Assembly (NCBI RefSeq): GCF_007745175.1
Contig: NZ_CP036271.1
Coordinates: forward strand, 2,066,154-2,130,153
Origin: Caulifigura coniformis
GTDB taxonomy: Bacteria > Planctomycetota > Planctomycetia > Planctomycetales > Planctomycetaceae
Direction: 5' to 3'
DNA length: 64,000 nt
The notes under the pieces were generated by a model. The model was given only the letters and a program-made list of their open reading frames with translations, was not told the DNA's origin and did not search any database. The translations under genes and the position numbers were made by a program. The first letter of the stretch is position 1, and every line of letters begins with the position of its first letter. Shown here piece after piece: positions 1-64,000 of the stretch.

Positions 1-2
1 AC

Positions 3-1058
3 CACGCGGACCTGCTGTACTCGACCCAGTTCGTCGCGACGGGCGAAGGCCCCCTGTCTGCGCAGCAACAGGAGCTCCTCGATCGGCTGGCGGCCACGCT
101 CCAGTCTGCCGGCCTGAAGTTCGACGACATCATCAAGCTGAACCTGTATGTGCGGAACGAACAGGACATCGCCGATATCACGGCCGAACTGAGCCGCCGC
201 TTCAATTCCAGCGCACTTCCGGCCGTGAGCTGGGTGGTGACGACGCTTCCGGCAGCCGATGCCCGGCTGGCGCTCGACTTCGTCGCGGCCCACAACCCTG
301 CACAGCCGCCGCTGAAGCTGCCGGAATCGAAGGCCGGCCAGCGTTTGCTGTCGCTGATTCCTGCGGCGACCAGGGCGCGCGCATTCATCTCCGGACAGGC
401 CGAGAAGGGGGAGGGCACGGTCGCGGATTCGACGAAGCAGACGATGGCCAGCCTGTTCCGCACGCTGAAGTTTCTCGAAATGAAGCCGGCTGACGTGGTG
501 CAGGTGAAAGTCTTCATCGCGCCGATGACGCAGGTTCAGGACTCGCTCGGAGCGGTGCAGGCTGCATTTGCGCCGGGCGATTGTCCGCCAGTCGTATTCG
601 TCGAATGGAAATCGCCTTCGCTGCCGGTCGAGATCGAACTGGTCGCGGCCACCAGCGAGCCGCAACCGTTCGGACGGCCTGTCGTGGAGTACCTCGCTCC
701 GCCCGAACTGAAGCACTCGCCGGTCTACAGCCGGATCGCCCGCGTGCAGTCCCCAGCGACGATCTACTTTTCAGGTCTCTACGGAAGCCAGGCCGATCCC
801 GACAGCGAGGCGGAACTCCGGGACCTGTTTGCGCAGACGAAAACTCTCGCCGAAGAGGCCGGCAGTGACCTCAGGCATCTCCTGAAGGCGACGTACTACG
901 TCAGCTCGAAGGGAAGCAGCGACCAGCACAACAAGCTGCGGCCGGAGTACTACGACCCGGCCCGGCCTCCTGCGGCGTCCAAGGCGATCGTGACTGGAGT
1001 CGGCCGTCCGGGACGAACGATCACGTGGGACATGATCGCCGTGCCGAAAGGCAAATAG
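3..1058 (+). CDS. Multi-domain RidA/YjgF-like protein (5' end outside window)
   Basis: The frame is open from the left edge, so the start lies outside the window. Three consecutive segments look like RidA (YjgF/YER057c/UK114) units: the end of one near the edge (ATGEGPLSAQQ ... FDDIIKLNLYVRN), a second from about base 340 (ARAFISGQAEKGEG ... VVQVKVFIAP), and a third from about base 690 (ATIYFSGLYGSQ ... LLKATYYVSS). RidA proteins usually have about 130 residues and act as trimeric enamine/imine deaminases. The middle and last units are divergent, and I cannot confirm the conserved catalytic Arg in each. Function is inferred from family only. It ends 85 bp before the convergent isomerase-like gene. 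Confidence 0.75.
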   Translation, partial: HADLLYSTQFVATGEGPLSAQQQELLDRLAATLQSAGLKFDDIIKLNLYVRNEQDIADITAELSRRFNSSALPAVSWVVTTLPAADARLALDFVAAHNPAQPPLKLPESKAGQRLLSLIPAATRARAFISGQAEKGEGTVADSTKQTMASLFRTLKFLEMKPADVVQVKVFIAPMTQVQDSLGAVQAAFAPGDCPPVVFVEWKSPSLPVEIELVAATSEPQPFGRPVVEYLAPPELKHSPVYSRIARVQSPATIYFSGLYGSQADPDSEAELRDLFAQTKTLAEEAGSDLRHLLKATYYVSSKGSSDQHNKLRPEYYDPARPPAASKAIVTGVGRPGRTITWDMIAVPKGK

Positions 1059-1107
1059 GCGGGACAGCGCACGAGGCCCGTCGGGAGAACGCCCGGCGCT
1101 TGGGCAT

Positions 1108-1139
1108 GTCTGCACTGGCATGGCCAGTGCAGACCTTTT
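1108..1139. terminator. Hairpin terminator between convergent genes
   Basis: A perfect 12-bp inverted repeat (GTCTGCACTGGC / GCCAGTGCAGAC, loop ATG) is followed on the plus strand by CTTTTC. It sits between the ends of the RidA-like gene and the convergent isomerase-like gene, so it probably serves the plus-strand gene. Confidence 0.75.
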
Positions 1140-1142
1140 CGC

Positions 1143-2063
1143 TCAACGGCTGGCCAGTTCGGTCCACAGGGCCTTGTAGTATTTCAGGAACTCTTCGCCG
1201 GCCGCGGGATCGGCCGGCGTCTTGCCGACTTCGATCAGCGTGTAGCGATCGTAGCCCTTCGCGCGGAACAGGCTGAACAGTTCACGATACGGATAGATGC
1301 CGGCGCCGTCCTTATAGAGATCATTGATGTGGCAGGACTTGATCCACGGCCACAGCATCTCGAACGACTCTTTGACTGAGCCGTCCTTCACGTCCGGCCC
1401 GTTCGAGTTCCAGGTCAGCCCGACGCTCTTGTGGCCGCACTGCTCCATGATCGTTTTGCAGTGGGCGGGCTGCTGCGTCGGATTGCCGTGGACTTCCATC
1501 CAGATCTCGACGCCCTGCGCCTCGGCGGCCTTCCCGCATTCAATCAACGCCTTGCCGATCTGCTCGAGTGTCTTCTCGGCGGGAACGTCCTTGCGAAGTC
1601 CGTTCGGCCGGACCTTCACTCCCTTGCCGCCGATGTCGTGCACGAGGTCGACGAACTGCTTGCACGTCTCGATGTTCTGTTTGACGACGCTCGCGTCAGC
1701 CGCGTGGAACTCGCAGGTCGATCCAGCGCCCCAGCAGACGATGCCTGAATCTTCGAACCGCTTCTTCACATCCTTCCGTTCGGCCGCCGAAAGAGTCGGT
1801 TCGACACCATGTTTGTGGGTCGTGCGCAGTTCAACGGCCGCCACGCCGGATGCTTTGCACACCTTCAGAATTGTCGGCAGGTCCCAATCCTTGGCGACGT
1901 TGTAGGTCACAAGGCCGAGGCCGAATTTCAGCGGAGTGCCGGAAGGAGTTTCCGCGCGGGCCGAGCGGACGTGCGGCCCTCCTCCGAGAGCGGCGACCGT
2001 GGCGAGGCCTGCGGTCTTGAGGGCGTTGCGGCGGGAGAGACCATGCGTCGTCACGTGCTTCAT
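1143..2063 (-). CDS. Tat-exported sugar phosphate isomerase/epimerase-like TIM-barrel protein
   Basis: 306 aa. The chosen ATG gives a classic twin-arginine signal (SRRNALK at residues 10-16, then an Ala/Gly-rich stretch ending SARA), so the product is probably exported folded; the open frame extends further upstream but without a plausible leader. The mature part fits xylose isomerase-like TIM-barrel proteins: GLVTYNVAKDWDLPTIL near the N-terminus, GVAAVELRTTHKHGVEP, then IWMEVHG, GLTWNSNGPD, KSCHINDLY and LIEVGK, which supply Glu/His/Asp ligands typical of the family's metal site. Planctomycetes carry many such exported paralogues. The substrate is not predictable. Confidence 0.85.
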   Translation of the reverse strand: MKHVTTHGLSRRNALKTAGLATVAALGGGPHVRSARAETPSGTPLKFGLGLVTYNVAKDWDLPTILKVCKASGVAAVELRTTHKHGVEPTLSAAERKDVKKRFEDSGIVCWGAGSTCEFHAADASVVKQNIETCKQFVDLVHDIGGKGVKVRPNGLRKDVPAEKTLEQIGKALIECGKAAEAQGVEIWMEVHGNPTQQPAHCKTIMEQCGHKSVGLTWNSNGPDVKDGSVKESFEMLWPWIKSCHINDLYKDGAGIYPYRELFSLFRAKGYDRYTLIEVGKTPADPAAGEEFLKYYKALWTELASR

Positions 2064-2158
2064 TGTGCAATCCGATGAGCGAAAGCGGCGGCCAGGACAG
2101 TCGATCGACATTCTGACCGTCCGCTGTGTCGGTCGCCAGCGACGATCCGTGTTCCCGG

Positions 2159-3502
2159 CTACGGTCGCGATTCGATTGCGCGCCGCGCCTCGCGGACCAT
2201 GGGCAGGAGTTCGGCGGGAAACCATGTCAGCTGTTCGAGCGATTCCAGGCCGGCGATCAGCTGCGTCTCTCCGAGCTTCGTGAGCTCGCGGTGACCGCGA
2301 GTGATCGCTGCCGCGAGCACGACGAAATAGAGCGCATTCGCCAGCGCGGGCGGGACCGTTCCGCTGCGGCTGATGCGATGGGCGGACGCCCAGTCTTTAA
2401 CGGCCGCGAGCCGCCGGGCGTCGGGCGCTTCGCCCGTCAGGAACTCGCCGAGCGTCAGCCAGTGGTCGGTCTCAAGACCCGGAACTCGAGAGAGCGGCGC
2501 GCCCAGGAACTCGTTGAGTCCGACCGCCAGCGCGTCGTCCGTCGTTTCCATTCCCGTGTTGAGCAGCGACTCCAGGGATTCGGACGACTCCTTCGGCCCG
2601 TGGGCCAGCATGCGGAAAAACATCGACTTCTGCGGTTCGCGCCGGTCCGCCTGCGGATGCTCGACGAGTTCGTCAGAGAGTTCCTGGACGCCGCGCGAGG
2701 CGGCGAGGATCCGCTGCAGCTCACTGATTTCCTGCTCCACTGCGGCCCGGAGCTGATGCTCCTTGAGGTCGAGGTCCGCCGCCGGGACGGCCTCCGCGGC
2801 CTCGCGCCCTGTGCCGATCCGCGCATCGACCCGTGCCCGCGATGAACGTGACACATACTCCGCGATGACGTCGCGCATGACCCGGGCGAACTGTCGTTTC
2901 GCAGTCACGAGCATGTTCATCGCGACCTTTTCGTTTTCGAGCCCATGCCGTTTCGCGAACTCGACGTAGTCGCACGGTTCCGCGGTTCCCAGCAGGGGGC
3001 GAACGACGCGCTCGTCGAAGAGCGTCCAGCGGACCGTTTCGTCTCCTTCTTCGCACTCCGATTTCATTCGTGCGAGCGTCTCTGCGAGAACATCAAGGGC
3101 CCAGGCGCGCTCGAATGCCAGCACGCCGTCGACCGGCGGCTGAGCCACATCCAGTTCGGCCGCATCGAGACTCGCGACATGCCCGGGAGACCGCTTGGCG
3201 GCGTTTTCGTGCCGAAACTTCGAGACCAGGAACCGGTCGAGCGCCGTCAGCAGCAGCGAGCGGAATTTGCCTTTCGAGGGATCGGCGACGGAGAGCAGGT
3301 TCCTGTCGAGCAGCGTGAGGACGAAGTCCTGCAGCAGGTCTTCCGCCTGGGCATGTTTCATCCCCTTGCACTTCAGGTGGATGAACATCGGACGCCAGTA
3401 TTGTTCGAGCAGTTCCCCCATGTGCTCGCGCGACGCCGGTTGATTGCCATCGACCGCGCGGGCGATCAGCGTCCAGCGCGTCAGAGGGAACGAAGAGGCC
3501 AT
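2159..3502 (-). CDS. ECF-like RNA polymerase sigma factor with long C-terminal extension
   Basis: 447 aa from the ATG giving MASSFPLTRWTLI; an in-frame ATG five codons upstream is possible. The N-terminal part resembles planctomycete ECF-like sigma factors: TRWTLIARA, then a region-2 signature (QYWRPMFIHL, AEDLLQDFVLTLLDR), and a divergent region 4 with YVEFAKRHGLENEKVAMN acting as a helix-turn-helix. Typical ECF factors have about 180-200 residues, so roughly 240 residues are extra. The extension (from about residue 245) starts Glu-rich and probably coiled (QLRAAVEQEISELQRIL) and ends in a helical block (LTLGEFLTGEAPDARRLAAV ... FPAELLPMVREA). I do not recognise a domain there; it may be a sensory or inhibitory module. 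No anti-sigma gene is adjacent. Confidence 0.8.
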   Translation of the reverse strand: MASSFPLTRWTLIARAVDGNQPASREHMGELLEQYWRPMFIHLKCKGMKHAQAEDLLQDFVLTLLDRNLLSVADPSKGKFRSLLLTALDRFLVSKFRHENAAKRSPGHVASLDAAELDVAQPPVDGVLAFERAWALDVLAETLARMKSECEEGDETVRWTLFDERVVRPLLGTAEPCDYVEFAKRHGLENEKVAMNMLVTAKRQFARVMRDVIAEYVSRSSRARVDARIGTGREAAEAVPAADLDLKEHQLRAAVEQEISELQRILAASRGVQELSDELVEHPQADRREPQKSMFFRMLAHGPKESSESLESLLNTGMETTDDALAVGLNEFLGAPLSRVPGLETDHWLTLGEFLTGEAPDARRLAAVKDWASAHRISRSGTVPPALANALYFVVLAAAITRGHRELTKLGETQLIAGLESLEQLTWFPAELLPMVREARRAIESRP

Positions 3503-3560
3503 GCGTGCTCCGTCCAAAAGGCGTTCCGCGATCTTACGAACGGCCAGTGCGCCGCGGCAA

Positions 3561-5150
3561 TTACTTCAGTTCCGAAAACCCGAAGCCGTCAATCTGAGTC
3601 GCGGCCGCGATGCAGGCAATCGCCTGAAGCCCCGCCGTTCCCCACCACATCCACCCCGTGGAATCGCGGCCATCGACATCATTGTTCCGAACAGGAGCGA
3701 TACACAACAGCAACCACGGCAGGAACGCGATCCAAAGTCGGGCTGCTTCTCCCATGTTCTTCCCGGACAGCCACAGCATCGCCAGCACAATCAGCCCTGC
3801 CGGGCCGAGCATCGAGGTCCGGGGCGCCGTCGAGACCGTTTTCGACCGCGTCACGAAGCCCGCGAACGCCAGGAGGAACACGGCAGGCCCCGCCGCGAAC
3901 ATCAGCTCGCCGACGTTGGCCACAAGCCACTTTCCGTACGACCTCGCATTGTGCGTGTAGAACTCGGCGTGGTTCTCAAAGTTCTGTCGCAAGATGCCGG
4001 TGATGTTGGTCTCGAACCCGGCGAGGAGAATGAAGACGGGAATGAGCAGTCCGGCCAGACCGGCCGACATCGCGCCGGCGCGCGGCTTCACGGTCTTCAC
4101 AGGGGGAGAACCACTCTTCCGGGCCGCCTTCGATTCCCGGCTCCACATCCACACCGTCGCAATCGCGAGGGCGAGCATCACCGGCAGGAACGCCAGGGAG
4201 AAGAACAGACCGACGAAGCAGACGACGCCCGCCGCGGCTGCCCGCCAGCGTGAATCGAGCTCGAGGCCCCGCAGCCACAGCAGGGCCGCCAGCAGCGAGG
4301 GAAACGCGAACAACACGTCGTCCTTGGGCAGGAACACGGCCACCGCCGGCGTGAACATCCACAGCGCGGACCACCGCATCGACGAGCGTTCGGAATGCCC
4401 CGCCATGCGCAGCAGGCGGGCGATGAGGGGAATGCAGGCCGCCGCCGAGAGGATCGTGAACAGGGTGATGAACCACAGTGCGGCGCCGTCCTCCCGCGTG
4501 AACTCCCTCCTCGAAATGGCAGATTCGCCCCGGATCGTGTCGTTCGCCTCCATGATCTGGTCCGGCATCGTGGCTTCCAGCAGGCGAACCAGCGCAGGCG
4601 AATCTGTGGTGACGGCCTGGAAGCCCCGGTTCATCAGCGTCAGGCCGGGGGGATGCGTCCCCAGATGCAGATAGCGCTCCGGGCCATTCAGCTTCAGCAG
4701 CATGCTCTCGTAGTTCCGCAGGAAGTCCTGCGTACTCTCCTTCGAGTAGCGGGCGGCCATGTAGTAGCCGGTCATTCGCGGGTAGAACAACACGAATGGC
4801 GACCTGGCGAGGCCGAATGGCGCCGGAATCGTCCCGAGCAGATGAAGCCACCAGGCCATCGCGAGCGCCATCGTCACGCCGGCGACAATGCCTCGGCGCC
4901 ACCGCGATGACTGTGCGGCCTGATCCGCAGGCAGCCGGCGGCTGAGCCAGGCGACGAGTCCGATTCCCGCAGCCGCGAGGAGCAGGTTGCTGATCCAGGC
5001 GAATGGATGCGCGGTGGTCCAGTAGAGCGGCGACCAGCCCCATTCCCCCGGCACGCCCAGCGGCAGCATCGGGCTCATCAGCCAGACGACCGCGAGGGAG
5101 GTGCAGAGCACCATCGCGGCGAACAGCACCATCAGGCGGAAACGAGACAC
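3561..5150 (-). CDS. Polytopic membrane protein, possible GT-C type glycosyltransferase
   Basis: 529 aa with about ten hydrophobic segments. The start is a GTG (no convincing ribosome binding site; an ATG six codons in is an alternative). A soluble stretch after the first few membrane helices has Asn/Arg-rich residues and the motif YLHLGTHPPGLTLMNRGF; a His-Pro-Pro-Gly loop like this occurs in GT-C-fold membrane glycosyltransferases and in uncharacterised planctomycete membrane proteins. It begins 21 bp after the lgt stop codon on the same strand and so is probably co-transcribed with lgt. The catalytic role is inference only. Confidence 0.7.
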   Translation of the reverse strand: MSRFRLMVLFAAMVLCTSLAVVWLMSPMLPLGVPGEWGWSPLYWTTAHPFAWISNLLLAAAGIGLVAWLSRRLPADQAAQSSRWRRGIVAGVTMALAMAWWLHLLGTIPAPFGLARSPFVLFYPRMTGYYMAARYSKESTQDFLRNYESMLLKLNGPERYLHLGTHPPGLTLMNRGFQAVTTDSPALVRLLEATMPDQIMEANDTIRGESAISRREFTREDGAALWFITLFTILSAAACIPLIARLLRMAGHSERSSMRWSALWMFTPAVAVFLPKDDVLFAFPSLLAALLWLRGLELDSRWRAAAAGVVCFVGLFFSLAFLPVMLALAIATVWMWSRESKAARKSGSPPVKTVKPRAGAMSAGLAGLLIPVFILLAGFETNITGILRQNFENHAEFYTHNARSYGKWLVANVGELMFAAGPAVFLLAFAGFVTRSKTVSTAPRTSMLGPAGLIVLAMLWLSGKNMGEAARLWIAFLPWLLLCIAPVRNNDVDGRDSTGWMWWGTAGLQAIACIAAATQIDGFGFSELK

Positions 5151-5171
5151 GGACGAGGACGCCTTGAACGA

Positions 5172-6236
5172 TCAGGTCGAGACAGCGGGACTGGCCACTG
5201 TACCCGCCCTGCGTCCTCCCCACACCAGCATCGTCGTCCCCAGCGCAAAGATGCCGATCGAATAGAGCTGTGAAATCGTCAGGCCGGTTCCGAATTGCCC
5301 CATCTCGTCGCCGCGCAGGAACTCGATGAGAAACCGCGTGACGGAATAGATCACGCAGCCCCACCCGAAAACCTCTCCCTTCCAGCGACGCTCGGCGAAG
5401 AGCACGGCCGTGACGATCGCGAGCAGAAATCCGTCGATCGCGCTGTAGATCTGGGTGGGATGCAGGGGCATCGTGAACGGAGCATTCGCCGCCACGAACC
5501 CGCGTTCCTTCAGGATCCGGAACGGCACGCTCCCGTTCGAGAACGTAATCCCCCAGGGAAGCTCGCAGCGGTCGCCGAAGCAGCAGCCGTTCATGAGGCA
5601 GCCGATCCGACCGAAACCGATCCCGAGAAACATGGAAGGCGTCGCCGCATCGGCCACATCGGGGAACGACAGTTTCCGCGCGCGGCAGAAGGCGACAAAT
5701 CCCGCTCCGCCTCCGACGAGCGCCCCGATCAGGACGAGTCCTCCGGCCGTCAGGTTGATCGTCGCGAAGACGGCGTCTGAGATCGAACTCACGCCCTGGT
5801 ACACCTGGTCCCTGTACTGGACGAGGTAGAACAGGCGGCCGCCGACAACGCCCCCGATCAGCAGCCACATCCCGGCGTCCCAGGTCATCTCGGGATCGAG
5901 GCCGACTTTCTGGAAGCGGGGCTGCGCGGTGATGACGGCCGTCAGAAATCCGAGCATCACGAGGAATCCGTACCCGAACACCGGCAGCGATTTGCCGTGC
6001 AGAACTTCCTTCAGCAGCAATCCCAGCGGAATCCCCGCCAGGCACCACACCACTGCTTTCACCAGTGACGGTCTTTCGGCCGCGCCGCGCAGCCTCCAGA
6101 AATCGAACGCCGAGTAGGCCGCCATCACGAACATCCAGACCCAGATCATGCCGATCTCGGGCCAGCCCGTCGTGGGGTTAGGGGTCCAGAACGTCCACGG
6201 CTCGCTGAAGGAGATCTGGAACAGTGTCTGGCGCAT
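5172..6236 (-). CDS. lgt: Prolipoprotein diacylglyceryl transferase
   Basis: 354 aa, starting at the ATG giving MRQTLFQISF. Lgt moves a diacylglyceryl group from phosphatidylglycerol to the lipobox Cys of prolipoproteins in the inner membrane. It is polytopic, with the Lgt signature region GIGFGRIGCLMNGCCFGD (the invariant Arg of GRIG), a preceding LIGALVGGGAGF stretch, and a C-terminal HPTQIYSAIDGFLLAI block, where Lgt proteins have a conserved HPTQLYE-like sequence. Two extra Cys pairs around NGCCFGD are common in planctomycete and deltaproteobacterial Lgt. The lipobox proteins in this window (51764, 53659) are expected clients. It lies upstream of the membrane protein at 3561-5150. Confidence 0.93.
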   Translation of the reverse strand: MRQTLFQISFSEPWTFWTPNPTTGWPEIGMIWVWMFVMAAYSAFDFWRLRGAAERPSLVKAVVWCLAGIPLGLLLKEVLHGKSLPVFGYGFLVMLGFLTAVITAQPRFQKVGLDPEMTWDAGMWLLIGGVVGGRLFYLVQYRDQVYQGVSSISDAVFATINLTAGGLVLIGALVGGGAGFVAFCRARKLSFPDVADAATPSMFLGIGFGRIGCLMNGCCFGDRCELPWGITFSNGSVPFRILKERGFVAANAPFTMPLHPTQIYSAIDGFLLAIVTAVLFAERRWKGEVFGWGCVIYSVTRFLIEFLRGDEMGQFGTGLTISQLYSIGIFALGTTMLVWGGRRAGTVASPAVST

Positions 6237-6325
6237 TGACTCACACAGCGAAGAACGAAAGGGACCTCCGATCGTAGAACCACCACGCAAAACGGGTAAA
6301 GGGCGACTCCGGAATCCAGGCCCCG

Positions 6326-8134
6326 TTACTTCACCAGCGTCAGCGTCACCCGCCGGACGTCCATCACCGACTTGCCCGGAATCTCAAGCGCCTTGAGGAC
6401 CAGCGGCGCTTCTCCCTGCTTCAGTTCGATGACCCCCAGGTTCAGCGTCCGGAACTCCTTCATCTGCGATTCCCCGTGAGGCCGAGGGAGCGTGTCCTGA
6501 TTGGTGTACAGCGGCGGATCCCATCCTGGTTCGACTTTTCCTTTCAGACGGCTGTCTCCGTGACTCAGTTCGATGGTCGAACCGGCGTCGGGCAGCGGGC
6601 AGGTGTAGTCGATCGTCACTTCGTACTTGCCGGTGGTGACCGCCTGGACGTTCCACACCATGCGGTCGTCCTTGCTGGTCCAGTTCACGAAGTAGGAGCA
6701 GTTGGGGGCGCCGCTGCTGCGTTTCACTAGCCCCTGGGGCTCGCCGTCGCGGGCCGGAAGCATCGTGATCGGGAATTCCCTGTAGCCGACGTGGATGGGC
6801 CGGGGGTCGACGGACTTGGCCTGGGTGGCGGCAATATTCTTCCTGGCGCCTCGCCTCTTCACCATCGCATCGCCGAGCACTTCCTCGCGCCAGGTCTCGA
6901 CGGCTTTGGTGAGCGAGGCGGCGAGTTCCTGCTGCGACTCGTTGACGGGCGTCGTCTGGCCCGGATCGGCCTGCATATCGAACAGCTTGCCGTTCGCATC
7001 CAGCCGGTGAGTCTGCGTGCGTGCAGTGACTTTTCCTCCCCACGTCGTGAAGAGGATTCGCGGGGTCCATTCCGCCTCCTCGATCTTGAGCGGCGGGGAG
7101 AGGTCCCGACCATCGAGCGGCTTGTCGCCCACTCTTTGGACGCCGGCCAGTGACGTCAGGGTCGGCAACAGGTCGATCGCCCCTGCAACCGTCGTCACCG
7201 TCGTTCCGGCCGGCAGCGTGCCTTTCCAGCGGATGAACAGCGGCGAGCGGACACCGCCCTCATCGGTCGAGGCCTTGCGGCCTTTCATGCCGCCGTTCCA
7301 GCGCCAGCTGTTCGGCCCGTTGTCGGAGAAATAGACGATGATCGTGTTGTCGGCGAGCTTGAGGTCGTCCAGCTTCTTGAGCACGCGGCCCACATTGGCG
7401 TCCTGGTTCTCGACCATCGCCAGGGCACACCGCGTGTCATCAATGACCTCCTGGTCGGTCAGCGTCGCCTGCTGCGTGACGGGTTTATCCTTGTACTGCT
7501 CCCAGTTCTTCGCCGGCGCGGCCCACGGCGAGTGGGGCGTCGTGAACGGGATGTAGCAGAAGAACGGCCGCTCACGGTGACGATCGATGAAGCTGAGCGC
7601 CCGATCGGTGCAGACGTCGACGATGTAACCCTTCGTCTTCACCATCCGGCCATTGTCTTCCAGCGGCGCGTCGAAATACTCGCCCCAGTGGCCGGACGTA
7701 TGGCCGAAATATTCATCGAACCCGCGCGCCAGGGGGTGATAGGGCCACTGGCTGCCGTTGTGCCATTTGCCGAAGGCGCCGGTCGCGTAGCCCGCCGCCT
7801 TGAAAGCGTCCGCGATCGTCTTTTCATCGGGATTCAGACGTTCCTGTCCGGTCGACACTCCATACACGCCGCCCCGCGAGTGGTAGCGGCCCGTCAGGAA
7901 CTCCGCCCGGGTCGGAGCACAGACGGGACAGACGAAGAAGCGGTCGACGGTTACTCCCTGTTTGGCGATCGAGTCGATATTCGGCGTGCGGACCGTTGTG
8001 TTGCCGTTCACGCCATAGTCGCCCCAGCCGGCGTCATCGGCCAGGAACACCACGACGTTCGGTCGATCGGCCGCATCGCCCGACGCGGCCGCCAGCAGCA
8101 GGACCCAGAACGCGAGAGCACATCGCGAGAGCAT
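6326..8134 (-). CDS. Secreted Cys-type sulfatase
   Basis: 602 aa. An N-terminal signal peptide ends near SGDAADRPN. The alkaline phosphatase/sulfatase fold is shown by VVVFLADDAGWGDYG (metal-binding Asp33-Asp34), the signature CAPTRAEFLTGR with Cys72 as the residue expected to become formylglycine, GKWHNG, and VYFSDNGPNSW. The last 170 residues form an extra beta-rich region (VTIDYTCPLPDAGS) resembling C-terminal modules of planctomycete sulfatases. It should hydrolyse sulfate esters of polysaccharides in the periplasm or outside the cell; the actual substrate is unknown. No maturase (FGE or anSME) gene is in the window. Confidence 0.93.
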   Translation of the reverse strand: MLSRCALAFWVLLLAAASGDAADRPNVVVFLADDAGWGDYGVNGNTTVRTPNIDSIAKQGVTVDRFFVCPVCAPTRAEFLTGRYHSRGGVYGVSTGQERLNPDEKTIADAFKAAGYATGAFGKWHNGSQWPYHPLARGFDEYFGHTSGHWGEYFDAPLEDNGRMVKTKGYIVDVCTDRALSFIDRHRERPFFCYIPFTTPHSPWAAPAKNWEQYKDKPVTQQATLTDQEVIDDTRCALAMVENQDANVGRVLKKLDDLKLADNTIIVYFSDNGPNSWRWNGGMKGRKASTDEGGVRSPLFIRWKGTLPAGTTVTTVAGAIDLLPTLTSLAGVQRVGDKPLDGRDLSPPLKIEEAEWTPRILFTTWGGKVTARTQTHRLDANGKLFDMQADPGQTTPVNESQQELAASLTKAVETWREEVLGDAMVKRRGARKNIAATQAKSVDPRPIHVGYREFPITMLPARDGEPQGLVKRSSGAPNCSYFVNWTSKDDRMVWNVQAVTTGKYEVTIDYTCPLPDAGSTIELSHGDSRLKGKVEPGWDPPLYTNQDTLPRPHGESQMKEFRTLNLGVIELKQGEAPLVLKALEIPGKSVMDVRRVTLTLVK

Positions 8135-8202
8135 CGTTGATCCTCCAGAGAGATGGTCACACGTTGCCAGAAGACGCTGCGAAAATCGAGGGACCGTACG
8201 GC

Positions 8203-8296
8203 GGCGAGTCCCTTTTTCACAACAGGTCGTCTGTCGTCACCGCAAGTCATTTGGCGGCAACGACGCACGCCAACGATGAATTGGCCCATCTTGAAA
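8203..8296. repeat. 94-bp direct repeat, copy A
   Basis: This copy aligns without gaps to copy B with 80 of 94 positions identical (counted by eye). The core CCGCAAGTCATTTGGCGG matches a hairpin that is perfect in copy B. It lies just upstream of the sulfatase start, on the opposite side of the divergent region from copy B. Confidence 0.85.
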
Positions 8297-8605
8297 CCGC
8301 GACCAGCCGTGCGCGGAGTTCGCAGGCTCGGGCGGGGACTGGGAAAACTGCGGAGGTATTCGACGCCGAGGGGGCGAGGAGGGCGCGTTGTGTGGGTGGT
8401 ACTGTACTCCTCGCCCTCTTTTCCTGCGGACGTTCAGTGGAAGGATCGGGAGAGCGTGGGTGGCGCGGACAGGGAGCCGGCCGGGCCGGGGTGTGTGACG
8501 ACAGGTTGACGGTGGATGTGTTCATCGGTCCTCCATCATGACGGGGGCGGTTGCGCGGGAGCGCTCGGTACTCGGAAGTGCATTGGCGGGTGGGGATTGG
8601 GGCGG

Positions 8606-8699
8606 GGCGAGTCACTTTTTCACGGTCGGTCGACTTTCGTTACCGCAAGTCATTTTGCGGCAACGGCGCAACCCAACGATGAATTGGTCCATCCTGAAA
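8606..8699. repeat. 94-bp direct repeat, copy B
   Basis: The second copy starts 403 bp after copy A in the same orientation. It contains a perfect 6-bp stem, CCGCAA / TTGCGG, with loop GTCATT. It ends 71 bp before the sigma factor start codon. Confidence 0.85.
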
Positions 8700-8770
8700 A
8701 AGTGAGCGGTCCTGCGGCGGGCCGCGTGTCTGTTGCACAACAACGCCGCAGTCGGTCTCATCGGCCTCCA

Positions 8771-10039
8771 ATGGGCTACGAAATCCAGCGTACGATCGAC
8801 GCCGTCTGGCGGATGGAATCGGCCCGGCTGATTGCCGGACTCGCGCGAATGGTGCGCGACGTCGGCCTGGCTGAAGAGCTGGCCCAGGACGCTCTCGTCG
8901 TCGCCCTCGAGCAATGGCCCCAGACGGGCCTGCCCGAGAATCCCGGCGCCTGGCTGATGGCGACGGCCAAGCGTCGCGCGCTCGACCAGCTTCGACGCCG
9001 GAAAATGCTCGACCGCAAGCACGCCGAACTCGGACGCGAGCGCGAAGCGGTCGAACTGGCGGTCCCCGATCTCGACGACGCCCTCGACAACGACATCGGC
9101 GACGACCTGCTGCGGCTGATCTTCACCGCCTGTCACCCGATTCTCTCCACCGAAGCGCGGGCGGCGCTGACGCTCAGACTTCTCGGGGGCCTCACGACGG
9201 ATGAGATCGCGCGGGCCTTCCTCGTGGCCGAACCGACCGTCGCCCAGCGGATCGTGCGGGCGAAACGCACGCTCTCCGAAGAAAAGATCGCCATCGAAGT
9301 TCCCCGAGGGCCGGAGCTGGCGGAGCGGCTCTCTTCGGTGCTGGAAGTCATCTACCTGATTTTCAACGAAGGTTACACGGCGACAGCCGGCGACGACTGG
9401 ATGAGACCGACGCTGTGTGACGAAGCGTTGCGCCTGGGTCGCGTGCTCGCGGAACTCGAGCCGAACGAGCCCGAGGTGCATGCGCTCGTGGCGCTGATGG
9501 AGATCCAGGCCTCCCGGACGCGGGCCCGCGTCGGGGCGAACGGCGAACCCGTGCTGCTGCTCGACCAGAATCGCGCACTGTGGGATCAGCTTCTCATTCG
9601 CCGCGGTCTTGCCGCCCTGCAGCGCTGCGAGCAATCCGGTCGGCCGCGCGGACCGTACACCCTCCAGGCCGCCATCGCCGCGTGCCACGCGCGGGCTCGC
9701 AAGGCGAGTGAGACCGACTGGTCGCGGATCGCATGGCTGTACAGTGAACTGGCCCGGATCAACCCGTCGCCCGTCGTCGAGCTCAACCGGGCTGTCGCGG
9801 TGTCGATGGCCGAAGGTCCGGCCGCGGGTCTGGAGATTGTCGACCAGCTGGCCAGCGAGCCGCTCCTCAAGAACTACCACCTGCTGCCGAGCGTCCGCGG
9901 CGACCTGCTGCAGAAGATCGGGCGTGTCGACGAGGCCCGCGAGGAATTCGAGCGAGCCGCCACGCTCACCCGCAACGAGCGTGAACGAGCCCTCCTTATG
10001 TCGCGAGCGATGACCTGTCACGTCCAGGGACAATCATGA
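8771..10039 (+). CDS. SigI-like/DUF6596 type RNA polymerase sigma factor
   Basis: 422 aa, beginning at the ATG for MGYEIQRTIDAVWRMESARL, which matches where this family normally starts; the frame is open upstream but covers the repeat. Region 2 is visible (AEELAQDALVVALEQWP, NPGAWLMATAKRRALDQLRR), and region 4 (LTLRLLGGLTTDEIARAFLV, AQRIVRAKRTL). A TPR-like C-terminal half follows, with YLIFNEGYTA, ALVALMEIQASR and LNRAVAVSMAEGP, typical of DUF6596-containing sigma factors. These genes usually sit beside a YCII/DGPF-domain gene; none is visible here. Target promoters are unknown. Confidence 0.9.
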   Translation: MGYEIQRTIDAVWRMESARLIAGLARMVRDVGLAEELAQDALVVALEQWPQTGLPENPGAWLMATAKRRALDQLRRRKMLDRKHAELGREREAVELAVPDLDDALDNDIGDDLLRLIFTACHPILSTEARAALTLRLLGGLTTDEIARAFLVAEPTVAQRIVRAKRTLSEEKIAIEVPRGPELAERLSSVLEVIYLIFNEGYTATAGDDWMRPTLCDEALRLGRVLAELEPNEPEVHALVALMEIQASRTRARVGANGEPVLLLDQNRALWDQLLIRRGLAALQRCEQSGRPRGPYTLQAAIAACHARARKASETDWSRIAWLYSELARINPSPVVELNRAVAVSMAEGPAAGLEIVDQLASEPLLKNYHLLPSVRGDLLQKIGRVDEAREEFERAATLTRNERERALLMSRAMTCHVQGQS

Positions 10040-10154
10040 ATGAGTTGCACTGCCGTTCATCTAGCACCGTGCGACTGACGCTTCCTGCCATGGAGGGGGC
10101 GCCGGATTATAGCCAGGGGAGACTGCAGACGTTTCTTTTTGCTAGAAGTCCAGA

Positions 10155-10976
10155 ATGCCGCCGTCCATACACATCCAAAAGGCTAAGTCTTCGGGCCCCG
10201 GCACTTGCAATGAGTGTGCTGCACTCATCGATGATGGCGAATGGTCCTATTGGTACCTTCCATTCACTGACGGAGGGCGCGGCCCAGTCCCCCTCGCCCT
10301 AGAGTTCTGTGAACGGTGCTTCTCCAAGCCAGAGTTTCGCCAGAGACTTTGGATGATGTCATTAGGCTTCTCCGTCGAAGAAGACTCCGACGAGGCCGCA
10401 CTGGTTGCCGACACGGAACGATTGTTAGCCGAGTACATTCGTGAGCAAGAGTCACTGATTCAGGTCCACCACATCGCGCTGACGCAAAAAGTCATTCGCG
10501 ATTTGCAAATCGACCCGAAGCTGATTTACTCGCTGAGCCCCGACACCTTCGAGGTTCTCGTGTGCGACCGACTTTCAAAAATGGACTTTGAGGTTCGGCG
10601 AACAGGCAACGTGAACCAGAAAGACGGTGGCATTGACATTGTCTTTTGGAAGGATGGGCCAGTGCCAATTCTGGGGGCGGCGCAAGCAAAGCACCACCGC
10701 ACCCGTGAGGCAACGACCCGCGCTCCCGAGATTCGCGATTTCCAAGGCGCATTGGGCGACGAGTTCCAAGTGGGAATCGTCGTGACCAACACGGGCTTTT
10801 CGGCAGACGCCAAGTGGTTTGCAGAGCACCGATCCACCATCTTGCGACTCCGAGACGGAGATGAGTTGCAGCGATGGATTCGGGACGACTTCACGCGGGG
10901 ACTCCAACAATTCGATGCCCAGCGCACTATTGAACTTTGCCCTGGAGTGTCAATCGACGTGCCATGGTTCAAGTGA
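10155..10976 (+). CDS. Mrr-type restriction endonuclease-like protein with N-terminal zinc ribbon
   Basis: 273 aa. Two Cys pairs (Cys18/Cys21 and Cys52/Cys55) form a likely zinc-binding N-terminal module. A helical linker follows, then an Mrr_cat-like PD-(D/E)XK nuclease fold: Glu133 in DTFEVLVCDRLSKMDFEV, Asp161 in the GGIDI motif, and the Gln-Ala-Lys catalytic motif at 177-179. Mrr enzymes cleave methylated or foreign DNA; no methylase is next to it, consistent with a type IV or other stand-alone role, but this is inference. Base composition and codon choice (more A/T-ending codons) differ from the GC-rich neighbours, suggesting transfer. Confidence 0.82.
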   Translation: MPPSIHIQKAKSSGPGTCNECAALIDDGEWSYWYLPFTDGGRGPVPLALEFCERCFSKPEFRQRLWMMSLGFSVEEDSDEAALVADTERLLAEYIREQESLIQVHHIALTQKVIRDLQIDPKLIYSLSPDTFEVLVCDRLSKMDFEVRRTGNVNQKDGGIDIVFWKDGPVPILGAAQAKHHRTREATTRAPEIRDFQGALGDEFQVGIVVTNTGFSADAKWFAEHRSTILRLRDGDELQRWIRDDFTRGLQQFDAQRTIELCPGVSIDVPWFK

Positions 10977-11138
10977 TACCACGCTGTAGCTATCGACCAA
11001 GCAAATGTCGTGAAAAACTACATCGCGAGGTAGGCCGATCATCATTGAACAGTCGACTTCAGAACGGAACTGCTTGACATCCCACGTCGACACGGCATCG
11101 AGTTCGACAAGCAATAAGTCTTCGATTGACCCAACCAT
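10950..11138 (-). other. Possible small ORF or gene remnant, low confidence
   Basis: 62 codons from an ATG at 11138 (MVGSIEDLLLVELDAVSTWD) to a stop inside the last codons of the Mrr-like gene on the opposite strand. The predicted peptide has normal composition (DVVFHDICLVDSY), unlike most shadow frames here, and lies in the same lower-GC patch. No family is recognised and no ribosome binding site stands out. It may be chance. Confidence 0.2.
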
Positions 11139-11841
11139 GATCTGGCACATCGGAACCAGCGGTTACAGCTATCCCGCCTGGAAAGGCTCGTTCTACCCCG
11201 ACAAGCTCCCAGCGAAGCAGTTCCTGAGCTACTACGCGACGCAGTTCGACGTGGTCGAATACAACGGTTCGTTCCGCACCTTGCCCAGCGACAAGTCGAT
11301 CGACGACTGGGCAACGCAGACACCGGCCGCGTTTCGATTCGTCCTGAAAGCGCCGCAGAAGATCACACACATCCGGCGGCTCAAGGAGGCCGGAGACGAT
11401 CTGCAGCAGCTGGCCGCGTGCGTGACGAGGCTGAAGAAACGGGCCGCCCCGGTCCTGTTCCAGCTGCCGCCGAATTTCAAACAGGACCTGGCCCGACTCG
11501 AGGAATTCCTGAAGCACGCCAAGAAGCCGATCCAGGCGGCCTTCGAGTTTCGCCACGAGAGCTGGCTGAACGACGACACCTGCCGCCTGCTGAAGAAGCA
11601 CAAGGCGGCGCTCGTCGTCGCGGACGCCGAAGACCTTCCCGAGACGCCGCTCGTGCCGACGGCTGGCTGGGGCTATCTGCGACTTCGTCGCGAGAACTAC
11701 ACCGACGCCGCTCTCAGGAAGTGGATCCGGCGGATCGAAGCCATGAACTGGAAAGAGGTCTTCGTGTTCTTCAAGCACGAAGACACGGGCACGGGGCCGA
11801 AGCTGGGCCAAAGGCTGTTGCGGCTTACTGATTCACCGTGA
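11137..11841 (+). CDS. DUF72 domain-containing protein (YecE-like)
   Basis: 234 aa from the ATG for MIWHIGTSGYSYPAWKGSFY, the canonical DUF72 start; an upstream in-frame ATG would add 21 non-conserved residues. Other DUF72 marks are VVEYNGSFRTLPS, FRFVLKAPQKITHIRR, PVLFQLPPNF and EFRHESWL. The fold is TIM-barrel-like and the biochemical function is unknown. The extreme C-terminus (FVFFKHEDTGTGPKLGQRL) is the usual end of the family. The gene overlaps the 3' end of the convergent DoxX-like gene by 17 bp. Confidence 0.92.
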   Translation: MIWHIGTSGYSYPAWKGSFYPDKLPAKQFLSYYATQFDVVEYNGSFRTLPSDKSIDDWATQTPAAFRFVLKAPQKITHIRRLKEAGDDLQQLAACVTRLKKRAAPVLFQLPPNFKQDLARLEEFLKHAKKPIQAAFEFRHESWLNDDTCRLLKKHKAALVVADAEDLPETPLVPTAGWGYLRLRRENYTDAALRKWIRRIEAMNWKEVFVFFKHEDTGTGPKLGQRLLRLTDSP

Positions 11842-12238
11842 CGGTCGGAGCTTTGGTCCGCCAGGGAACAATCGCCCGCAGCCGGGGCTCGCGCAGGAAC
11901 ACACCCAGCCAGGCGAGGACGCCGATGATGACCGGGGTCATCATTTCGCCGATCGGATCCCCCTTCTGAACATGCACGAACACGGCCCCTCCGAGGTAAC
12001 CGTTGAGCAGCATCGCGCCCAGCACGGTCGTACGAGGGATGAGGTAGAGCACGGCACAGGCGATCTCCACCGCGCCGATCTTTTGAACGATCTCTTTCGT
12101 GATCCGCATCTTCTCGATGCCTTCGATCAACTGCGGATCGTTGCTGAACTTCATGACGCCGCTCATGACCATCGCGGCCGTGACCAGCACGGTCAGAATC
12201 CATCCGCAGATCGACATCCACTTCGGCTGTGCAGGCAT
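11825..12238 (-). CDS. DoxX-like four-helix membrane protein
   Basis: 137 aa. The ATG for MPAQPKWMSI has an AGGAA ribosome binding site about 6 nt upstream. Four hydrophobic segments (WILTVLVTAAMVMSGVMKF, AVEIACAVLYLIP, VLGAMLLNGYLGGAVFVHV, MTPVIIGVLAWLGVFL) and the order of Lys/Glu/Asn residues fit DoxX-like proteins. Some DoxX proteins affect redox or thiosulfate metabolism, but the function here is unknown. The 3' end overlaps the convergent DUF72 gene. Confidence 0.8.
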   Translation of the reverse strand: MPAQPKWMSICGWILTVLVTAAMVMSGVMKFSNDPQLIEGIEKMRITKEIVQKIGAVEIACAVLYLIPRTTVLGAMLLNGYLGGAVFVHVQKGDPIGEMMTPVIIGVLAWLGVFLREPRLRAIVPWRTKAPTVTVNQ

Positions 12239-12300
12239 CGGAGTTCCTGAATGATGGATCGCGACCGCTGGCGCGTCATCCGGCAAGTATGCCGGGAGCG

Positions 12301-12825
12301 CTACTCCTCACCCCGTCCTTTGGCTTCGAGCTGTCGGATGCGGTCGCGGAGCCGGGCCGCCTCTTCATACGACTCGTTGTCGATGGCGGCCTTCAGGTCG
12401 TTCCGCAGGCGGAACAGCTCATAGTGCTCGCGACTTTCGGACGACGTCCGGGGAGGGCATTTGCCGACATGCTGGGTGTCGCTGTGAACGCTTTCCAGCA
12501 GCGGAATCAGGTCGTCGTGGAAGACCTCATAGTCGTGGGCACAGCCGAGACGCCCCTGACTGCGAAACTGCTTGAAGGTGATTCCGCAGAACGGGCAGGT
12601 CTTGCCATCGTCCGCGGACTCCTCGGCTTCCTCCGACTTCACTTTCAACGAAGGCTTGGAAGAGACCGACTCCGCCTGAAACTCTTCCGACGATCCACCG
12701 ACTTCAACGGAATTCAGGTATTCCTGGGCGCACGTCTCGCAGAGGTGGAGCGACTGCGCCTGCCCTTCACGGATTTCCGTGATGTGCATGGTGGCGGGCT
12801 TGGTGCAGCGTCGGCACTTCTTCAT
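12301..12825 (-). CDS. McsA-like UVR-domain zinc protein
   Basis: 174 aa. The start ATG gives MKKCRRCTKPATMHITEI, the standard N-terminus of this family. Cys4/Cys7 and Cys29/Cys32 form the first zinc module, and a second Cys set follows (CPFCGITF, GRLGCAHDY). The C-terminus is a UvrB/UvrC (UVR) motif, RLRNDLKAAIDNESYEEAAR. In Firmicutes McsA activates the McsB arginine kinase and the CtsR/ClpC stress system; no McsB is next to it here, so the partner is unknown. Confidence 0.87.
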   Translation of the reverse strand: MKKCRRCTKPATMHITEIREGQAQSLHLCETCAQEYLNSVEVGGSSEEFQAESVSSKPSLKVKSEEAEESADDGKTCPFCGITFKQFRSQGRLGCAHDYEVFHDDLIPLLESVHSDTQHVGKCPPRTSSESREHYELFRLRNDLKAAIDNESYEEAARLRDRIRQLEAKGRGEE

Positions 12826-12922
12826 ATCACTCTCGACACGACAGACCGGGGTATTCTGGAATTCTATGAAGGGGGGCGCGAGCGTCAAACAGCGAATGAC
12901 AGCCCCTCATTCGCGGAACAAC

Positions 12923-12959
12923 GATGGCGTGGGCCGCCCATCCGGCGGTCCACGCCATC
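12923..12959 (-). terminator. Hairpin downstream of YcaC-like gene
   Basis: Long inverted repeat, arms GATGGCGTGG and CCACGCCATC with an inner CCGCC/GGCGG pairing. On the minus strand it follows the YcaC-like stop by about 43 nt, but the downstream T-tract is poor, so it may be a weak terminator or an mRNA 3'-end stabiliser. Confidence 0.5.
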
Positions 12960-13002
12960 CCCCTCACTGAAGCAGCCCCCGGGGGGCAACGCGGCTTCCG
13001 CC

Positions 13003-13668
13003 CTATTGATACTTGTCGAGCTTCGTCTCCGGGCCGCTTTTCGCGATGGCCTGGGCCTTGTCGTAGCTTTCGATCAGGCATTGGTACTCGGGGCAGATCT
13101 CGGCGAGGATTTTCGCGAATCGGGAACCTTCCGGACGGTTCCAGGTGCGCATCAGTTCCGCGGCGATCGCGAAGGTGTCCGTCGGGATGGCCCCGGCCTG
13201 AGCGATGCGGGCGATGGTGATGTCGGTCGCCATCTTGCTCCAGTTGCCCGAAGCGTCGACCACGCAATACGCCTTGTAACCGGCCTGGATGGCGCTGATC
13301 GCCGGGAAAGCCATGCACACGCTGGTGAGAGTGCCGGCGATGATGAGCGTCTTGCGGCCTGTCTTTTCGATGGCTTCCACGAACGGCGGATTGTCCCAGG
13401 CGTTGATCTGTCCCGTGCGCGGAACGTACACGGCATGCGGCGCGTACTGGTGAATCTCCGGAATCAGCGGGCCATTGGGGCCATCCGGCACCGAGGCGGT
13501 GGTAATCACCGGGATCTTCAGGAGCGATGCGGTTTTTGCGAGGGCGATGGCGTACTTCCGCAGGTCGGGAATCGGCAGATCGCGAACGGTGTTGAACAGG
13601 CCGCTCTGGTGATCGATGAGCAGCATGACGGCGTCATCGGCGTCGAGCATTCCGTTCGTGGCAGGCAT
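13003..13668 (-). CDS. YcaC-like isochorismatase-superfamily hydrolase
   Basis: 221 aa. Isochorismatase-fold marks are [12 protein letters not shown] (Asp19), [15 protein letters not shown] (Arg84) and the nucleophile region [13 protein letters not shown] (Cys118). The run [13 protein letters not shown] followed by [16 protein letters not shown] is characteristic of the YcaC subgroup. These cysteine hydrolases have no firmly assigned substrate. The start ATG gives [14 protein letters not shown] and is preceded by AGGAG (minus strand, in GAAAGTGA...TTTCAGGAGAACGCGCCC orientation). Confidence 0.88.
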
Positions 13669-15772
<2,104 letters not shown>

Positions 15773-15874
15773 TCGGAAGGCCCGGTTTTCACCGGTCGTC
15801 ATCCGTCGAACTTCGTTCAACTCAAATCAAACTCACTTTCGGTCGGCACGGCCGGCCCTACGGAGATTCAAACA

Positions 15875-16168
15875 ATGGCTGTTTCGCTGAAGCCCCTGGA
15901 TGATCGCGTTGTCGTCAGCCCGCTCGACGCCGAAGAGATGACGGCTGGCGGCATCGTCCTTCCGGACAGCGCCAAGGAAAAGCCGCAGCGCGGCAAGGTC
16001 GTCGCTGTCGGCCCCGGCAAGCTGCTGGAAAGCGGCGAACGCTGCCCGGTCGCCCTGGTCGTCGGTGACGAAGTCCTCTTCGGCAAGTACGGCGGCACCG
16101 AAATCGAAGTCGACGGCGAAGAGATCAAGATCCTTCGCGAGTCCGACATCCTCGCCAAGATCGTCTGA
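15875..16168 (+). CDS. groES: 10-kDa co-chaperonin GroES
   Basis: 97 aa, starting [20 protein letters not shown]. Normal GroES features: [10 protein letters not shown], mobile-loop region [54 protein letters not shown]. It caps the GroEL ring. It lies between two groEL genes and presumably serves one or both. The usual groES-groEL order is inverted for copy 1. Confidence 0.97.
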
Positions 16169-16183
16169 TTGATTCCGCCTGAA

Positions 16184-16207
16184 GCCCAGGGGTTGCAACC
16201 CCTGGGC
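16184..16207. repeat. Hairpin between groES and groEL copy 2
   Basis: GCCCAGGGG-TTGC-AA-CCCCTGGGC-type perfect inverted repeat with 9-10 bp arms. Unlike its near-identical relative at 28022-28052 it lacks a T-tract (followed by GTTCCC), so it may act as a partial terminator or RNA processing/stability element setting relative expression of the two groEL copies. Confidence 0.6.
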
Positions 16208-16259
16208 GTTCCCTGCTGAAACTCTCCCCAAATCAAAACTACCGCCCAGGAGTTTTCCG

Positions 16260-17876
16260 GTGGCCAAGCAACTTTTGTTCGACGATCGCGCTCGCCTGAA
16301 ACTGGCCCGCGGCGTCAAGACTCTCGCCGACGCCGTGGCCGTCACCATGGGCCCGACCGGCCGGAACGTGATCATCGACAAGTCCTTCGGCAACCCCGTC
16401 GTCACCAAGGACGGCGTGACGGTGTCGAAGGAAGTCGAACTGGAAGACCCCTATGAGCACATGGGGGCCAAGCTCGTCAACGAAGTCGCTTCCAAGACCA
16501 GCGACATCGCCGGCGACGGCACGACGACCGCGACGGTCCTGACCCGCGCGATCTACGAGGAAGGGCTCCGCTCCATCTCGATGGGCGCCAACCCGCAGAT
16601 CGTCCGCAAGGGAATCGAGAAGGCCGCCAACGCCGCCATCCAGTTCCTCGAATCGATCGCCAAGCCGGTCTCGGACCGCAAGGAAATCGAGCACGTCGGA
16701 GCGGTGTCGGCGAACAACGACGCCGAGATCGGCAAGCTCATCGCCGACGCGATGGAGAAGGTGGGCCGCGACGGCGTCATCACCGTCGAAGAAGGCAAGT
16801 CGAACGCGACCACGCTCGACCTGGCTGAGGGCATGCAGTTCGACAAGGGCTACATCTCGCCCTACTTCGTGACTGACCCGGCCGAGATGAAGTGCATCCT
16901 CGAAGGCGCCTACGTCCTGCTGTTCGAGAAGAAGATCTCGAACCTGCGCGACCTGGTTCCGCTTCTCGAGAAGGTGGCCCGCGCCGGCAAGCCGCTCCTG
17001 ATCGTCGCCGAAGACCTGGAAGGCGAAGCCCTCACGGCTCTCGTCGTCAACCGTCTCCGCGGCGTGCTGCAGGTCTGTGCGGTGAAGGCTCCTGGCTTCG
17101 GCGATCGCCGCAAGGCGATGCTGGGCGACATGGCTGTCCTCACCGGCGGCGAGCTGATCTCCGAAGACCTCGGCATCAAGCTGGAAGCCGTTGAACTGAG
17201 CCAGCTCGGCCGCGTGAAGCGGGTCGAAGTGACCAAGGACAACTGCACGCTGATCGACGGCGCCGGCAAGAACGACGAGATCCAGAAGCGGGTCGGCCAG
17301 ATCCGCAAGCAGATCGAAGAAACCGACAGCCAGTACGACCGCGAGAAGTTCCAGGAACGGCTCGCCAAGCTGTCCGGCGGCGTCGCCATCATCTCCGTCG
17401 GCGCAGCCACCGAAGCGGAAATGAAGCAGACCAAGGCCCGCATGGAAGACGCCCTGCACGCGACCCGCGCGGCCGTGGAAGAAGGCATCCTTCCCGGCGG
17501 CGGCACGGCCCTGCTCCGGGCGATTCCGGAAGTCGAAAAGGTGAAGGCCAAGGGGGACGAGCAGATCGGTGTCGACATCGTCGCTCGCGCTCTGGAAGCC
17601 CCGATCCGTCAGATCGCCGGCAACGGCGGAAACGACGGTTCGGTCGTCGCCGACGAAGTGAAGCAGAAGGGCGCGAACATCGGCTTCAATGCAGTCACCG
17701 GTGAATACGGCGACATGTACAAGGCCGGAATCGTCGACCCCGCGAAGGTCGTGAAGAGCGCCCTCCGCAACGCCGCGTCGATCGCCGGCCTGATGCTGAC
17801 CACCCAGGTCCTCATCACCAAGACCGACACAAACGACGGCAAGGACAAGAAGAAGGTGGAAGGCGCGATCCGCTGA
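16260..17876 (+). CDS. groEL: 60-kDa chaperonin GroEL, copy 2 lacking GGM tail
   Basis: 538 aa, GTG start preceded by AGGAG at about 7 nt. Full-length GroEL with [50 protein letters not shown] and [15 protein letters not shown]. The C-terminus ends in a charged [14 protein letters not shown] instead of the Gly-Gly-Met repeat, a sign of a specialised paralogue. Sequence differs from copy 1 throughout, so it is an old duplication, not a recent tandem copy. Second-copy GroELs in planctomycetes have unassigned clients. Confidence 0.96.
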
Positions 17877-17901
17877 TCGCAGGCTTTCTCCGGCAGATGC
17901 C

Positions 17902-17937
17902 AAAGCGGCCTCCTGAAGCAGGAGGCCGCTTTTTTGT
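17902..17937 (+). terminator. Strong rho-independent terminator after groEL copy 2
   Basis: Perfect stem AAGCGGCCTCCTG / CAGGAGGCCGCTT with loop AAG, followed by TTTTTTGTTG. It ends the chaperonin block 26 bp after the stop codon. Confidence 0.92.
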
Positions 17938-18013
17938 TGCGCGCAGCCACATCAAGTTTCTACGAGGAAGTCGTTTTCTTCTTGCGGGTCCTCGGCGTCC
18001 CGCGCTTGGCGGC

Positions 18014-18298
18014 ATGTTTCTCGCCTGGGCCGATCCCACCGGAACCGCATTCGCGAGCGATGCCCTGCCGACGGTATTCGATCCCCTCGCCTGGCAGCTG
18101 GGGCAACTGACCCTGGAACTCCGGAACATCACGTTCCTGGGAGGGACGGAAACGTCAGTGTCGATGGTCGGCTCCATCGAGATGCCCGAGGCCGTCCCCG
18201 AGCCATCGAGCCTGCTCCTCACGGCAGCGGCGGCGGCCGGCTTCGCAGTTCGCCGCCGGCGACTCCTCCGGAACCGTCAGGTCACGGCATCTGCCTGA
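18014..18298 (+). pseudogene. 5'-truncated PEP-CTERM protein gene remnant
   Basis: 95 codons from an internal ATG (MFLAWADPTGTAFASDALPT) to a stop. It aligns with the C-terminal half of the intact PEP-CTERM gene at 18483-19160: MFLAWADPTGTAFASD/MFVSFDDSTATAHAND, LPTVFDP/MPTSFDP, RNITFLGG/SNATYPGG, and then VPEPSS plus a hydrophobic helix and RRRR. The N-terminal half and signal peptide are missing; the open frame runs upstream only into the groEL terminator. Probably a degraded paralogue. Confidence 0.65.
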
Positions 18299-18334
18299 GG
18301 CTGGAATGCCTCTCTTGAACGCATTCCAGCCGCC
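18296..18334. repeat. Hairpin after PEP-CTERM remnant
   Basis: Arms GGCTGGAATGC and GCATTCCAGCC around an 11-nt loop, flanked by GAGGCT/GCCTC. It overlaps the stop of the remnant. No T-tract on either strand; it could have been the original terminator or an mRNA 3'-stability element. Confidence 0.5.
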
Positions 18335-18482
18335 TCGACTTCAGGACGTGGCTGTCGTCGTCAGCGGCTTGCAGTCCACACTTCGCTGGCCGATGGGCTC
18401 CCGCAACAGCGCGGAGGGGCGGGAATTGACGATGGTGCGCTCCGATTTCTAGATTGTGAGTGGCTTCTTTGGAGGGCAGGGC

Positions 18483-19160
18483 ATGCGGGCAGCACTGATC
18501 GCAGCTGGAATGATCGTGGCATGCGCGGGGACCGATTTCGTTCATGCCGACCTGATCACCTACACATTCACGGGTCAGATCACCTCGACGACGTTCGGCA
18601 GCGGGTTCGCCGGGATCGACGTCGGGACGACATTTTCCGGCTCCTTCCAATTCGACCCGAGTCTGGCCGGACCTGACGGCAATTCGGGTTCAGATCTGGG
18701 GGTCTATTCCCTGGCTCCTTCGCCCGACAGCTTCTTCAATCTCTCCATGGCCGGCTGGGATTTCATCGGGCCTGTGTCCGGGGTGACCGTCCGAAACAAC
18801 TTTGGACCCGCAGTGGTCGACGGTTTGCAGGTCAGGACCGATGGCACCGTTCCCGCAGGCTGGACCGCGACGTCCAGTTCGATGTTCGTGAGTTTCGATG
18901 ACTCGACAGCCACCGCCCACGCGAATGATCTCATGCCGACGTCGTTTGATCCGGCGAAGTTCGACGCGGTCAACTTCTCATGGCGGGTCTCGAACGCCAC
19001 CTATCCGGGTGGCTCGTCCGGGGGAGCACTCTTCGCCGGGACCGTCACGATGTCCGCGGTCCCCGAACCGTCCTCCGCGCTGCTCGCGATGACTGTCGCA
19101 GGCCTCGGCCTCCGGAAACGCCGACGAGCCTTGCGACGAACAGGGTCTCCACGCGGGTGA
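18483..19160 (+). CDS. PEP-CTERM sorting-signal secreted protein
   Basis: 225 aa from the ATG for MRAALIAAGMIVACAGTDF; GGAGG lies about 8 nt upstream, better than the in-frame GTG 27 nt earlier. A signal peptide ends near VHADL. The body is beta-rich (DLITYTFTGQITSTTFGSGF, GTTFSGSFQFD) and resembles short planctomycete PEP-CTERM proteins of unknown function. The C-terminus has the VPEPSS motif, a hydrophobic segment and LRKRRRALRR, the signal recognised by exosortase, which releases or anchors the protein. No exosortase gene is in the window. Confidence 0.85.
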   Translation: MRAALIAAGMIVACAGTDFVHADLITYTFTGQITSTTFGSGFAGIDVGTTFSGSFQFDPSLAGPDGNSGSDLGVYSLAPSPDSFFNLSMAGWDFIGPVSGVTVRNNFGPAVVDGLQVRTDGTVPAGWTATSSSMFVSFDDSTATAHANDLMPTSFDPAKFDAVNFSWRVSNATYPGGSSGGALFAGTVTMSAVPEPSSALLAMTVAGLGLRKRRRALRRTGSPRG

Positions 19161-19203
19161 ACGCTCAACCAGCCGCTCGTGCGGCTCAGGCCTGATCGTT
19201 GAC

Positions 19204-20157
19204 TCAGTGTCCCAGCACCTGGGCCTTCAGCGCTTCGATGACCCGTCCCAGCTCATAGTCGAGCTCATCCACGCCGCCGGCCGCCTTCGCCAGGTCGCCG
19301 CTTCGCGCGGCAGTCTCGACGGCCATGGCTGCGCCGATCGCGAAGGTCGCCTCGAAATTGGAGGAGAGCCCTTTCAGGCTGTGCGCGCTGCGCGTCGCCA
19401 GTTCGACGTCATCCGCCTCGAGCGCGGAACGCAGTTCTCCCATCAGTTCCGGTACATCTTCGATGTAGAACCCCGCCATGTCTCGGAGCAGCTGCTGGTC
19501 GTTCCCCAGCCTTTGCAGAGAGATCCCCAGGTTGACGACGGCAGCGGCCGAAGGCGAGGACGTGGGGGCCATGGGGGTTCTTTCGGGGAGGACATGCAGC
19601 AATCTGGAAATGCGAGCCAACCGGACTCGCGCGACTGCGCGTTCCAGAATAATCACCATATCCCGGGCCGAGAATGGCTTCGAGACAAACTCGGTCATTC
19701 CCGCGTTGCGGCATTTCTCACGATCGGCCTCCGCGGTCTGCGTCGTCATCGCGATGATCGGGACGTCCTTCCCGCGTGGCAGGCTGCGGATGATCTCCGT
19801 GGCGCCGACTCCATCGAGGTTCGGCATTTCCAGATCCATCAGCACCGCGTCAAAGGAATATCGCAGGTAGAGTTCGATCGCCTCCAGCCCGGTGGACGCA
19901 AGTTTCCAGCTGTGCCCGCGATGTTCGAGAAGCGAGACTGCAAACGCCCTGTTGGCAGCCGAGTCATCGACTACGAGGACGTGCAGCGGTGCGAACACCG
20001 GGAGGCTCGAAAGCTCGGGATCCTCGTGGTTCACTGCCGGATCCGCGAGGTCTGGGGCCGGAAAATCCTGTGAGGCCTCCTGCGCGCTCTGCCGCGAGTT
20101 TCGGTCGTTGCCGTTTCTCGCGGGCTGATGTGTCATCTGGAAGTCCGTGGCAGCCAT
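19204..20157 (-). CDS. Receiver-HPt two-component phosphorelay protein
   Basis: 317 aa from the ATG for MAATDFQMTHQ; the frame is open 78 codons upstream, but that part is Arg/Pro-rich and looks non-coding. After about 55 disordered residues comes a receiver domain (LHVLVVDDSAANRAF, phospho-acceptor Asp in DAVLMDLEMPNLDG, Thr in AMTTQ, Lys in FVSKPF). A linker leads to an HPt domain, with the phosphorylatable His in RSAHSLKGLSSNF. There is no kinase domain and no output domain, so the protein is likely an intermediate in a multistep phosphorelay. No partner kinase is adjacent. Confidence 0.88.
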   Translation of the reverse strand: MAATDFQMTHQPARNGNDRNSRQSAQEASQDFPAPDLADPAVNHEDPELSSLPVFAPLHVLVVDDSAANRAFAVSLLEHRGHSWKLASTGLEAIELYLRYSFDAVLMDLEMPNLDGVGATEIIRSLPRGKDVPIIAMTTQTAEADREKCRNAGMTEFVSKPFSARDMVIILERAVARVRLARISRLLHVLPERTPMAPTSSPSAAAVVNLGISLQRLGNDQQLLRDMAGFYIEDVPELMGELRSALEADDVELATRSAHSLKGLSSNFEATFAIGAAMAVETAARSGDLAKAAGGVDELDYELGRVIEALKAQVLGH

Positions 20158-20635
20158 CCGTGTCCGTTTCGCCCGGTGGCTGGAGCCAGCGCCCGGGACA
20201 GCATGCGCGTCAAAACGAATTCGAGGGGCGTCGGGGCGTTTGCCTCCACGACGTTCGAGGTCCGGTCTCCGTGACGATGACGACCGGGGTGGAACGTCCT
20301 GGCTCGCCGGCTGAGTCGCCGGCGTTTCGGGATCTCCCCCCGTTCCTCGCTGCAGCGGCGAGGCGTCTTTGCGGATGCCTGTCGGTTTCATGGCCGTGCA
20401 GTCTGGAGGGAAAGAGGATCATGGAGGCTCGTTCAATGGTGTCGGCACAAAAAAAAGCCCCACCGGCGATCATCCGGCTGCGGACAACGCCTGGAGGGGG
20501 AAAGTGACTGGGGTGAAGGCCAACGGGCCGCATCACTTCCCGGAGCAACTGCGTGTGGCAAGTCAGTGCTCCGGGCATTTGAAACACGCGCATCCGACAA
20601 TTCCCCACACACTCAGCCGACAGCCGCCTGCTGCC
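20158..20635. other. Intergenic region upstream of the receiver-HPt gene
   Basis: 478 bp with no supported gene. Possible minus-strand terminator for the DUF1328 gene near 20452-20490 (GC-rich hairpin-like sequence then eight T on the minus strand), listed separately. The rest has no recognised feature. Confidence 0.5.
20452..20490 (-). terminator. Possible terminator for DUF1328 gene
   Basis: On the minus strand a GC-rich segment with imperfect CCGG-based pairing and GGGG is followed by CTTTTTTTTG. It lies about 150 nt downstream of the DUF1328 stop. The stem is imperfect, so confidence is modest. Confidence 0.4.
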
Positions 20636-20800
20636 CTAGATGTTCACGCGACGATTCGTGAACAGCGACACCAGGAACAGGACGAGGAACACGACAAAGC
20701 AGACCTTCGCGATCCAGGCCGCCGTTCCGGCGACGACGCCAAATCCGAGCACACCGGAAATCAGCGCGATAATCAGAAACATGATGGCATAGGAGAGCAT
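20636..20800 (-). CDS. DUF1328 (YtjA-like) small membrane protein
   Basis: 54 aa: starts [20 protein letters not shown], then [34 protein letters not shown]. Two hydrophobic helices joined by the conserved [14 protein letters not shown] segment are characteristic of the DUF1328 family, whose members have about 55 residues. A GAGGA sequence lies about 8 nt before the ATG. These proteins are often general-stress induced, and the molecular function is unknown. It sits alone. Confidence 0.88.
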
Positions 20801-21121
20801 GGCGTTCGTCCTCTTTGAGGGAGCAATGCAGAGCGTCTGCCGCCGTCACTCGCGGAGGCACGGATCTGCTCATCTCGTTCTTGTGTGTTGCTGCAACCTC
20901 TTATGCCCGACCGGGCTCAGTTGCATGAAACGAGGATTCGCAATGGCCATGCCGAAGCCATTCGTGTTTCGCGCACCACCTCCCATGAAATCACAACCCA
21001 TTTACCCAAAACACCTTGCGACGCATCACCACTCAAGGGACGGGTATTTTCCCTGCGATTCTCGTTCGTTCGTTTGGAGTCCACACCGCTCGCCTGCATG
21101 CCACCCGCCGGGAGCCGCTCC
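20801..21121. other. Intergenic region, no gene seen
   Basis: About 320 bp upstream of the DUF1328 gene, noticeably less GC-rich than the neighbours in part (for example around 20980-21030). I see no gene, repeat or clear promoter. Confidence 0.4.
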
Positions 21122-21157
21122 AAAAACGAAAGCAGCCCGGGAAGTTCCCGGGCTGCT
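21122..21157 (-). terminator. Terminator of the DUF11 protein gene
   Basis: Perfect 12-bp inverted repeat AGCAGCCCGGGA / TCCCGGGCTGCT, followed on the minus strand by TTCGTTTTTG. It lies about 30 nt after the minus-strand stop. Confidence 0.85.
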
Positions 21158-21188
21158 GACGGATTCGATTCGGTGGTGGTGGAGTCGC

Positions 21189-23981
21189 TTACTCGTAGAA
21201 CTTCGTCAGCTCTTCGGACATCAGCGGCTCGGTCACGGAGGCGCTGGTCAGCTGCGTCCGGAACCGGAGGTTGCCGGCCGCTTCGCCGCGAACGATCACC
21301 TGGTACTTCACCGATTCGCCCGGAGCCACCTGGGCGACCGGCCGGAATTCCACCATCTGTCCGCGGGCCGCATGGCTCACGGCTCCCGCGGCCGACACGA
21401 ACCGGGCTCCCATCGGAAGTTCACAGGTGAGGGCCACCCGTTCCGCCGGAGCAGAGCCTTCGTTCTTGACGCGGATCTCGTAGCCGGTTTCGACACCCGT
21501 CTCGACGGGATCGTTGAGGTCGGTGATCTCGACGACGAGTGAAGGCGTCCCCTCCACCTGCGTCAGGACATGCGCGTCCGCCACCACTCCATGCTCCGAG
21601 GTCGCCCGGATGAAGTGCGTCGCAGCCCCGACGGCCGTCGCCTCCAGGGTGATGTGAGCCTGGGCCGTCTCGCCGGTGTTCATCGTGCCGACGTACCAGC
21701 TCAACATGCGGTTGGACGCGCTATAAGTCGCTCCCTTGTCGCTCGAGACGTACTCGAACCCCTCGGGAATCTTGTGCATCACGCGGACGTTTTCAGTTGC
21801 AGCCGATCCGTCGTTCGCGACCGAGAGGGTGTACACCGCACGCCGGCCGAGGTAACGCAGGCCAGGGCCTTCGATGGTGGCCTTCAGTCGTGGCGAGACG
21901 ACCATCACTTCCGAGGCCGCCGCCTGCAGGATGTCTCCGTCGGCGTGGGCCTTCACTTCGATGACATGACGTCCGCCGGAAACCGCGGCCAGCGCCAGAC
22001 GCACCGGACGCGATTCGCCCGGGTTGAGGGCCCCGAGGTCGAGCATCAGGCGGCTGCCGCGAGAGTGTTCCAGTCCGTCCGGAATCCGCGCTTCCACCTT
22101 CACGTTCGACGCGGTTCCCGTGCCGGGATTCCGGATCGTCACCGTGTGCGAGGCCGTTTCGCCGATCATGACTTCGTGCGGCCCGGCCAGTTCGACGGCG
22201 AGCATCGGCTCGGCGACGTTGAAAGATCCGCTGGCGGCGTTCGCGAACCGCACATACGCCTGCGTCGCGATGTTCCCCCGCTCACGCGGAATCATCCGGA
22301 TGGCGATGGTCTGCGTTTCGCCAGAGTCCAGTTCCTCGAACTTCCAGATCAGCGACGACTGTGCCCGGGCGGGCGCCGGCGTCGTTCCAACAAGCTGCAC
22401 GTTGGCCGGGAAGTACGCTTCGACTTCCACATCCCGGACCGATGCGTCCGTGCGGTTGCGAACAACCAGTTCGCACAGGCACTCCTGCCCGATCGCGATT
22501 TCCGATTTCTTGACCCACTCGGCCGTCACCCCACTGCCAGTCGTTCTGTCCGACGACGACGAGATGAAGTTGCTGCGGGCGGGCGCGGACGGAACCTGCG
22601 GCGCGGGCTCGGCGATTGGCGATTCCCCGAACGACGGGGCCTCACTTCGAGGCGGCGTCATGCGCACGGTCCGCACGGGAGTCCGGACGGGCGGATCGAG
22701 GGGCAGATCGAGTGACGGCTCAACCTGGGGCTCAACCTGCGACTCGGCCTGGGGCGTGAACGACGGAGCCGCCTCGGCCTTGGGGTCGAGGTCGAGCGAT
22801 TCGAGCAGATCCTTGTCGGTCGGCTCGTCGACAGGCTTCCGCACCGCGGGAATGGTGAGCGTGCCGCGCGGAGTCTCAGGGATCAGCGGATTCGTCGAAG
22901 GGTTGCGCGCCGCGGGGCGCTTCGGCGGCGCGGCAGGCTCTGCCGCGACAGGCTCTTCCTCAAGCAGCGGAGAACGCTTGCGGGCCGGCGGAGCAGCGGC
23001 CGGCTCTTCGGCCGCAGGCCCTCCTGGAATCGCGAAGGCATCGCTTGGAAGGGACTCGTCGATGACCGCCTTCCTGGGCGTCGGCGTCTTGGACCCTGGT
23101 CCGAACTTCGCGAACGGGTTGTCGGCGTTGTCCAGCAGTTCTGCGTCCCCTTCCTCGTCCTCCCAGTTCGGCGGAGGTTCGTTCGGATCGAACTTCGGCG
23201 CGACTCCTTCGGGACGCTTGCGGACGACCGGCGCAGTGGCGGGGGCCGTCGGTTCGATGCGAGCCGGCTCCTTGGCTTCGCTCTCGAACTCGTCGACGGC
23301 CGATGAGAAATCGAGTTCCGGCAGTTCGTTGGCAGCGCTCGCTCCGGACGACTTCGGCGGCATCGCCGGGGCCTTCGGATCGACCGGCAGTTCGCCGATC
23401 ATCAGCAAGTGCTGGTCGACTTCGGTCGGAGCGGCCGTATGTTCGGAAGGAGTGACCAGGCGCTGATTGCGGTTGGTGGTCGAAGTGGCGACCGCGCGGC
23501 CCGTGCCGGCCACCGGAACGACGCCCCCGGCGTCCGGAACGGAGTCGGGAGCATCAGCCTTGAGCGTCTTGCCCTTCCCCGTGCGTGCCACGGTGGACGG
23601 GCTGTTGGACGATTCGAAGAGAGCCGCGGCAGAGACCGCTTTTCCCGATGCGGACGGACGGCGCGTCGGGAAAGCATCCCTGGCTGACGCCGGCGACGGG
23701 GCAGGGCCGCCGCCATCGGTGAGGAGTTCGTTCAGGGATTGAGACGATTCCATCGAGTCGGACAGCTTCCGCACCCTGGGCTTGGCGTCCGATTGCGGTT
23801 CGTCCTTCGGAGCGTCGCCGAAGAGATCGTCGTAAAAATCCCGGGAAGGGGGTTCGGCAGACGGCGCCGCGGCGGGAATCCGCCGGACCGGAATGCTCGC
23901 ACGGGGCGTTTCCTGGGCATAGCCGCGCAGTGTGCCTCCGGCGATCCCGAGCGCTGCCAGAATCCAGGCTGTCCGTCGCAT
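21189..23981 (-). CDS. Large secreted DUF11-repeat protein
   Basis: 930 aa from the ATG for MRRTAWILAALGIAGGTLRG, six nt after a GGAGGA; an ATG two codons upstream would overlap that site. A signal peptide ends around GYAQE. The first half (about residues 40-500) is low-complexity, Pro/Ala/Glu-rich with many KRP/PARK patches and is probably disordered. The second half consists of about four immunoglobulin-like DUF11 repeats, each with a conversed pattern such as IGQECLCELVVRNRT, IGETASHTVTIRNPG, LGRRAVYTLSVANDG and VETGYEIRVKNEG, ending VALTCELPMGARF and RFRTQLTS. Such proteins are surface or periplasmic structural components in planctomycetes. Confidence 0.87.
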   Translation of the reverse strand: MRRTAWILAALGIAGGTLRGYAQETPRASIPVRRIPAAAPSAEPPSRDFYDDLFGDAPKDEPQSDAKPRVRKLSDSMESSQSLNELLTDGGGPAPSPASARDAFPTRRPSASGKAVSAAALFESSNSPSTVARTGKGKTLKADAPDSVPDAGGVVPVAGTGRAVATSTTNRNQRLVTPSEHTAAPTEVDQHLLMIGELPVDPKAPAMPPKSSGASAANELPELDFSSAVDEFESEAKEPARIEPTAPATAPVVRKRPEGVAPKFDPNEPPPNWEDEEGDAELLDNADNPFAKFGPGSKTPTPRKAVIDESLPSDAFAIPGGPAAEEPAAAPPARKRSPLLEEEPVAAEPAAPPKRPAARNPSTNPLIPETPRGTLTIPAVRKPVDEPTDKDLLESLDLDPKAEAAPSFTPQAESQVEPQVEPSLDLPLDPPVRTPVRTVRMTPPRSEAPSFGESPIAEPAPQVPSAPARSNFISSSSDRTTGSGVTAEWVKKSEIAIGQECLCELVVRNRTDASVRDVEVEAYFPANVQLVGTTPAPARAQSSLIWKFEELDSGETQTIAIRMIPRERGNIATQAYVRFANAASGSFNVAEPMLAVELAGPHEVMIGETASHTVTIRNPGTGTASNVKVEARIPDGLEHSRGSRLMLDLGALNPGESRPVRLALAAVSGGRHVIEVKAHADGDILQAAASEVMVVSPRLKATIEGPGLRYLGRRAVYTLSVANDGSAATENVRVMHKIPEGFEYVSSDKGATYSASNRMLSWYVGTMNTGETAQAHITLEATAVGAATHFIRATSEHGVVADAHVLTQVEGTPSLVVEITDLNDPVETGVETGYEIRVKNEGSAPAERVALTCELPMGARFVSAAGAVSHAARGQMVEFRPVAQVAPGESVKYQVIVRGEAAGNLRFRTQLTSASVTEPLMSEELTKFYE

Positions 23982-24254
23982 GATCATTCCTCCGTCCGTC
24001 CGTTCAAACCGCTTCACGATCCATCCCGCGGTGGGTTCCCGACGATGCTCAGGCAATGCTGGCGCAGCCGCGCATCGAGGAGACTCGCTATCAATTTCGG
24101 AACGGTGTACCCGCTAAGATGAACCGATCATGGTGACTTTGACGATTTCTCCGCCCCTGAAAGGCACTCGCAGCGGCAGGAACAGCCGATGTGAGAATCC
24201 AGGCAGGAGCGCGGCTGTTGCGATTCGCCGCGCCTGCAGCAGGAGACCGCGCTG

Positions 24255-25313
24255 ATGCCTTCCGAGAAGGCATTTCTCGACATCATCTCGGGCCGCAGGC
24301 CGGACTGGCCTGCGGCCGCAGCGCGGGGAGCTCTCGCGCTCCTCGAGCCCGTGTACGCCGCAGGGGCGGCGCTCAAGAACCTGTCGTTCGACGTCGGCAT
24401 CAAGAGGCCGCAGGACGTCGGCGTTCCGGTCGTCAGCGTCGGAAACCTGACCACAGGCGGCACGGGTAAGACCCCGGTCGTGGCCGCGGTCGTCCAGAAG
24501 CTCCTTCAGCGCGGGATGAAACCTGCCATCGCCAGCCGGGGATACCGCTCGGTCGACGCCGCCGGCAACGACGAGAAACGCGTCCTCGATCTCCTCTGTC
24601 CCGGCGTTCCGCACATTCAGAATCGCGATCGCATTGCCGCGGCGCGAGAACTGGTCGCTCATGGCGCCGAGATCATCGTCCTCGATGATGGCTTTCAGCA
24701 TCGCCGGCTGAAACGCGACCTGGACATCGTTCTGATCGACGCCACAAATCCCTGGGGCTATGGACGTCAGCTCCCCCGCGGCCTGCTGCGGGAATCGCGG
24801 CATGCTCTGAAGCGGGCCCGTCTCATCCTCGTCACGCGAACCGACCTCGTCAGTTCCTCCGAACGGGAGCGACTTCTCGACGAAATCGCCCGTGACTCGT
24901 CCGCGCCCGTCGTGACGAGCCGGTTCGTACCGCACGGCCTTCGCGATCGATCCGGGTTGATCCATTCCAGCGACGACCTGAAAGGCAGGCAGGTCGTCGC
25001 GTTCTGCGGTATTGGCAATCCGACGGGATTCCGGGCCACGCTCGAACGCGCCGGGCTGCTGCTGCATTCGCACGCAGTGACGGCCTTTGCCGACCATCAC
25101 CATTACACCCGCGACGATCTCGAGGCGCTGATCGCGGAAGCGCAGGCGAGCGACGCCGCAGCCGCCGTCTGCACCTTGAAGGACCTGGTCAAGCTTCCGC
25201 CGATCGACGCCCCTATTCCGATCCTGGCCCTTGAGATCACGCTGGAAATCATCGATGGGTCGACCGCCTGGGAGCGCGCCATTGCGGGGTACGGAATTCC
25301 CCGGGCACCGTAG
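24255..25313 (+). CDS. lpxK: Tetraacyldisaccharide 4'-kinase
   Basis: 352 aa. LpxK phosphorylates the 4' position of the lipid A disaccharide precursor at the inner membrane. Visible family features are FDVGIKRPQDVGVPVVSVGN, the P-loop NLTTGGTGKTPVV, PAIASRGYRS, the ILDDGFQHRRLKRDLDIVLI block and LPRGLLRES. The length is normal. The presence of this gene supports lipid A synthesis in the host organism. It is divergent from the DUF11 gene and convergent with the FHA gene; other lpx genes are not in the window. Confidence 0.93.
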   Translation: MPSEKAFLDIISGRRPDWPAAAARGALALLEPVYAAGAALKNLSFDVGIKRPQDVGVPVVSVGNLTTGGTGKTPVVAAVVQKLLQRGMKPAIASRGYRSVDAAGNDEKRVLDLLCPGVPHIQNRDRIAAARELVAHGAEIIVLDDGFQHRRLKRDLDIVLIDATNPWGYGRQLPRGLLRESRHALKRARLILVTRTDLVSSSERERLLDEIARDSSAPVVTSRFVPHGLRDRSGLIHSSDDLKGRQVVAFCGIGNPTGFRATLERAGLLLHSHAVTAFADHHHYTRDDLEALIAEAQASDAAAAVCTLKDLVKLPPIDAPIPILALEITLEIIDGSTAWERAIAGYGIPRAP

Positions 25314-25403
25314 GGGTGGTGTTCCAGCGGCAGGGCGGCGCGTGCGCCAGCGCTGACCAGTCGGCAACGTTCGCAGCGGCCTGCTGGCTGAGCACCGATC
25401 CGC

Positions 25404-26084
25404 TTAGCCGTCCTTCGGGTCCGACAGCGCCCTGAGGTACTTCGCCATGTCTGCCTCCAGCTGCGAGAGCTGCATCCATGCCGCCGGCGGCACCGACATA
25501 TAGGCCGCCTGCAGCTTGCGCGACGTCCCTCCGTGCTGCTGGGCGATGAGTAGAAGCCTGAGCAGCCGGGAGTGGATGAAGTTCAGCACTTCCGACAGGT
25601 CCGCCGCCTGCCCGAGATTGAGGTCTGACGGCAGCGTCGGCGCGCCGTTGGGGAACAGTTCTCCGGGCAGTTCCGGTTCGCCGTCGATCGAGTCCTGCAG
25701 ATCGGGGGAAGACTTCGTCTCGCTGTCGACAGGCCCGCTCGCGATGGGCGGATCAATGGCCGCCAGTTCGCTCGTCCGCTTCGCGATCTGCTCGACGCTG
25801 CCATACAGCAACAGGCAACGGCCGATCAGCACCTGGTCGCCGATCTGCAGCACTCGCATCCGGATGGGATGCCCGTTGACGCGCGTCCCGTTCGTGCTGT
25901 CGAGGTCGGTCAGGATAATGCGGCCGGCGTCTTCCTGAATCTTCGCGTGAAAGCGGCTCACACGTTCATCGTTGAGGCGGATGTGGTTGTCGTCCTCGCG
26001 CCCGATGTTGATCGGGGTCGGGAGGTCGGCAAACACGTGGCCCATCTCAAGGCCGTCGAGAACCTGAAACGTCACCAGAGCCAT
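25404..26084 (-). CDS. FHA domain-containing protein
   Basis: 226 aa from the ATG for MALVTFQVLDGLEMGHVFAD. The FHA phosphothreonine-binding domain occupies about residues 5-95, with INIGREDDNHIRL, VSRFHAKIQ and DLDSTNGTRVNG as the core motifs. The remaining part has a disordered linker and a helical end (DLSEVLNFIHSRLLRLLLIA ... MQLSQLEADMAKYLRAL). It probably docks to a phosphorylated partner; no Ser/Thr kinase gene is nearby. Divergent from the sigma-54 activator. Confidence 0.88.
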   Translation of the reverse strand: MALVTFQVLDGLEMGHVFADLPTPINIGREDDNHIRLNDERVSRFHAKIQEDAGRIILTDLDSTNGTRVNGHPIRMRVLQIGDQVLIGRCLLLYGSVEQIAKRTSELAAIDPPIASGPVDSETKSSPDLQDSIDGEPELPGELFPNGAPTLPSDLNLGQAADLSEVLNFIHSRLLRLLLIAQQHGGTSRKLQAAYMSVPPAAWMQLSQLEADMAKYLRALSDPKDG

Positions 26085-26596
26085 TGAGCAGCCGAACCGT
26101 GAGGAATTGCAGAACCAGGGGCGCCGCCCCGCAAAGCGAGAGAGCGACCATCCGTTGTATCGGGGTGGTTTTGTGACCGTCAATGACGGCCTTCCTTCAC
26201 CGCCCGATCGGGCCGCTTCCCGAAACTCGATGACCACTCTCACGAGGTTCCCGAATCGCCACTTCCGGCCGTTGCTGAAAAACCACGTGAATCGTGTTGA
26301 CGTCTCGCAACGGCGACGTAGGGTTTCGCACCCTCAACCTCCAGCTCCCGGCAGTCAGGCGGCGATTGGAATCGCAGTCTGACGGAAGTCCAGTTGTCAT
26401 AGTCGTGCCGGTCGAGCACGTGGCGCGGATTGCGCCGCTTTGTCGCCGCCGCCTGCAGCCCGATGTGTCGTCGCTTTTCGAACAGCGATGAGACGCGCCG
26501 GACCGCGTGCGCCCCGACACTCACCGGACGTCGCCTCTGGCCTCGTGCGCCATTCCTGCGCCGACAGGCCGCCTGACGTTGAACCGCGAGCATCTG
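26085..26596. other. Divergent intergenic region between FHA and sigma-54 activator genes
   Basis: 512 bp with no supported gene. Small hairpins are present (AGGGT-TTCGC-ACCCT near 26315), but no promoter I would defend. Confidence 0.45.
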
Positions 26597-27991
26597 ATGA
26601 TGAACATTCAAGGTAACCTGCTGGTTGTTGATGACGATCGGCATATCTGCGAAGCCATGGCGGACTACCTCCGCTCGCTCGGCCACCGCACAGAAACCGC
26701 CATGAACTGCAAGGATGCGCTCTCCCGCATCCGCGAATACAACTTCGACGTCGTTCTCACCGACGTCTGCCTGCCCGACCAGGACGGCTTCCACGTCCTC
26801 GAATGGGTCGCCCAGAACAAGCCGGAAACCTCCGTCATCCTGCTCACCGGCTACGGCACGATCGAAAGCGCAGTCGAAGCCATCCAGGGTGGAGCCTTCG
26901 ACTACCTCACCAAGCCCGTCATCGACGACGAACTCAACCTCGCGATCCAGCGGGCCCTCGGCCAGAAGCGGATCGTCGAAGAAAACAAGAAGCTCAAGAA
27001 GCAGCTCGACCAGAAGTTCGGCATCTCGAACATCATCGGCCGCGACTACAAGATGTCCCGGATGTTCGACCTCATCGAGAGCGTCTCCGACACCCGGACC
27101 ACCGTCCTGATCCTCGGCGAAAACGGCACGGGCAAGACGATCACCGCCCGCGCCATTCACCAGCTCAGCAGCCGTCGGGAGCAGCCGTTCGTCGAGGTCG
27201 CCTGCGGGGCGCTCCCCGACTCGCTGCTCGAATCCGAACTGTTCGGCCACGTTGCGGGCGCCTTCACCGGCGCCAATCACGACAAGATGGGCAAGTTCCT
27301 CCAGGCCGATGGCGGCACGCTCTTCCTCGACGAGATCGGAACGGCCTCGCCCAGCCTGCAGGTGAAGCTCCTCCGTGTCCTCCAGGACCGCGAGTTTGAA
27401 CCTGTCGGCGGCACGAAGACTCACAAGGTCGACGTCCGGCTGGTCCTCGCGACCAACGAAAACCTCGAAGAACGGGTCCGTCGGGGCGAATTCCGCCAGG
27501 ACCTCTTCTACCGCATCAACGTCGTCAGCGTGACCCAGCCCCCGCTCCGCGAGCGGATCGGCGACATCCCGCTTCTCGTCGAACACTATGTCCACGAATT
27601 CAACCAGCAGACCGGCAAGCGGATCCGCGCCTTCGACGACACGGCCCTGCACCTCATGCAGCGCTACGGCTGGCCGGGCAACGTCCGTGAACTGGTGAAC
27701 GTCATCGAACGGGCGATCGTGCTCTCGAAGTCGGACATCATCACGCCCTCCGATCTCCCCGAACACATGCGGATCGAGGCCCGTGAAAACGTCTCGCTCT
27801 CCGGCCGGTTTGGCAGCGGCACCCTGAAATCGGCGCTCGTCCATCCGGAACGGCAGCTGATCCTGGAAGCCCTGGAATCAAACGGCTGGAACCGTCAGGA
27901 AACGGCCCGCACGCTCGGGATCAACCGCACGACGCTCTACAAGAAAATGAAACGTTTCGAGATCGATTTCGAACACCACGTGCAGCTGTAA
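26597..27991 (+). CDS. NtrC-family sigma-54-dependent response regulator
   Basis: 464 aa, starting [14 protein letters not shown]; the in-frame upstream extension has no family match. Three modules: receiver (Asp12-14, phospho-acceptor Asp56 in [13 protein letters not shown], Lys in DYLTKPV), AAA+ sigma-54 activation domain (Walker A GENGTGKT, the sigma-54 contact loop GAFTGA, Walker B-like [23 protein letters not shown]), and a Fis-type HTH at the C-terminus ([20 protein letters not shown]). It activates sigma-54 promoters on phosphorylation. The partner kinase is not adjacent. The predicted sigma-54 site at 13888 is the only target candidate seen here. Confidence 0.95.
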
Positions 27992-28021
27992 TTCTTTGAG
28001 CTGCACACTCTCTCCCGCCTG

Positions 28022-28052
28022 AAAGCCCAGGGGTTCCGCCCCTGGGCTTTTT
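28022..28052 (+). terminator. Terminator after sigma-54 activator gene
   Basis: AAAGCCCAGGGG / CCCCTGGGCTTTTT stem with TTCCG loop, ending in a T-tract. Nearly identical arms occur at 16184 and similar ones at 37279. Confidence 0.92.
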
Positions 28053-28232
28053 GCATGGGGGGCGACGCCGAAAACGTGTGACCGGGAATCGGCGGGGTTG
28101 TGACTGCGTTGGGGCCGACTAAAATCCCGGCAGACGCGATTCGTCTCCGAGAGTATTCAACCGGTCCGGGCTGTTCCGTCCTACGGCGCTGCAGCTCGCC
28201 CCACGCTGACGTCACCAGTCCAGGAGTGATTC

Positions 28233-28841
28233 ATGGCCTACGAACTTCCGAAGCTCCCCTACGCCTACAACGCTCTGGAGCCGCACATCGACGCCAAGAC
28301 GATGGAAATTCACCACACGAAGCACCATCAGGCGTACATCAACAACGTCAACAAGGCCCTCGAAGGCCATGCCGATCTGGCCGCCAAGCCGATCGACGAG
28401 CTGATGAAAGGCCTCGCCTCCGTTCCGGAAGCGATCCGTACGGCCGTCCGCAACAACGGCGGCGGACATTCGAACCACACCCTGTTCTGGACCGTCATTG
28501 GCCCCAACGGCGGCGGCAAGCCGACCGGTGAACTCGCCACGGCGATCGACTCCACCTTCGGTAGCTTCGACGCCTTCAAGGAGAAGTTCAACGCCGCTGC
28601 AACCACTCGCTTCGGCAGCGGCTGGGCCTGGTTGTCGGTCGACAAGGGCAAGCTGGTGGTCGAAAGCTCGGCCAACCAGGACACCCCCTTCTCCGAAGGC
28701 CGCACCCCGATCCTCGGCCTCGACGTCTGGGAACATGCCTATTACCTCAACTACCAGAACAAGCGGCCCGACTACATCGCCGCGTTCTGGAACGTGGTGA
28801 ACTGGGCCGAAGTCGCCAAGCGCTTCGCCGCCGCGAAGTAA
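28233..28841 (+). CDS. Superoxide dismutase (Mn/Fe family)
   Basis: 202 aa. Metal ligands of the family are all visible: His in [11 protein letters not shown], His in [12 protein letters not shown], and Asp/His in [12 protein letters not shown]. The N-terminus [17 protein letters not shown] and the region [20 protein letters not shown] are typical; the Gly/Gln pattern around GGGHSN and ANQD leans toward the Mn form, but this cannot be fixed by eye. No signal peptide, so it is cytoplasmic. It dismutates superoxide. Confidence 0.95.
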
Positions 28842-28854
28842 TCTGAGCTTTCCC

Positions 28855-28887
28855 AGCACCCCGGCCGCTCCACAGCTGCCGGGGTGC
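28855..28887 (+). terminator. Terminator after superoxide dismutase gene
   Basis: Arms AGCACCCCGGC and GCCGGGGTGCT with a 12-nt loop, followed by TTGCATT. A relative with nearly the same arms follows the gene ending at 48883. Confidence 0.75.
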
Positions 28888-28966
28888 TTTGCATTGAGGG
28901 CCCCTCTGTTCGACGTAGCCACGACCTGATCGCCGGCTTATCGTCCTTCGTTCCGAGACTCCTGAC

Positions 28967-30397
28967 GTGCACCCCGCCGGAGTCCGGAGCAATCGTCGCT
29001 CAGCCAGCCCCGGATCATGCGTCGTGACTCAACCTCTCGTCCTCCTGCTGGCGGTCGGCCTGACGCGAAAGCTTCTGCCGTTCGCCCCATCGCTTCGCCG
29101 ACTCGCGGAGTCGGGCTGGGTCGCCGATCTCGAAGAAGCCCTTCCCGCCGTCACCTTCACGGCCCAGGCGACACTCCTCACGGGCAAGACGCCTCGCGAC
29201 CACGGCGTAGTTGGCAACGGCTGGCTCTTTCGCGACACCCGGGAAGTCCGCTTCTGGCAGCAGTCCAATCGCCTGATCCAGGCAGAGCCGCTCTACACGA
29301 CCGCCCGCAGGCTCGCCGCCGAGCGTGGACATCCATTCCGGGCCGCAAAACTCTTCTGGCAGTTCAACCAGGGGGCCGACGTCGAGATCAGCGTCACTCC
29401 GAAGCCCTGGTACGGAGCCGACGGCAGCAAGGCCTTCGGAATCACCGGCACGCCGGAAGGTCTCTCGGACCAACTCGAGAAGCGGATCGGGCCATTTCCG
29501 TTCTCCAGCTACTGGGGGCCCATGGCCGGCCTTCCCAGTTCCGAATGGATCGCCCGCTGTGCGGCCGAAACACTGGTCAGTGAGCGCCCCGACCTGACCC
29601 TCGTCTATCTCCCCTACCTCGACTACGACCCGCAGCGGTTCGGTCCCTCCGACGCCAACATGCCGAAGCTCGTTGGCGAATTGGACCGCGCCTGTGAGCC
29701 GCTGCTCGAGGCCGCCACGAAGCAGGGGGCCCGCGTCTGGGTCGTCAGCGAGTACGGACTGGTCGACGTTTCCCGCCCGATCTTCATGAACCGCGCATTG
29801 CGCGAGGCCGGGCTGCTCACCGCCCGACCCGGCCCTTTTGGCGACACCCTCGACACCTTCAACAGCCCAGCCTTCGCCGTCTGCGATCACCAGGTCGCAC
29901 ACATCTACGTGCAGCGCGACCTCCCCCGGGTGCGCGACCTCATCGCCGGCCTCCCCGGCGTCGCCGCCGTGTATGGGGGTGAGGAACGGGCCACCATCGG
30001 TCTCGACCATCCCCGCTCCGGAGAATTGATCGCCCTCGCGGCCCCGGATGCGTGGTTTGCCTACCCGTTCTGGCTCGACCGGTCCGGCGAACCCGACTAC
30101 GCCCGCACCGTCGATATCCATCGCAAGCCGGGATACGACCCGTGCGAGCTGTTCTTCGACCCGGCCCTCCTCTGGCCCAAGGGACGGGCCGTTCGCCGAT
30201 TGATCCAGAAGAAGCTCGGATTCCGCACCCTGTTCGACATGATTCCGCTCGACGCCAACCTCGTTCGCGGCAGCCACGGACTCGCCACACAGGAGGACCG
30301 CCCCGTCCTCATCGGCAGCGGCCCGACGCCCGGTTCGACCCTGCCAATGACGGCCGTCCGGGATCGTGTCCTGGAAGCCCTGTTCCCGGCCGGTTAG
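28967..30397 (+). CDS. Alkaline phosphatase-superfamily (nucleotide pyrophosphatase/phosphodiesterase-like) protein
   Basis: 476 aa from the first in-frame start; a GTG at 29024 (VTQPLVLLLAVGL) is an equally good start. The fold is indicated by LPAVTFTAQATLLTGKTPRDHGVVGNGWLF, with Thr as the usual nucleophile, and by WVVSEYGLVDVSRPIFMN. Key metal-site residues of the family look changed: the first Asp of the usual VDGL motif is missing (AVGL), and the usual SDHG is SEYG. A related non-canonical family exists in bacteria, so the protein may be a distinct hydrolase. No signal peptide is clear. Confidence 0.75.
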   Translation: MHPAGVRSNRRSASPGSCVVTQPLVLLLAVGLTRKLLPFAPSLRRLAESGWVADLEEALPAVTFTAQATLLTGKTPRDHGVVGNGWLFRDTREVRFWQQSNRLIQAEPLYTTARRLAAERGHPFRAAKLFWQFNQGADVEISVTPKPWYGADGSKAFGITGTPEGLSDQLEKRIGPFPFSSYWGPMAGLPSSEWIARCAAETLVSERPDLTLVYLPYLDYDPQRFGPSDANMPKLVGELDRACEPLLEAATKQGARVWVVSEYGLVDVSRPIFMNRALREAGLLTARPGPFGDTLDTFNSPAFAVCDHQVAHIYVQRDLPRVRDLIAGLPGVAAVYGGEERATIGLDHPRSGELIALAAPDAWFAYPFWLDRSGEPDYARTVDIHRKPGYDPCELFFDPALLWPKGRAVRRLIQKKLGFRTLFDMIPLDANLVRGSHGLATQEDRPVLIGSGPTPGSTLPMTAVRDRVLEALFPAG

Positions 30398-30507
30398 GTC
30401 ACTCAGACAGCTCCAGGCTTGCAGGGGAGATTGACCGCAGTGAAACATGCCCGCCGGCAGAGGAAGCCCCCCAGTTCGTTCGGCCGCTTTCATCGACTCA
30501 AGACGCC

Positions 30508-30834
30508 ATGATGACCCACCCTGATCTGATCAAGATCACCGAGTTGCTGCTCGTACCCAGCAGCTTTCTTGTGGCCGCCCTGGGGACGGCCGATACGAAC
30601 CTTCACCGGGCAGCCGTGTCGGTGCTCGGACTGATCGTCAGCCTGTTATGGTGGCTGGGCGTCCATGACGCCTACCACGAGGCCCGGCAGACCGGGAATG
30701 AGACAGTGGTCGTGCTGCAGTTTCCGCTACGGACTCGGATTCTCTACGCCCTGCCGCTGGTGTTTTCCGCGGGATGGCTGATTTCGGTCATCGCGCATCT
30801 CGTGCTGTGGAGGCTGCCGCTCGGCAGGAACTGA
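30508..30834 (+). CDS. Small membrane protein of unknown function
   Basis: 108 aa from the ATG for MMTHPDLIKITELLLVPS. It has three hydrophobic segments (LLLVPSSFLVAALG, VSVLGLIVSLLWWLGV, ALPLVFSAGWLISVIAHLVL). No family is recognised. Separated by about 110 bp from the phosphodiesterase-like gene. Confidence 0.6.
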   Translation: MMTHPDLIKITELLLVPSSFLVAALGTADTNLHRAAVSVLGLIVSLLWWLGVHDAYHEARQTGNETVVVLQFPLRTRILYALPLVFSAGWLISVIAHLVLWRLPLGRN

Positions 30835-31016
30835 ACGACCGGAAAGCAATTCAGAACGAGACGCTCCGGGAGCGACGAGCAAGCCCCAGCCGGGTCGCTC
30901 TCGCCGGAATGTGCCGAAAGAACTAGACTCTGAATGGGGGAAAGTCTGCCCAGGCTGCACGATGCGCCCAGGCTGTCATTGCGGTCCCGCCGCCCAGGAC
31001 CGCGCACGGTGTTCCA

Positions 31017-32252
31017 ATGCGAAGTGAATCGGAAGTCCCATTTGCTGATAACCCGTTCCAGGTGCCGGTCGCGGACCGCCTCAAGCGGCTGCCGCCCTAT
31101 CTGTTCGGCAAGATCAACAAGCTGAAGTACCAGAAGCGCGTCGCCGGGATCGACGTCATCGATCTGGGAATGGGCAACCCCACGGACGCCCCCGATCCGG
31201 CGATCCAGGAGAAACTGGCCGACGCCCTGAAGGATCCGCGCAACCACCGCTACTCCGTCTCCAACGGCATCGGCAACCTCCGCCGTGAAGTCTCGAAACG
31301 TTACGACCGCAAGTACGGCGTGCGTCTCAATCCGGATGACGAAGTCATTGCCTGCCTCGGCTCGAAGGAAGGCTTCAGCCACATGTGCCTGGCTCTCATG
31401 GGGCCGGGCGACACGGCGATCGTTCCTTCACCAACCTTCCCGATCCACAGCTACGCCGTCGTGCTGGCGTCCGGCAACGTGATCGCGCTCGACGTCCGCG
31501 ACCCGCAGAAGTTCCTCTCGAACGTCGCCTATACCTGCGAGCACCTCTTCCCCAAGCCGCGGCTGGTCGTCGTCAACTTCCCGCACAATCCGTCGTCGAC
31601 CTGCATCGAGCAGGATTTCTTCGTCGACCTCGTGAAGCTCGCGAAGAAGTACGGATTCCTCGTCATCAGTGACTTCGCCTACGCCGACATCTGCTACGAC
31701 GGCTACCAGGCCCCCAGCTTCCTCGCCACCCCCGGAGCCATCGACGTTGGCGTCGAGCTGACCACGATGTCCAAGGGCTTCAGCATGGCCGGCTGGCGTA
31801 TCGGCTTCTGCTGCGGCAACAAGGAAATGGTCCGCGCCCTCGCGACGATCAAGGGCTACTACGACTACGGCATCTTCCAGGCGATCCAGATCGCCGCCAT
31901 CGTCGCCATGCGTCACGCCGAGCCGGCCGTGGATGCCATCGCCAAGGAATACCAGAAGCGCCGCGACGTGCTCGTCGACGGCCTGCAGCGTCTCGGCTGG
32001 GAAGTCGAGAAGCCGAAGGCCGGCATGTTTGTGTGGGCCAAGATCCCCGAGCCGTGGGCCAAGATGGGCTCGATCGAGTTCTCGATGAAGCTCCTTGAAG
32101 AAGGCGGCGTCGCCGTCAGCCCGGGCCGCGGCTTCGGCGACGAAGGTGAAGGCTACCTCCGCCTCGCGATCGTCGAGAACAGCCAGCGGCTTCGCCAGGC
32201 CGTCCGCGAAATCGGGCGGTGCACGAAGGCCGATCAGGCGAAGGCATCGTAA
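31017..32252 (+). CDS. Class I/II aminotransferase, AlaC-like
   Basis: 411 aa. Fold type I PLP enzyme: [27 protein letters not shown], the NFPHNPSST segment, [16 protein letters not shown] and the PLP Lys in [15 protein letters not shown], ending YLRLAIVEN. It resembles AlaC (glutamate-pyruvate transaminase) and related LL-diaminopimelate aminotransferase family enzymes. The substrate assignment is by similarity of overall sequence pattern only. The start is the ATG for [25 protein letters not shown]; upstream sequence looks non-coding. Next comes a small membrane protein. Confidence 0.88.
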
Positions 32253-32274
32253 CCGGTCCATTAAGGCGACGGGC

Positions 32275-32601
32275 ATGCAGCCGGAAGATTTGATCGCAGA
32301 CTTTGTCTTGCTGACCGGCGTGATCTGGATCGTCACGGTCGCGAGGAAAAGAGAGGAACTGCGAAGACAGCTGGCAACAGGCTCGATTATTTTTCGTTGG
32401 TTTCAGCACGCAACCGTTGCTGTTGCCGTCGGCTGGAGCACGTTGAGTCTCGGTTTGCAGCTCGCCGGAAAGGCGACGGACCTTTCGCTCGCTCCCTACA
32501 TGGCAGGCTTGCTCATGGTGTCATGGTGGCCATTCCTTTTTGGCGTCTGGAGTTTCTCACCGGACACGAAGTTTCGTCAGTCAAAGGCGACACGGAGTTG
32601 A
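32275..32601 (+). CDS. Small membrane protein of unknown function
   Basis: 108 aa from ATG (MQPEDLIADFVLLTGVIWIV) starting 22 bp after the aminotransferase stop. Three hydrophobic stretches (ADFVLLTGVIWIVTVA, FQHATVAVAVGWSTLSLGLQ, YMAGLLMVSWWPFLFGVWSF) with a basic loop (RKREELRRQLATG). It may be co-transcribed with the aminotransferase. No family is recognised. Confidence 0.55.
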   Translation: MQPEDLIADFVLLTGVIWIVTVARKREELRRQLATGSIIFRWFQHATVAVAVGWSTLSLGLQLAGKATDLSLAPYMAGLLMVSWWPFLFGVWSFSPDTKFRQSKATRS

Positions 32602-33065
32602 GTCCCGGCCTCCCCAGGAATGAGCCCCGATAGGGGCGGAACAACATAGCCACGGGCGCCAGCCCGTGGAAAACGTCCCAGACGACAACAAAGCCCCGCA
32701 AGGGGCGACACAACACTTCTGCTGGCCTCGTTGTGGCACCGTCCCTGTGGCACGGTCTCCCGACCCACCTGAGCCGACCGCCAGGTCTCCCGGCAAGACA
32801 CCACCGACTGCCTTCCTTTCCTTCCTTGCCTTCTGTTCGCCTTGAAGCCAACTCAGGAACGCCGAAGCTCTGTCACCGGTCTCGATTGCACTGGAAGTCC
32901 TTTCTCCTTCTCTCCTTCCCTCCTGTTCAACTCAACGCGACGGAGCTCCACGTCGCGTGACAGGCTCCCGAGCCGCGAATGTATTCGTTGGAAAATTCAC
33001 CACCACGGAAAGTGACCTCGCGACAGGCAGGATTTCAGAAGCCTCACCCCGGCAGAAGAACTGCA
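32602..33065. other. Gene-free region with REP-like palindromes
   Basis: 464 bp. The left part (32623-32706) holds three stem-loops listed separately; the rest has CT-rich sequence before the hydrolase gene and no gene that I can support. The minus-strand frame across the palindromes (PLRG ... FHGLAPV) is an effect of repeat sequence. Confidence 0.55.
32623..32706. repeat. REP-like palindromic cluster
   Basis: Three short stem-loops in 84 bp: GCCCC-GATA-GGGGC (32624-32637), CCACGGGC-GCCA-GCCCGTGG (32650-32669) and GCCCC-GCAA-GGGGC (32693-32706). The two outer hairpins are near-identical, as in dispersed intergenic repeat units (from memory such units are common in planctomycetes; not checked here). 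Confidence 0.7.
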
Positions 33066-34205
33066 ATGCAAGCCCTTCGCTGTGTTTTGCTCGCCCTTCT
33101 CGTCGTTTCGTCGGCCCCACAGGCCACCCGCGCCGACGATTCAACCACTCTCTCCACGCGTGTCTCCCAACTCACCGCCGACTACCGCGCCAAACGCCCC
33201 TTCGCCGCACTTTCCGTCGGCCTCCTCCAGAACGGCCAGTCCCACACCTTCTCTTACGGCCAAACCGGCGAAGCCGATTCCCAGCGCCCGACGGACGGCC
33301 GCACACTCTTTGAAATCGGCTCGATCTCCAAGGTCTTCACGTCCCTCGCCCTCGCCGTGATGGTCGAACGCGGCGATGTGAACCTGAACGACCCGCTCAG
33401 CAGGATCCTCCCCGACGCCACCCTCTCCGAAGACGCCGGGAACATCACGCTCCACGAACTCTCGACCCACACCTCCGGCCTCCCGCGACTGCCGGTCGCG
33501 ATGATCTTCGATGCCCTCTGGAACCGCGACAATCCGTATGTCGCCTTCGATGAGCGACGCCTCGAGCACTTCCTCAGTTCGTGGAAGGCTCCCGATCAGC
33601 GGGCGTTCATGTATTCCAACCTGGGCGCGGGCCTCCTCGGTCATGCCCTCCAGCACAAGGCGGGCCTCGGCTCCTACGACTCCCTGCTCAAGTCGACGAT
33701 CGCCACCCCCCTCGGCCTCGTCGACACCACCGTTCACCTTTCGGCCGACCAGAAGTCTCGATACGCATCGGGCTACTCGCTGAAAGGTCTGCCGGTCTCC
33801 AGCTGGGACTTCAACGCCCTCGCCGGCGCGGGCGCGATCCGTTCTTCAACCGACGACCTCCTGGTCTTCCTCAAGCACCAGCTCAACCCCGAACAGTCCC
33901 CGCTCGGCAAACCGATCACGCGGTCCCACAAAACCCGGAAGCAGACGAAGTCGGGCGTCATCGGCCTCGGCTGGCTGATCGTCGAGAAAGATGGCCGCAC
34001 CCTCTTCTTCCACAATGGCGCGACGGGCGGCTACACGGCGTTCATCGGATTTGAGCCCGGCCGAAAGCAGGCCCTCGTGCTGCTCTCCAACACGGCCGAC
34101 GCGTTCGCCCGGGACAACAGCCTCGACAAACTCGGCTTCAAACTCCTGGGCGATCTCGGAACCACCCCCGAACCACCCGAAGCCGAAAAAACCAAAGACC
34201 GCTGA
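33066..34205 (+). CDS. Beta-lactamase-like serine hydrolase (class C/penicillin-binding-like)
   Basis: 379 aa from the ATG for MQALRCVLLALLVVSSAPQA, which starts a signal peptide ending near ATRADD. Active-site motifs: SISK (Ser-x-x-Lys) in FEIGSISKVFTSLALAVMV, Tyr-Ser-Asn in MYSNLGAGLLGHAL, and near the C-terminus HNGATGG replacing the class C KTG. It fits the family of class C beta-lactamase-related esterases/peptidases; the activity is unknown. Exported, probably periplasmic. Confidence 0.88.
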   Translation: MQALRCVLLALLVVSSAPQATRADDSTTLSTRVSQLTADYRAKRPFAALSVGLLQNGQSHTFSYGQTGEADSQRPTDGRTLFEIGSISKVFTSLALAVMVERGDVNLNDPLSRILPDATLSEDAGNITLHELSTHTSGLPRLPVAMIFDALWNRDNPYVAFDERRLEHFLSSWKAPDQRAFMYSNLGAGLLGHALQHKAGLGSYDSLLKSTIATPLGLVDTTVHLSADQKSRYASGYSLKGLPVSSWDFNALAGAGAIRSSTDDLLVFLKHQLNPEQSPLGKPITRSHKTRKQTKSGVIGLGWLIVEKDGRTLFFHNGATGGYTAFIGFEPGRKQALVLLSNTADAFARDNSLDKLGFKLLGDLGTTPEPPEAEKTKDR

Positions 34206-34343
34206 CCCACCCGGGTGTCACAAGCTCCGCCCCGGGGTGCCACTGGCTCTGCCAGTGCAAACGTTGTCGAGCCCGCACCCCAACCGCCTCCGTGCGTCTC
34301 CGTGAACTCCGTGCCTCGGTGGTGCACCTACCCCCTCCCGGAA

Positions 34344-35759
34344 TCAGAAATCCCCCATCCCCGCCGGCACATCCACGGCCGCCTTGTCGCCGAACCGCAG
34401 CTGTTCGCGCATCCACACCAGTCCTACGGTGCCGATCGGGCCCGAACGGTTCTTGGCGATGATCAGGTCGGCCTCGCCCGGCCGATCGCCCGGGTCATAG
34501 GCGTCCGGACGGTGCAGGAACATCACGATGTCGGCGTCCTGTTCGATGGCGCCCGATTCGCGAAGGTCGGAAAGCTTCGGCCGCTTGTCTTCACGCTGTT
34601 CCACGCCGCGGTTCAGCTGCGCGAGCGCGATGACCGGGCAGCTCAGATCCTTGGCGAGGAACTTCAGTCGCCGCGTGATCGTCGCAATCTGCTGTTCGCG
34701 CGGCAGCCCTTTTTCGTCGGCTTCGATCAGCTGCAGGTAGTCGATGATGATGATGCCCAGCCCGAAGCGCCGCTTGAGACGCCGGCCGATCGCGGAGATC
34801 TGCGACACCGTCCGCCCCGCCACGTCGTCGATATACAGCGGCAGGTCGCGGAGTTCGTTGGCCCCTTCCATCAGGGCCGCCTGTTCGATTTCATCGAGGT
34901 TGCCCTGACGCAGCTTGTGGCCGCTGATCTTCGCCTGGATGCACAGCAGACGCTCGGCCAGTTCGAGCTTCGACTGTTCGAGGCTGAACAGCAGCACCCC
35001 CTGCTTCTGCATCGCGACGGCGAGCGAGAAGTTACAGACCAGCGCCGTCTTCCCCATGGAAGGACGGGCAGCCAGCACGATCAGTTCCGACGGCTGGAAT
35101 CCGCTCGTCATGTCGTCCAGGCCATGGAACCCGGTATGGAGGCCGCTGATCGTCCCTTCCTGATCCATGCGGTGGAAGATTCGCTCGAAGGTCGCTTCGA
35201 GGATATCGCCGATGGCGAACTTGTCAGTCGTCGCCTGCCGCTCGACGATGTCGAAGATCCGGCGTTCGGCCTGGGTGACGACTTCGTCGATGTCCTCGCG
35301 GGCGGTGAAGGCCTCCCGCAGAGATTCGGTGCACGCATCGATCAGCGACCGCTGCAACCATTTGTCGCGGACGATCCTGGCGTAGTACTCGGCATGCGCG
35401 GCGTGAGGGACGGTTTCCAGCACCTGCAGGATGTAGGCCGGGCCTCCGATCTGTTCGAGATCCCCCCGCTTCTCCAGTTCGGCCGCCAGCGTGACCGCGT
35501 CGATGCCCCGTCGGCCCGACTCGTACATGTCCGCAATCGCCTTGAACATCCGCCGATGGGCGTCGGCATAGAAGCGTTCGCCGCTGAGGTGCGGCAGCAC
35601 CTCGTCGATCGAGTCGTTCAGCAGCAGGATGCTTCCCAGGACGCTCCGCTCGGCCTCGAGGTCCTGCGGCGGAACTTTGTCGAACAGCGCCGACACCTGC
35701 TCCCGATCCTTGTGAGTTTCCTCGCTGCGGGGACGGCGGGGTTTGCGTTGTTCAACCAT
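34344..35759 (-). CDS. dnaB: Replicative DNA helicase DnaB
   Basis: 471 aa, starting MVEQRKPRRPRSEETHKD. DnaB N-terminal domain (VPPQDLEAERSVLGSILLLN) and RecA-like motor domain: Walker A AARPSMGKTAL, Walker B region GIIIIDYLQLI, and the DnaB signature LKFLAKDLSCPVIALAQLNR, then LRESGAIEQDADIVMFLHR. It unwinds duplex DNA at the replication fork as a hexamer. Length and domain order are normal. Confidence 0.95.
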   Translation of the reverse strand: MVEQRKPRRPRSEETHKDREQVSALFDKVPPQDLEAERSVLGSILLLNDSIDEVLPHLSGERFYADAHRRMFKAIADMYESGRRGIDAVTLAAELEKRGDLEQIGGPAYILQVLETVPHAAHAEYYARIVRDKWLQRSLIDACTESLREAFTAREDIDEVVTQAERRIFDIVERQATTDKFAIGDILEATFERIFHRMDQEGTISGLHTGFHGLDDMTSGFQPSELIVLAARPSMGKTALVCNFSLAVAMQKQGVLLFSLEQSKLELAERLLCIQAKISGHKLRQGNLDEIEQAALMEGANELRDLPLYIDDVAGRTVSQISAIGRRLKRRFGLGIIIIDYLQLIEADEKGLPREQQIATITRRLKFLAKDLSCPVIALAQLNRGVEQREDKRPKLSDLRESGAIEQDADIVMFLHRPDAYDPGDRPGEADLIIAKNRSGPIGTVGLVWMREQLRFGDKAAVDVPAGMGDF

Positions 35760-36248
35760 GAAAACAGAGCGGCGAAAGCCGAAAAGCGATTCCGGGAGAG
35801 GCGACCGACCGGCGCGGGCGGGCCAGTCTAGCGACTCCCGGCGGCGATTGAGAGGTTCCGTGTGAGCCCACCTTCGACGTCGTCGTAACTGCCGCAGTGG
35901 TCGGGTCTCGCGTCGACTCCAGGGCCCATTCGCGCAACCGTGCGCCTTCAGAGGAGGAACAGAAATGCCGCAGATCGATCACCGTTCGCGATGCCCGGAA
36001 ACCCAATGTGACTCGCTGGAATCTGACGCGCTGACACACAAATCGCGTAGCGCTTGCAACAGTCGCTCAAAATCCCTGCGTTTGACGCATTTCGCCCGAA
36101 CTTTTTGTTCGTCACTTGGTCTGCGACAACGGTTTCGGGCCTTCGCGTCGTTGACGACCGGCCCGCGCCTCTGGATGATCTTCCCTTCGCTTTCGGCGGC
36201 CCTCCTTCTGCGCGGGCCGTTCTTTTTGAACAGAACTTTCGAAACGCC
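35760..36248. other. Leader region upstream of ilvC
   Basis: 489 bp between divergent dnaB and ilvC. It holds a hairpin followed by a T-tract just before ilvC and an upstream segment able to pair with its 3' arm (separate entry). No gene is supported, although the ilvC reading frame is open back to a TTG at 36054. Confidence 0.5.
36159..36227 (+). promoter_or_regulatory. Candidate transcription attenuator of ilvC
   Basis: Hairpin CGGCCC (36197-36202) / GGGCCG (36214-36219), loop 11 nt, followed by TTCTTTTT: an intrinsic terminator 22-30 nt before the ilvC ATG. The upstream segment CGGCCCGCGC (36159-36168) is exactly complementary to GCGCGGGCCG (36210-36219), so it could form a competing antiterminator. 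No branched-chain leader peptide is obvious upstream of it. Confidence 0.4.
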
Positions 36249-37253
<1,005 letters not shown>

Positions 37254-37278
37254 TCCACGATCAGAGCTCAGCAGATCC

Positions 37279-37310
37279 AAAGCCCGGGGGTTGCGACCCC
37301 CGGGCTTTTT
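37279..37310. terminator. Bidirectional terminator after ilvC
   Basis: AAGCCCGGGGG / CCCCCGGGCTT with loop TTGCGA, followed by TTTTTC. It ends ilvC and lies just beyond the convergent gene's stop. Confidence 0.92.
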
Positions 37311-37316
37311 CGTTGA

Positions 37317-38702
37317 TCACGATTCGCTCAGGGAATCATCGACAGTCGGCGAATCCTTCCGGCGCGGCCTCGCTGGAAGGAGTTCCACCTGCGACATGTG
37401 GACCAGCAGTGTCCTCGCCTTGAACGCGGTCGCCACGAACGAGATCACCATCCACGCCCCGCCCAGGATGAGCCTGGTCCAGTTCCGCTGCAGCGGCACG
37501 AAGTAGATCGCCAGCCGATCGTTGCATTCCTGCACGAACGCATCGCCCGCGCGGGTCAGCTCGATCCGCTCGAACGAGGTGGAATGCTCCAGCCGGCCGA
37601 TCTCCTTCTTCGCCTGGTTGTCGACGAGCAACGGCGTCGCGCGCTCGCGTGAGGGAAGCTGAAGGCCGATCTCCCGCAAGGCGCGTCTCACGGCGCCGTA
37701 CAGAGGCGGAGAGTCGCGCGTGTAACTGCCGATGAAGTAGCGACCATCGTCGGTGATCAGGTTCGGCTTGGAATGCCAGCGCTTAGGAACCGGATGAATG
37801 ACGTTTCCCGTCTTCAGGTCCCAGCGTCCCAGTCGACAGTCGTATTCTCCTTCGCGATATGGAAAGAGGAGTTCCGTGAGTTCGGCGTTGAAATACGGGG
37901 TGTTCGTGCCGCCTTGAATGAATCCTGTGGACAGGAGTTTCTCCCCGGTCTGCATGTCGTAGACCGTCGACGTGCCGCCACGCCCCCCTTCTTCAACGAG
38001 ATAGCCCGGCGGCGAGGACATCCAGATGCGCGAGGCGGATTTCAGGTCGAATCGCTCATCCTGTGTGCCATCTCTGACGTTGAGCACCTGGCGTTGGCGC
38101 TGTTCGATGACAAGGCCTTCAATCTGGCGAACGGTGTTCACGTCCGCGCAGAAACGATCGCCTCGGGATCCCCAGTTCGGGCGGAACATGTGGATGTCAT
38201 TCCGCGACCAGAGCGGATCGCCTGTCTCCACATCGAAGGCGCTCGTCGTCCCCTTATGAATCGTGAGCAGCACGCTCCTGTCCAGAAACGCCTGGGAGTT
38301 GACGCCCCTCGGAAGCGATGGGATCCGGCAGCGCACTGTCTCCGCCCGCAGATCGACGACCGTTGCGACGCCGTCGCGAAACACGAGCGTCGTTCGCGAA
38401 TCGCCAAAGCTGGGCCGGACATCGAGGTCCGAGTCGGACAGCCGATCGAAGAGATGCTCGCCCGTCCGCATGTTGTAAAACGAGACGGGACCGTGGTCCT
38501 TGTCCCAGATCAACACCTCGTCCGGCGCTGCCGAGTCCACCATCCACCACTTTCCCCACCGAAAGGGGATCTCCACATTCGGCTGGACGGGAATGTTGTA
38601 CAGCCAGTTCCACACCGAGCAGAGGAAGAGCAGCAGGAGCAGAACCGTCACGCCGACCGCGCCGCGATTTCCCGCCGAATCCTTCGCCATGCCATCCGCC
38701 AT
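37317..38702 (-). CDS. Membrane-anchored beta-propeller-like protein of unknown function
   Basis: 461 aa. It has a single N-terminal membrane helix (GVTVLLLLLFLCSVWNWLY) and a C-terminal one (LILGGAWMVISFVATAF). The region between has repeated units such as VLIWDKDHGPVSFYNMRTGEHLF, TSAFDVETGDPLWSRNDIH, STVYDMQTGEKLL and LGRWDLKTGNVIHPV, a WD40/PQQ-like beta-propeller pattern with conserved D-x-x-T-G turns. No catalytic residue is apparent. Probably a periplasmic-facing or cytoplasmic sensor or scaffold; the membrane side is not determined. Confidence 0.7.
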   Translation of the reverse strand: MADGMAKDSAGNRGAVGVTVLLLLLFLCSVWNWLYNIPVQPNVEIPFRWGKWWMVDSAAPDEVLIWDKDHGPVSFYNMRTGEHLFDRLSDSDLDVRPSFGDSRTTLVFRDGVATVVDLRAETVRCRIPSLPRGVNSQAFLDRSVLLTIHKGTTSAFDVETGDPLWSRNDIHMFRPNWGSRGDRFCADVNTVRQIEGLVIEQRQRQVLNVRDGTQDERFDLKSASRIWMSSPPGYLVEEGGRGGTSTVYDMQTGEKLLSTGFIQGGTNTPYFNAELTELLFPYREGEYDCRLGRWDLKTGNVIHPVPKRWHSKPNLITDDGRYFIGSYTRDSPPLYGAVRRALREIGLQLPSRERATPLLVDNQAKKEIGRLEHSTSFERIELTRAGDAFVQECNDRLAIYFVPLQRNWTRLILGGAWMVISFVATAFKARTLLVHMSQVELLPARPRRKDSPTVDDSLSES

Positions 38703-38941
38703 TGTCGCCCTTCTGTTCTGGTGCAGTTTCGACCGGCGAAGACTCTCTCGAACGAAAGCGCAGCGTCAGCAACCGGCGACCACGATACCAACTCTGATGG
38801 CCCCATGAATCCGTCCGCCCTGTGAAGACGCAGCGCCGCCGAACAATCCACTCGTCCCTGGAAGGGCGATTCGCCCCCGAGCGGTCGAGCCCGGCTTCTT
38901 GCTAAGCTCACTTCGTTGCAGGCACTTTCCTGGGAGCATCC

Positions 38942-40330
38942 ATGTCGCAGAAGGTCACACGCCGCCAGACGCTGCTCGGACTGGGAGCCGTGGCAGGAGG
39001 ACTTTTGTTCGCTCCATCTCTCTGCGCGGCCGAGACGACCTGGAAGGCCGGTGTCTCCCGCGAGGTCATCACCCCTGACACTCCTGTCTGGCTGGCCGGC
39101 TACGGTTCTCGGCGCGCCCCCGAAGGAAAGCTGCACGAACTGTGGATGAAGGCTCTCGCCTTCGAGGCGGCTGATGGATCGCGGGCGGTGCTGATCACGA
39201 GCGACTTCCAGGGGGTACCGCGGTCGATGAGTGACCGGGTGTTCGAGCAGCTGAAGTCGAAGTTCGGGCTGACGCGAGCGCAGGTGATGTTCACGTTCTC
39301 GCACAATCACTGCGGGCCGCGGCTGGGGGATGACCTGATCGATTACTACCCGGTCGAGGCGGCGCAGGAGGACCTGGTTCGCGAGTACACCGACCGGATG
39401 GTCGAGCGAACGGTGAAGCTGGTGGGCGATGCGCTCGCGCGATTGGACCCGGCGAGAGTTGCGACGGGGATGGGGCGGGCGACGTTTGCGGTGAACCGGC
39501 GGAACAACCCGGAGAAGGACGTCCCGACGCTGATTGCGGAGGGGAAGCTGCGCGGGCCGGTGGATCATGATGTGCCGGTGATGCGCGTGGACCGGGCGGA
39601 CGGGACGCCGCTGGCCATTCTGTTCGGGTATGCGTGTCATCCGACGACGCTGAGCTTCACGCAGTGGTGCGGGGACTATCCGGGGTTCGCCCAGATCGAG
39701 GTTGAGCGGGCGTATTCCGGGGCGACGGCGATGTTCGTCAATACGTGCGGCGGCGATCAGAACCCGCTGCCGCGGCGGACGGTGGAACTGTGTGAGTCCT
39801 ATGGGCGTCAACTGGCGGTGGGCGTGCTCGATGGGCTCAAGCGGCCGCTGAAGCCGGTGACTCCGAAGCTGAAGACGGCCTTCGAGCTGATTGAGCTGCC
39901 GTACCTGGAGGTGATGTCGCGGCAGCACCTGGAGCAGTTTGCGGGGGACAGCGCGGCGATCAAGGCGCGGTGGGCGAAGCGGCTTTTGAAGCAGCTGGAT
40001 GAAGGAGTGAAGTTTGAAACGGGGTCACCGTATCCGCTGCATGCGTGGCTGTTGGGGGACGACACGCTGATGCTGGGGATGGGGGCGGAGACGGTGGTGG
40101 ACTACGCGATCCGATTCAAAGGGGAGTATGGGCCGGGAACGTGGGTGTGCGGTTATTCGGACGACATGCTGGCGTATGTGCCGTCGCGGCGGGTGTGGGA
40201 TGAGGGGGGGTATGAGGGGGGATCGAATCTGTTTGAGTATGGTCGGCCGGCGCTGCGGTGGGCGGGGGATATTGAGACGCGGATCGCGGAGGGGATGGAG
40301 CGGTTGGTGAGGCGGGTGCGCGCGAAGTGA
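38942..40330 (+). CDS. Tat-exported neutral/alkaline ceramidase-like protein
   Basis: 462 aa, ATG for MSQKVTRRQTLLGLGAVAGG with GGAG about 6 nt upstream. Tat signal TRRQTLLGL. The body matches the N-terminal domain of neutral ceramidase: AGVSREVITPDTPVWLAGYG, LITSDFQGVPR, FTFSHNHCGPRLGDD and FGYACHPTTLS, NTCGGDQNPLP. It ends where the ceramidase C-terminal part would begin, so substrate may differ. The codon use changes inside the gene: the first third is mixed, while from about 39350 on nearly all codons end in G. Confidence 0.85.
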   Translation: MSQKVTRRQTLLGLGAVAGGLLFAPSLCAAETTWKAGVSREVITPDTPVWLAGYGSRRAPEGKLHELWMKALAFEAADGSRAVLITSDFQGVPRSMSDRVFEQLKSKFGLTRAQVMFTFSHNHCGPRLGDDLIDYYPVEAAQEDLVREYTDRMVERTVKLVGDALARLDPARVATGMGRATFAVNRRNNPEKDVPTLIAEGKLRGPVDHDVPVMRVDRADGTPLAILFGYACHPTTLSFTQWCGDYPGFAQIEVERAYSGATAMFVNTCGGDQNPLPRRTVELCESYGRQLAVGVLDGLKRPLKPVTPKLKTAFELIELPYLEVMSRQHLEQFAGDSAAIKARWAKRLLKQLDEGVKFETGSPYPLHAWLLGDDTLMLGMGAETVVDYAIRFKGEYGPGTWVCGYSDDMLAYVPSRRVWDEGGYEGGSNLFEYGRPALRWAGDIETRIAEGMERLVRRVRAK

Positions 40331-40555
40331 GGGCTCGGCAACGCGAAGCGGAGCTTCGCAGAGAGTGCGTTCCCAAGCCGGAGCTTGAGAACGAGGAATG
40401 GGTGCCACGGTCGTGTCGGTCGTGCGCTGCGGGCGGCGGTGACATTGGGAGGCCGCGTTCTGCGAATGCACGGCTCACAGAGCCGTGGCACGCACGATGT
40501 CGAAGGACGCCGCTGGCGACACTTGACCGGCGGCTAGCGCCGTCCGCTCACTGGT
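40331..40555. other. Intergenic region with palindrome cluster
   Basis: 225 bp between the ceramidase-like gene and the convergent PVC heme protein gene; three stem-loops are listed separately. No T-tract terminator seen. Confidence 0.5.
40343..40490. repeat. Palindrome cluster
   Basis: Three hairpins: GCGAAGC-GGA-GCTTCGC (40343-40359), CGTTCCCAAGC-CGGA-GCTTGAGAACG with one G-U mismatch (40368-40393), and CACGGCTC-ACA-GAGCCGTG (40469-40487). In addition TGCCACGG (40403-40410) pairs with CCGTGGCA (40483-40490), making the third hairpin part of a longer imperfect stem. Stem/loop design of the first two is alike, suggesting a repeat family. Confidence 0.65.
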
Positions 40556-43500
40556 TCATTTCAACGACTGGAGGAACGCGAGCAGGTCGCGCCATTCCTG
40601 GACCGTCATACGGTCAACCAGTTTCTCCGGCATGACGGACGTCTGGACGGGGCGTCGCTCCTCGATCTCGGCCGTCTTGAGCTCGATCGTCTTGCCTTCG
40701 CTGTCGCCGAGGATCGTTTTGCCTTCGTTCTCGTGGACGATCATGCCGGTGAAGACCCGGCCGTCGACGTGGACCATCTGCCAGTTGGTGAACTGGGGTG
40801 AGACTTCCTTGCTGGGTTCGAGGATGGAGCCGATGAGCTTTTCGCGGGTGAAGGTGGCGCCGATTCTGGAGAGGTCGGGACCGACTTTGCCGCCGCGGCC
40901 GTGGACAGTGTGGCAGTTGGAGCAGCCAGGCCCTTTCGGATTGAAAAAGACAAAGTCACCCCGAAGTTCGATTTCAGTCAAGTTGCGTTGCCCTGCCCCT
41001 CTCCAGTCGATCGCAACTGGCCGCTCCGGAGGCTGTCGAAAGTTATTCATCGGAAAGGCGCGACCAGCCCCGAAGATCAACCACCATTGCTGCCCGAGAG
41101 CATCGACGTCCGGCGGTCCTTGGAATCCGGGAACGAACGTACCTGCGGTCTTGAACAACTCGTCCAGGCGCGCGACAACAACGTCGTCGTGACCCAAGCC
41201 ACCACGAAATGCGGTCACCGCCATCTCCGGGGCAGTCGTGGAACTCAAGAGAAAGTCTTTGATCTCCTGATTCCGCGGGTTCGCGACAAAATGACGAATC
41301 ACTCCGAGCAGGGCATTCTGTGGATAGCCGCTCTGCATGGCGGCCATCGCCATGAGGGGCGACAGGGCATCGGCCCCCGTTCGGAATGCGAGAGTCCTGA
41401 TCGCCTCGCGACGAACCGACGGATCCGCATGACGGATCAACTGGTCCAGCAGTTCGATCGAAAGGACCTCGTCATCCGGATCCACCAGCCTCAGCGCCTC
41501 CACCAGCACGGCCGGCGACGCCTTCTCGTCCTTCAGCAGCGGCGCCACATATTTTCCCGCTGGCGTCTTGTCGAAGTCTTTTGGATCCTTCCCATCGATC
41601 ATTTCGAGGGCGGCGATTGTCGAGAGGAAGAGATCGCGATCCATCGGCGATTGGGTGAGACATTTCTCGACGACGGGACGTAACGACTTCATTCGCTGCT
41701 CACCGGCCCATTGGACGGCGGCGCGGCGAACGATCAGATCATGTCGCTTCAGGCCAGCCTCGATCGCTGATTCGTTCGCGGGATCGATCCGCTTGAGGGC
41801 GAGCAGCGCGACGAGACGCACGCGCGAGGAGAGACTGGCGTCGCTGGAGACCAGCTGAACCAGCTTGTCGGCGGGCATCTCCGTGGCGCAATCACGGGCG
41901 AGAGCGCAGAGCCCGAAGGCATCCATTCCGTCGACCGCCGAATTGATCAATTCCACGATCTTCTTCGGAGCCGTTCCCGCGGCCGATCTCAGCAAGGGGA
42001 TGAACGCTTTCACCCCGCCGAGAACGTACATCGGGTCGGCGCCGGCCGGGTCCTTCAGCAGCGCCTGCATCCGCTGCACGGAGGGGGCGTTGTCGAAATG
42101 GGCCATTAGCGTAAACGTCGAATCGAACGGTGCGGGCTTCGGTCCGAAGAGATCGCGCAGCTGGCGCGGCTCGTCCGCCTTTTCTCCCACGACGATCGCG
42201 GCCAGCGCTTCGTACTTCGCCCGTTCGGACGCATCGGCGTCGCGAAGAACGGCCACGTTCTGCAGCCCGTTCAGTTCGCCCAGGCGGCGGGCCGCCAGAC
42301 GTCGCACAGCACCGACTGGCGATTCGAGACTCTGCTTGAGGATGCCGGGCCGCTCTTCCTTCTGAATCGCCGAGAAGTCGGGCCTTCGACGTTCGCCGTC
42401 AACGGCCGAGATGCGCCAGATGCGGCCTTTGCCGTGCAGCTTGTACTCCCGAAGGACCCAGTCGGTGCAGTACATGCTGCCATCGGGAGCGAGGGCGAGG
42501 CCGACGGGGCGGAAGCTTTCACCGCCGACGATGACGGGCTCGGCGACGGATTCGAAGGAAAGGCCTTTGGGCTTCAGGCGGAACACATCGATGCGGTGGT
42601 CGCCCCACGACGTCGCGAACAGATGCCCGCGGTAGTTCTCGGGGAGGGCATCGTGTTCATAGGCAATCACGCCCGAAGGAGCTTCTCCTGTTCCAGCCAC
42701 CATCGGCAGCGTGCCGGGGAGTTCGCCGTTCCAGCTCGTGAAGGGGTGCAGGCCTTTGCGGCCGTTCTTGAAGTGATAGCCGTAGTCGCCGCCTTCGATG
42801 ATGTGGAGCAGGCGGCAGGGGGGACGGCTGTCGGGGTCGTTGTCGACCGAGAACATCCGGCCGAAGGCGTCGAAGCAGGAGGCATGAGGATTCCAGCAGC
42901 CGTTGGCCCAGAAGCGGAACTCCGTGCCATCGGGGCGGAAGCGGTAGACGTGGCCACCCTCATCGTGTTCATAGACGACGGCGCCGCTGCGGTCGCGAAC
43001 CTTGTAGGGCTCGCCGAGGTTTTCGCCCATGCCGACGAACATGTAGCCGACGGCATCAAACGCGAAGCCGGCGAAGCCGTTGTGGGGGTAGTTGCCTTTG
43101 GTGTCGAGTTCGAAGAGGACGGTGCGGCGGTCGGAGACGTCGTCGGCGTTGGTGTCTTCGAGGAGCAGGACCTGGTTCCGCGTGGCGACGTAGACCTGGG
43201 TCGTCTTCGCGAGGGCGGCGGCGTCACCCTGGTCGACGCCCTTGAGACGGATGGGCTTCATCCAGACGGGTCGGACGGCGACGGACATGGTGGCGGTGAA
43301 GCCATCGGCGAAGACCGTGGGTGGTTTGGCTTTGCCGGTTTCGTCAGTGCTGAAGACGAGGATGCGGTCGGAGGGATGGCCGGGGTAGTTCTCGGGTCGG
43401 AAGTGGGTGTTGCACTCGATGGCCCAGACTCGGCCGTGCGAATCGACATCGAGACCGGTGGGCGTCGCGATGAGCGGCTGTTCGGCGAACAGGTCGATCC

Positions 43501-43594
43501 TGATCTTCGGATCGAGCGAACGGGGCATGTCGTCGGCCGCGAAAGCGGTCGCGGCGAAACACAATGCGAGCAACGCGAGACAAACGCAGCGCAT
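40556..43594 (-). CDS. PVC-type membrane-bound dehydrogenase/heme-binding CxxCH protein
   Basis: 1012 aa. Signal peptide MRCVCLALLALCFAATAFA. Beta-propeller-like dehydrogenase part (residues about 25-450: LIATPTGLDVDSHGRVWAIE, GFAGFAFDAVGYMFVGMG, VVYEHDEGGHVYRFRPDG), helical HEAT-like repeats (about 450-850), and a C-terminal cytochrome c-like motif Cys-Ser-Asn-Cys-His in GPGCSNCHTVHGRGGKVGPDLS followed by SILEPSKEVS and DLLAFLQSLK. This domain order (TIGR02604 and TIGR02603 type) is typical of planctomycetes. Likely a periplasmic redox enzyme; the substrate is unknown. Confidence 0.93.
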   Translation of the reverse strand: MRCVCLALLALCFAATAFAADDMPRSLDPKIRIDLFAEQPLIATPTGLDVDSHGRVWAIECNTHFRPENYPGHPSDRILVFSTDETGKAKPPTVFADGFTATMSVAVRPVWMKPIRLKGVDQGDAAALAKTTQVYVATRNQVLLLEDTNADDVSDRRTVLFELDTKGNYPHNGFAGFAFDAVGYMFVGMGENLGEPYKVRDRSGAVVYEHDEGGHVYRFRPDGTEFRFWANGCWNPHASCFDAFGRMFSVDNDPDSRPPCRLLHIIEGGDYGYHFKNGRKGLHPFTSWNGELPGTLPMVAGTGEAPSGVIAYEHDALPENYRGHLFATSWGDHRIDVFRLKPKGLSFESVAEPVIVGGESFRPVGLALAPDGSMYCTDWVLREYKLHGKGRIWRISAVDGERRRPDFSAIQKEERPGILKQSLESPVGAVRRLAARRLGELNGLQNVAVLRDADASERAKYEALAAIVVGEKADEPRQLRDLFGPKPAPFDSTFTLMAHFDNAPSVQRMQALLKDPAGADPMYVLGGVKAFIPLLRSAAGTAPKKIVELINSAVDGMDAFGLCALARDCATEMPADKLVQLVSSDASLSSRVRLVALLALKRIDPANESAIEAGLKRHDLIVRRAAVQWAGEQRMKSLRPVVEKCLTQSPMDRDLFLSTIAALEMIDGKDPKDFDKTPAGKYVAPLLKDEKASPAVLVEALRLVDPDDEVLSIELLDQLIRHADPSVRREAIRTLAFRTGADALSPLMAMAAMQSGYPQNALLGVIRHFVANPRNQEIKDFLLSSTTAPEMAVTAFRGGLGHDDVVVARLDELFKTAGTFVPGFQGPPDVDALGQQWWLIFGAGRAFPMNNFRQPPERPVAIDWRGAGQRNLTEIELRGDFVFFNPKGPGCSNCHTVHGRGGKVGPDLSRIGATFTREKLIGSILEPSKEVSPQFTNWQMVHVDGRVFTGMIVHENEGKTILGDSEGKTIELKTAEIEERRPVQTSVMPEKLVDRMTVQEWRDLLAFLQSLK

Positions 43595-43725
43595 GCGATG
43601 GGCTCCGAGGAAGGCCCCACGAGGATAGCGTGACGGCCACCGCTTGGGATCATTGCGCGAAGCATCCGGTGGAAAAGCCGGGCTTCTCTCTCCGATTCAC
43701 GACGCCTGACGAGTGATGCGCAGCA

Positions 43726-45159
43726 TCAAGACCCGGAAGCCGGGCTGTTGACGGCGGCCGCACCGCGGTGACGGCATCGAGACACGAGCGATGCGACCCA
43801 GGCGGCCAGGAGGGGAGGGCCCCACAAGGCGGCCGCATCGGTCATCCGCTCCCGCGGAGGGACGAACGGAATCGTGCAGAGAAGATTCAGAACGGCGTAC
43901 GAGACTGCAAGAACGGCGACGAGCCGGAGTGTTGCCAGTGTCTGCATTGCGTCCCCGGACGGCGGCGGGCGCAGCGGCAGTGTCAGATAAAAAACGACTC
44001 CCACAAGCAGCAACGCCAGGCTGACCGGATACTGGAGCGTGTCGCTGAAGACTTTCCGGACCGCCTGCCGTGTCGCCTTGACCAGCCAGACGCAGTAGTC
44101 GAGCGGCTGGCTGGCGATGATCGTGCGAGCCATTCCGCCCAGGAACGCATTCAGCGCCAAAGGCTCGTCGCCGACCACTTGCCGCGCTGGCGGGAGGTAG
44201 TCCTTCCAGATCGTGTCGTCGTGGTTGTATTCAAGCCGCAGGTAGTGCAGGGGAGGCTCATCCAGAAACCATGCCCCTCCCTTTCTGCGTTCGGCCCGGC
44301 TGGCGAGAGCGGCCTCGACGACCTGCCGCTGATCGGGGGAAAGCCGGGCGGTTGTTTCCGGCGTGACGAACTGGCCCGCGAGGCCGATCAGGTTGTAGCC
44401 ATCGAAGCAGGCGACGCCCCAGTGGCCGAACAGCGCGCCCCGGAGTCCGATCCATACCATCAGCGGGATCACGGCCGTCAGCGAAAGACGGAGGAAAGCG
44501 CCCGCCGGTGTCGGTCGAGCGTCGGCCGGAGGAGCGGATGGATCTGTCAGGGAGGAGTGTGAGCGCCAGGCAACGAGCCATGCGCCGACCAGCGGAATCC
44601 AGACGACAAGAAACACCCCCACCGGCCGGATCAGCCAGCCGGCGACCGTCGCGCCGCCGATCGCCAGCAGCAGGGCCAGACGAGGGCGGACAGTCCAGAA
44701 CAGCAGCAGCGCCGCGCTGAGCACCCCGATGGCGCCCCCCGGGGTATCGGTGGCGATCGTGCGGTTGTAGGTCACGAAGATGGCGGACGACAGCAGACAG
44801 GCCGCGATCCACAACGAAAGCCAGCAACGCCCTGTCATCTGCCGGAGCGCCTCGAAGAACAGCCACACGGCTGCGGCGAACAGGACGAAATGGGCCACGG
44901 GGACCGCGGTTGGAGACGCCGAGATGAGCCCGATCGCCCGGAGGAGCAGGGGATAGCCGGGCGTGCGGATCGAGGTCAGCACTCCTTTCCAGGAGCGGAA
45001 ATCGAAGTCGGTGTATCCGGCGGTGTCGTTGACTCTTTCCGGGACGAAGCGGCCGGTCCTCGCGAAAACAAATGCGGCCACGGCGATCGCCACGACGAGA
45101 GCGCACCGCGCGATCCACGCGCGGCCTCGGGGCTCCGCTGCGGGGACCCTTTCCACCAT
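43726..45159 (-). CDS. Polytopic membrane protein, GT39/ArnT-like glycosyltransferase candidate
   Basis: 477 aa with about ten membrane segments, starting MVERVPAAEPRGRAWIARCA. A conserved-looking first periplasmic loop with Asp (VNDTAGYTDFDFRSWKG ... TPGYPLLLRAIG) precedes TM2; GT-C enzymes use an Asp/Glu here with a lipid-linked sugar donor. Later loop LRLEYNHDDTIWKDYLPPARQ is unusual. No recognised family beyond this. Its neighbour across the divergent gap is a formyltransferase, so the two could belong to a glycan pathway, which is inference only. Confidence 0.65.
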   Translation of the reverse strand: MVERVPAAEPRGRAWIARCALVVAIAVAAFVFARTGRFVPERVNDTAGYTDFDFRSWKGVLTSIRTPGYPLLLRAIGLISASPTAVPVAHFVLFAAAVWLFFEALRQMTGRCWLSLWIAACLLSSAIFVTYNRTIATDTPGGAIGVLSAALLLFWTVRPRLALLLAIGGATVAGWLIRPVGVFLVVWIPLVGAWLVAWRSHSSLTDPSAPPADARPTPAGAFLRLSLTAVIPLMVWIGLRGALFGHWGVACFDGYNLIGLAGQFVTPETTARLSPDQRQVVEAALASRAERRKGGAWFLDEPPLHYLRLEYNHDDTIWKDYLPPARQVVGDEPLALNAFLGGMARTIIASQPLDYCVWLVKATRQAVRKVFSDTLQYPVSLALLLVGVVFYLTLPLRPPPSGDAMQTLATLRLVAVLAVSYAVLNLLCTIPFVPPRERMTDAAALWGPPLLAAWVASLVSRCRHRGAAAVNSPASGS

Positions 45160-45372
45160 TCCTCAAGCCCACAGAAACGATGACCAACGACTGCCATCCG
45201 TGACGACACGAGCTCCGACCAACTTTCGTCAGCGAAAGTGATACACGGTCGCACGGAGGACCGCCATTCCGGAAACGGAGGCCCATCACGGCGTCTCTCA
45301 TCAGACGGCAAGTTCCTCGGGACTCGCTGGCGGGGCCGCGTTACACTTCGGGTTCACGTCGATCACTCACGG

Positions 45373-46185
45373 ATGAGCAACATGCGGACGGTCTTGATTT
45401 GTCAGGAGGACGCCCCACTGGCGCGGGTCGGAATGGCGCGCTGGCTGAGCTCGTGCTCGGACCTGGCCGGGCTCATCGTTCTGAAGGAAACCGGCGGACG
45501 CCGCTGGCAGCGAATCCGTCGCGAGGCGTCGCGCATCGGATGGCTGCGGATGCTGGATGTGTTCGCATTCCGCCTTTACCAGCGGCTGTTCCTGGCGGCG
45601 GAGGACGGGGCGTTCTGCAAGGCAAAGCTCAACGAGCTTTGCGCCAAGTATCCGCCTGTGCGCGACGACGTGCCGACTCTGATTGCGAGCAGCCCGAACT
45701 CGTCCGAGTGCGTTGAATTCCTGACGTCGCTCCAGCCGGACGTCATCATCGCCAGCTGCAAACACATCCTGAAGCCGCGGGTGTTCGAGGTCGCGAAGAC
45801 CGGCGCATTTGCGCTCCATCCGGGGATCTGCCCGGAGTACCGCAACGCTCACGGCTGCTTCTGGGCGCTGGCGAATGACGACGTGGGAAACGTCGGCACG
45901 ACGCTGCTGAAGATCGATGCCGGGATCGATACGGGGCCGGTGTTCGGCTACTTCCACGGCCCGTACGACGAGGTGCATGAGACGCACCTGATGATCCAGC
46001 GACGGATGACGCTGGACCACCTCGACGACATCGCCGTGAAGCTCGGGGAAGTGCATGCCGGCACTGCCGGCCGCATCGAAACGACCGGCCGCAAATCGGC
46101 CGAATGGGGCCAGCCCTGGCTGACGAAGTACCTCCATTGGAAGCGGCAGGCGCAGAAGCGGGCGGGCGAGCGTGCCGGACAGTGA
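45373..46185 (+). CDS. Formyltransferase-family protein
   Basis: 270 aa from the ATG for MSNMRTVLICQEDAPLARVG; a second ATG three codons later is possible. The formyltransferase fold's catalytic triad is visible as Asn in the SSPNSSECVEFL region, His in FALHPGICPEYRNAHGCFW, and Asp in IDAGIDTGPVFGYF. These enzymes transfer a formyl group from 10-formyltetrahydrofolate to an amine (tRNA, nucleotide sugar or purine). It is shorter than methionyl-tRNA formyltransferase and lacks its usual C-terminal domain, so a sugar or small-molecule N-formyltransferase is more likely. Confidence 0.78.
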   Translation: MSNMRTVLICQEDAPLARVGMARWLSSCSDLAGLIVLKETGGRRWQRIRREASRIGWLRMLDVFAFRLYQRLFLAAEDGAFCKAKLNELCAKYPPVRDDVPTLIASSPNSSECVEFLTSLQPDVIIASCKHILKPRVFEVAKTGAFALHPGICPEYRNAHGCFWALANDDVGNVGTTLLKIDAGIDTGPVFGYFHGPYDEVHETHLMIQRRMTLDHLDDIAVKLGEVHAGTAGRIETTGRKSAEWGQPWLTKYLHWKRQAQKRAGERAGQ

Positions 46186-46196
46186 GGACGGCGTGA

Positions 46197-46949
46197 TCAG
46201 CCGGGTTGCGCAGAGTTTTCGTGAGATGCCGCTGAAGTCTCGCCTGGCCTGACAGGGAAATTCTCAACGAGAAACGCTCGCTGGTCTGTTCCCGGTCCTG
46301 CTTCACGCCGCGCCTGACGGATCATCGTGATCGCTTCTTCCGCCGATCCGGCCCGCCCGAGCCATCCGAGGAACATCGCGACGAACGTGACGCTGCGGCC
46401 AGCGCCGTTCGCGCAGCAGACGTAAACGACGGGGTGAGAATCCCAGGAGACAGACTCGAACGCTGCTCGACATTGCTCGAGGGTTGGCGCACAGCCATCG
46501 AGCGTCGGGCTGCAGAGAAACGGAACGGATTCTCGAATCGAGCGAGGCGTCAGGAACTCGGCCGTGACATCGATGACAAGCGTCGTGCCGGGTGGCAGCA
46601 TTGCTACATGGCAGCGCCGGCCGACGAACAGATTCGGAGTGATGCGACTCCAGGGTTGCCGATCGAGGAACAGGTTCTGCAGGCGCCAGACGATCACAGA
46701 CAACAGAACGTAAGGCGCCATGACCACCGCGCGCGCCGGTCGCAGACGCCCCGCGTCCGTTTTTCCAAAGACGCGCGGCCACGATCGGAAATAAGCGGCT
46801 GCAAGGATGAGCAGACACACCGCGCACCAGGCGCTGAAGAATGCCGCGGCTCCCGCGTCAAAGGTCGTCGCGGCCCCGAGCAGCACCAGCCCGAGAACCG
46901 AGAAACAGGTTGCGTAAGCCAATCGGCGACGGTGCGGGAAACGGGGCAT
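46197..46949 (-). CDS. Membrane-anchored dual-specificity phosphatase-like protein
   Basis: 250 aa from the ATG for MPRFPHRRRLAYATCF (a TTG four codons earlier is also in frame). Two to three N-terminal hydrophobic segments (CFSVLGLVLLGAATTF, AFFSAWCAVCLLILAAAYF, AVVMAPYVLLSVIVWRL) precede a DSP-like domain: LFVGRRCHVAML, LVIDVTAEF and the P-loop Cys-Ala-Asn-Gly-Ala-Gly-Arg-Ser (Cys-x5-Arg) in YVCCANGAGRSVTF. It may dephosphorylate phosphoprotein or phospholipid; the substrate is unknown. Convergent with the formyltransferase gene. Confidence 0.83.
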   Translation of the reverse strand: MPRFPHRRRLAYATCFSVLGLVLLGAATTFDAGAAAFFSAWCAVCLLILAAAYFRSWPRVFGKTDAGRLRPARAVVMAPYVLLSVIVWRLQNLFLDRQPWSRITPNLFVGRRCHVAMLPPGTTLVIDVTAEFLTPRSIRESVPFLCSPTLDGCAPTLEQCRAAFESVSWDSHPVVYVCCANGAGRSVTFVAMFLGWLGRAGSAEEAITMIRQARREAGPGTDQRAFLVENFPVRPGETSAASHENSAQPG

Positions 46950-46985
46950 GCCGGCAGCCAATGGATCGAGACACGCGCCGACCGA

Positions 46986-47831
46986 CTACGTCTTCGCCGG
47001 GTTCACCCGCACCCCGAGTTTGCGCAGTTCTTCCACCTGCGGCCGGATGGCCTCCGGCAGGGCCTCGATATCGAGGAACAGCATCCAGTAAGGAGCGAAC
47101 CGCTGCGGGCCTTCCACGTCGTTCCTGGCCATGTTCACCAGCGGTGTGATATCCGTGAGCGGATTGCCGTTCAGGAACGTGAACTTGAGGTCCGTCAGTC
47201 CGGCGAGCGGCGAGAGATCGGCCACCTTGTTGTTGCGAATGCGAAGGTTCGACAGCCAGCGCATCCCCTGCACGCCGGCCAGGGTCGTCAGCTGGTTGCC
47301 ATCGAAATCGAGCGACTGGATCTTCGTCAGCCTGGAGAGCGGCTCGAAAGTGGCGACCTGGTTCCCGGCGGCCAGGAGCGTGCGGAGGTTGTCGAGGCCG
47401 GCCAGTGGCTCGACGCTCCCCACCTTGTTGCCCGACACGTCGATGTACTGCAGCTTCGTCAGCGAGGCGAGAGGGGCGAGGTCGGCGATCTGGTTTCTGC
47501 CGAGCGTCAGCGACTGGACGTTCTTGCAGGCCGCCAGGGGGGTGAGGTCGGCGATCTCGTTGTCGGGCAGGCTGATGAGGGCCAGGTTGGTGCACTTGTC
47601 GACGCCGGTGAGGTCCTTGATCCCCCGCTTGGGCGCTTCGAGGAAATAGATCGTCTTGAGGTCGGCTTCATCGATTTCCGGTTTGTCGACCTGCTTTTTC
47701 TTGAGGATTTCGCGGATGACGGCTTCGAGATTCTTGTCCGGGAAGTCGACGCCCGCGGCCACCGGGGCGGCAAAGAACATCGCCACGATCGACACGATCG
47801 TCATCACCCGCAGACCTCGGTGCTTCCACAT
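46986..47831 (-). CDS. Secreted leucine-rich repeat protein
   Basis: 281 aa. Signal peptide (VMTIVSIVAMFFAAPVAAG). The N-terminal cap FPDKNLEAVIREILKKKQVD is internalin-like, followed by about eight 22-residue LRRs with consensus L-x-x-L-x-L-x-x-N-x-I-x-D-L-x-P-L-A-x-L (for example LALISLPDNEIADLTPLAA, LQYIDVSGNKVGSVEPLAG). The C-terminal 50 residues are a non-LRR cap. Probably surface or periplasmic binding. Adjacent, same-strand phosphatase lies 37 bp away. Confidence 0.87.
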   Translation of the reverse strand: MWKHRGLRVMTIVSIVAMFFAAPVAAGVDFPDKNLEAVIREILKKKQVDKPEIDEADLKTIYFLEAPKRGIKDLTGVDKCTNLALISLPDNEIADLTPLAACKNVQSLTLGRNQIADLAPLASLTKLQYIDVSGNKVGSVEPLAGLDNLRTLLAAGNQVATFEPLSRLTKIQSLDFDGNQLTTLAGVQGMRWLSNLRIRNNKVADLSPLAGLTDLKFTFLNGNPLTDITPLVNMARNDVEGPQRFAPYWMLFLDIEALPEAIRPQVEELRKLGVRVNPAKT

Positions 47832-48052
47832 CAGCGTTGTTCTCCATCAGGAATCGCGAACGGCGGATTTCGAGTCTAAACAAGGGGCCAGCCGGGGAAA
47901 AGCGGTGCAAATCGTGAGTCAATCGCCGATGATGTTCGGTGATTGACGTCGGTGGACGGTGGGGTGCTGCGCGCCCGAATCGGCCTCCACCCGCGGTCGA
48001 TCGCGCCCCTGAATCCCGCTTCCTCCTCCGCGAAATCGATCGGGAGTCGATT

Positions 48053-48883
48053 GTGTCTCGAGTGATTGCCTCACGCCGCGGATTCCTGTCGTCCGTCGTC
48101 GCCGGCGCCGCGATCGGCGCCGCCTTTACGCCGGCGGCGTCGCTGACCGCCGCCGAGCTGACGCGCGGCTTCGAGAAGACCCTCCGTTCCTACGCCACCG
48201 GTGAAGAGATCAACCGGCAGAGGAACATCTGGGTCCTCGAAGTCGAGATGAAGCCGATGCGAATGGTCTTCATCGACGCCCGCGATCCGCAGACCGGCGA
48301 AATGCGGAAGGAGCAGGTGTGGTACCTCGCGTATCGCACGATCAACCGGCCGCTCGTGAACCGCAAGGCCGATGACGACACCGCGCCGGTCAACGACGTC
48401 GAGCCGCTTCCCGGCCCGGACAAGTTCATTCCGGCCTTCACGCTGGTGACCTACGACAACCCGGAGACGGAGATCCCTGTCTCGGTGCATGAAGACGTGA
48501 TCTCTCCGGAAGCGCTGAAGCAGATCAATCGCGTCGAGCGCCGCTTTGCGGAAGACCCGCTGTTCCTCAACAGCGTGCAGGTGACCCAGGACCTTCCCGC
48601 GCCGGTTCCGCCGGGCACGACGGACGAGAAGTGGATCTACGGCGTCGCCACCTTCAAGGGAGTCGACCCGAACACCGACTTCTTCAAGGTCATCCTCCGC
48701 GGGTTTTCCAACGGCTACCTGAAGGAAGAAGGCCCGGACGGCAATCCAGTCGTGAAGCGGAAGGTCGGCGTGCAGAAGTTCATCCGCCGCGGCGACCGCT
48801 TCGACCCGAATCAGGCCGAGTTCCTGTTCGACGATAACCCGAAGTGGGACTACCAGCCCGACCGGGAACGGAAAACGCAGTAA
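48053..48883 (+). CDS. Secreted hypothetical protein with twin-arginine-like signal
   Basis: 276 aa, GTG start (VSRVIASRRGFLSSVVAG) with GGAG about 9 nt upstream; the open frame before it has no plausible leader. Signal ASRRGFLSSVVAGAAIGAAF resembles Tat. The mature part (IWVLEVEMKPMRMVFIDARD, EQVWYLAYRTINRPLVN, YDNPETEIPVSVHEDV, DEKWIYGVATFKGVDPNTDFF, ILRGFSNGYL) looks like planctomycete-conserved secreted protein with a two-lobed beta pattern. No known domain recognised. Confidence 0.72.
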   Translation: MSRVIASRRGFLSSVVAGAAIGAAFTPAASLTAAELTRGFEKTLRSYATGEEINRQRNIWVLEVEMKPMRMVFIDARDPQTGEMRKEQVWYLAYRTINRPLVNRKADDDTAPVNDVEPLPGPDKFIPAFTLVTYDNPETEIPVSVHEDVISPEALKQINRVERRFAEDPLFLNSVQVTQDLPAPVPPGTTDEKWIYGVATFKGVDPNTDFFKVILRGFSNGYLKEEGPDGNPVVKRKVGVQKFIRRGDRFDPNQAEFLFDDNPKWDYQPDRERKTQ

Positions 48884-48900
48884 TTCGAGATCGCGTTCAA

Positions 48901-48933
48901 GCACCCCGGCTGCTCCAAGAGCAGCCGGGGTGC
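48901..48933 (+). terminator. Terminator after secreted hypothetical gene
   Basis: Arms GCACCCCGGCTGCTC and GAGCAGCCGGGGTGC with loop CAA, then TTTGCG. Related in sequence to the hairpin at 28855. Confidence 0.82.
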
Positions 48934-48954
48934 TTTGCGTTTGCGGCCACTTGC

Positions 48955-49905
48955 TCAGTTGCAGTCGGCCACGAGGGGCCCGGCCAGCTCCTTGAGGATG
49001 AACAGCCGCCCCGGCTGCGTCGGCATGTAGGTCGACGGGATCCAGGGCGACGGGCCGTGGCGGAGCGTCATCCACACGCTCAGCCCCTGCCACTGCATGC
49101 CGCGGGCAAGGGCCCCATCGGCCCCGCCGATGATGCTGTCGGCGTTGGCGAACAGCGCTGGGCCGATCGTGTTGGCGTAGGCCGGCACGAGCGTTGTGCG
49201 GCTGCGGAAACTGGTGATGGCGTTCTGCTCGATCGTCAGCGGGTGGAGCTTCGCGCCGATGCGGTGGGTCTGGGCCTTCCACTCCTTTTCGTTGGCGTAT
49301 TCGCCGGCAAAATGCGGCTCCCAGAAGGCGATGTGACAGACCCGCCCGATGCCGAAAATGACGGTCAGCTTGGCGCCTTTGGCCCTCAGTTCGCCGATCC
49401 GGTCGCCATAGGTTGGAAGGACCTTCTTCAGGGCGAAGTGCCGCTGCTTCGTGGGGACCGTGAGTTTCCCAAGTGGTCCGTAGAACGCGTGCTCCATTGC
49501 GAACTGGAACGCGCCGGGGTTCGTGGAGGGGAGGGTATTGCCATCCTTGTCGCTCCACTCGTCCATGTTGAAGCCGTAGACGTGGTCGCACGGGACGTTC
49601 CACTCCTTGAGGAAGTAGACGGCCCAGCGGTACATCCCCATCGGCCCGACTGGAAGGATCAGGGCCAGCTTCTCCCCCGCTTCCCGGCTCGTCAGGATTT
49701 TCCGGGCGATCTCGTGCCCCATCAGCACGTCGAAATCGCCGAACGTGTCACACAGGACCGGCTCGAATCCCTTGTGCCACCACTTCTGCCGCTTCGTGAT
49801 CGTCGTGGGATCGTCGTCGACACAGGCGTCGATCTTCTTGAGATCCCATCCGGCCGGGAAGAAATTCTCGAGCAGAGAGCCGGAAAGCGTGGAGAGAAGA
49901 TTCAT
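48955..49905 (-). CDS. Glucosamine-6-phosphate isomerase/deaminase-like (NagB-type)
   Basis: 316 aa, starting [20 protein letters not shown]. NagB-like features: [32 protein letters not shown] with the Asp-Glu pair of the family, [18 protein letters not shown], and [18 protein letters not shown]. NagB converts glucosamine-6-phosphate to fructose-6-phosphate and ammonia; this protein is longer and divergent, so the exact sugar is uncertain. It lies divergent from gnd. Confidence 0.83.
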
Positions 49906-50174
49906 GGTGCGGGACCTTCAATGCGGCGGGACAGCGAGCGAGAGGCATTCAACCGTGTCCGCCCGCGGGATTCAAGAAGGTTCACCGCAGAGACGCAGAG
50001 CAGGCGGCGATCATTCCACAGGCCGTGATCTCCCTCTCCTCCGCGTCTCTGCGGTGAGTCGTTTTCAGCGGGTAGGGCCCGAAGTCGCGTCGCCCCCCGC
50101 GATTTCGTAGACTTTCCGCCCCTGTCCGAAATCGCGGGCGGGTTTTCTTTTCCGCTGAACAAACTCTCCGTCAC

Positions 50175-51650
<1,476 letters not shown>

Positions 51651-51700
51651 TCGAGGCGTTCGGGCAACCGCCTGAAGCCGCGTCTCATGCGGAAATCAAA

Positions 51701-51738
51701 CAAGACCCAGGCCCCGCGTTCGCAGGGCCTGGGTCTTG
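51701..51738. terminator. Terminator between gnd and the lipoprotein gene
   Basis: CAAGACCCAGGCCC / GGGCCTGGGTCTTG inverted repeat with 10-nt loop; the minus-strand side continues TTGTTTGATTT, the plus side is poor in T. It probably terminates the leftward lipoprotein transcript and perhaps gnd. Confidence 0.72.
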
Positions 51739-51763
51739 TCGCGTTCTGGAAAGCCTGTGAGGG

Positions 51764-52168
51764 CTATTTTCCTTTCAGATCGAAGTCGATCGGCGCCGTC
51801 GGCCCGAGTTCGATCTTCGCAGTCAGCTCGGTGTTGGTGTTGTACTGCTTCGGGATATACATCTCCGTGACCGGCTCTTTCACCACGTTGACCGTCGTGA
51901 ACTTGCCGGGCACTTCACGGCGGGCCGTGATTTCGACCTTCATCTCGCCTGGTTCCGTTTCGATCTCATACTTTCCGCCGACGATCTTGCCACCATAGGC
52001 CATCTGGTCGCTGGCGCGACGGAAAACGATGTCGCCATCGGCCACCGGCGCTCCGTCGAAACTGACCGATCCGGTTACCTTGACCGTCGCCGGCCCTTCG
52101 GGGCCGCCGGTGCATCCCGCAATCAAGAGACCTGCCGCGCAGGTCAACGCAAAAACAGAGAGTTTCAT
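51764..52168 (-). CDS. Small lipoprotein with transthyretin-like/carboxypeptidase-regulatory-like fold
   Basis: 134 aa from the ATG for MKLSVFALTCAAGLLIAGC. A lipobox LIAGC places Cys19 as the lipid-modified residue. The rest (VTGSVSFDGAPVADGDIVFR ... GGKYEIETEPGEMKVEI ... YNTNTELTAKIELGP) is a single small beta-sandwich of the type often found next to DUF1559 genes in planctomycetes. It is downstream of the DUF1559 gene on the same strand, with a 131-bp gap holding a hairpin. Confidence 0.85.
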   Translation of the reverse strand: MKLSVFALTCAAGLLIAGCTGGPEGPATVKVTGSVSFDGAPVADGDIVFRRASDQMAYGGKIVGGKYEIETEPGEMKVEITARREVPGKFTTVNVVKEPVTEMYIPKQYNTNTELTAKIELGPTAPIDFDLKGK

Positions 52169-52243
52169 CGTCAACTGAATTCCTGGTGAGTCGGAGAGTC
52201 GGGCGCGGACCGTCGTCCGTGGCCCTGAAATGAGACGCAGAAC

Positions 52244-52276
52244 AGCCAGGCGGAAAGGCAGTCCTTCCGCCTGGCT
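52244..52276 (-). repeat. Hairpin between DUF1559 and lipoprotein genes
   Basis: Inverted repeat AGCCAGGCGGAA / TTCCGCCTGGCT around a short loop. On the minus strand it follows the DUF1559 stop by about 24 nt; downstream is GTTCTGCG with little T. Likely a partial terminator or mRNA stability element that reduces or stabilises expression of the lipoprotein gene. Confidence 0.55.
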
Positions 52277-52299
52277 TCAGCTCGAACGGGAATCGCGGA

Positions 52300-53277
52300 T
52301 CAGAATTCGCCGATGGTCTGCCCGTCCTTGCGAATGCCGAGCTTCATCCATGTCTGCACATCGATGTTCTCCGACACAAAACGGACGGAGCCGTCCGACA
52401 TTGCGGCGTGAACGCCGCCCGTGTGATAGCTCCGGGCATAGTTGAAGCGGTTGCCGCTGCTGACCGCCGTACACGGAGCGTTCTTCGGCGCTCCCGGCTG
52501 CGTCGTCGCCATGCAGGAGTAGGGGTTATCCGCCAGCGACGTGTTGGGAACGGCGGCGGTCGAGAACCCGTACGCTCCGTGCGGACCACCGCCCCAATAG
52601 CCGCCGAGTTCACCGAACGCGCCAGTGCCGTTGCGGATAATGCCTTCGCTCGCCAGCAGGGTGTTCGAGGTGCCGTCGGTGATTCCACCGATTTTCACGT
52701 TCGACTTGTTGCCGAATACCCCGGTGTAGTCTGCACCCACGGTCGTCGAATTCGTCACGGTGATGATGTTGTTGGCGTCGACGGTGAACGTCGCGCCGAC
52801 GCCGGCGTTTCCGGCATAGCTCCCCTGGAATCCCTTGGAACGGCTGCTGCCGCCGCCACGTGTGCTCGGAGCATTCGGGTCGGACGGGCATGAGAAGCCC
52901 GGAATCGTCTGCCCGGCGATCGCGTCAGGCGTGTACATCAGCCAGTTCGACGTGTCGGCCTGGTACATGTTGTACAACGGGCCCTGCTCGATGTAGGGCC
53001 AGATCTGCTGGTGCCAGGTGTCGCGTCCATGCACGACGTACTGACCTTCGACGCCGTTGAACCCGTACGGAAACAACGTGAACGTATCGTGATAGTTGTG
53101 CAGCGCCAGCCCGATCTGCTTGAGATTGTTTTTGCACTGCGTGCGGCGCGCCGCTTCGCGGGCCTGCTGGACCGCGGGCAGCAGCAGGGCAATCAGGATC
53201 GCGATGATCGCAATCACCACCAGAAGTTCAATCAGCGTAAACCCTGATCGACGACGACGTCGGCCATCACAAAACAT
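52300..53277 (-). CDS. DUF1559 protein with prepilin-type N-terminus
   Basis: 325 aa from the ATG for [20 protein letters not shown], about 5 nt after GGAG. The N-terminal type IV pilin-like signal (cleavage GFTLIE) is followed by a long hydrophobic helix ([19 protein letters not shown]) and [27 protein letters not shown], the usual DUF1559 start. Internal marks include [13 protein letters not shown], the H-X9-DG region ([25 protein letters not shown]) at the C-terminus. These proteins are abundant in planctomycetes; the function is unknown (surface fibre or pseudopilin-like). Confidence 0.95.
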
Positions 53278-53554
53278 CAATCTCTCCAGTAGCAAATGAG
53301 CAACATGAAAACTTCAGCGAGCTGTTGAAGAAGAAACACGCGGGATGGGAAATGGGGGGAGTGCCTCGAATCGGTCAATCGTGCGTAGTTCCAGCGCGGT
53401 GTCGCCGTTATTTCGCTGGCCGATCGACGTACCAAGCGCCATTGCAACTGGTATTCCGGGAGAAATTCCGGAGAAGAGCTTAGGACGGCCCGAGCCGTCC
53501 CGACCGATGGCCCTGAACCGGGACCGCGCTTCAGAAAAGAAACACGTCCAACGT
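53278..53554. other. Upstream region of DUF1559 gene
   Basis: 277 bp without a gene; it must hold the DUF1559 promoter. No further feature recognised. Confidence 0.4.
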
Positions 53555-53603
53555 AAAACCCCGCGCCCCATCAGCACTGCGCTGACCGGGACACGGGGTT
53601 TTT
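53555..53603 (-). terminator. Terminator of the small lipoprotein gene
   Basis: AAAACCCCG / CGGGGTTTT arms enclosing an inner TCAGC/GCTGA stem; both flanks have T/A runs, so it can work in both directions. It lies about 55 nt after the small lipoprotein stop on the minus strand. A second small hairpin (AAACCCG / CGGGTTT) overlaps the stop codon. Confidence 0.72.
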
Positions 53604-53658
53604 CACTTTGGATTCCGACGGCACAACCTTGGGCCGAAGGAAATGGAAACCCGCAGGA

Positions 53659-53844
53659 TTACGGGTTTGGCGCAGGCGGCGGAGCGTCGCCGGATTTCTC
53701 GATCGTCTTCTCTTCCGTCACCTTCGTCTCGCCACTGGGCGTCGAGACTTCGGCTTCCTTCTTGACCGTGGACGTATCAGAGCATCCGACGAAGCCAACC
53801 GAACAGAATGCGGTGGCGAGAGTGAGGGACATGAGTCGACGCAT
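53659..53844 (-). CDS. Very small lipoprotein
   Basis: 61 aa from the ATG for MRRLMSLTLATAFCSVGFVG, with GGGAG about 8 nt upstream. Lipobox VGFVGC with Cys21 as the lipid-modified residue; the mature part is 40 residues of Ser/Thr/Lys/Glu/Pro (DTSTVKKEAEVSTPSGETKV) with a Pro-rich end. No function recognised. Planctomycete genomes contain many such tiny lipoproteins. Confidence 0.7.
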   Translation of the reverse strand: MRRLMSLTLATAFCSVGFVGCSDTSTVKKEAEVSTPSGETKVTEEKTIEKSGDAPPPAPNP

Positions 53845-53859
53845 GGCAGTGACTCCCAA

Positions 53860-54293
53860 TTCTGGTTAAAGCAGCACGATGTCAATCGCGGGCCGTGCTG
53901 AGGCTTGCCGACGACAGGTGCAGCAGGGTCAGTGGGCCGGGTGGTTTGTGACACAGCCATTGGCAACCGCCGTGCCGAACGGTGTCGGCAGCCGACGCCG
54001 GTCTCCGATAAAGCAAGCACAAACCATTGCAAAAGCGGCGGTTATGCAGCGAGATCATCATTGTCGGAAGGACTCCGGAAGGAGCCCTCCGCCGCCGGCA
54101 GCGGTCCTCGGCACGACTGGAGGCGGGGCACATTGGTCGACAAACAGCCGACTCGCGATCCGCCAGCGTTCATCGTCCACTGGGAACCGCCGCAGTTCGC
54201 AACGTCGGCTCATAGCCTTTCCCGACTGATCGCCTACAGTGTCAAAACACTGAGTTTGAAAGTTGCCGCTACTGCATACGTAGAGGAGATCCC
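53860..54293. other. Intergenic region upstream of the aldo/keto reductase gene
   Basis: 434 bp with no gene that I can support. GAGGAGA lies about 5 nt before the reductase ATG. A promoter is expected just upstream, but no clear consensus is visible. Confidence 0.45.
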
Positions 54294-55328
54294 ATGGAGT
54301 ACCGTCTGCTCGGCGGATCCGGCTTCAAGGTTCCAGCGTTCTCGATGGGAACGGGCACCTGGGGCGGAGTCGGTGAATTCTTCAAGGCGTGGGGAGACAC
54401 GGACGCCAGTGGCGCCCGCCGCATCGTCGACATCTGCCTGGACGCCGGCGTCTGCCTGTTCGATTCCTCCAGCCGGTACTCCAACGGCATGGCGGAAGAA
54501 ATTCTCGGCCACGCCACGAAGGGACGCCGGGACAAGGTCATCATCTCAACCAAGTCGACGTTCCGCAGCGGCCCAGGCGAGAATGACATCGGCTCGTCGC
54601 GGCATCACATCATCCGCGAGGTCGAAGGGAGCCTGAAGCGGCTGCAGACGGACTTCATCGACATCTTCCAGCTGCATGCGTTCGACGCGCTCACGCCGAT
54701 CGAAGAAGCCCTGGGAGTACTGGACGACCTCGTGAAGGCCGGCAAGATCCGGTACATCGGCGCGTCGAACTTCTCAGGCTGGCACCTGATGAAGTCGCTG
54801 GCCGTCTCGGAGAAGTACGGGCTGGCCCGCCATGTCTGCCACCAGGCGTACTACTCGCTGCTCACCCGCGAATACGAATGGGAGCTGATGCCCCTCGCGC
54901 TCGACCAGAAGATCGGAACCATCGTCTGGAGTCCGCTCGGCTGGGGGCGACTCACCGGCCGCATCCGCCGCGGCCAGCCGCTGCCGAAAGACAGTCGGCT
55001 CAACAGTTCAGTCGTGGTCGACGGAGGTCCGCCGCTCGAGGACGAGTACGTCTACAAGGTCGTCGATGCGCTCGACGCCGTGTCCAAAGAGACGGGCAAA
55101 ACGGTTCCGCAAATCGCCCTCAACTGGCTCCTGCAGCGACCGACGGTCTCCAGCGTCATCATTGGCGCCCGCAACGAGCAGCAGCTCAAGGACAACCTGG
55201 GAGCCATGGGCTGGAATCTCGATCCCGCGCATGTGAAGCAGCTTGATGAAGCCAGCGCGATCCCGCTGACCTATCCCTACTGGCACCAGCGATCCCAGTT
55301 CTCCGATCGCAACCCGCCCCCCGTCTGA
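54294..55328 (+). CDS. Aldo/keto reductase
   Basis: 344 aa, ATG for MEYRLLGGSGFKVPAFSMGT. AKR fold with the catalytic tetrad: Asp and Tyr in LFDSSSRYSNGMAEEILG, Lys in VIISTKST, His in FIDIFQLHAFD. Cofactor-binding end LQRPTVSSVIIGARNEQQL is typical for NADPH-dependent family members. Substrate unknown. It begins a rightward group with dps and the acyl-CoA dehydrogenase gene, although 101 bp separate it from dps. Confidence 0.92.
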   Translation: MEYRLLGGSGFKVPAFSMGTGTWGGVGEFFKAWGDTDASGARRIVDICLDAGVCLFDSSSRYSNGMAEEILGHATKGRRDKVIISTKSTFRSGPGENDIGSSRHHIIREVEGSLKRLQTDFIDIFQLHAFDALTPIEEALGVLDDLVKAGKIRYIGASNFSGWHLMKSLAVSEKYGLARHVCHQAYYSLLTREYEWELMPLALDQKIGTIVWSPLGWGRLTGRIRRGQPLPKDSRLNSSVVVDGGPPLEDEYVYKVVDALDAVSKETGKTVPQIALNWLLQRPTVSSVIIGARNEQQLKDNLGAMGWNLDPAHVKQLDEASAIPLTYPYWHQRSQFSDRNPPPV

Positions 55329-55429
55329 ATGCCCTGCGTCTGGAAATGACGATCGACTCCGAAATGAAGCTGGCCGGAACAGCCAGGTCAGAAGCCGGGC
55401 TTTTCAAGCACACCTTTTGAGGAAGCACC

Positions 55430-55912
55430 ATGCACAAGACCCGTAACGACCTCCCACTGAAAACCCGCACCGCCGTCTGCAAGCTGCTCAACGAGCGGCT
55501 GTCGGACCTGATCGATCTCAAGCTGCAGACCAAGCAGGCCCACTGGAATGTCAAAGGCCCGAGCTTCATCGCACTGCATGAACTGTTCGATGAGATCGCC
55601 GCGGTTCTCGAGCCGCTGATCGACAGCACGGCCGAGCGGATCACCGCCCTCGGGGGCATCGCGGAAGGAACGGTGCCGGTGATCGCCAAGCGTTCGAGCC
55701 TGGAGGCCTATCCGCTCAACATTGCTGACGGGCTGGACCACGTGGAAGCACTCGCCTCGGCGTTCGGCGTCGCCGGCAAGGCGACCCGCAAATCGATCGA
55801 CGAGGCCGATGAACTGGGCGACGCCGACACGGCCGACCTGTTCACGGGCGCCTCGCGCGAACTCGACAAACAGTTGTGGTTCCTGGAAGCGCACCTCCAG
55901 GCGGATCAATGA
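55430..55912 (+). CDS. dps: Dps-family DNA-binding/ferritin-like protein
   Basis: 160 aa, starting MHKTRNDLPLKTRTAVCKLL. Dps ferroxidase residues are visible in KQAHWNVKGPSFIALHELFD (His and Asp/Glu ligands), and the helical bundle continues with LEPLIDSTAERITALGGIAEG. Dps forms dodecamers that oxidise and store iron and protect DNA from oxidative damage. The lysine-rich N-terminal tail is short. It overlaps the next gene by ATGA, so both are translationally coupled. GAGGAAG lies just before the ATG. Confidence 0.94.
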   Translation: MHKTRNDLPLKTRTAVCKLLNERLSDLIDLKLQTKQAHWNVKGPSFIALHELFDEIAAVLEPLIDSTAERITALGGIAEGTVPVIAKRSSLEAYPLNIADGLDHVEALASAFGVAGKATRKSIDEADELGDADTADLFTGASRELDKQLWFLEAHLQADQ

Positions 55913-56976
55913 GTCTGCCGGGTCCGGAAGAGACAGCGCGATCCCTTCGCAACGTCGGGCGGCCGACGGCTGCGGAGGGGGTCTGGCCTCGCGAATCCTG
56001 GAAGGCGCTGCGCGACGCGGGCGTCCTGGGGTGGACGATTCCGACCGACTACGGCGGCGCGGGCCTGAAATCCGACCAGGTACTGGCCGGCTGCATCGAA
56101 CTGGCGCGAACCGACCTCGTCTCCACGTTCATCCTCAGCCAGTTTCAGTCGGCCTGCACCCGTTTCGTCGCGTCGACGAACGCCGAGCTCAATGCCCGAT
56201 GGCTTCCGAAACTGGCCACGGGTGACGCCTTCTCGACCGTCGGCATCTCGCACCTGACGACCTCTCGCCAGCACACGGCCAAACCCGCCGTGCTTGCCGA
56301 GCCGAAGGGGAGTGCGTTCCGGATCAGCGGAGAGATCCCCTGGGTCACCAGCGGCGCAACAGCCGACATCCTCGTCGCCGGAGCGACGCTCCCGGACGGC
56401 TCGCAGGTGCTGTTCGCCTTGCCCATGGAGCGGCCGGGTATCGAAGTCGCAGCGGCGGAATCGCTACTGGCGCTCAACGGGAGTTCCACGGGCCCGGTTC
56501 GACTGAAGGACGTCGAGGTCACCGCTCGGGACTTTCTCGCCGGTCCCGCCGAGAAGGTTCTTCAGCAGGGAATCCCGGGAGGGACCGGTTCGCTGACGAC
56601 CTCGGCCCTGGCGCTCGGCCACGCGTTTCACTGCGTCGATCGCATTCGGACGGAAGCCCAGTCGCGCCCTGCGCTGGAAGAAATTGCCGTCGCCTTCGAA
56701 CAGGATCTCGCAACACTGAAGAGGGATCTGCTCGCCGCCTCCCGTGGAGAGGCGAATCCCGACTGCACGGCCGACAATTTGCGCACCCGGGCGACGTCGC
56801 AGGCGCTCGCCACGTCCCAGGCGTTTCTGACGGCGTCGAAAGGGGCCGGTTTCGTCGCGGGCCACCCGGCCGAGCGACTGGCCCGCGAGGCGATGTTCTT
56901 TCTCGTGTGGTCCTGCCCGCAGGCGGTGTCGTCGCGACTGCTCAAGGAATTCAGCCAGTGCGAAGCAGGGCTCTGA
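55909..56976 (+). CDS. Acyl-CoA dehydrogenase-like flavoprotein
   Basis: 355 aa; the ATG overlaps the dps stop (ATGA). Acyl-CoA dehydrogenase-like pattern: WKALRDAGVLGWTIPTDYGG, GCIELARTDLVSTFILSQF, GISHLTTSRQHTAKPAVLAE (FAD-binding region), FRISGEIPWVTSGATADILV, and a helical C-terminal domain (ALALGHAFHCVDRIR ... GFVAGHPAERLAREAMFFLV). The length is slightly short, and I cannot identify the catalytic Glu. Co-translation with a Dps gene is unusual. Confidence 0.82.
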   Translation: MSLPGPEETARSLRNVGRPTAAEGVWPRESWKALRDAGVLGWTIPTDYGGAGLKSDQVLAGCIELARTDLVSTFILSQFQSACTRFVASTNAELNARWLPKLATGDAFSTVGISHLTTSRQHTAKPAVLAEPKGSAFRISGEIPWVTSGATADILVAGATLPDGSQVLFALPMERPGIEVAAAESLLALNGSSTGPVRLKDVEVTARDFLAGPAEKVLQQGIPGGTGSLTTSALALGHAFHCVDRIRTEAQSRPALEEIAVAFEQDLATLKRDLLAASRGEANPDCTADNLRTRATSQALATSQAFLTASKGAGFVAGHPAERLAREAMFFLVWSCPQAVSSRLLKEFSQCEAGL

Positions 56977-57007
56977 AACGGCTTTCGATCGATCCGGGAA
57001 TCGCGTC

Positions 57008-58306
57008 TTAGGCGCGCTGAGTCGCCGCCAGGACGTCCCGGAGTTCCGCGGCCCGCTCGGCCGCGGCATGATGCGCCTCGACCCACGCCCGTCCGTTCGC
57101 TCCCAGTTCCGAGCGGCCTGCATCATCACTGGCCCAGGCGCGAAGAATCGCCGCCCCACGTCCGAGATCGCCGGCGCACCACTCTCCCCCTCTCGACTGC
57201 CGAAGGTAGACGTCGCCGACCTCCACCGACACCACCGGAATCCGCGCCGCCCCGGCCTGGAGGAACGTATTCGCGAAACCTTCCAGCGAGGACGTGTTCA
57301 GCAGTGCCAGCGACCTCTCCATCAGGGCCGGCATCTCGGGCGGCGGGACCCGGTCACGGATCGTGACATTCGCGGGCGCAGCAGCGCGGACGCGGGCCTC
57401 CTCGGCCGGATCGCGCGGATTCATGACGAGGAGGAACGGAATCGCGGGGCACTGCTTTGCGATGTCGATCGCGAGCATCGGGCGTTTGTGAATGGCGTCG
57501 GCCCGGCCGACCCAGAGGACGGGACGGGACGAACGGGCGGACGACGCTCCTGACGGGCTGCGGGCGTCGGACACCATCTCGTCGGCAGCCGCAGCCTTTC
57601 CCTTCCCGGCCAGCCGATCGAATTCCTCGAGATCGAGCGGGTTCTCGATAACGACGCCCTCGCGGCCGAAACGCTCCTTGAGCACCCGTTTCTGGTCCGG
57701 AGTCTGGCAGACGATCTCGTCCGCCTGTTCCAGTATGAAGCGGCAAACCGCGGCCCGGTCGCCGTACGGATTGATGGAGTCAGGGTCCGTCAGGAACTTC
57801 TCGTCGAGGTCGCCGTCCGATCCCAGCACCAGCACGGCCCGCTTCCCCGCCGCATGGGCCGAAGCGATCACGGTGGCGGAAACGGTCTGAACACCGAAGG
57901 TGCAGAAGACGTCGCAGTCGATGTGCTGGAAGTGCGGCGCCGGCTGCGTGGGATTGCGCCGCGGCGAGAAGAGTCTCACGGCGACGGCGGCCGGGAACTG
58001 CCACAGCAGTGACGTCCGCCAGCGGCGAAGCCTGAGCCACGGAAATCCGGAACGCCGGACGACGCACAGCCCAACCTGCTCGAACAGGTTGTAGACACGG
58101 TCGACGAAGGTGCGGATGACGACGCCCTCCACGGTCCCGTCCATCGGCGTTCGATTTCGCACAATGAACGTCACCTGCGTGTCACCCCGTTTGGCGAGGG
58201 TGCGGGCGAAGAGCCAGGCGCGCGTCTCGGTGCCGCCGATGCCTCCGCCCAGCGCGGGATTGATCACGGCGGCAGCGGGCAGGCAGACGATGCAGGCTCG
58301 AAGCAT
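57008..58306 (-). CDS. GT4-type glycosyltransferase
   Basis: 432 aa, starting MLRACIVCLPAAAVINPALG. GT-B fold: N-terminal GGIGGTETRAWLFARTLAKRG, middle DCDVFCTFGVQTVSATVIASA, and the C-terminal donor-binding region with RPVLWVGRADAIHKRPMLAI and the E-x7-E element in SLEGFANTFLQAGAARIPVV. Likely transfers a sugar from a nucleotide-sugar donor, in the cytoplasm. No cluster of glycan genes around it. Convergent with the acyl-CoA dehydrogenase gene, 31 bp apart. Confidence 0.88.
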   Translation of the reverse strand: MLRACIVCLPAAAVINPALGGGIGGTETRAWLFARTLAKRGDTQVTFIVRNRTPMDGTVEGVVIRTFVDRVYNLFEQVGLCVVRRSGFPWLRLRRWRTSLLWQFPAAVAVRLFSPRRNPTQPAPHFQHIDCDVFCTFGVQTVSATVIASAHAAGKRAVLVLGSDGDLDEKFLTDPDSINPYGDRAAVCRFILEQADEIVCQTPDQKRVLKERFGREGVVIENPLDLEEFDRLAGKGKAAAADEMVSDARSPSGASSARSSRPVLWVGRADAIHKRPMLAIDIAKQCPAIPFLLVMNPRDPAEEARVRAAAPANVTIRDRVPPPEMPALMERSLALLNTSSLEGFANTFLQAGAARIPVVSVEVGDVYLRQSRGGEWCAGDLGRGAAILRAWASDDAGRSELGANGRAWVEAHHAAAERAAELRDVLAATQRA

Positions 58307-58602
58307 GCGACGAGAATCGGGCCCCCGCGAGTCGATGGCAAGAGTGGAGTTGCGCCGAGGAAGCTGACGGCCGAAAGAGCCCCCCAGATTGCCCTACCGA
58401 TCCTACTGATCGGCCTCCGGAACGATTCTTGGGCCGAATTGCGCGACCGCTTTACGCACGTCGCGCAGATTGGTCACAATACGGGGCGACTTTGAATTCC
58501 GAAACATGTCGATTGCAGCCGGTCGCCCGCGGCTGCAATCCGCCTCCGTACGCCCCCGGGCGAACGGGTGGCAGCCAACAATCCGGGCTGAATCGCTGAG
58601 AA
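58307..58602. other. Upstream region of the 1351-aa gene
   Basis: 296 bp divergent gap; no gene or clear promoter recognised. Confidence 0.4.
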
Positions 58603-61600
58603 ATGCCGTCAAGGAAGAAGCCCACATCCGCCGCCCGTGCCGCCGCGCCCTCGGGCGAAGCAGCCAATGCGCTGGCTCGCGAGCTGTTGGGGCACCTCAA
58701 CTTTTCCAATGGAAAAGAGGACATCGCCTTCCTGGCCGCGCTCAACCGGACGACAGAGTTCCTTCAACCGTTCTCCGCCGCGACCCTTCGTGACTGGCTG
58801 TCTCCCCTGATGGAGACGCTCTCCGCCGAGAACCCGGCGTTCGCCAACATCCAGCAGGCCCGGGAAGTCCTGTCGGTCACGATCGATCACCTCCTTCCGG
58901 CCTATCGCGACTTCCACGCCGACCTCCTGTTCCACCTCGAGCCAGCCGATTTCGAACAGCCGTTCCTTCTGGGACGGATGTTTGAGGCCGTCCTCTCCGA
59001 AGGTGGTCCCTGGGACGAGCGCGACCGCATTGTCAGCGGCGCCATCCGCCGTCTGAATGACTACGTCGGCTACCGCCCCATCGCCGTCCTCGAAAACGGG
59101 CGGAAGATGGAACTCTATCCGCACGAGCGCTTCCGGCCCGTCCCGTTGTACATCGCCGGCGCCGGCGTTGCGGCCGGGAAGTTCCACGATCTCATCGAGT
59201 GCACGCTCCAGCTGCTGCGCGAATCTCCGCCGGACGTCCTCCAGGAAGCCTACCTCGACCTCGACCGGCTCGACGAACTGGCGATCGATGTCCGCGCCCA
59301 CGACCACCTCCACCCGGTCAACAAGCGCACGAACTACATGTTCGGCGAGTGGGACCCACACCGGATCGACCTGGGGGGGCACTATCGCCGATTCGTGATT
59401 CGCCAGATCCTGCTCGACGCCCTGACTGCCTGGGTCGACGGCCCGGACGCCCGCGGCAAACGCGAAGAGCGCCTGTTCGACGCCGCGGCCGCCTTGTGCG
59501 GAACCATGCTGATGGCCTCCTCCGTCAGTGGAGCCGGTCCCGATTCCTTTGATTCCAGCGTGACGCTCTCGTCGCTCCTGCCAACGGTCGCCCGCCGCCG
59601 TGACGAGTTTTACGAGCAGCTCATGACGCGGCTGGAAGGCGCCCGTGCGAAGCGCCTGAAGAGGGAAGCCGAGAAAAGCCAGCAGCCATTCGGCCACGTC
59701 CGCCAGTACCTCAACATGCACCTCGCCGGCTACGGCGCGCGGCAGGTGCAGTACCGTGAACTGGCCTACCTGTACGCCCAGATGGGCTACGCCGACGCGA
59801 GCCGCCAGAAGGCCGCCGCCATTCCCGCCGCCTCGATCCGCTTCGAAACCGAGATCGAATGCCAGATCGGAACGGCCCACCATGAAATTGATCGCGGCCG
59901 CGTTGACGCCGCGGCCGAACACGTGTCCCGCATCCCCGATCTGCTGAATCGCGGAATCGAATGCGGGGCTCTCGTCGACCCCTGGAACATCCTGGGCTTC
60001 ACCGGGCAGTTCGCTCTCTTCTCGTCCCGTGAGGACGCGATTCCCGACAACCGCGTCGAGTCGCTGCTCGATCTCGTCGAAGGCGCCTTCGGCGTTTACG
60101 GACGCACGATGGCCGAAGCCGCGGCTCAGGGCCTTGGCGCCCTCCGCGAGCGGATGCAGGCCGAGTACCGCCGGCTCGTCGAGTGGTGGGACCGCTTCGG
60201 CAGCACGGTCATCGAGGACCTGCCGGAAGTGGTCGGCGACGAGTCGTACCAGTCGGCCCTGCACGTTGCTGAAGCGCTGACCGAATGGCGTGCCGCCGGC
60301 GAGGCCGCGGGAGACATCTCCTTCTGGCGGCAGCATGTCGACCAGTTCCAGTCGGCGCAGGCCTACGCGCAGGTGATCGACGCGCTCCTCGACCGCGAGG
60401 ACTACGTCGCCTCCATGGGCCTCCTGATGCAGTGGCTCGGGCGCGTCGATGAAGTCGGCATGGAATCGTCGGAGCATTCGCTGTTCTCGCTGCTCATCCG
60501 CTGGATGAAGCTGGCGGCCCATGCGAAGGAATCCGAAGACGCACAGTCGCACCGCGTCGCCCTCATCCGCCGCCTGTTCGATTATCTCGAGGCCAACGCC
60601 GAGCAGTTCTGGTCGGTACCGACGCTCAAAGGCGCCGTCGCCCGCGCCAATGATGCGGACGAACTCGACCGCACTGAGCGGCCCGGCCGAAACCGGCCGG
60701 ACGCCGATGACGAAGACGAAACCGACGACGTGTTCCAGGCGGCGTATGAGGACGTCACCTATCGCGACAGCACCGACGACGGCAACTGGGGCGACACGCT
60801 CGAGAACGATCTCGGCTTCCGCAACACCGAGTTTGAACTGATCAACCGCGAACTCGAGCCGCGACTCAAGTTCCTCAACGCGGTCGCGCAGCTCTGGCAG
60901 ATGGCCGCCGTCGCCCTCGCGAAAGAAACGACGGTCCGTCCGCTCGACGAGCAGACCCTCACCGCCGCCGGAAGCTGGCATCAGCAGGCCCGCCGCTGGC
61001 AGAGCGACCTCGCGGAACTCATGCACTCCGTCTGGGCGCACGAGATCGGCGAGACCTCCGGCGACCACGACGCCAACGTCGAATACGACATCCAGCTGCA
61101 GGTGAAGTACTACCTGCTGCATCACATCGTCAGCACGCTGATCAGCCTGCGGAACGCCGAACGTCTGCTGTCCGGCTCGATGCCCGAAACGCTCGCCACG
61201 CCGCGGCCGTCTCAGGATGAGGAACGCCTCGCGGCCGTTTATCGGGCCATCATCCGTCGCGAGCCGGCCGAGGTGCAGAAGCTCCTGCCGGAAGTCGTGA
61301 ACTGGCTTGAACAACACCCGCTGCTGTACGTGCCGCTCGAACATGGTGGAAAGCCCGGCCCGCTTCTGCGCACGCAGGCGCTGCAGTCGGTCGTCCGCTT
61401 CCTGCTCCGCGAACTTCCGAAGCTCGGACTGATCCGCGAGACCTACCACGTCCTGCAGACCGCCTTCCGCATGGAGCGCCGTTATCGCCCTGAAGGCCAG
61501 GCCATCACCGAGTTCGACCGGCTGTTTGATCTCGCGCTCCGCAGCTCGCTGGCCGCTGTCGTGAAATCAGCCCGCACCTGGGAGGAAGTCGGCGAAGACG

Positions 61601-62658
61601 CCGAGGCTCTCATCGAGGCTGTCGGCGAAGTTCTCGACTTCTACCAGAAGCTCTGGATCGACCACAGCCGCACCATGCGGATCTCGTCCGTGGACGGCCT
61701 GCGCGACGCCGAGGACTGGGAAGAACTCGCCGACTTCATCGAGCAGTATGGCTCCGAGCTGTTCCACGCCAGCCAGCTCACCCTCGGCAACGTGCGGGCG
61801 ATCCTCCACAACTCGGTCGACTGGTACCTCGAATATCTCGAAAAGGAGCAGGATCCGCTCCATCCCATGCGTCTCCTGCAGGACATCGAAGAAGGCCGTA
61901 TCGATCGCGAGGAGGCCGCGTGGGCACTCGAAACCATCTACTCGATCGTCGTCGACAAGTTCGACCGGTTCCTCGAATACAACACGACCACCACGCAGTC
62001 CGACTACGGCGAGAATTTCTACTGCCTGCTGGAGTTCCTCCGCGTCGAAGCCGGCTACGACCGCGACGCGTGGCACATGCAGCCACTGATGATCGTCCAC
62101 GAGGTCCTCTGCCGGGCCGAAATGAAGGAAGCGGCCAGGCTCTGGGAAACGACGTACGAAGTGCAGACGGCCGACATCGCCGCGCAGCACCTTGAAGACC
62201 TCAAGGAACTGCAGCAGGAATACGGCATGCGGATGCCGGTGATCGCGGACCATCTCAACCAGCGCTTCGTGAAACCGCTGGCCGTGAACCGGATGGTCGC
62301 CCTGATCCAGCCGTCGGTTGCCGACGCCCGCGAAGGGAAGTTCGATTCCTCGTCGTTCACCGAGCTGTCTCAGGAAATCGATGCGTATCTGAAAGACTCG
62401 TGGGGGTCGGGCATCGACGTCCCCGGCTGGATCCGGACGCTCGACAAGGAAGTCCACGAAGCGACCGATCCCGAAGAGGGGGGCCGGCCCGGCGCGGAAG
62501 CGGACATCCAGCTGCCGGAAATCCTGCTGACCCTCGCCGACTTCCGCGATCAGCTCAAGCGATGGAAAGAAACGGTTCGGTCCAATCGCAGCCGGTCTTC
62601 CGGGGAAACCGGCCGGCGTCCGCCGCGCGGGCGACGTGGCCGGAAGCCTCGCGATTAA
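58603..62658 (+). CDS. 1351-aa protein of unknown function, all-helical repeat character
   Basis: The largest gene of the window, starting MPSRKKPTSAARAAAPSGEA. It lacks a signal peptide and membrane segments and is probably cytoplasmic. The protein is rich in Leu/Glu/Arg/Asp and mostly predicted helical by eye, with units such as YRELAYLYAQMGYADASRQK and FETEIECQIGTAHHEIDRGR that look TPR-like but without a clean consensus. An acidic linker (DADDEDETDDVFQAAYEDV) occurs near residue 705. The tail is basic (SRSSGETGRRPPRGRRGRKP), suggesting nucleic acid or membrane contact. No catalytic motif or known domain recognised. It is followed 31 bp later by the beta-helix gene on the same strand. Confidence 0.75.
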   Translation: MPSRKKPTSAARAAAPSGEAANALARELLGHLNFSNGKEDIAFLAALNRTTEFLQPFSAATLRDWLSPLMETLSAENPAFANIQQAREVLSVTIDHLLPAYRDFHADLLFHLEPADFEQPFLLGRMFEAVLSEGGPWDERDRIVSGAIRRLNDYVGYRPIAVLENGRKMELYPHERFRPVPLYIAGAGVAAGKFHDLIECTLQLLRESPPDVLQEAYLDLDRLDELAIDVRAHDHLHPVNKRTNYMFGEWDPHRIDLGGHYRRFVIRQILLDALTAWVDGPDARGKREERLFDAAAALCGTMLMASSVSGAGPDSFDSSVTLSSLLPTVARRRDEFYEQLMTRLEGARAKRLKREAEKSQQPFGHVRQYLNMHLAGYGARQVQYRELAYLYAQMGYADASRQKAAAIPAASIRFETEIECQIGTAHHEIDRGRVDAAAEHVSRIPDLLNRGIECGALVDPWNILGFTGQFALFSSREDAIPDNRVESLLDLVEGAFGVYGRTMAEAAAQGLGALRERMQAEYRRLVEWWDRFGSTVIEDLPEVVGDESYQSALHVAEALTEWRAAGEAAGDISFWRQHVDQFQSAQAYAQVIDALLDREDYVASMGLLMQWLGRVDEVGMESSEHSLFSLLIRWMKLAAHAKESEDAQSHRVALIRRLFDYLEANAEQFWSVPTLKGAVARANDADELDRTERPGRNRPDADDEDETDDVFQAAYEDVTYRDSTDDGNWGDTLENDLGFRNTEFELINRELEPRLKFLNAVAQLWQMAAVALAKETTVRPLDEQTLTAAGSWHQQARRWQSDLAELMHSVWAHEIGETSGDHDANVEYDIQLQVKYYLLHHIVSTLISLRNAERLLSGSMPETLATPRPSQDEERLAAVYRAIIRREPAEVQKLLPEVVNWLEQHPLLYVPLEHGGKPGPLLRTQALQSVVRFLLRELPKLGLIRETYHVLQTAFRMERRYRPEGQAITEFDRLFDLALRSSLAAVVKSARTWEEVGEDAEALIEAVGEVLDFYQKLWIDHSRTMRISSVDGLRDAEDWEELADFIEQYGSELFHASQLTLGNVRAILHNSVDWYLEYLEKEQDPLHPMRLLQDIEEGRIDREEAAWALETIYSIVVDKFDRFLEYNTTTTQSDYGENFYCLLEFLRVEAGYDRDAWHMQPLMIVHEVLCRAEMKEAARLWETTYEVQTADIAAQHLEDLKELQQEYGMRMPVIADHLNQRFVKPLAVNRMVALIQPSVADAREGKFDSSSFTELSQEIDAYLKDSWGSGIDVPGWIRTLDKEVHEATDPEEGGRPGAEADIQLPEILLTLADFRDQLKRWKETVRSNRSRSSGETGRRPPRGRRGRKPRD

Positions 62659-62689
62659 TCGTCCGTTCAAACGCGCAGGGAGGTGCGGG

Positions 62690-64000
62690 ATGTGGAGCGT
62701 AGGAGTCCGGGCGTTCGGCTGTCTGGCGTCGTTTATGGCAGCGGCAGTGCTGCTGTCTGCGTCACACCTGTCCGCGGCCGAGTACCACGTCGGCCCCGAC
62801 CAGCCGATCAAACGCCTCGAAATGGCCCCCTTCGCACGGCTGCAGGCGGGCGACCTCCTCGCCATCCACTGGCGGCCCGATCCTTACCGCGTGAAGTGGG
62901 TCCTCGCCTGTCGGGGAACGAAGGACAAGCCGATCGTCATTCGCGGCATCCCCGGCCCTGAAGGGCAGCTCCCCGTAATCGAGGCCGACGGAGCGATCAC
63001 CGGCACCGGACTCGACTACTGGAGCGGGCAGCGCGGCCTCATCAAGATCGGAGGCTCAAACATTCCGCCCGATGTCATTCCGGCCCACATCGTCATCGAA
63101 GGGCTGGAAGTCCGCGGTGCACGCCCGGGCCGGAACTTCTTCGGACGCGACGGGCTCCAGGAATACAGCGACGCCGCCAGTGCCATCTACATCGAGAAGG
63201 GCGAGCACATCACCATTCGCAGTTGCCGTCTGCACGACTGCGCCAACGGCTTCTTCACCGCCCCCGAATCGAGCGAGATTCTCGTCGAAGGCTGCCACAT
63301 CGAAGGCAATGGCCTCGAAGGAAGCGGCTTCCAGCATAACAGCTACACAGAAGCCGCCGGCATCATCTACCAGTTCAATCGCTTCGGCCCGTTGCGCGAC
63401 GGCTGCGGCGGCACGAACCTCAAGGATCGCTCGGCCGGAACGGTCGTTCGATACAACATCATCGAAGGGGGCAACCGGCAGCTCGACTTCGTGGAGTCGC
63501 AGGAAGGGGACACGATCAAGACCGATCCGCGTTACCACCAGGCATTCGTCTACGGCAACCTGCTGATCGAACCCAACAACGCCGGCAATCCGCAGATTGT
63601 CCACTTCGGAGGCGACAGCGGGCCGCAGGAAGATTTCCGGCAGGGACCGCTCTGGTTCTATCACAACACGGTCGTCTCGAAGCGGCGCACCAACACGACT
63701 CTGCTCCGTCTCTCGACGCAGCTGCAGAGCGCCGAGGTGTTCAACAACATCGTCTATGTCGAGGCCGAGGGCTCGCGACTGTCGATCCTCGACGAAACCG
63801 GAACCGCCCGCCTGCACCACAACTGGCTGAAGAAGGGCTACAAGGACTGCCACGGAACGCTCGCCGGAACGGTCACCGATTCCAGCAACATCACCGGCGA
63901 CGCTCCCGGCTTCCGCGACGCAGCGCAGCACGACTTCCGGCTCGTCGAATCATCCCCCGCCCGCCACGCGGGACAGCCGCTGCCGAACGCGCTCGCCGAG
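62690..64000 (+). CDS. Secreted right-handed parallel beta-helix protein (3' end outside window)
   Basis: 437 codons to the window end with no stop. The ATG (MWSVGVRAFGCLASFMAAAV) has GGAGG about 6 nt upstream. The signal peptide ends near LSAAEYHV. The mature part shows parallel beta-helix rungs: IVIRGIPGPEGQLPVIEADG, IVIEGLEVRGARPGRNFFG, IYIEKGEHITIRSCRLHDC, ILVEGCHIEGNGLEG, VVRYNIIEGGNRQLDFVES. Such proteins include pectate-lyase-like polysaccharide lyases and adhesins; no catalytic residues can be assigned. It starts 31 bp after the 1351-aa gene and may be co-transcribed with it. Confidence 0.88.
   Translation, partial: MWSVGVRAFGCLASFMAAAVLLSASHLSAAEYHVGPDQPIKRLEMAPFARLQAGDLLAIHWRPDPYRVKWVLACRGTKDKPIVIRGIPGPEGQLPVIEADGAITGTGLDYWSGQRGLIKIGGSNIPPDVIPAHIVIEGLEVRGARPGRNFFGRDGLQEYSDAASAIYIEKGEHITIRSCRLHDCANGFFTAPESSEILVEGCHIEGNGLEGSGFQHNSYTEAAGIIYQFNRFGPLRDGCGGTNLKDRSAGTVVRYNIIEGGNRQLDFVESQEGDTIKTDPRYHQAFVYGNLLIEPNNAGNPQIVHFGGDSGPQEDFRQGPLWFYHNTVVSKRRTNTTLLRLSTQLQSAEVFNNIVYVEAEGSRLSILDETGTARLHHNWLKKGYKDCHGTLAGTVTDSSNITGDAPGFRDAAQHDFRLVESSPARHAGQPLPNALAE

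Follow-up and report, generated by a model that had tools for sequence, protein, structure and literature searches.

A large, predicted helical protein without nameable homology is conserved in most Planctomycetia and may act as a cytoplasmic scaffold

The stretch of Caulifigura coniformis DNA analyzed here (64,000 nucleotides of contig NZ_CP036271.1, positions 2,066,154 to 2,130,153; hereafter, the window, with its first letter as position 1) carries at 58603..62658, on the forward strand, an open frame with an ATG start that encodes a protein of 1351 amino acids (P0001; hereafter, the orphan protein). A first-pass annotation had described this frame as the largest gene of the window and the best candidate there for an undescribed function, and it is indeed the longest of the five open frames of at least 700 amino acids. 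That the gene is real and under purifying selection at the protein level follows from the codon pattern and the dN and dS values against the copy of a congener: over 1346 codons, 216, 133, and 601 differences fall on codon positions 1, 2, and 3, respectively, with 79% amino-acid identity, dN of 0.149 and dS of 0.984 (NG86). A second open frame of 946 amino acids runs antisense over the gene (58609-61449, reverse strand) and is probably a shadow frame caused by the high GC content at third codon positions of the gene (0.83). A scan for promoters and terminators at the locus gave nothing that exceeded chance. The encoded protein is acidic overall (152 K+R vs. 224 D+E) and has no window resembling a transmembrane segment (highest Kyte-Doolittle 19-mer, 1.41), in line with its description as a cytoplasm-type protein; such windows are also few in the family (7 of 91 homologs).

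Since the whole chain was too long, AlphaFold2 models were obtained for two overlapping pieces predicted separately, that is, residues 1-780 (pLDDT 88.7, pTM 0.86) and 600-1345 (pLDDT 87.3, pTM 0.86). The models confirm the predicted character of the protein as almost entirely helical, with two helical arms and an N-terminal domain containing a few strands. The strands of the first piece are only 3-5 residues long (180-184, 225-229, 263-267, 469-471, and 479-481), and the second piece has no strand of at least 3 residues. The modeled N-terminal domain (about residues 18-370; 58654..59712, forward strand, as are all features of the protein below) combines helices with some of these short strands and, in the alignment of 91 homologs, holds the invariant polar residues E225, D229, R231, D234, H237, R242, N244, W250, D251, and R263; R333, Y337, Q361, R367, and N371 are likewise invariant. 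The first helical arm follows (about residues 380-691; 59740..60675) and is loosely TPR/PPR-like by shape alone. The second (about residues 743-1288; 60829..62466) is HEAT/karyopherin-like, again by shape alone, and contains a near-invariant YNTTTTQSDYG element (residues 1126-1136; 61978..62010). No internal duplication between parts of the protein was detected with hhalign (probabilities all <1%).

The two arms are joined by an acidic linker (residues 696-739; 60688..60819) that is predicted to be disordered, its pLDDT being mostly <50 in both models. Its acidity holds in 91 of 91 homologs (net charge -12 in this protein and -25 to -6 across the family, with a median of -14), so this element of the earlier description was well founded. 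Within the linker lies a linear motif, FxAAYExVx[FY]RDSADDGxxG (60733..60792), defined from the 91 sequences, several positions of which are nearly fixed (A714 98%, Y715 92%, D722 98%, D726 99%, and G727 99%). Conserved positions inside a disordered stretch typically point to docking, and we infer such a role for this motif from its conservation amid predicted disorder. Toward the C-terminus, a short modeled helix bears a conserved QLxxW (62533..62565; Q1317 95%, L1318 74%, W1321 70%), after which the protein ends in a basic tail (62575..62655) that differs among clades. The strongly basic tail stressed in the first-pass annotation is real in this species (net +9 over the last 27 amino acids) but clade-specific: net charge is at least +5 in 37 of the 91 homologs and 0 or below in 33, and the tails that follow the QLxxW helix range across the family from strongly basic through neutral to acidic.

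The profile searches gave no clear match to a known family, in agreement with the earlier statement that the protein has no nameable homology. For the orphan protein itself, the best Pfam match had an E value of 1.7 and scored 8.8 bits, well below the required 27; NCBIfam gave no match, a sequence search of the PDB no usable one, and PADLOC and PHROGs, which cover anti-phage defence and phage proteins, none at E values up to 1. Profiles built from 55 aligned homologs reached only E 0.12 and 0.81 at best against the PDB, and a Pfam scan of 55 members for each of the two pieces returned scattered matches, none common to more than 3 members, with the best E values (about 0.001) in single members only. 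The TPR-like helices proposed previously were only partly borne out: Pfam holds no TPR match for the orphan protein itself, and TPR models were matched in the N-terminal part of the 55 homologs by single members only, at E 0.03-0.05 (0.034-0.046). No paper naming the protein was found in the published literature apart from supplementary tables, where an entry as a numbered hypothetical protein may exist.

Comparisons of the predicted fold gave a similar picture. Foldseek against the PDB returned nothing at E ≤0.001 for either piece, and a BFVD fold search with the N-terminal piece gave no match. With VIA, the C-terminal piece reached a best Z of 11.4 (rmsd 15.2, 344 aligned residues) with the karyopherin Kap114 (9b3i), where the helical background is about 13, and the N-terminal piece a best Z of 9.7 (rmsd 6.0, 154 aligned residues) with a designed filament, also within the helical background. 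Because these scores lie within that background, we speak of a solenoid-like shape only and claim no family membership. That is, the C-terminal arm resembles HEAT-type solenoids and karyopherins in shape but differs from them by its below-background Z, its high rmsd, and the lack of a Foldseek match, whereas residues 380-583 resemble TPR/PPR-like solenoids such as that of the SKI complex (7qdz; Z 8.8, rmsd 4.9, 156 aligned residues) but have no Pfam TPR or PPR match and score at background level. No family stood out among the VIA rows, which is not proof of a new fold; those for the N-terminal piece cover residues 381-780 of the model, so that residues 1-380 were barely compared. Large scaffold proteins made of helices are already known as a kind, and this family of them appears to be undescribed.

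The distribution of the gene provides a stronger argument than either the tail or the neighboring gene. A search with the protein among 59 near relatives was positive in 52, comprising all 37 members of family f1 together with 15 of the remaining 22 genomes, and negative in all seven near relatives belonging to family f2, which is probably the Isosphaeraceae. In an even draw across the phylum, 40 of 392 genomes matched, 39 of them inside the class, and the remaining one did not hold up; further phylum draws gave out-of-class matches only at E 0.0003 to 0.005. The candidate relatives outside the class (G265, G067, G173, and G182) were rejected as chance since rescoring revealed short stretches within otherwise dissimilar frames, that of G182 reading as an AraC-type regulator. 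Within the class, a profile of the N-terminal piece was positive in 247 of 297 genomes, 236 of which had exactly one match; the other 11 had 2-3 matched stretches, which may be split genes or second copies. Family f2 is absent from these 247 positives. The 20 negatives listed are all f2 genomes, and the 30 further negatives include at least one genome of family f3 (G494). When 31 f2 genomes were searched directly, only four matches appeared (E 0.28-0.88); the best of them, when rescored, fell in an unrelated frame, and a match in the f2 genome G436 was likewise chance on rescoring. Loci from genomes in the named collection come from Planctomycetaceae and Rhodopirellula-type Pirellulaceae, in addition to unplaced or apparently misnamed metagenome bins.

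Lengths are similar among 98 distinct homologs, with those truncated by contig ends counted. In a FastTree phylogeny of 55 homologs, families f1 (38 rows), f3 (4), and f4 (3) are each set apart from all other rows by a branch with support of 100; f5 and f7 each require two changes, and L120 (f6) forms a very long branch. The tree thus largely follows taxonomy, with family clades as mostly vertical descent would produce them. Given such descent, the absence from f2 is best read as a loss, with a gain of the gene after f2 had split off as the less likely alternative. The orphan protein belongs to the inherited core of the class Planctomycetia, and one whole family lacks it.

The genomic neighborhood is far less constant. 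A secreted beta-helix gene (PF13229; 62690..64000, forward strand, running off the window) starts with an ATG at 62690, 31 nt after the stop codon of the orphan gene, and the earlier observation that it comes next on the same strand is accurate; as a cue to function, however, it is genus-local. By tblastn, among 87 distinct homolog loci with at least 1400 nt of downstream sequence, this gene adjoins the orphan gene only in this genome and its congener, so that conservation of the neighborhood beyond the genus was not borne out, and we rejected the gene as a partner; it is probably not part of the orphan system. More generally, neighbors vary between genera in a simple gene call at 91 loci, and a neighbor on the same strand is found upstream at 32 of 89 loci and downstream at 39 of 88, as expected of a separately transcribed gene without an operon partner. 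The commonest neighbor is a MotA/TolQ/ExbB-type gene (PF01618) with two companion genes. The ExbB-type gene occurs within six genes at 32 of 91 loci, and at 20 of 89 it is directly divergent. These do not track the orphan gene across genomes: a profile of one companion (A3) was positive in 97 of 118 genomes, yet neither this genome nor most of the f3 genomes with the orphan gene contain A3, and partial matches to it occur in f2 genomes without the orphan gene. Therefore, the three genes were rejected as obligate partners. The ExbB-type set is widespread in the class and often divergent from the orphan gene in Planctomycetaceae; on the upstream flank of homologs (e.g., L059:4482-9375, reverse strand), the ExbB-type gene is followed by the two companions, which have no Pfam match and look membrane-anchored.

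Our preferred reading, to which we assign a rough probability of 0.45, is that the orphan protein, a core protein passed on by vertical descent in most Planctomycetia, serves as a scaffold in the cytoplasm, with binding and scaffolding as the inferred part. Under this model, each of the two long helical arms would hold a partner, the acidic disordered linker would serve as a hinge between them, the AAYE..[FY]RDSADDG motif of the hinge and the QLxxW near the C-terminus would serve as docking sites for further partners, and specific recognition would come from the conserved N-terminal domain. We count in favor of this best guess the similar lengths, the single match in most positive genomes, the family clades, the confident helical models, the conserved disordered linker, the scarcity of transmembrane-like windows, and the lack of an operon partner. 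Against it, enzymes and regulators can also contain long stacks of helices, and the many invariant charged residues in the N-terminal domain would be just as fitting for an enzyme; in addition, the two pieces were predicted separately, and 11 of the 247 positive genomes show 2-3 matched stretches. In fact, because of these residues and the poor fold coverage of that domain, we rank an enzyme second, as a possible but doubtful alternative: the N-terminal domain, with its short-strand insert, would be catalytic and of a kind absent from the libraries, and the arms would recognize a substrate or regulate. The dense cluster of polar residues at 225-263, together with the five invariant residues between 333 and 371, is consistent with catalysis, and the domain was barely covered in the VIA rows, whereas the Pfam, NCBIfam, and PDB profile searches found no match, the 91 loci show no conserved metabolic gene neighborhood, and no nucleotide-binding or catalytic motif was recognized on reading the sequence. 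A role in binding nucleic acid or in the nucleoid through the basic tail would fit the net +9 of this species but seems improbable for a family in which 33 of 91 tails carry no net positive charge and the linker and the whole protein are acidic. It is also quite improbable that the protein is one of the membrane-coat-like (MC) proteins, shaping or coating internal membranes. Such proteins are reported from the phylum of planctomycetes and the PVC superphylum (PMC2799638), and alpha-solenoids are abundant in planctomycetes (PMC3837014); the orphan protein shares with MC proteins its large size, stacked helices, and planctomycete origin. However, the MC architecture (PMC2799638) requires an N-terminal beta-propeller followed by a helical domain, whereas the orphan model has no propeller and only its few short strands, no transmembrane-like region was found, and no sequence link to MC proteins emerged. 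Of the C-terminal stacked helix pairs typical of MC proteins, the confidently modeled helical arm (pLDDT 87.3) offers shape matches at background level only.

Alternatively, the protein might organize the budding, dimorphic life cycle of these bacteria as a scaffold at the pole or bud site in cells that divide without FtsZ, and Isosphaeraceae, described in a published survey (PMC5352709) as spherical, stalk-free, and without motile swarmer cells, would have lost it along with that programme. The single absence agrees with this idea, for which it provides just one loss event, and we regard it as a long shot. A part in the flagellum or its regulation is scarcely credible. All 59 genomes positive for flagellin (of 108) carry the orphan gene and none of them belongs to f2, but the joint absence of flagellin and the orphan gene from f2 is a single event, which does not amount to a correlation. 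Further, of the 20 FlhA-negative genomes listed (21 negatives among 148), 18 keep the gene, as do nine of nine listed flagellin-negative genomes outside f2 (29 further negatives are unlisted), and 36 f2 genomes without the orphan gene possess FlhA; these distributions refute a strictly flagellar role. As a separate matter, f2 has FlhA, a component of the flagellar export apparatus, in these 36 genomes, yet no f2 genome is among the flagellin positives (11 f2 genomes are among the listed flagellin negatives); the family may have kept the export apparatus without flagellin. Many flagellin N-terminal domains of the class also belong to open frames that, at about 1000-1300 residues, are much longer than ordinary flagellins (e.g., G379:C1:5308435-5308848 and G460:C3:894628-895041).

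In Planctopirus limnophila, 151 of 748 essential protein genes, about one fifth, are of unknown function (PMC10632474). A protein of 1350 amino acids that is nearly class-wide and mostly present as one match per genome, and that combines an N-terminal domain without a match with a conserved motif in a disordered hinge, offers a concrete entry point to what is peculiar about planctomycetes, and its absence from one family provides a natural comparison. The proposal of the first-pass annotation that this is a candidate for an undescribed function stands as far as the large, helical, cytoplasm-type protein without nameable homology is concerned, whereas the tail and beta-helix cues turned out to be clade-local. 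Finally, elsewhere in the window (40556-43594, reverse strand), a secreted-looking protein of 1012 amino acids carries a cytochrome-c-type CxxCH close to its C-terminus and, on reading the sequence, reads like the planctomycete dehydrogenase-HEAT-cytochrome proteins.
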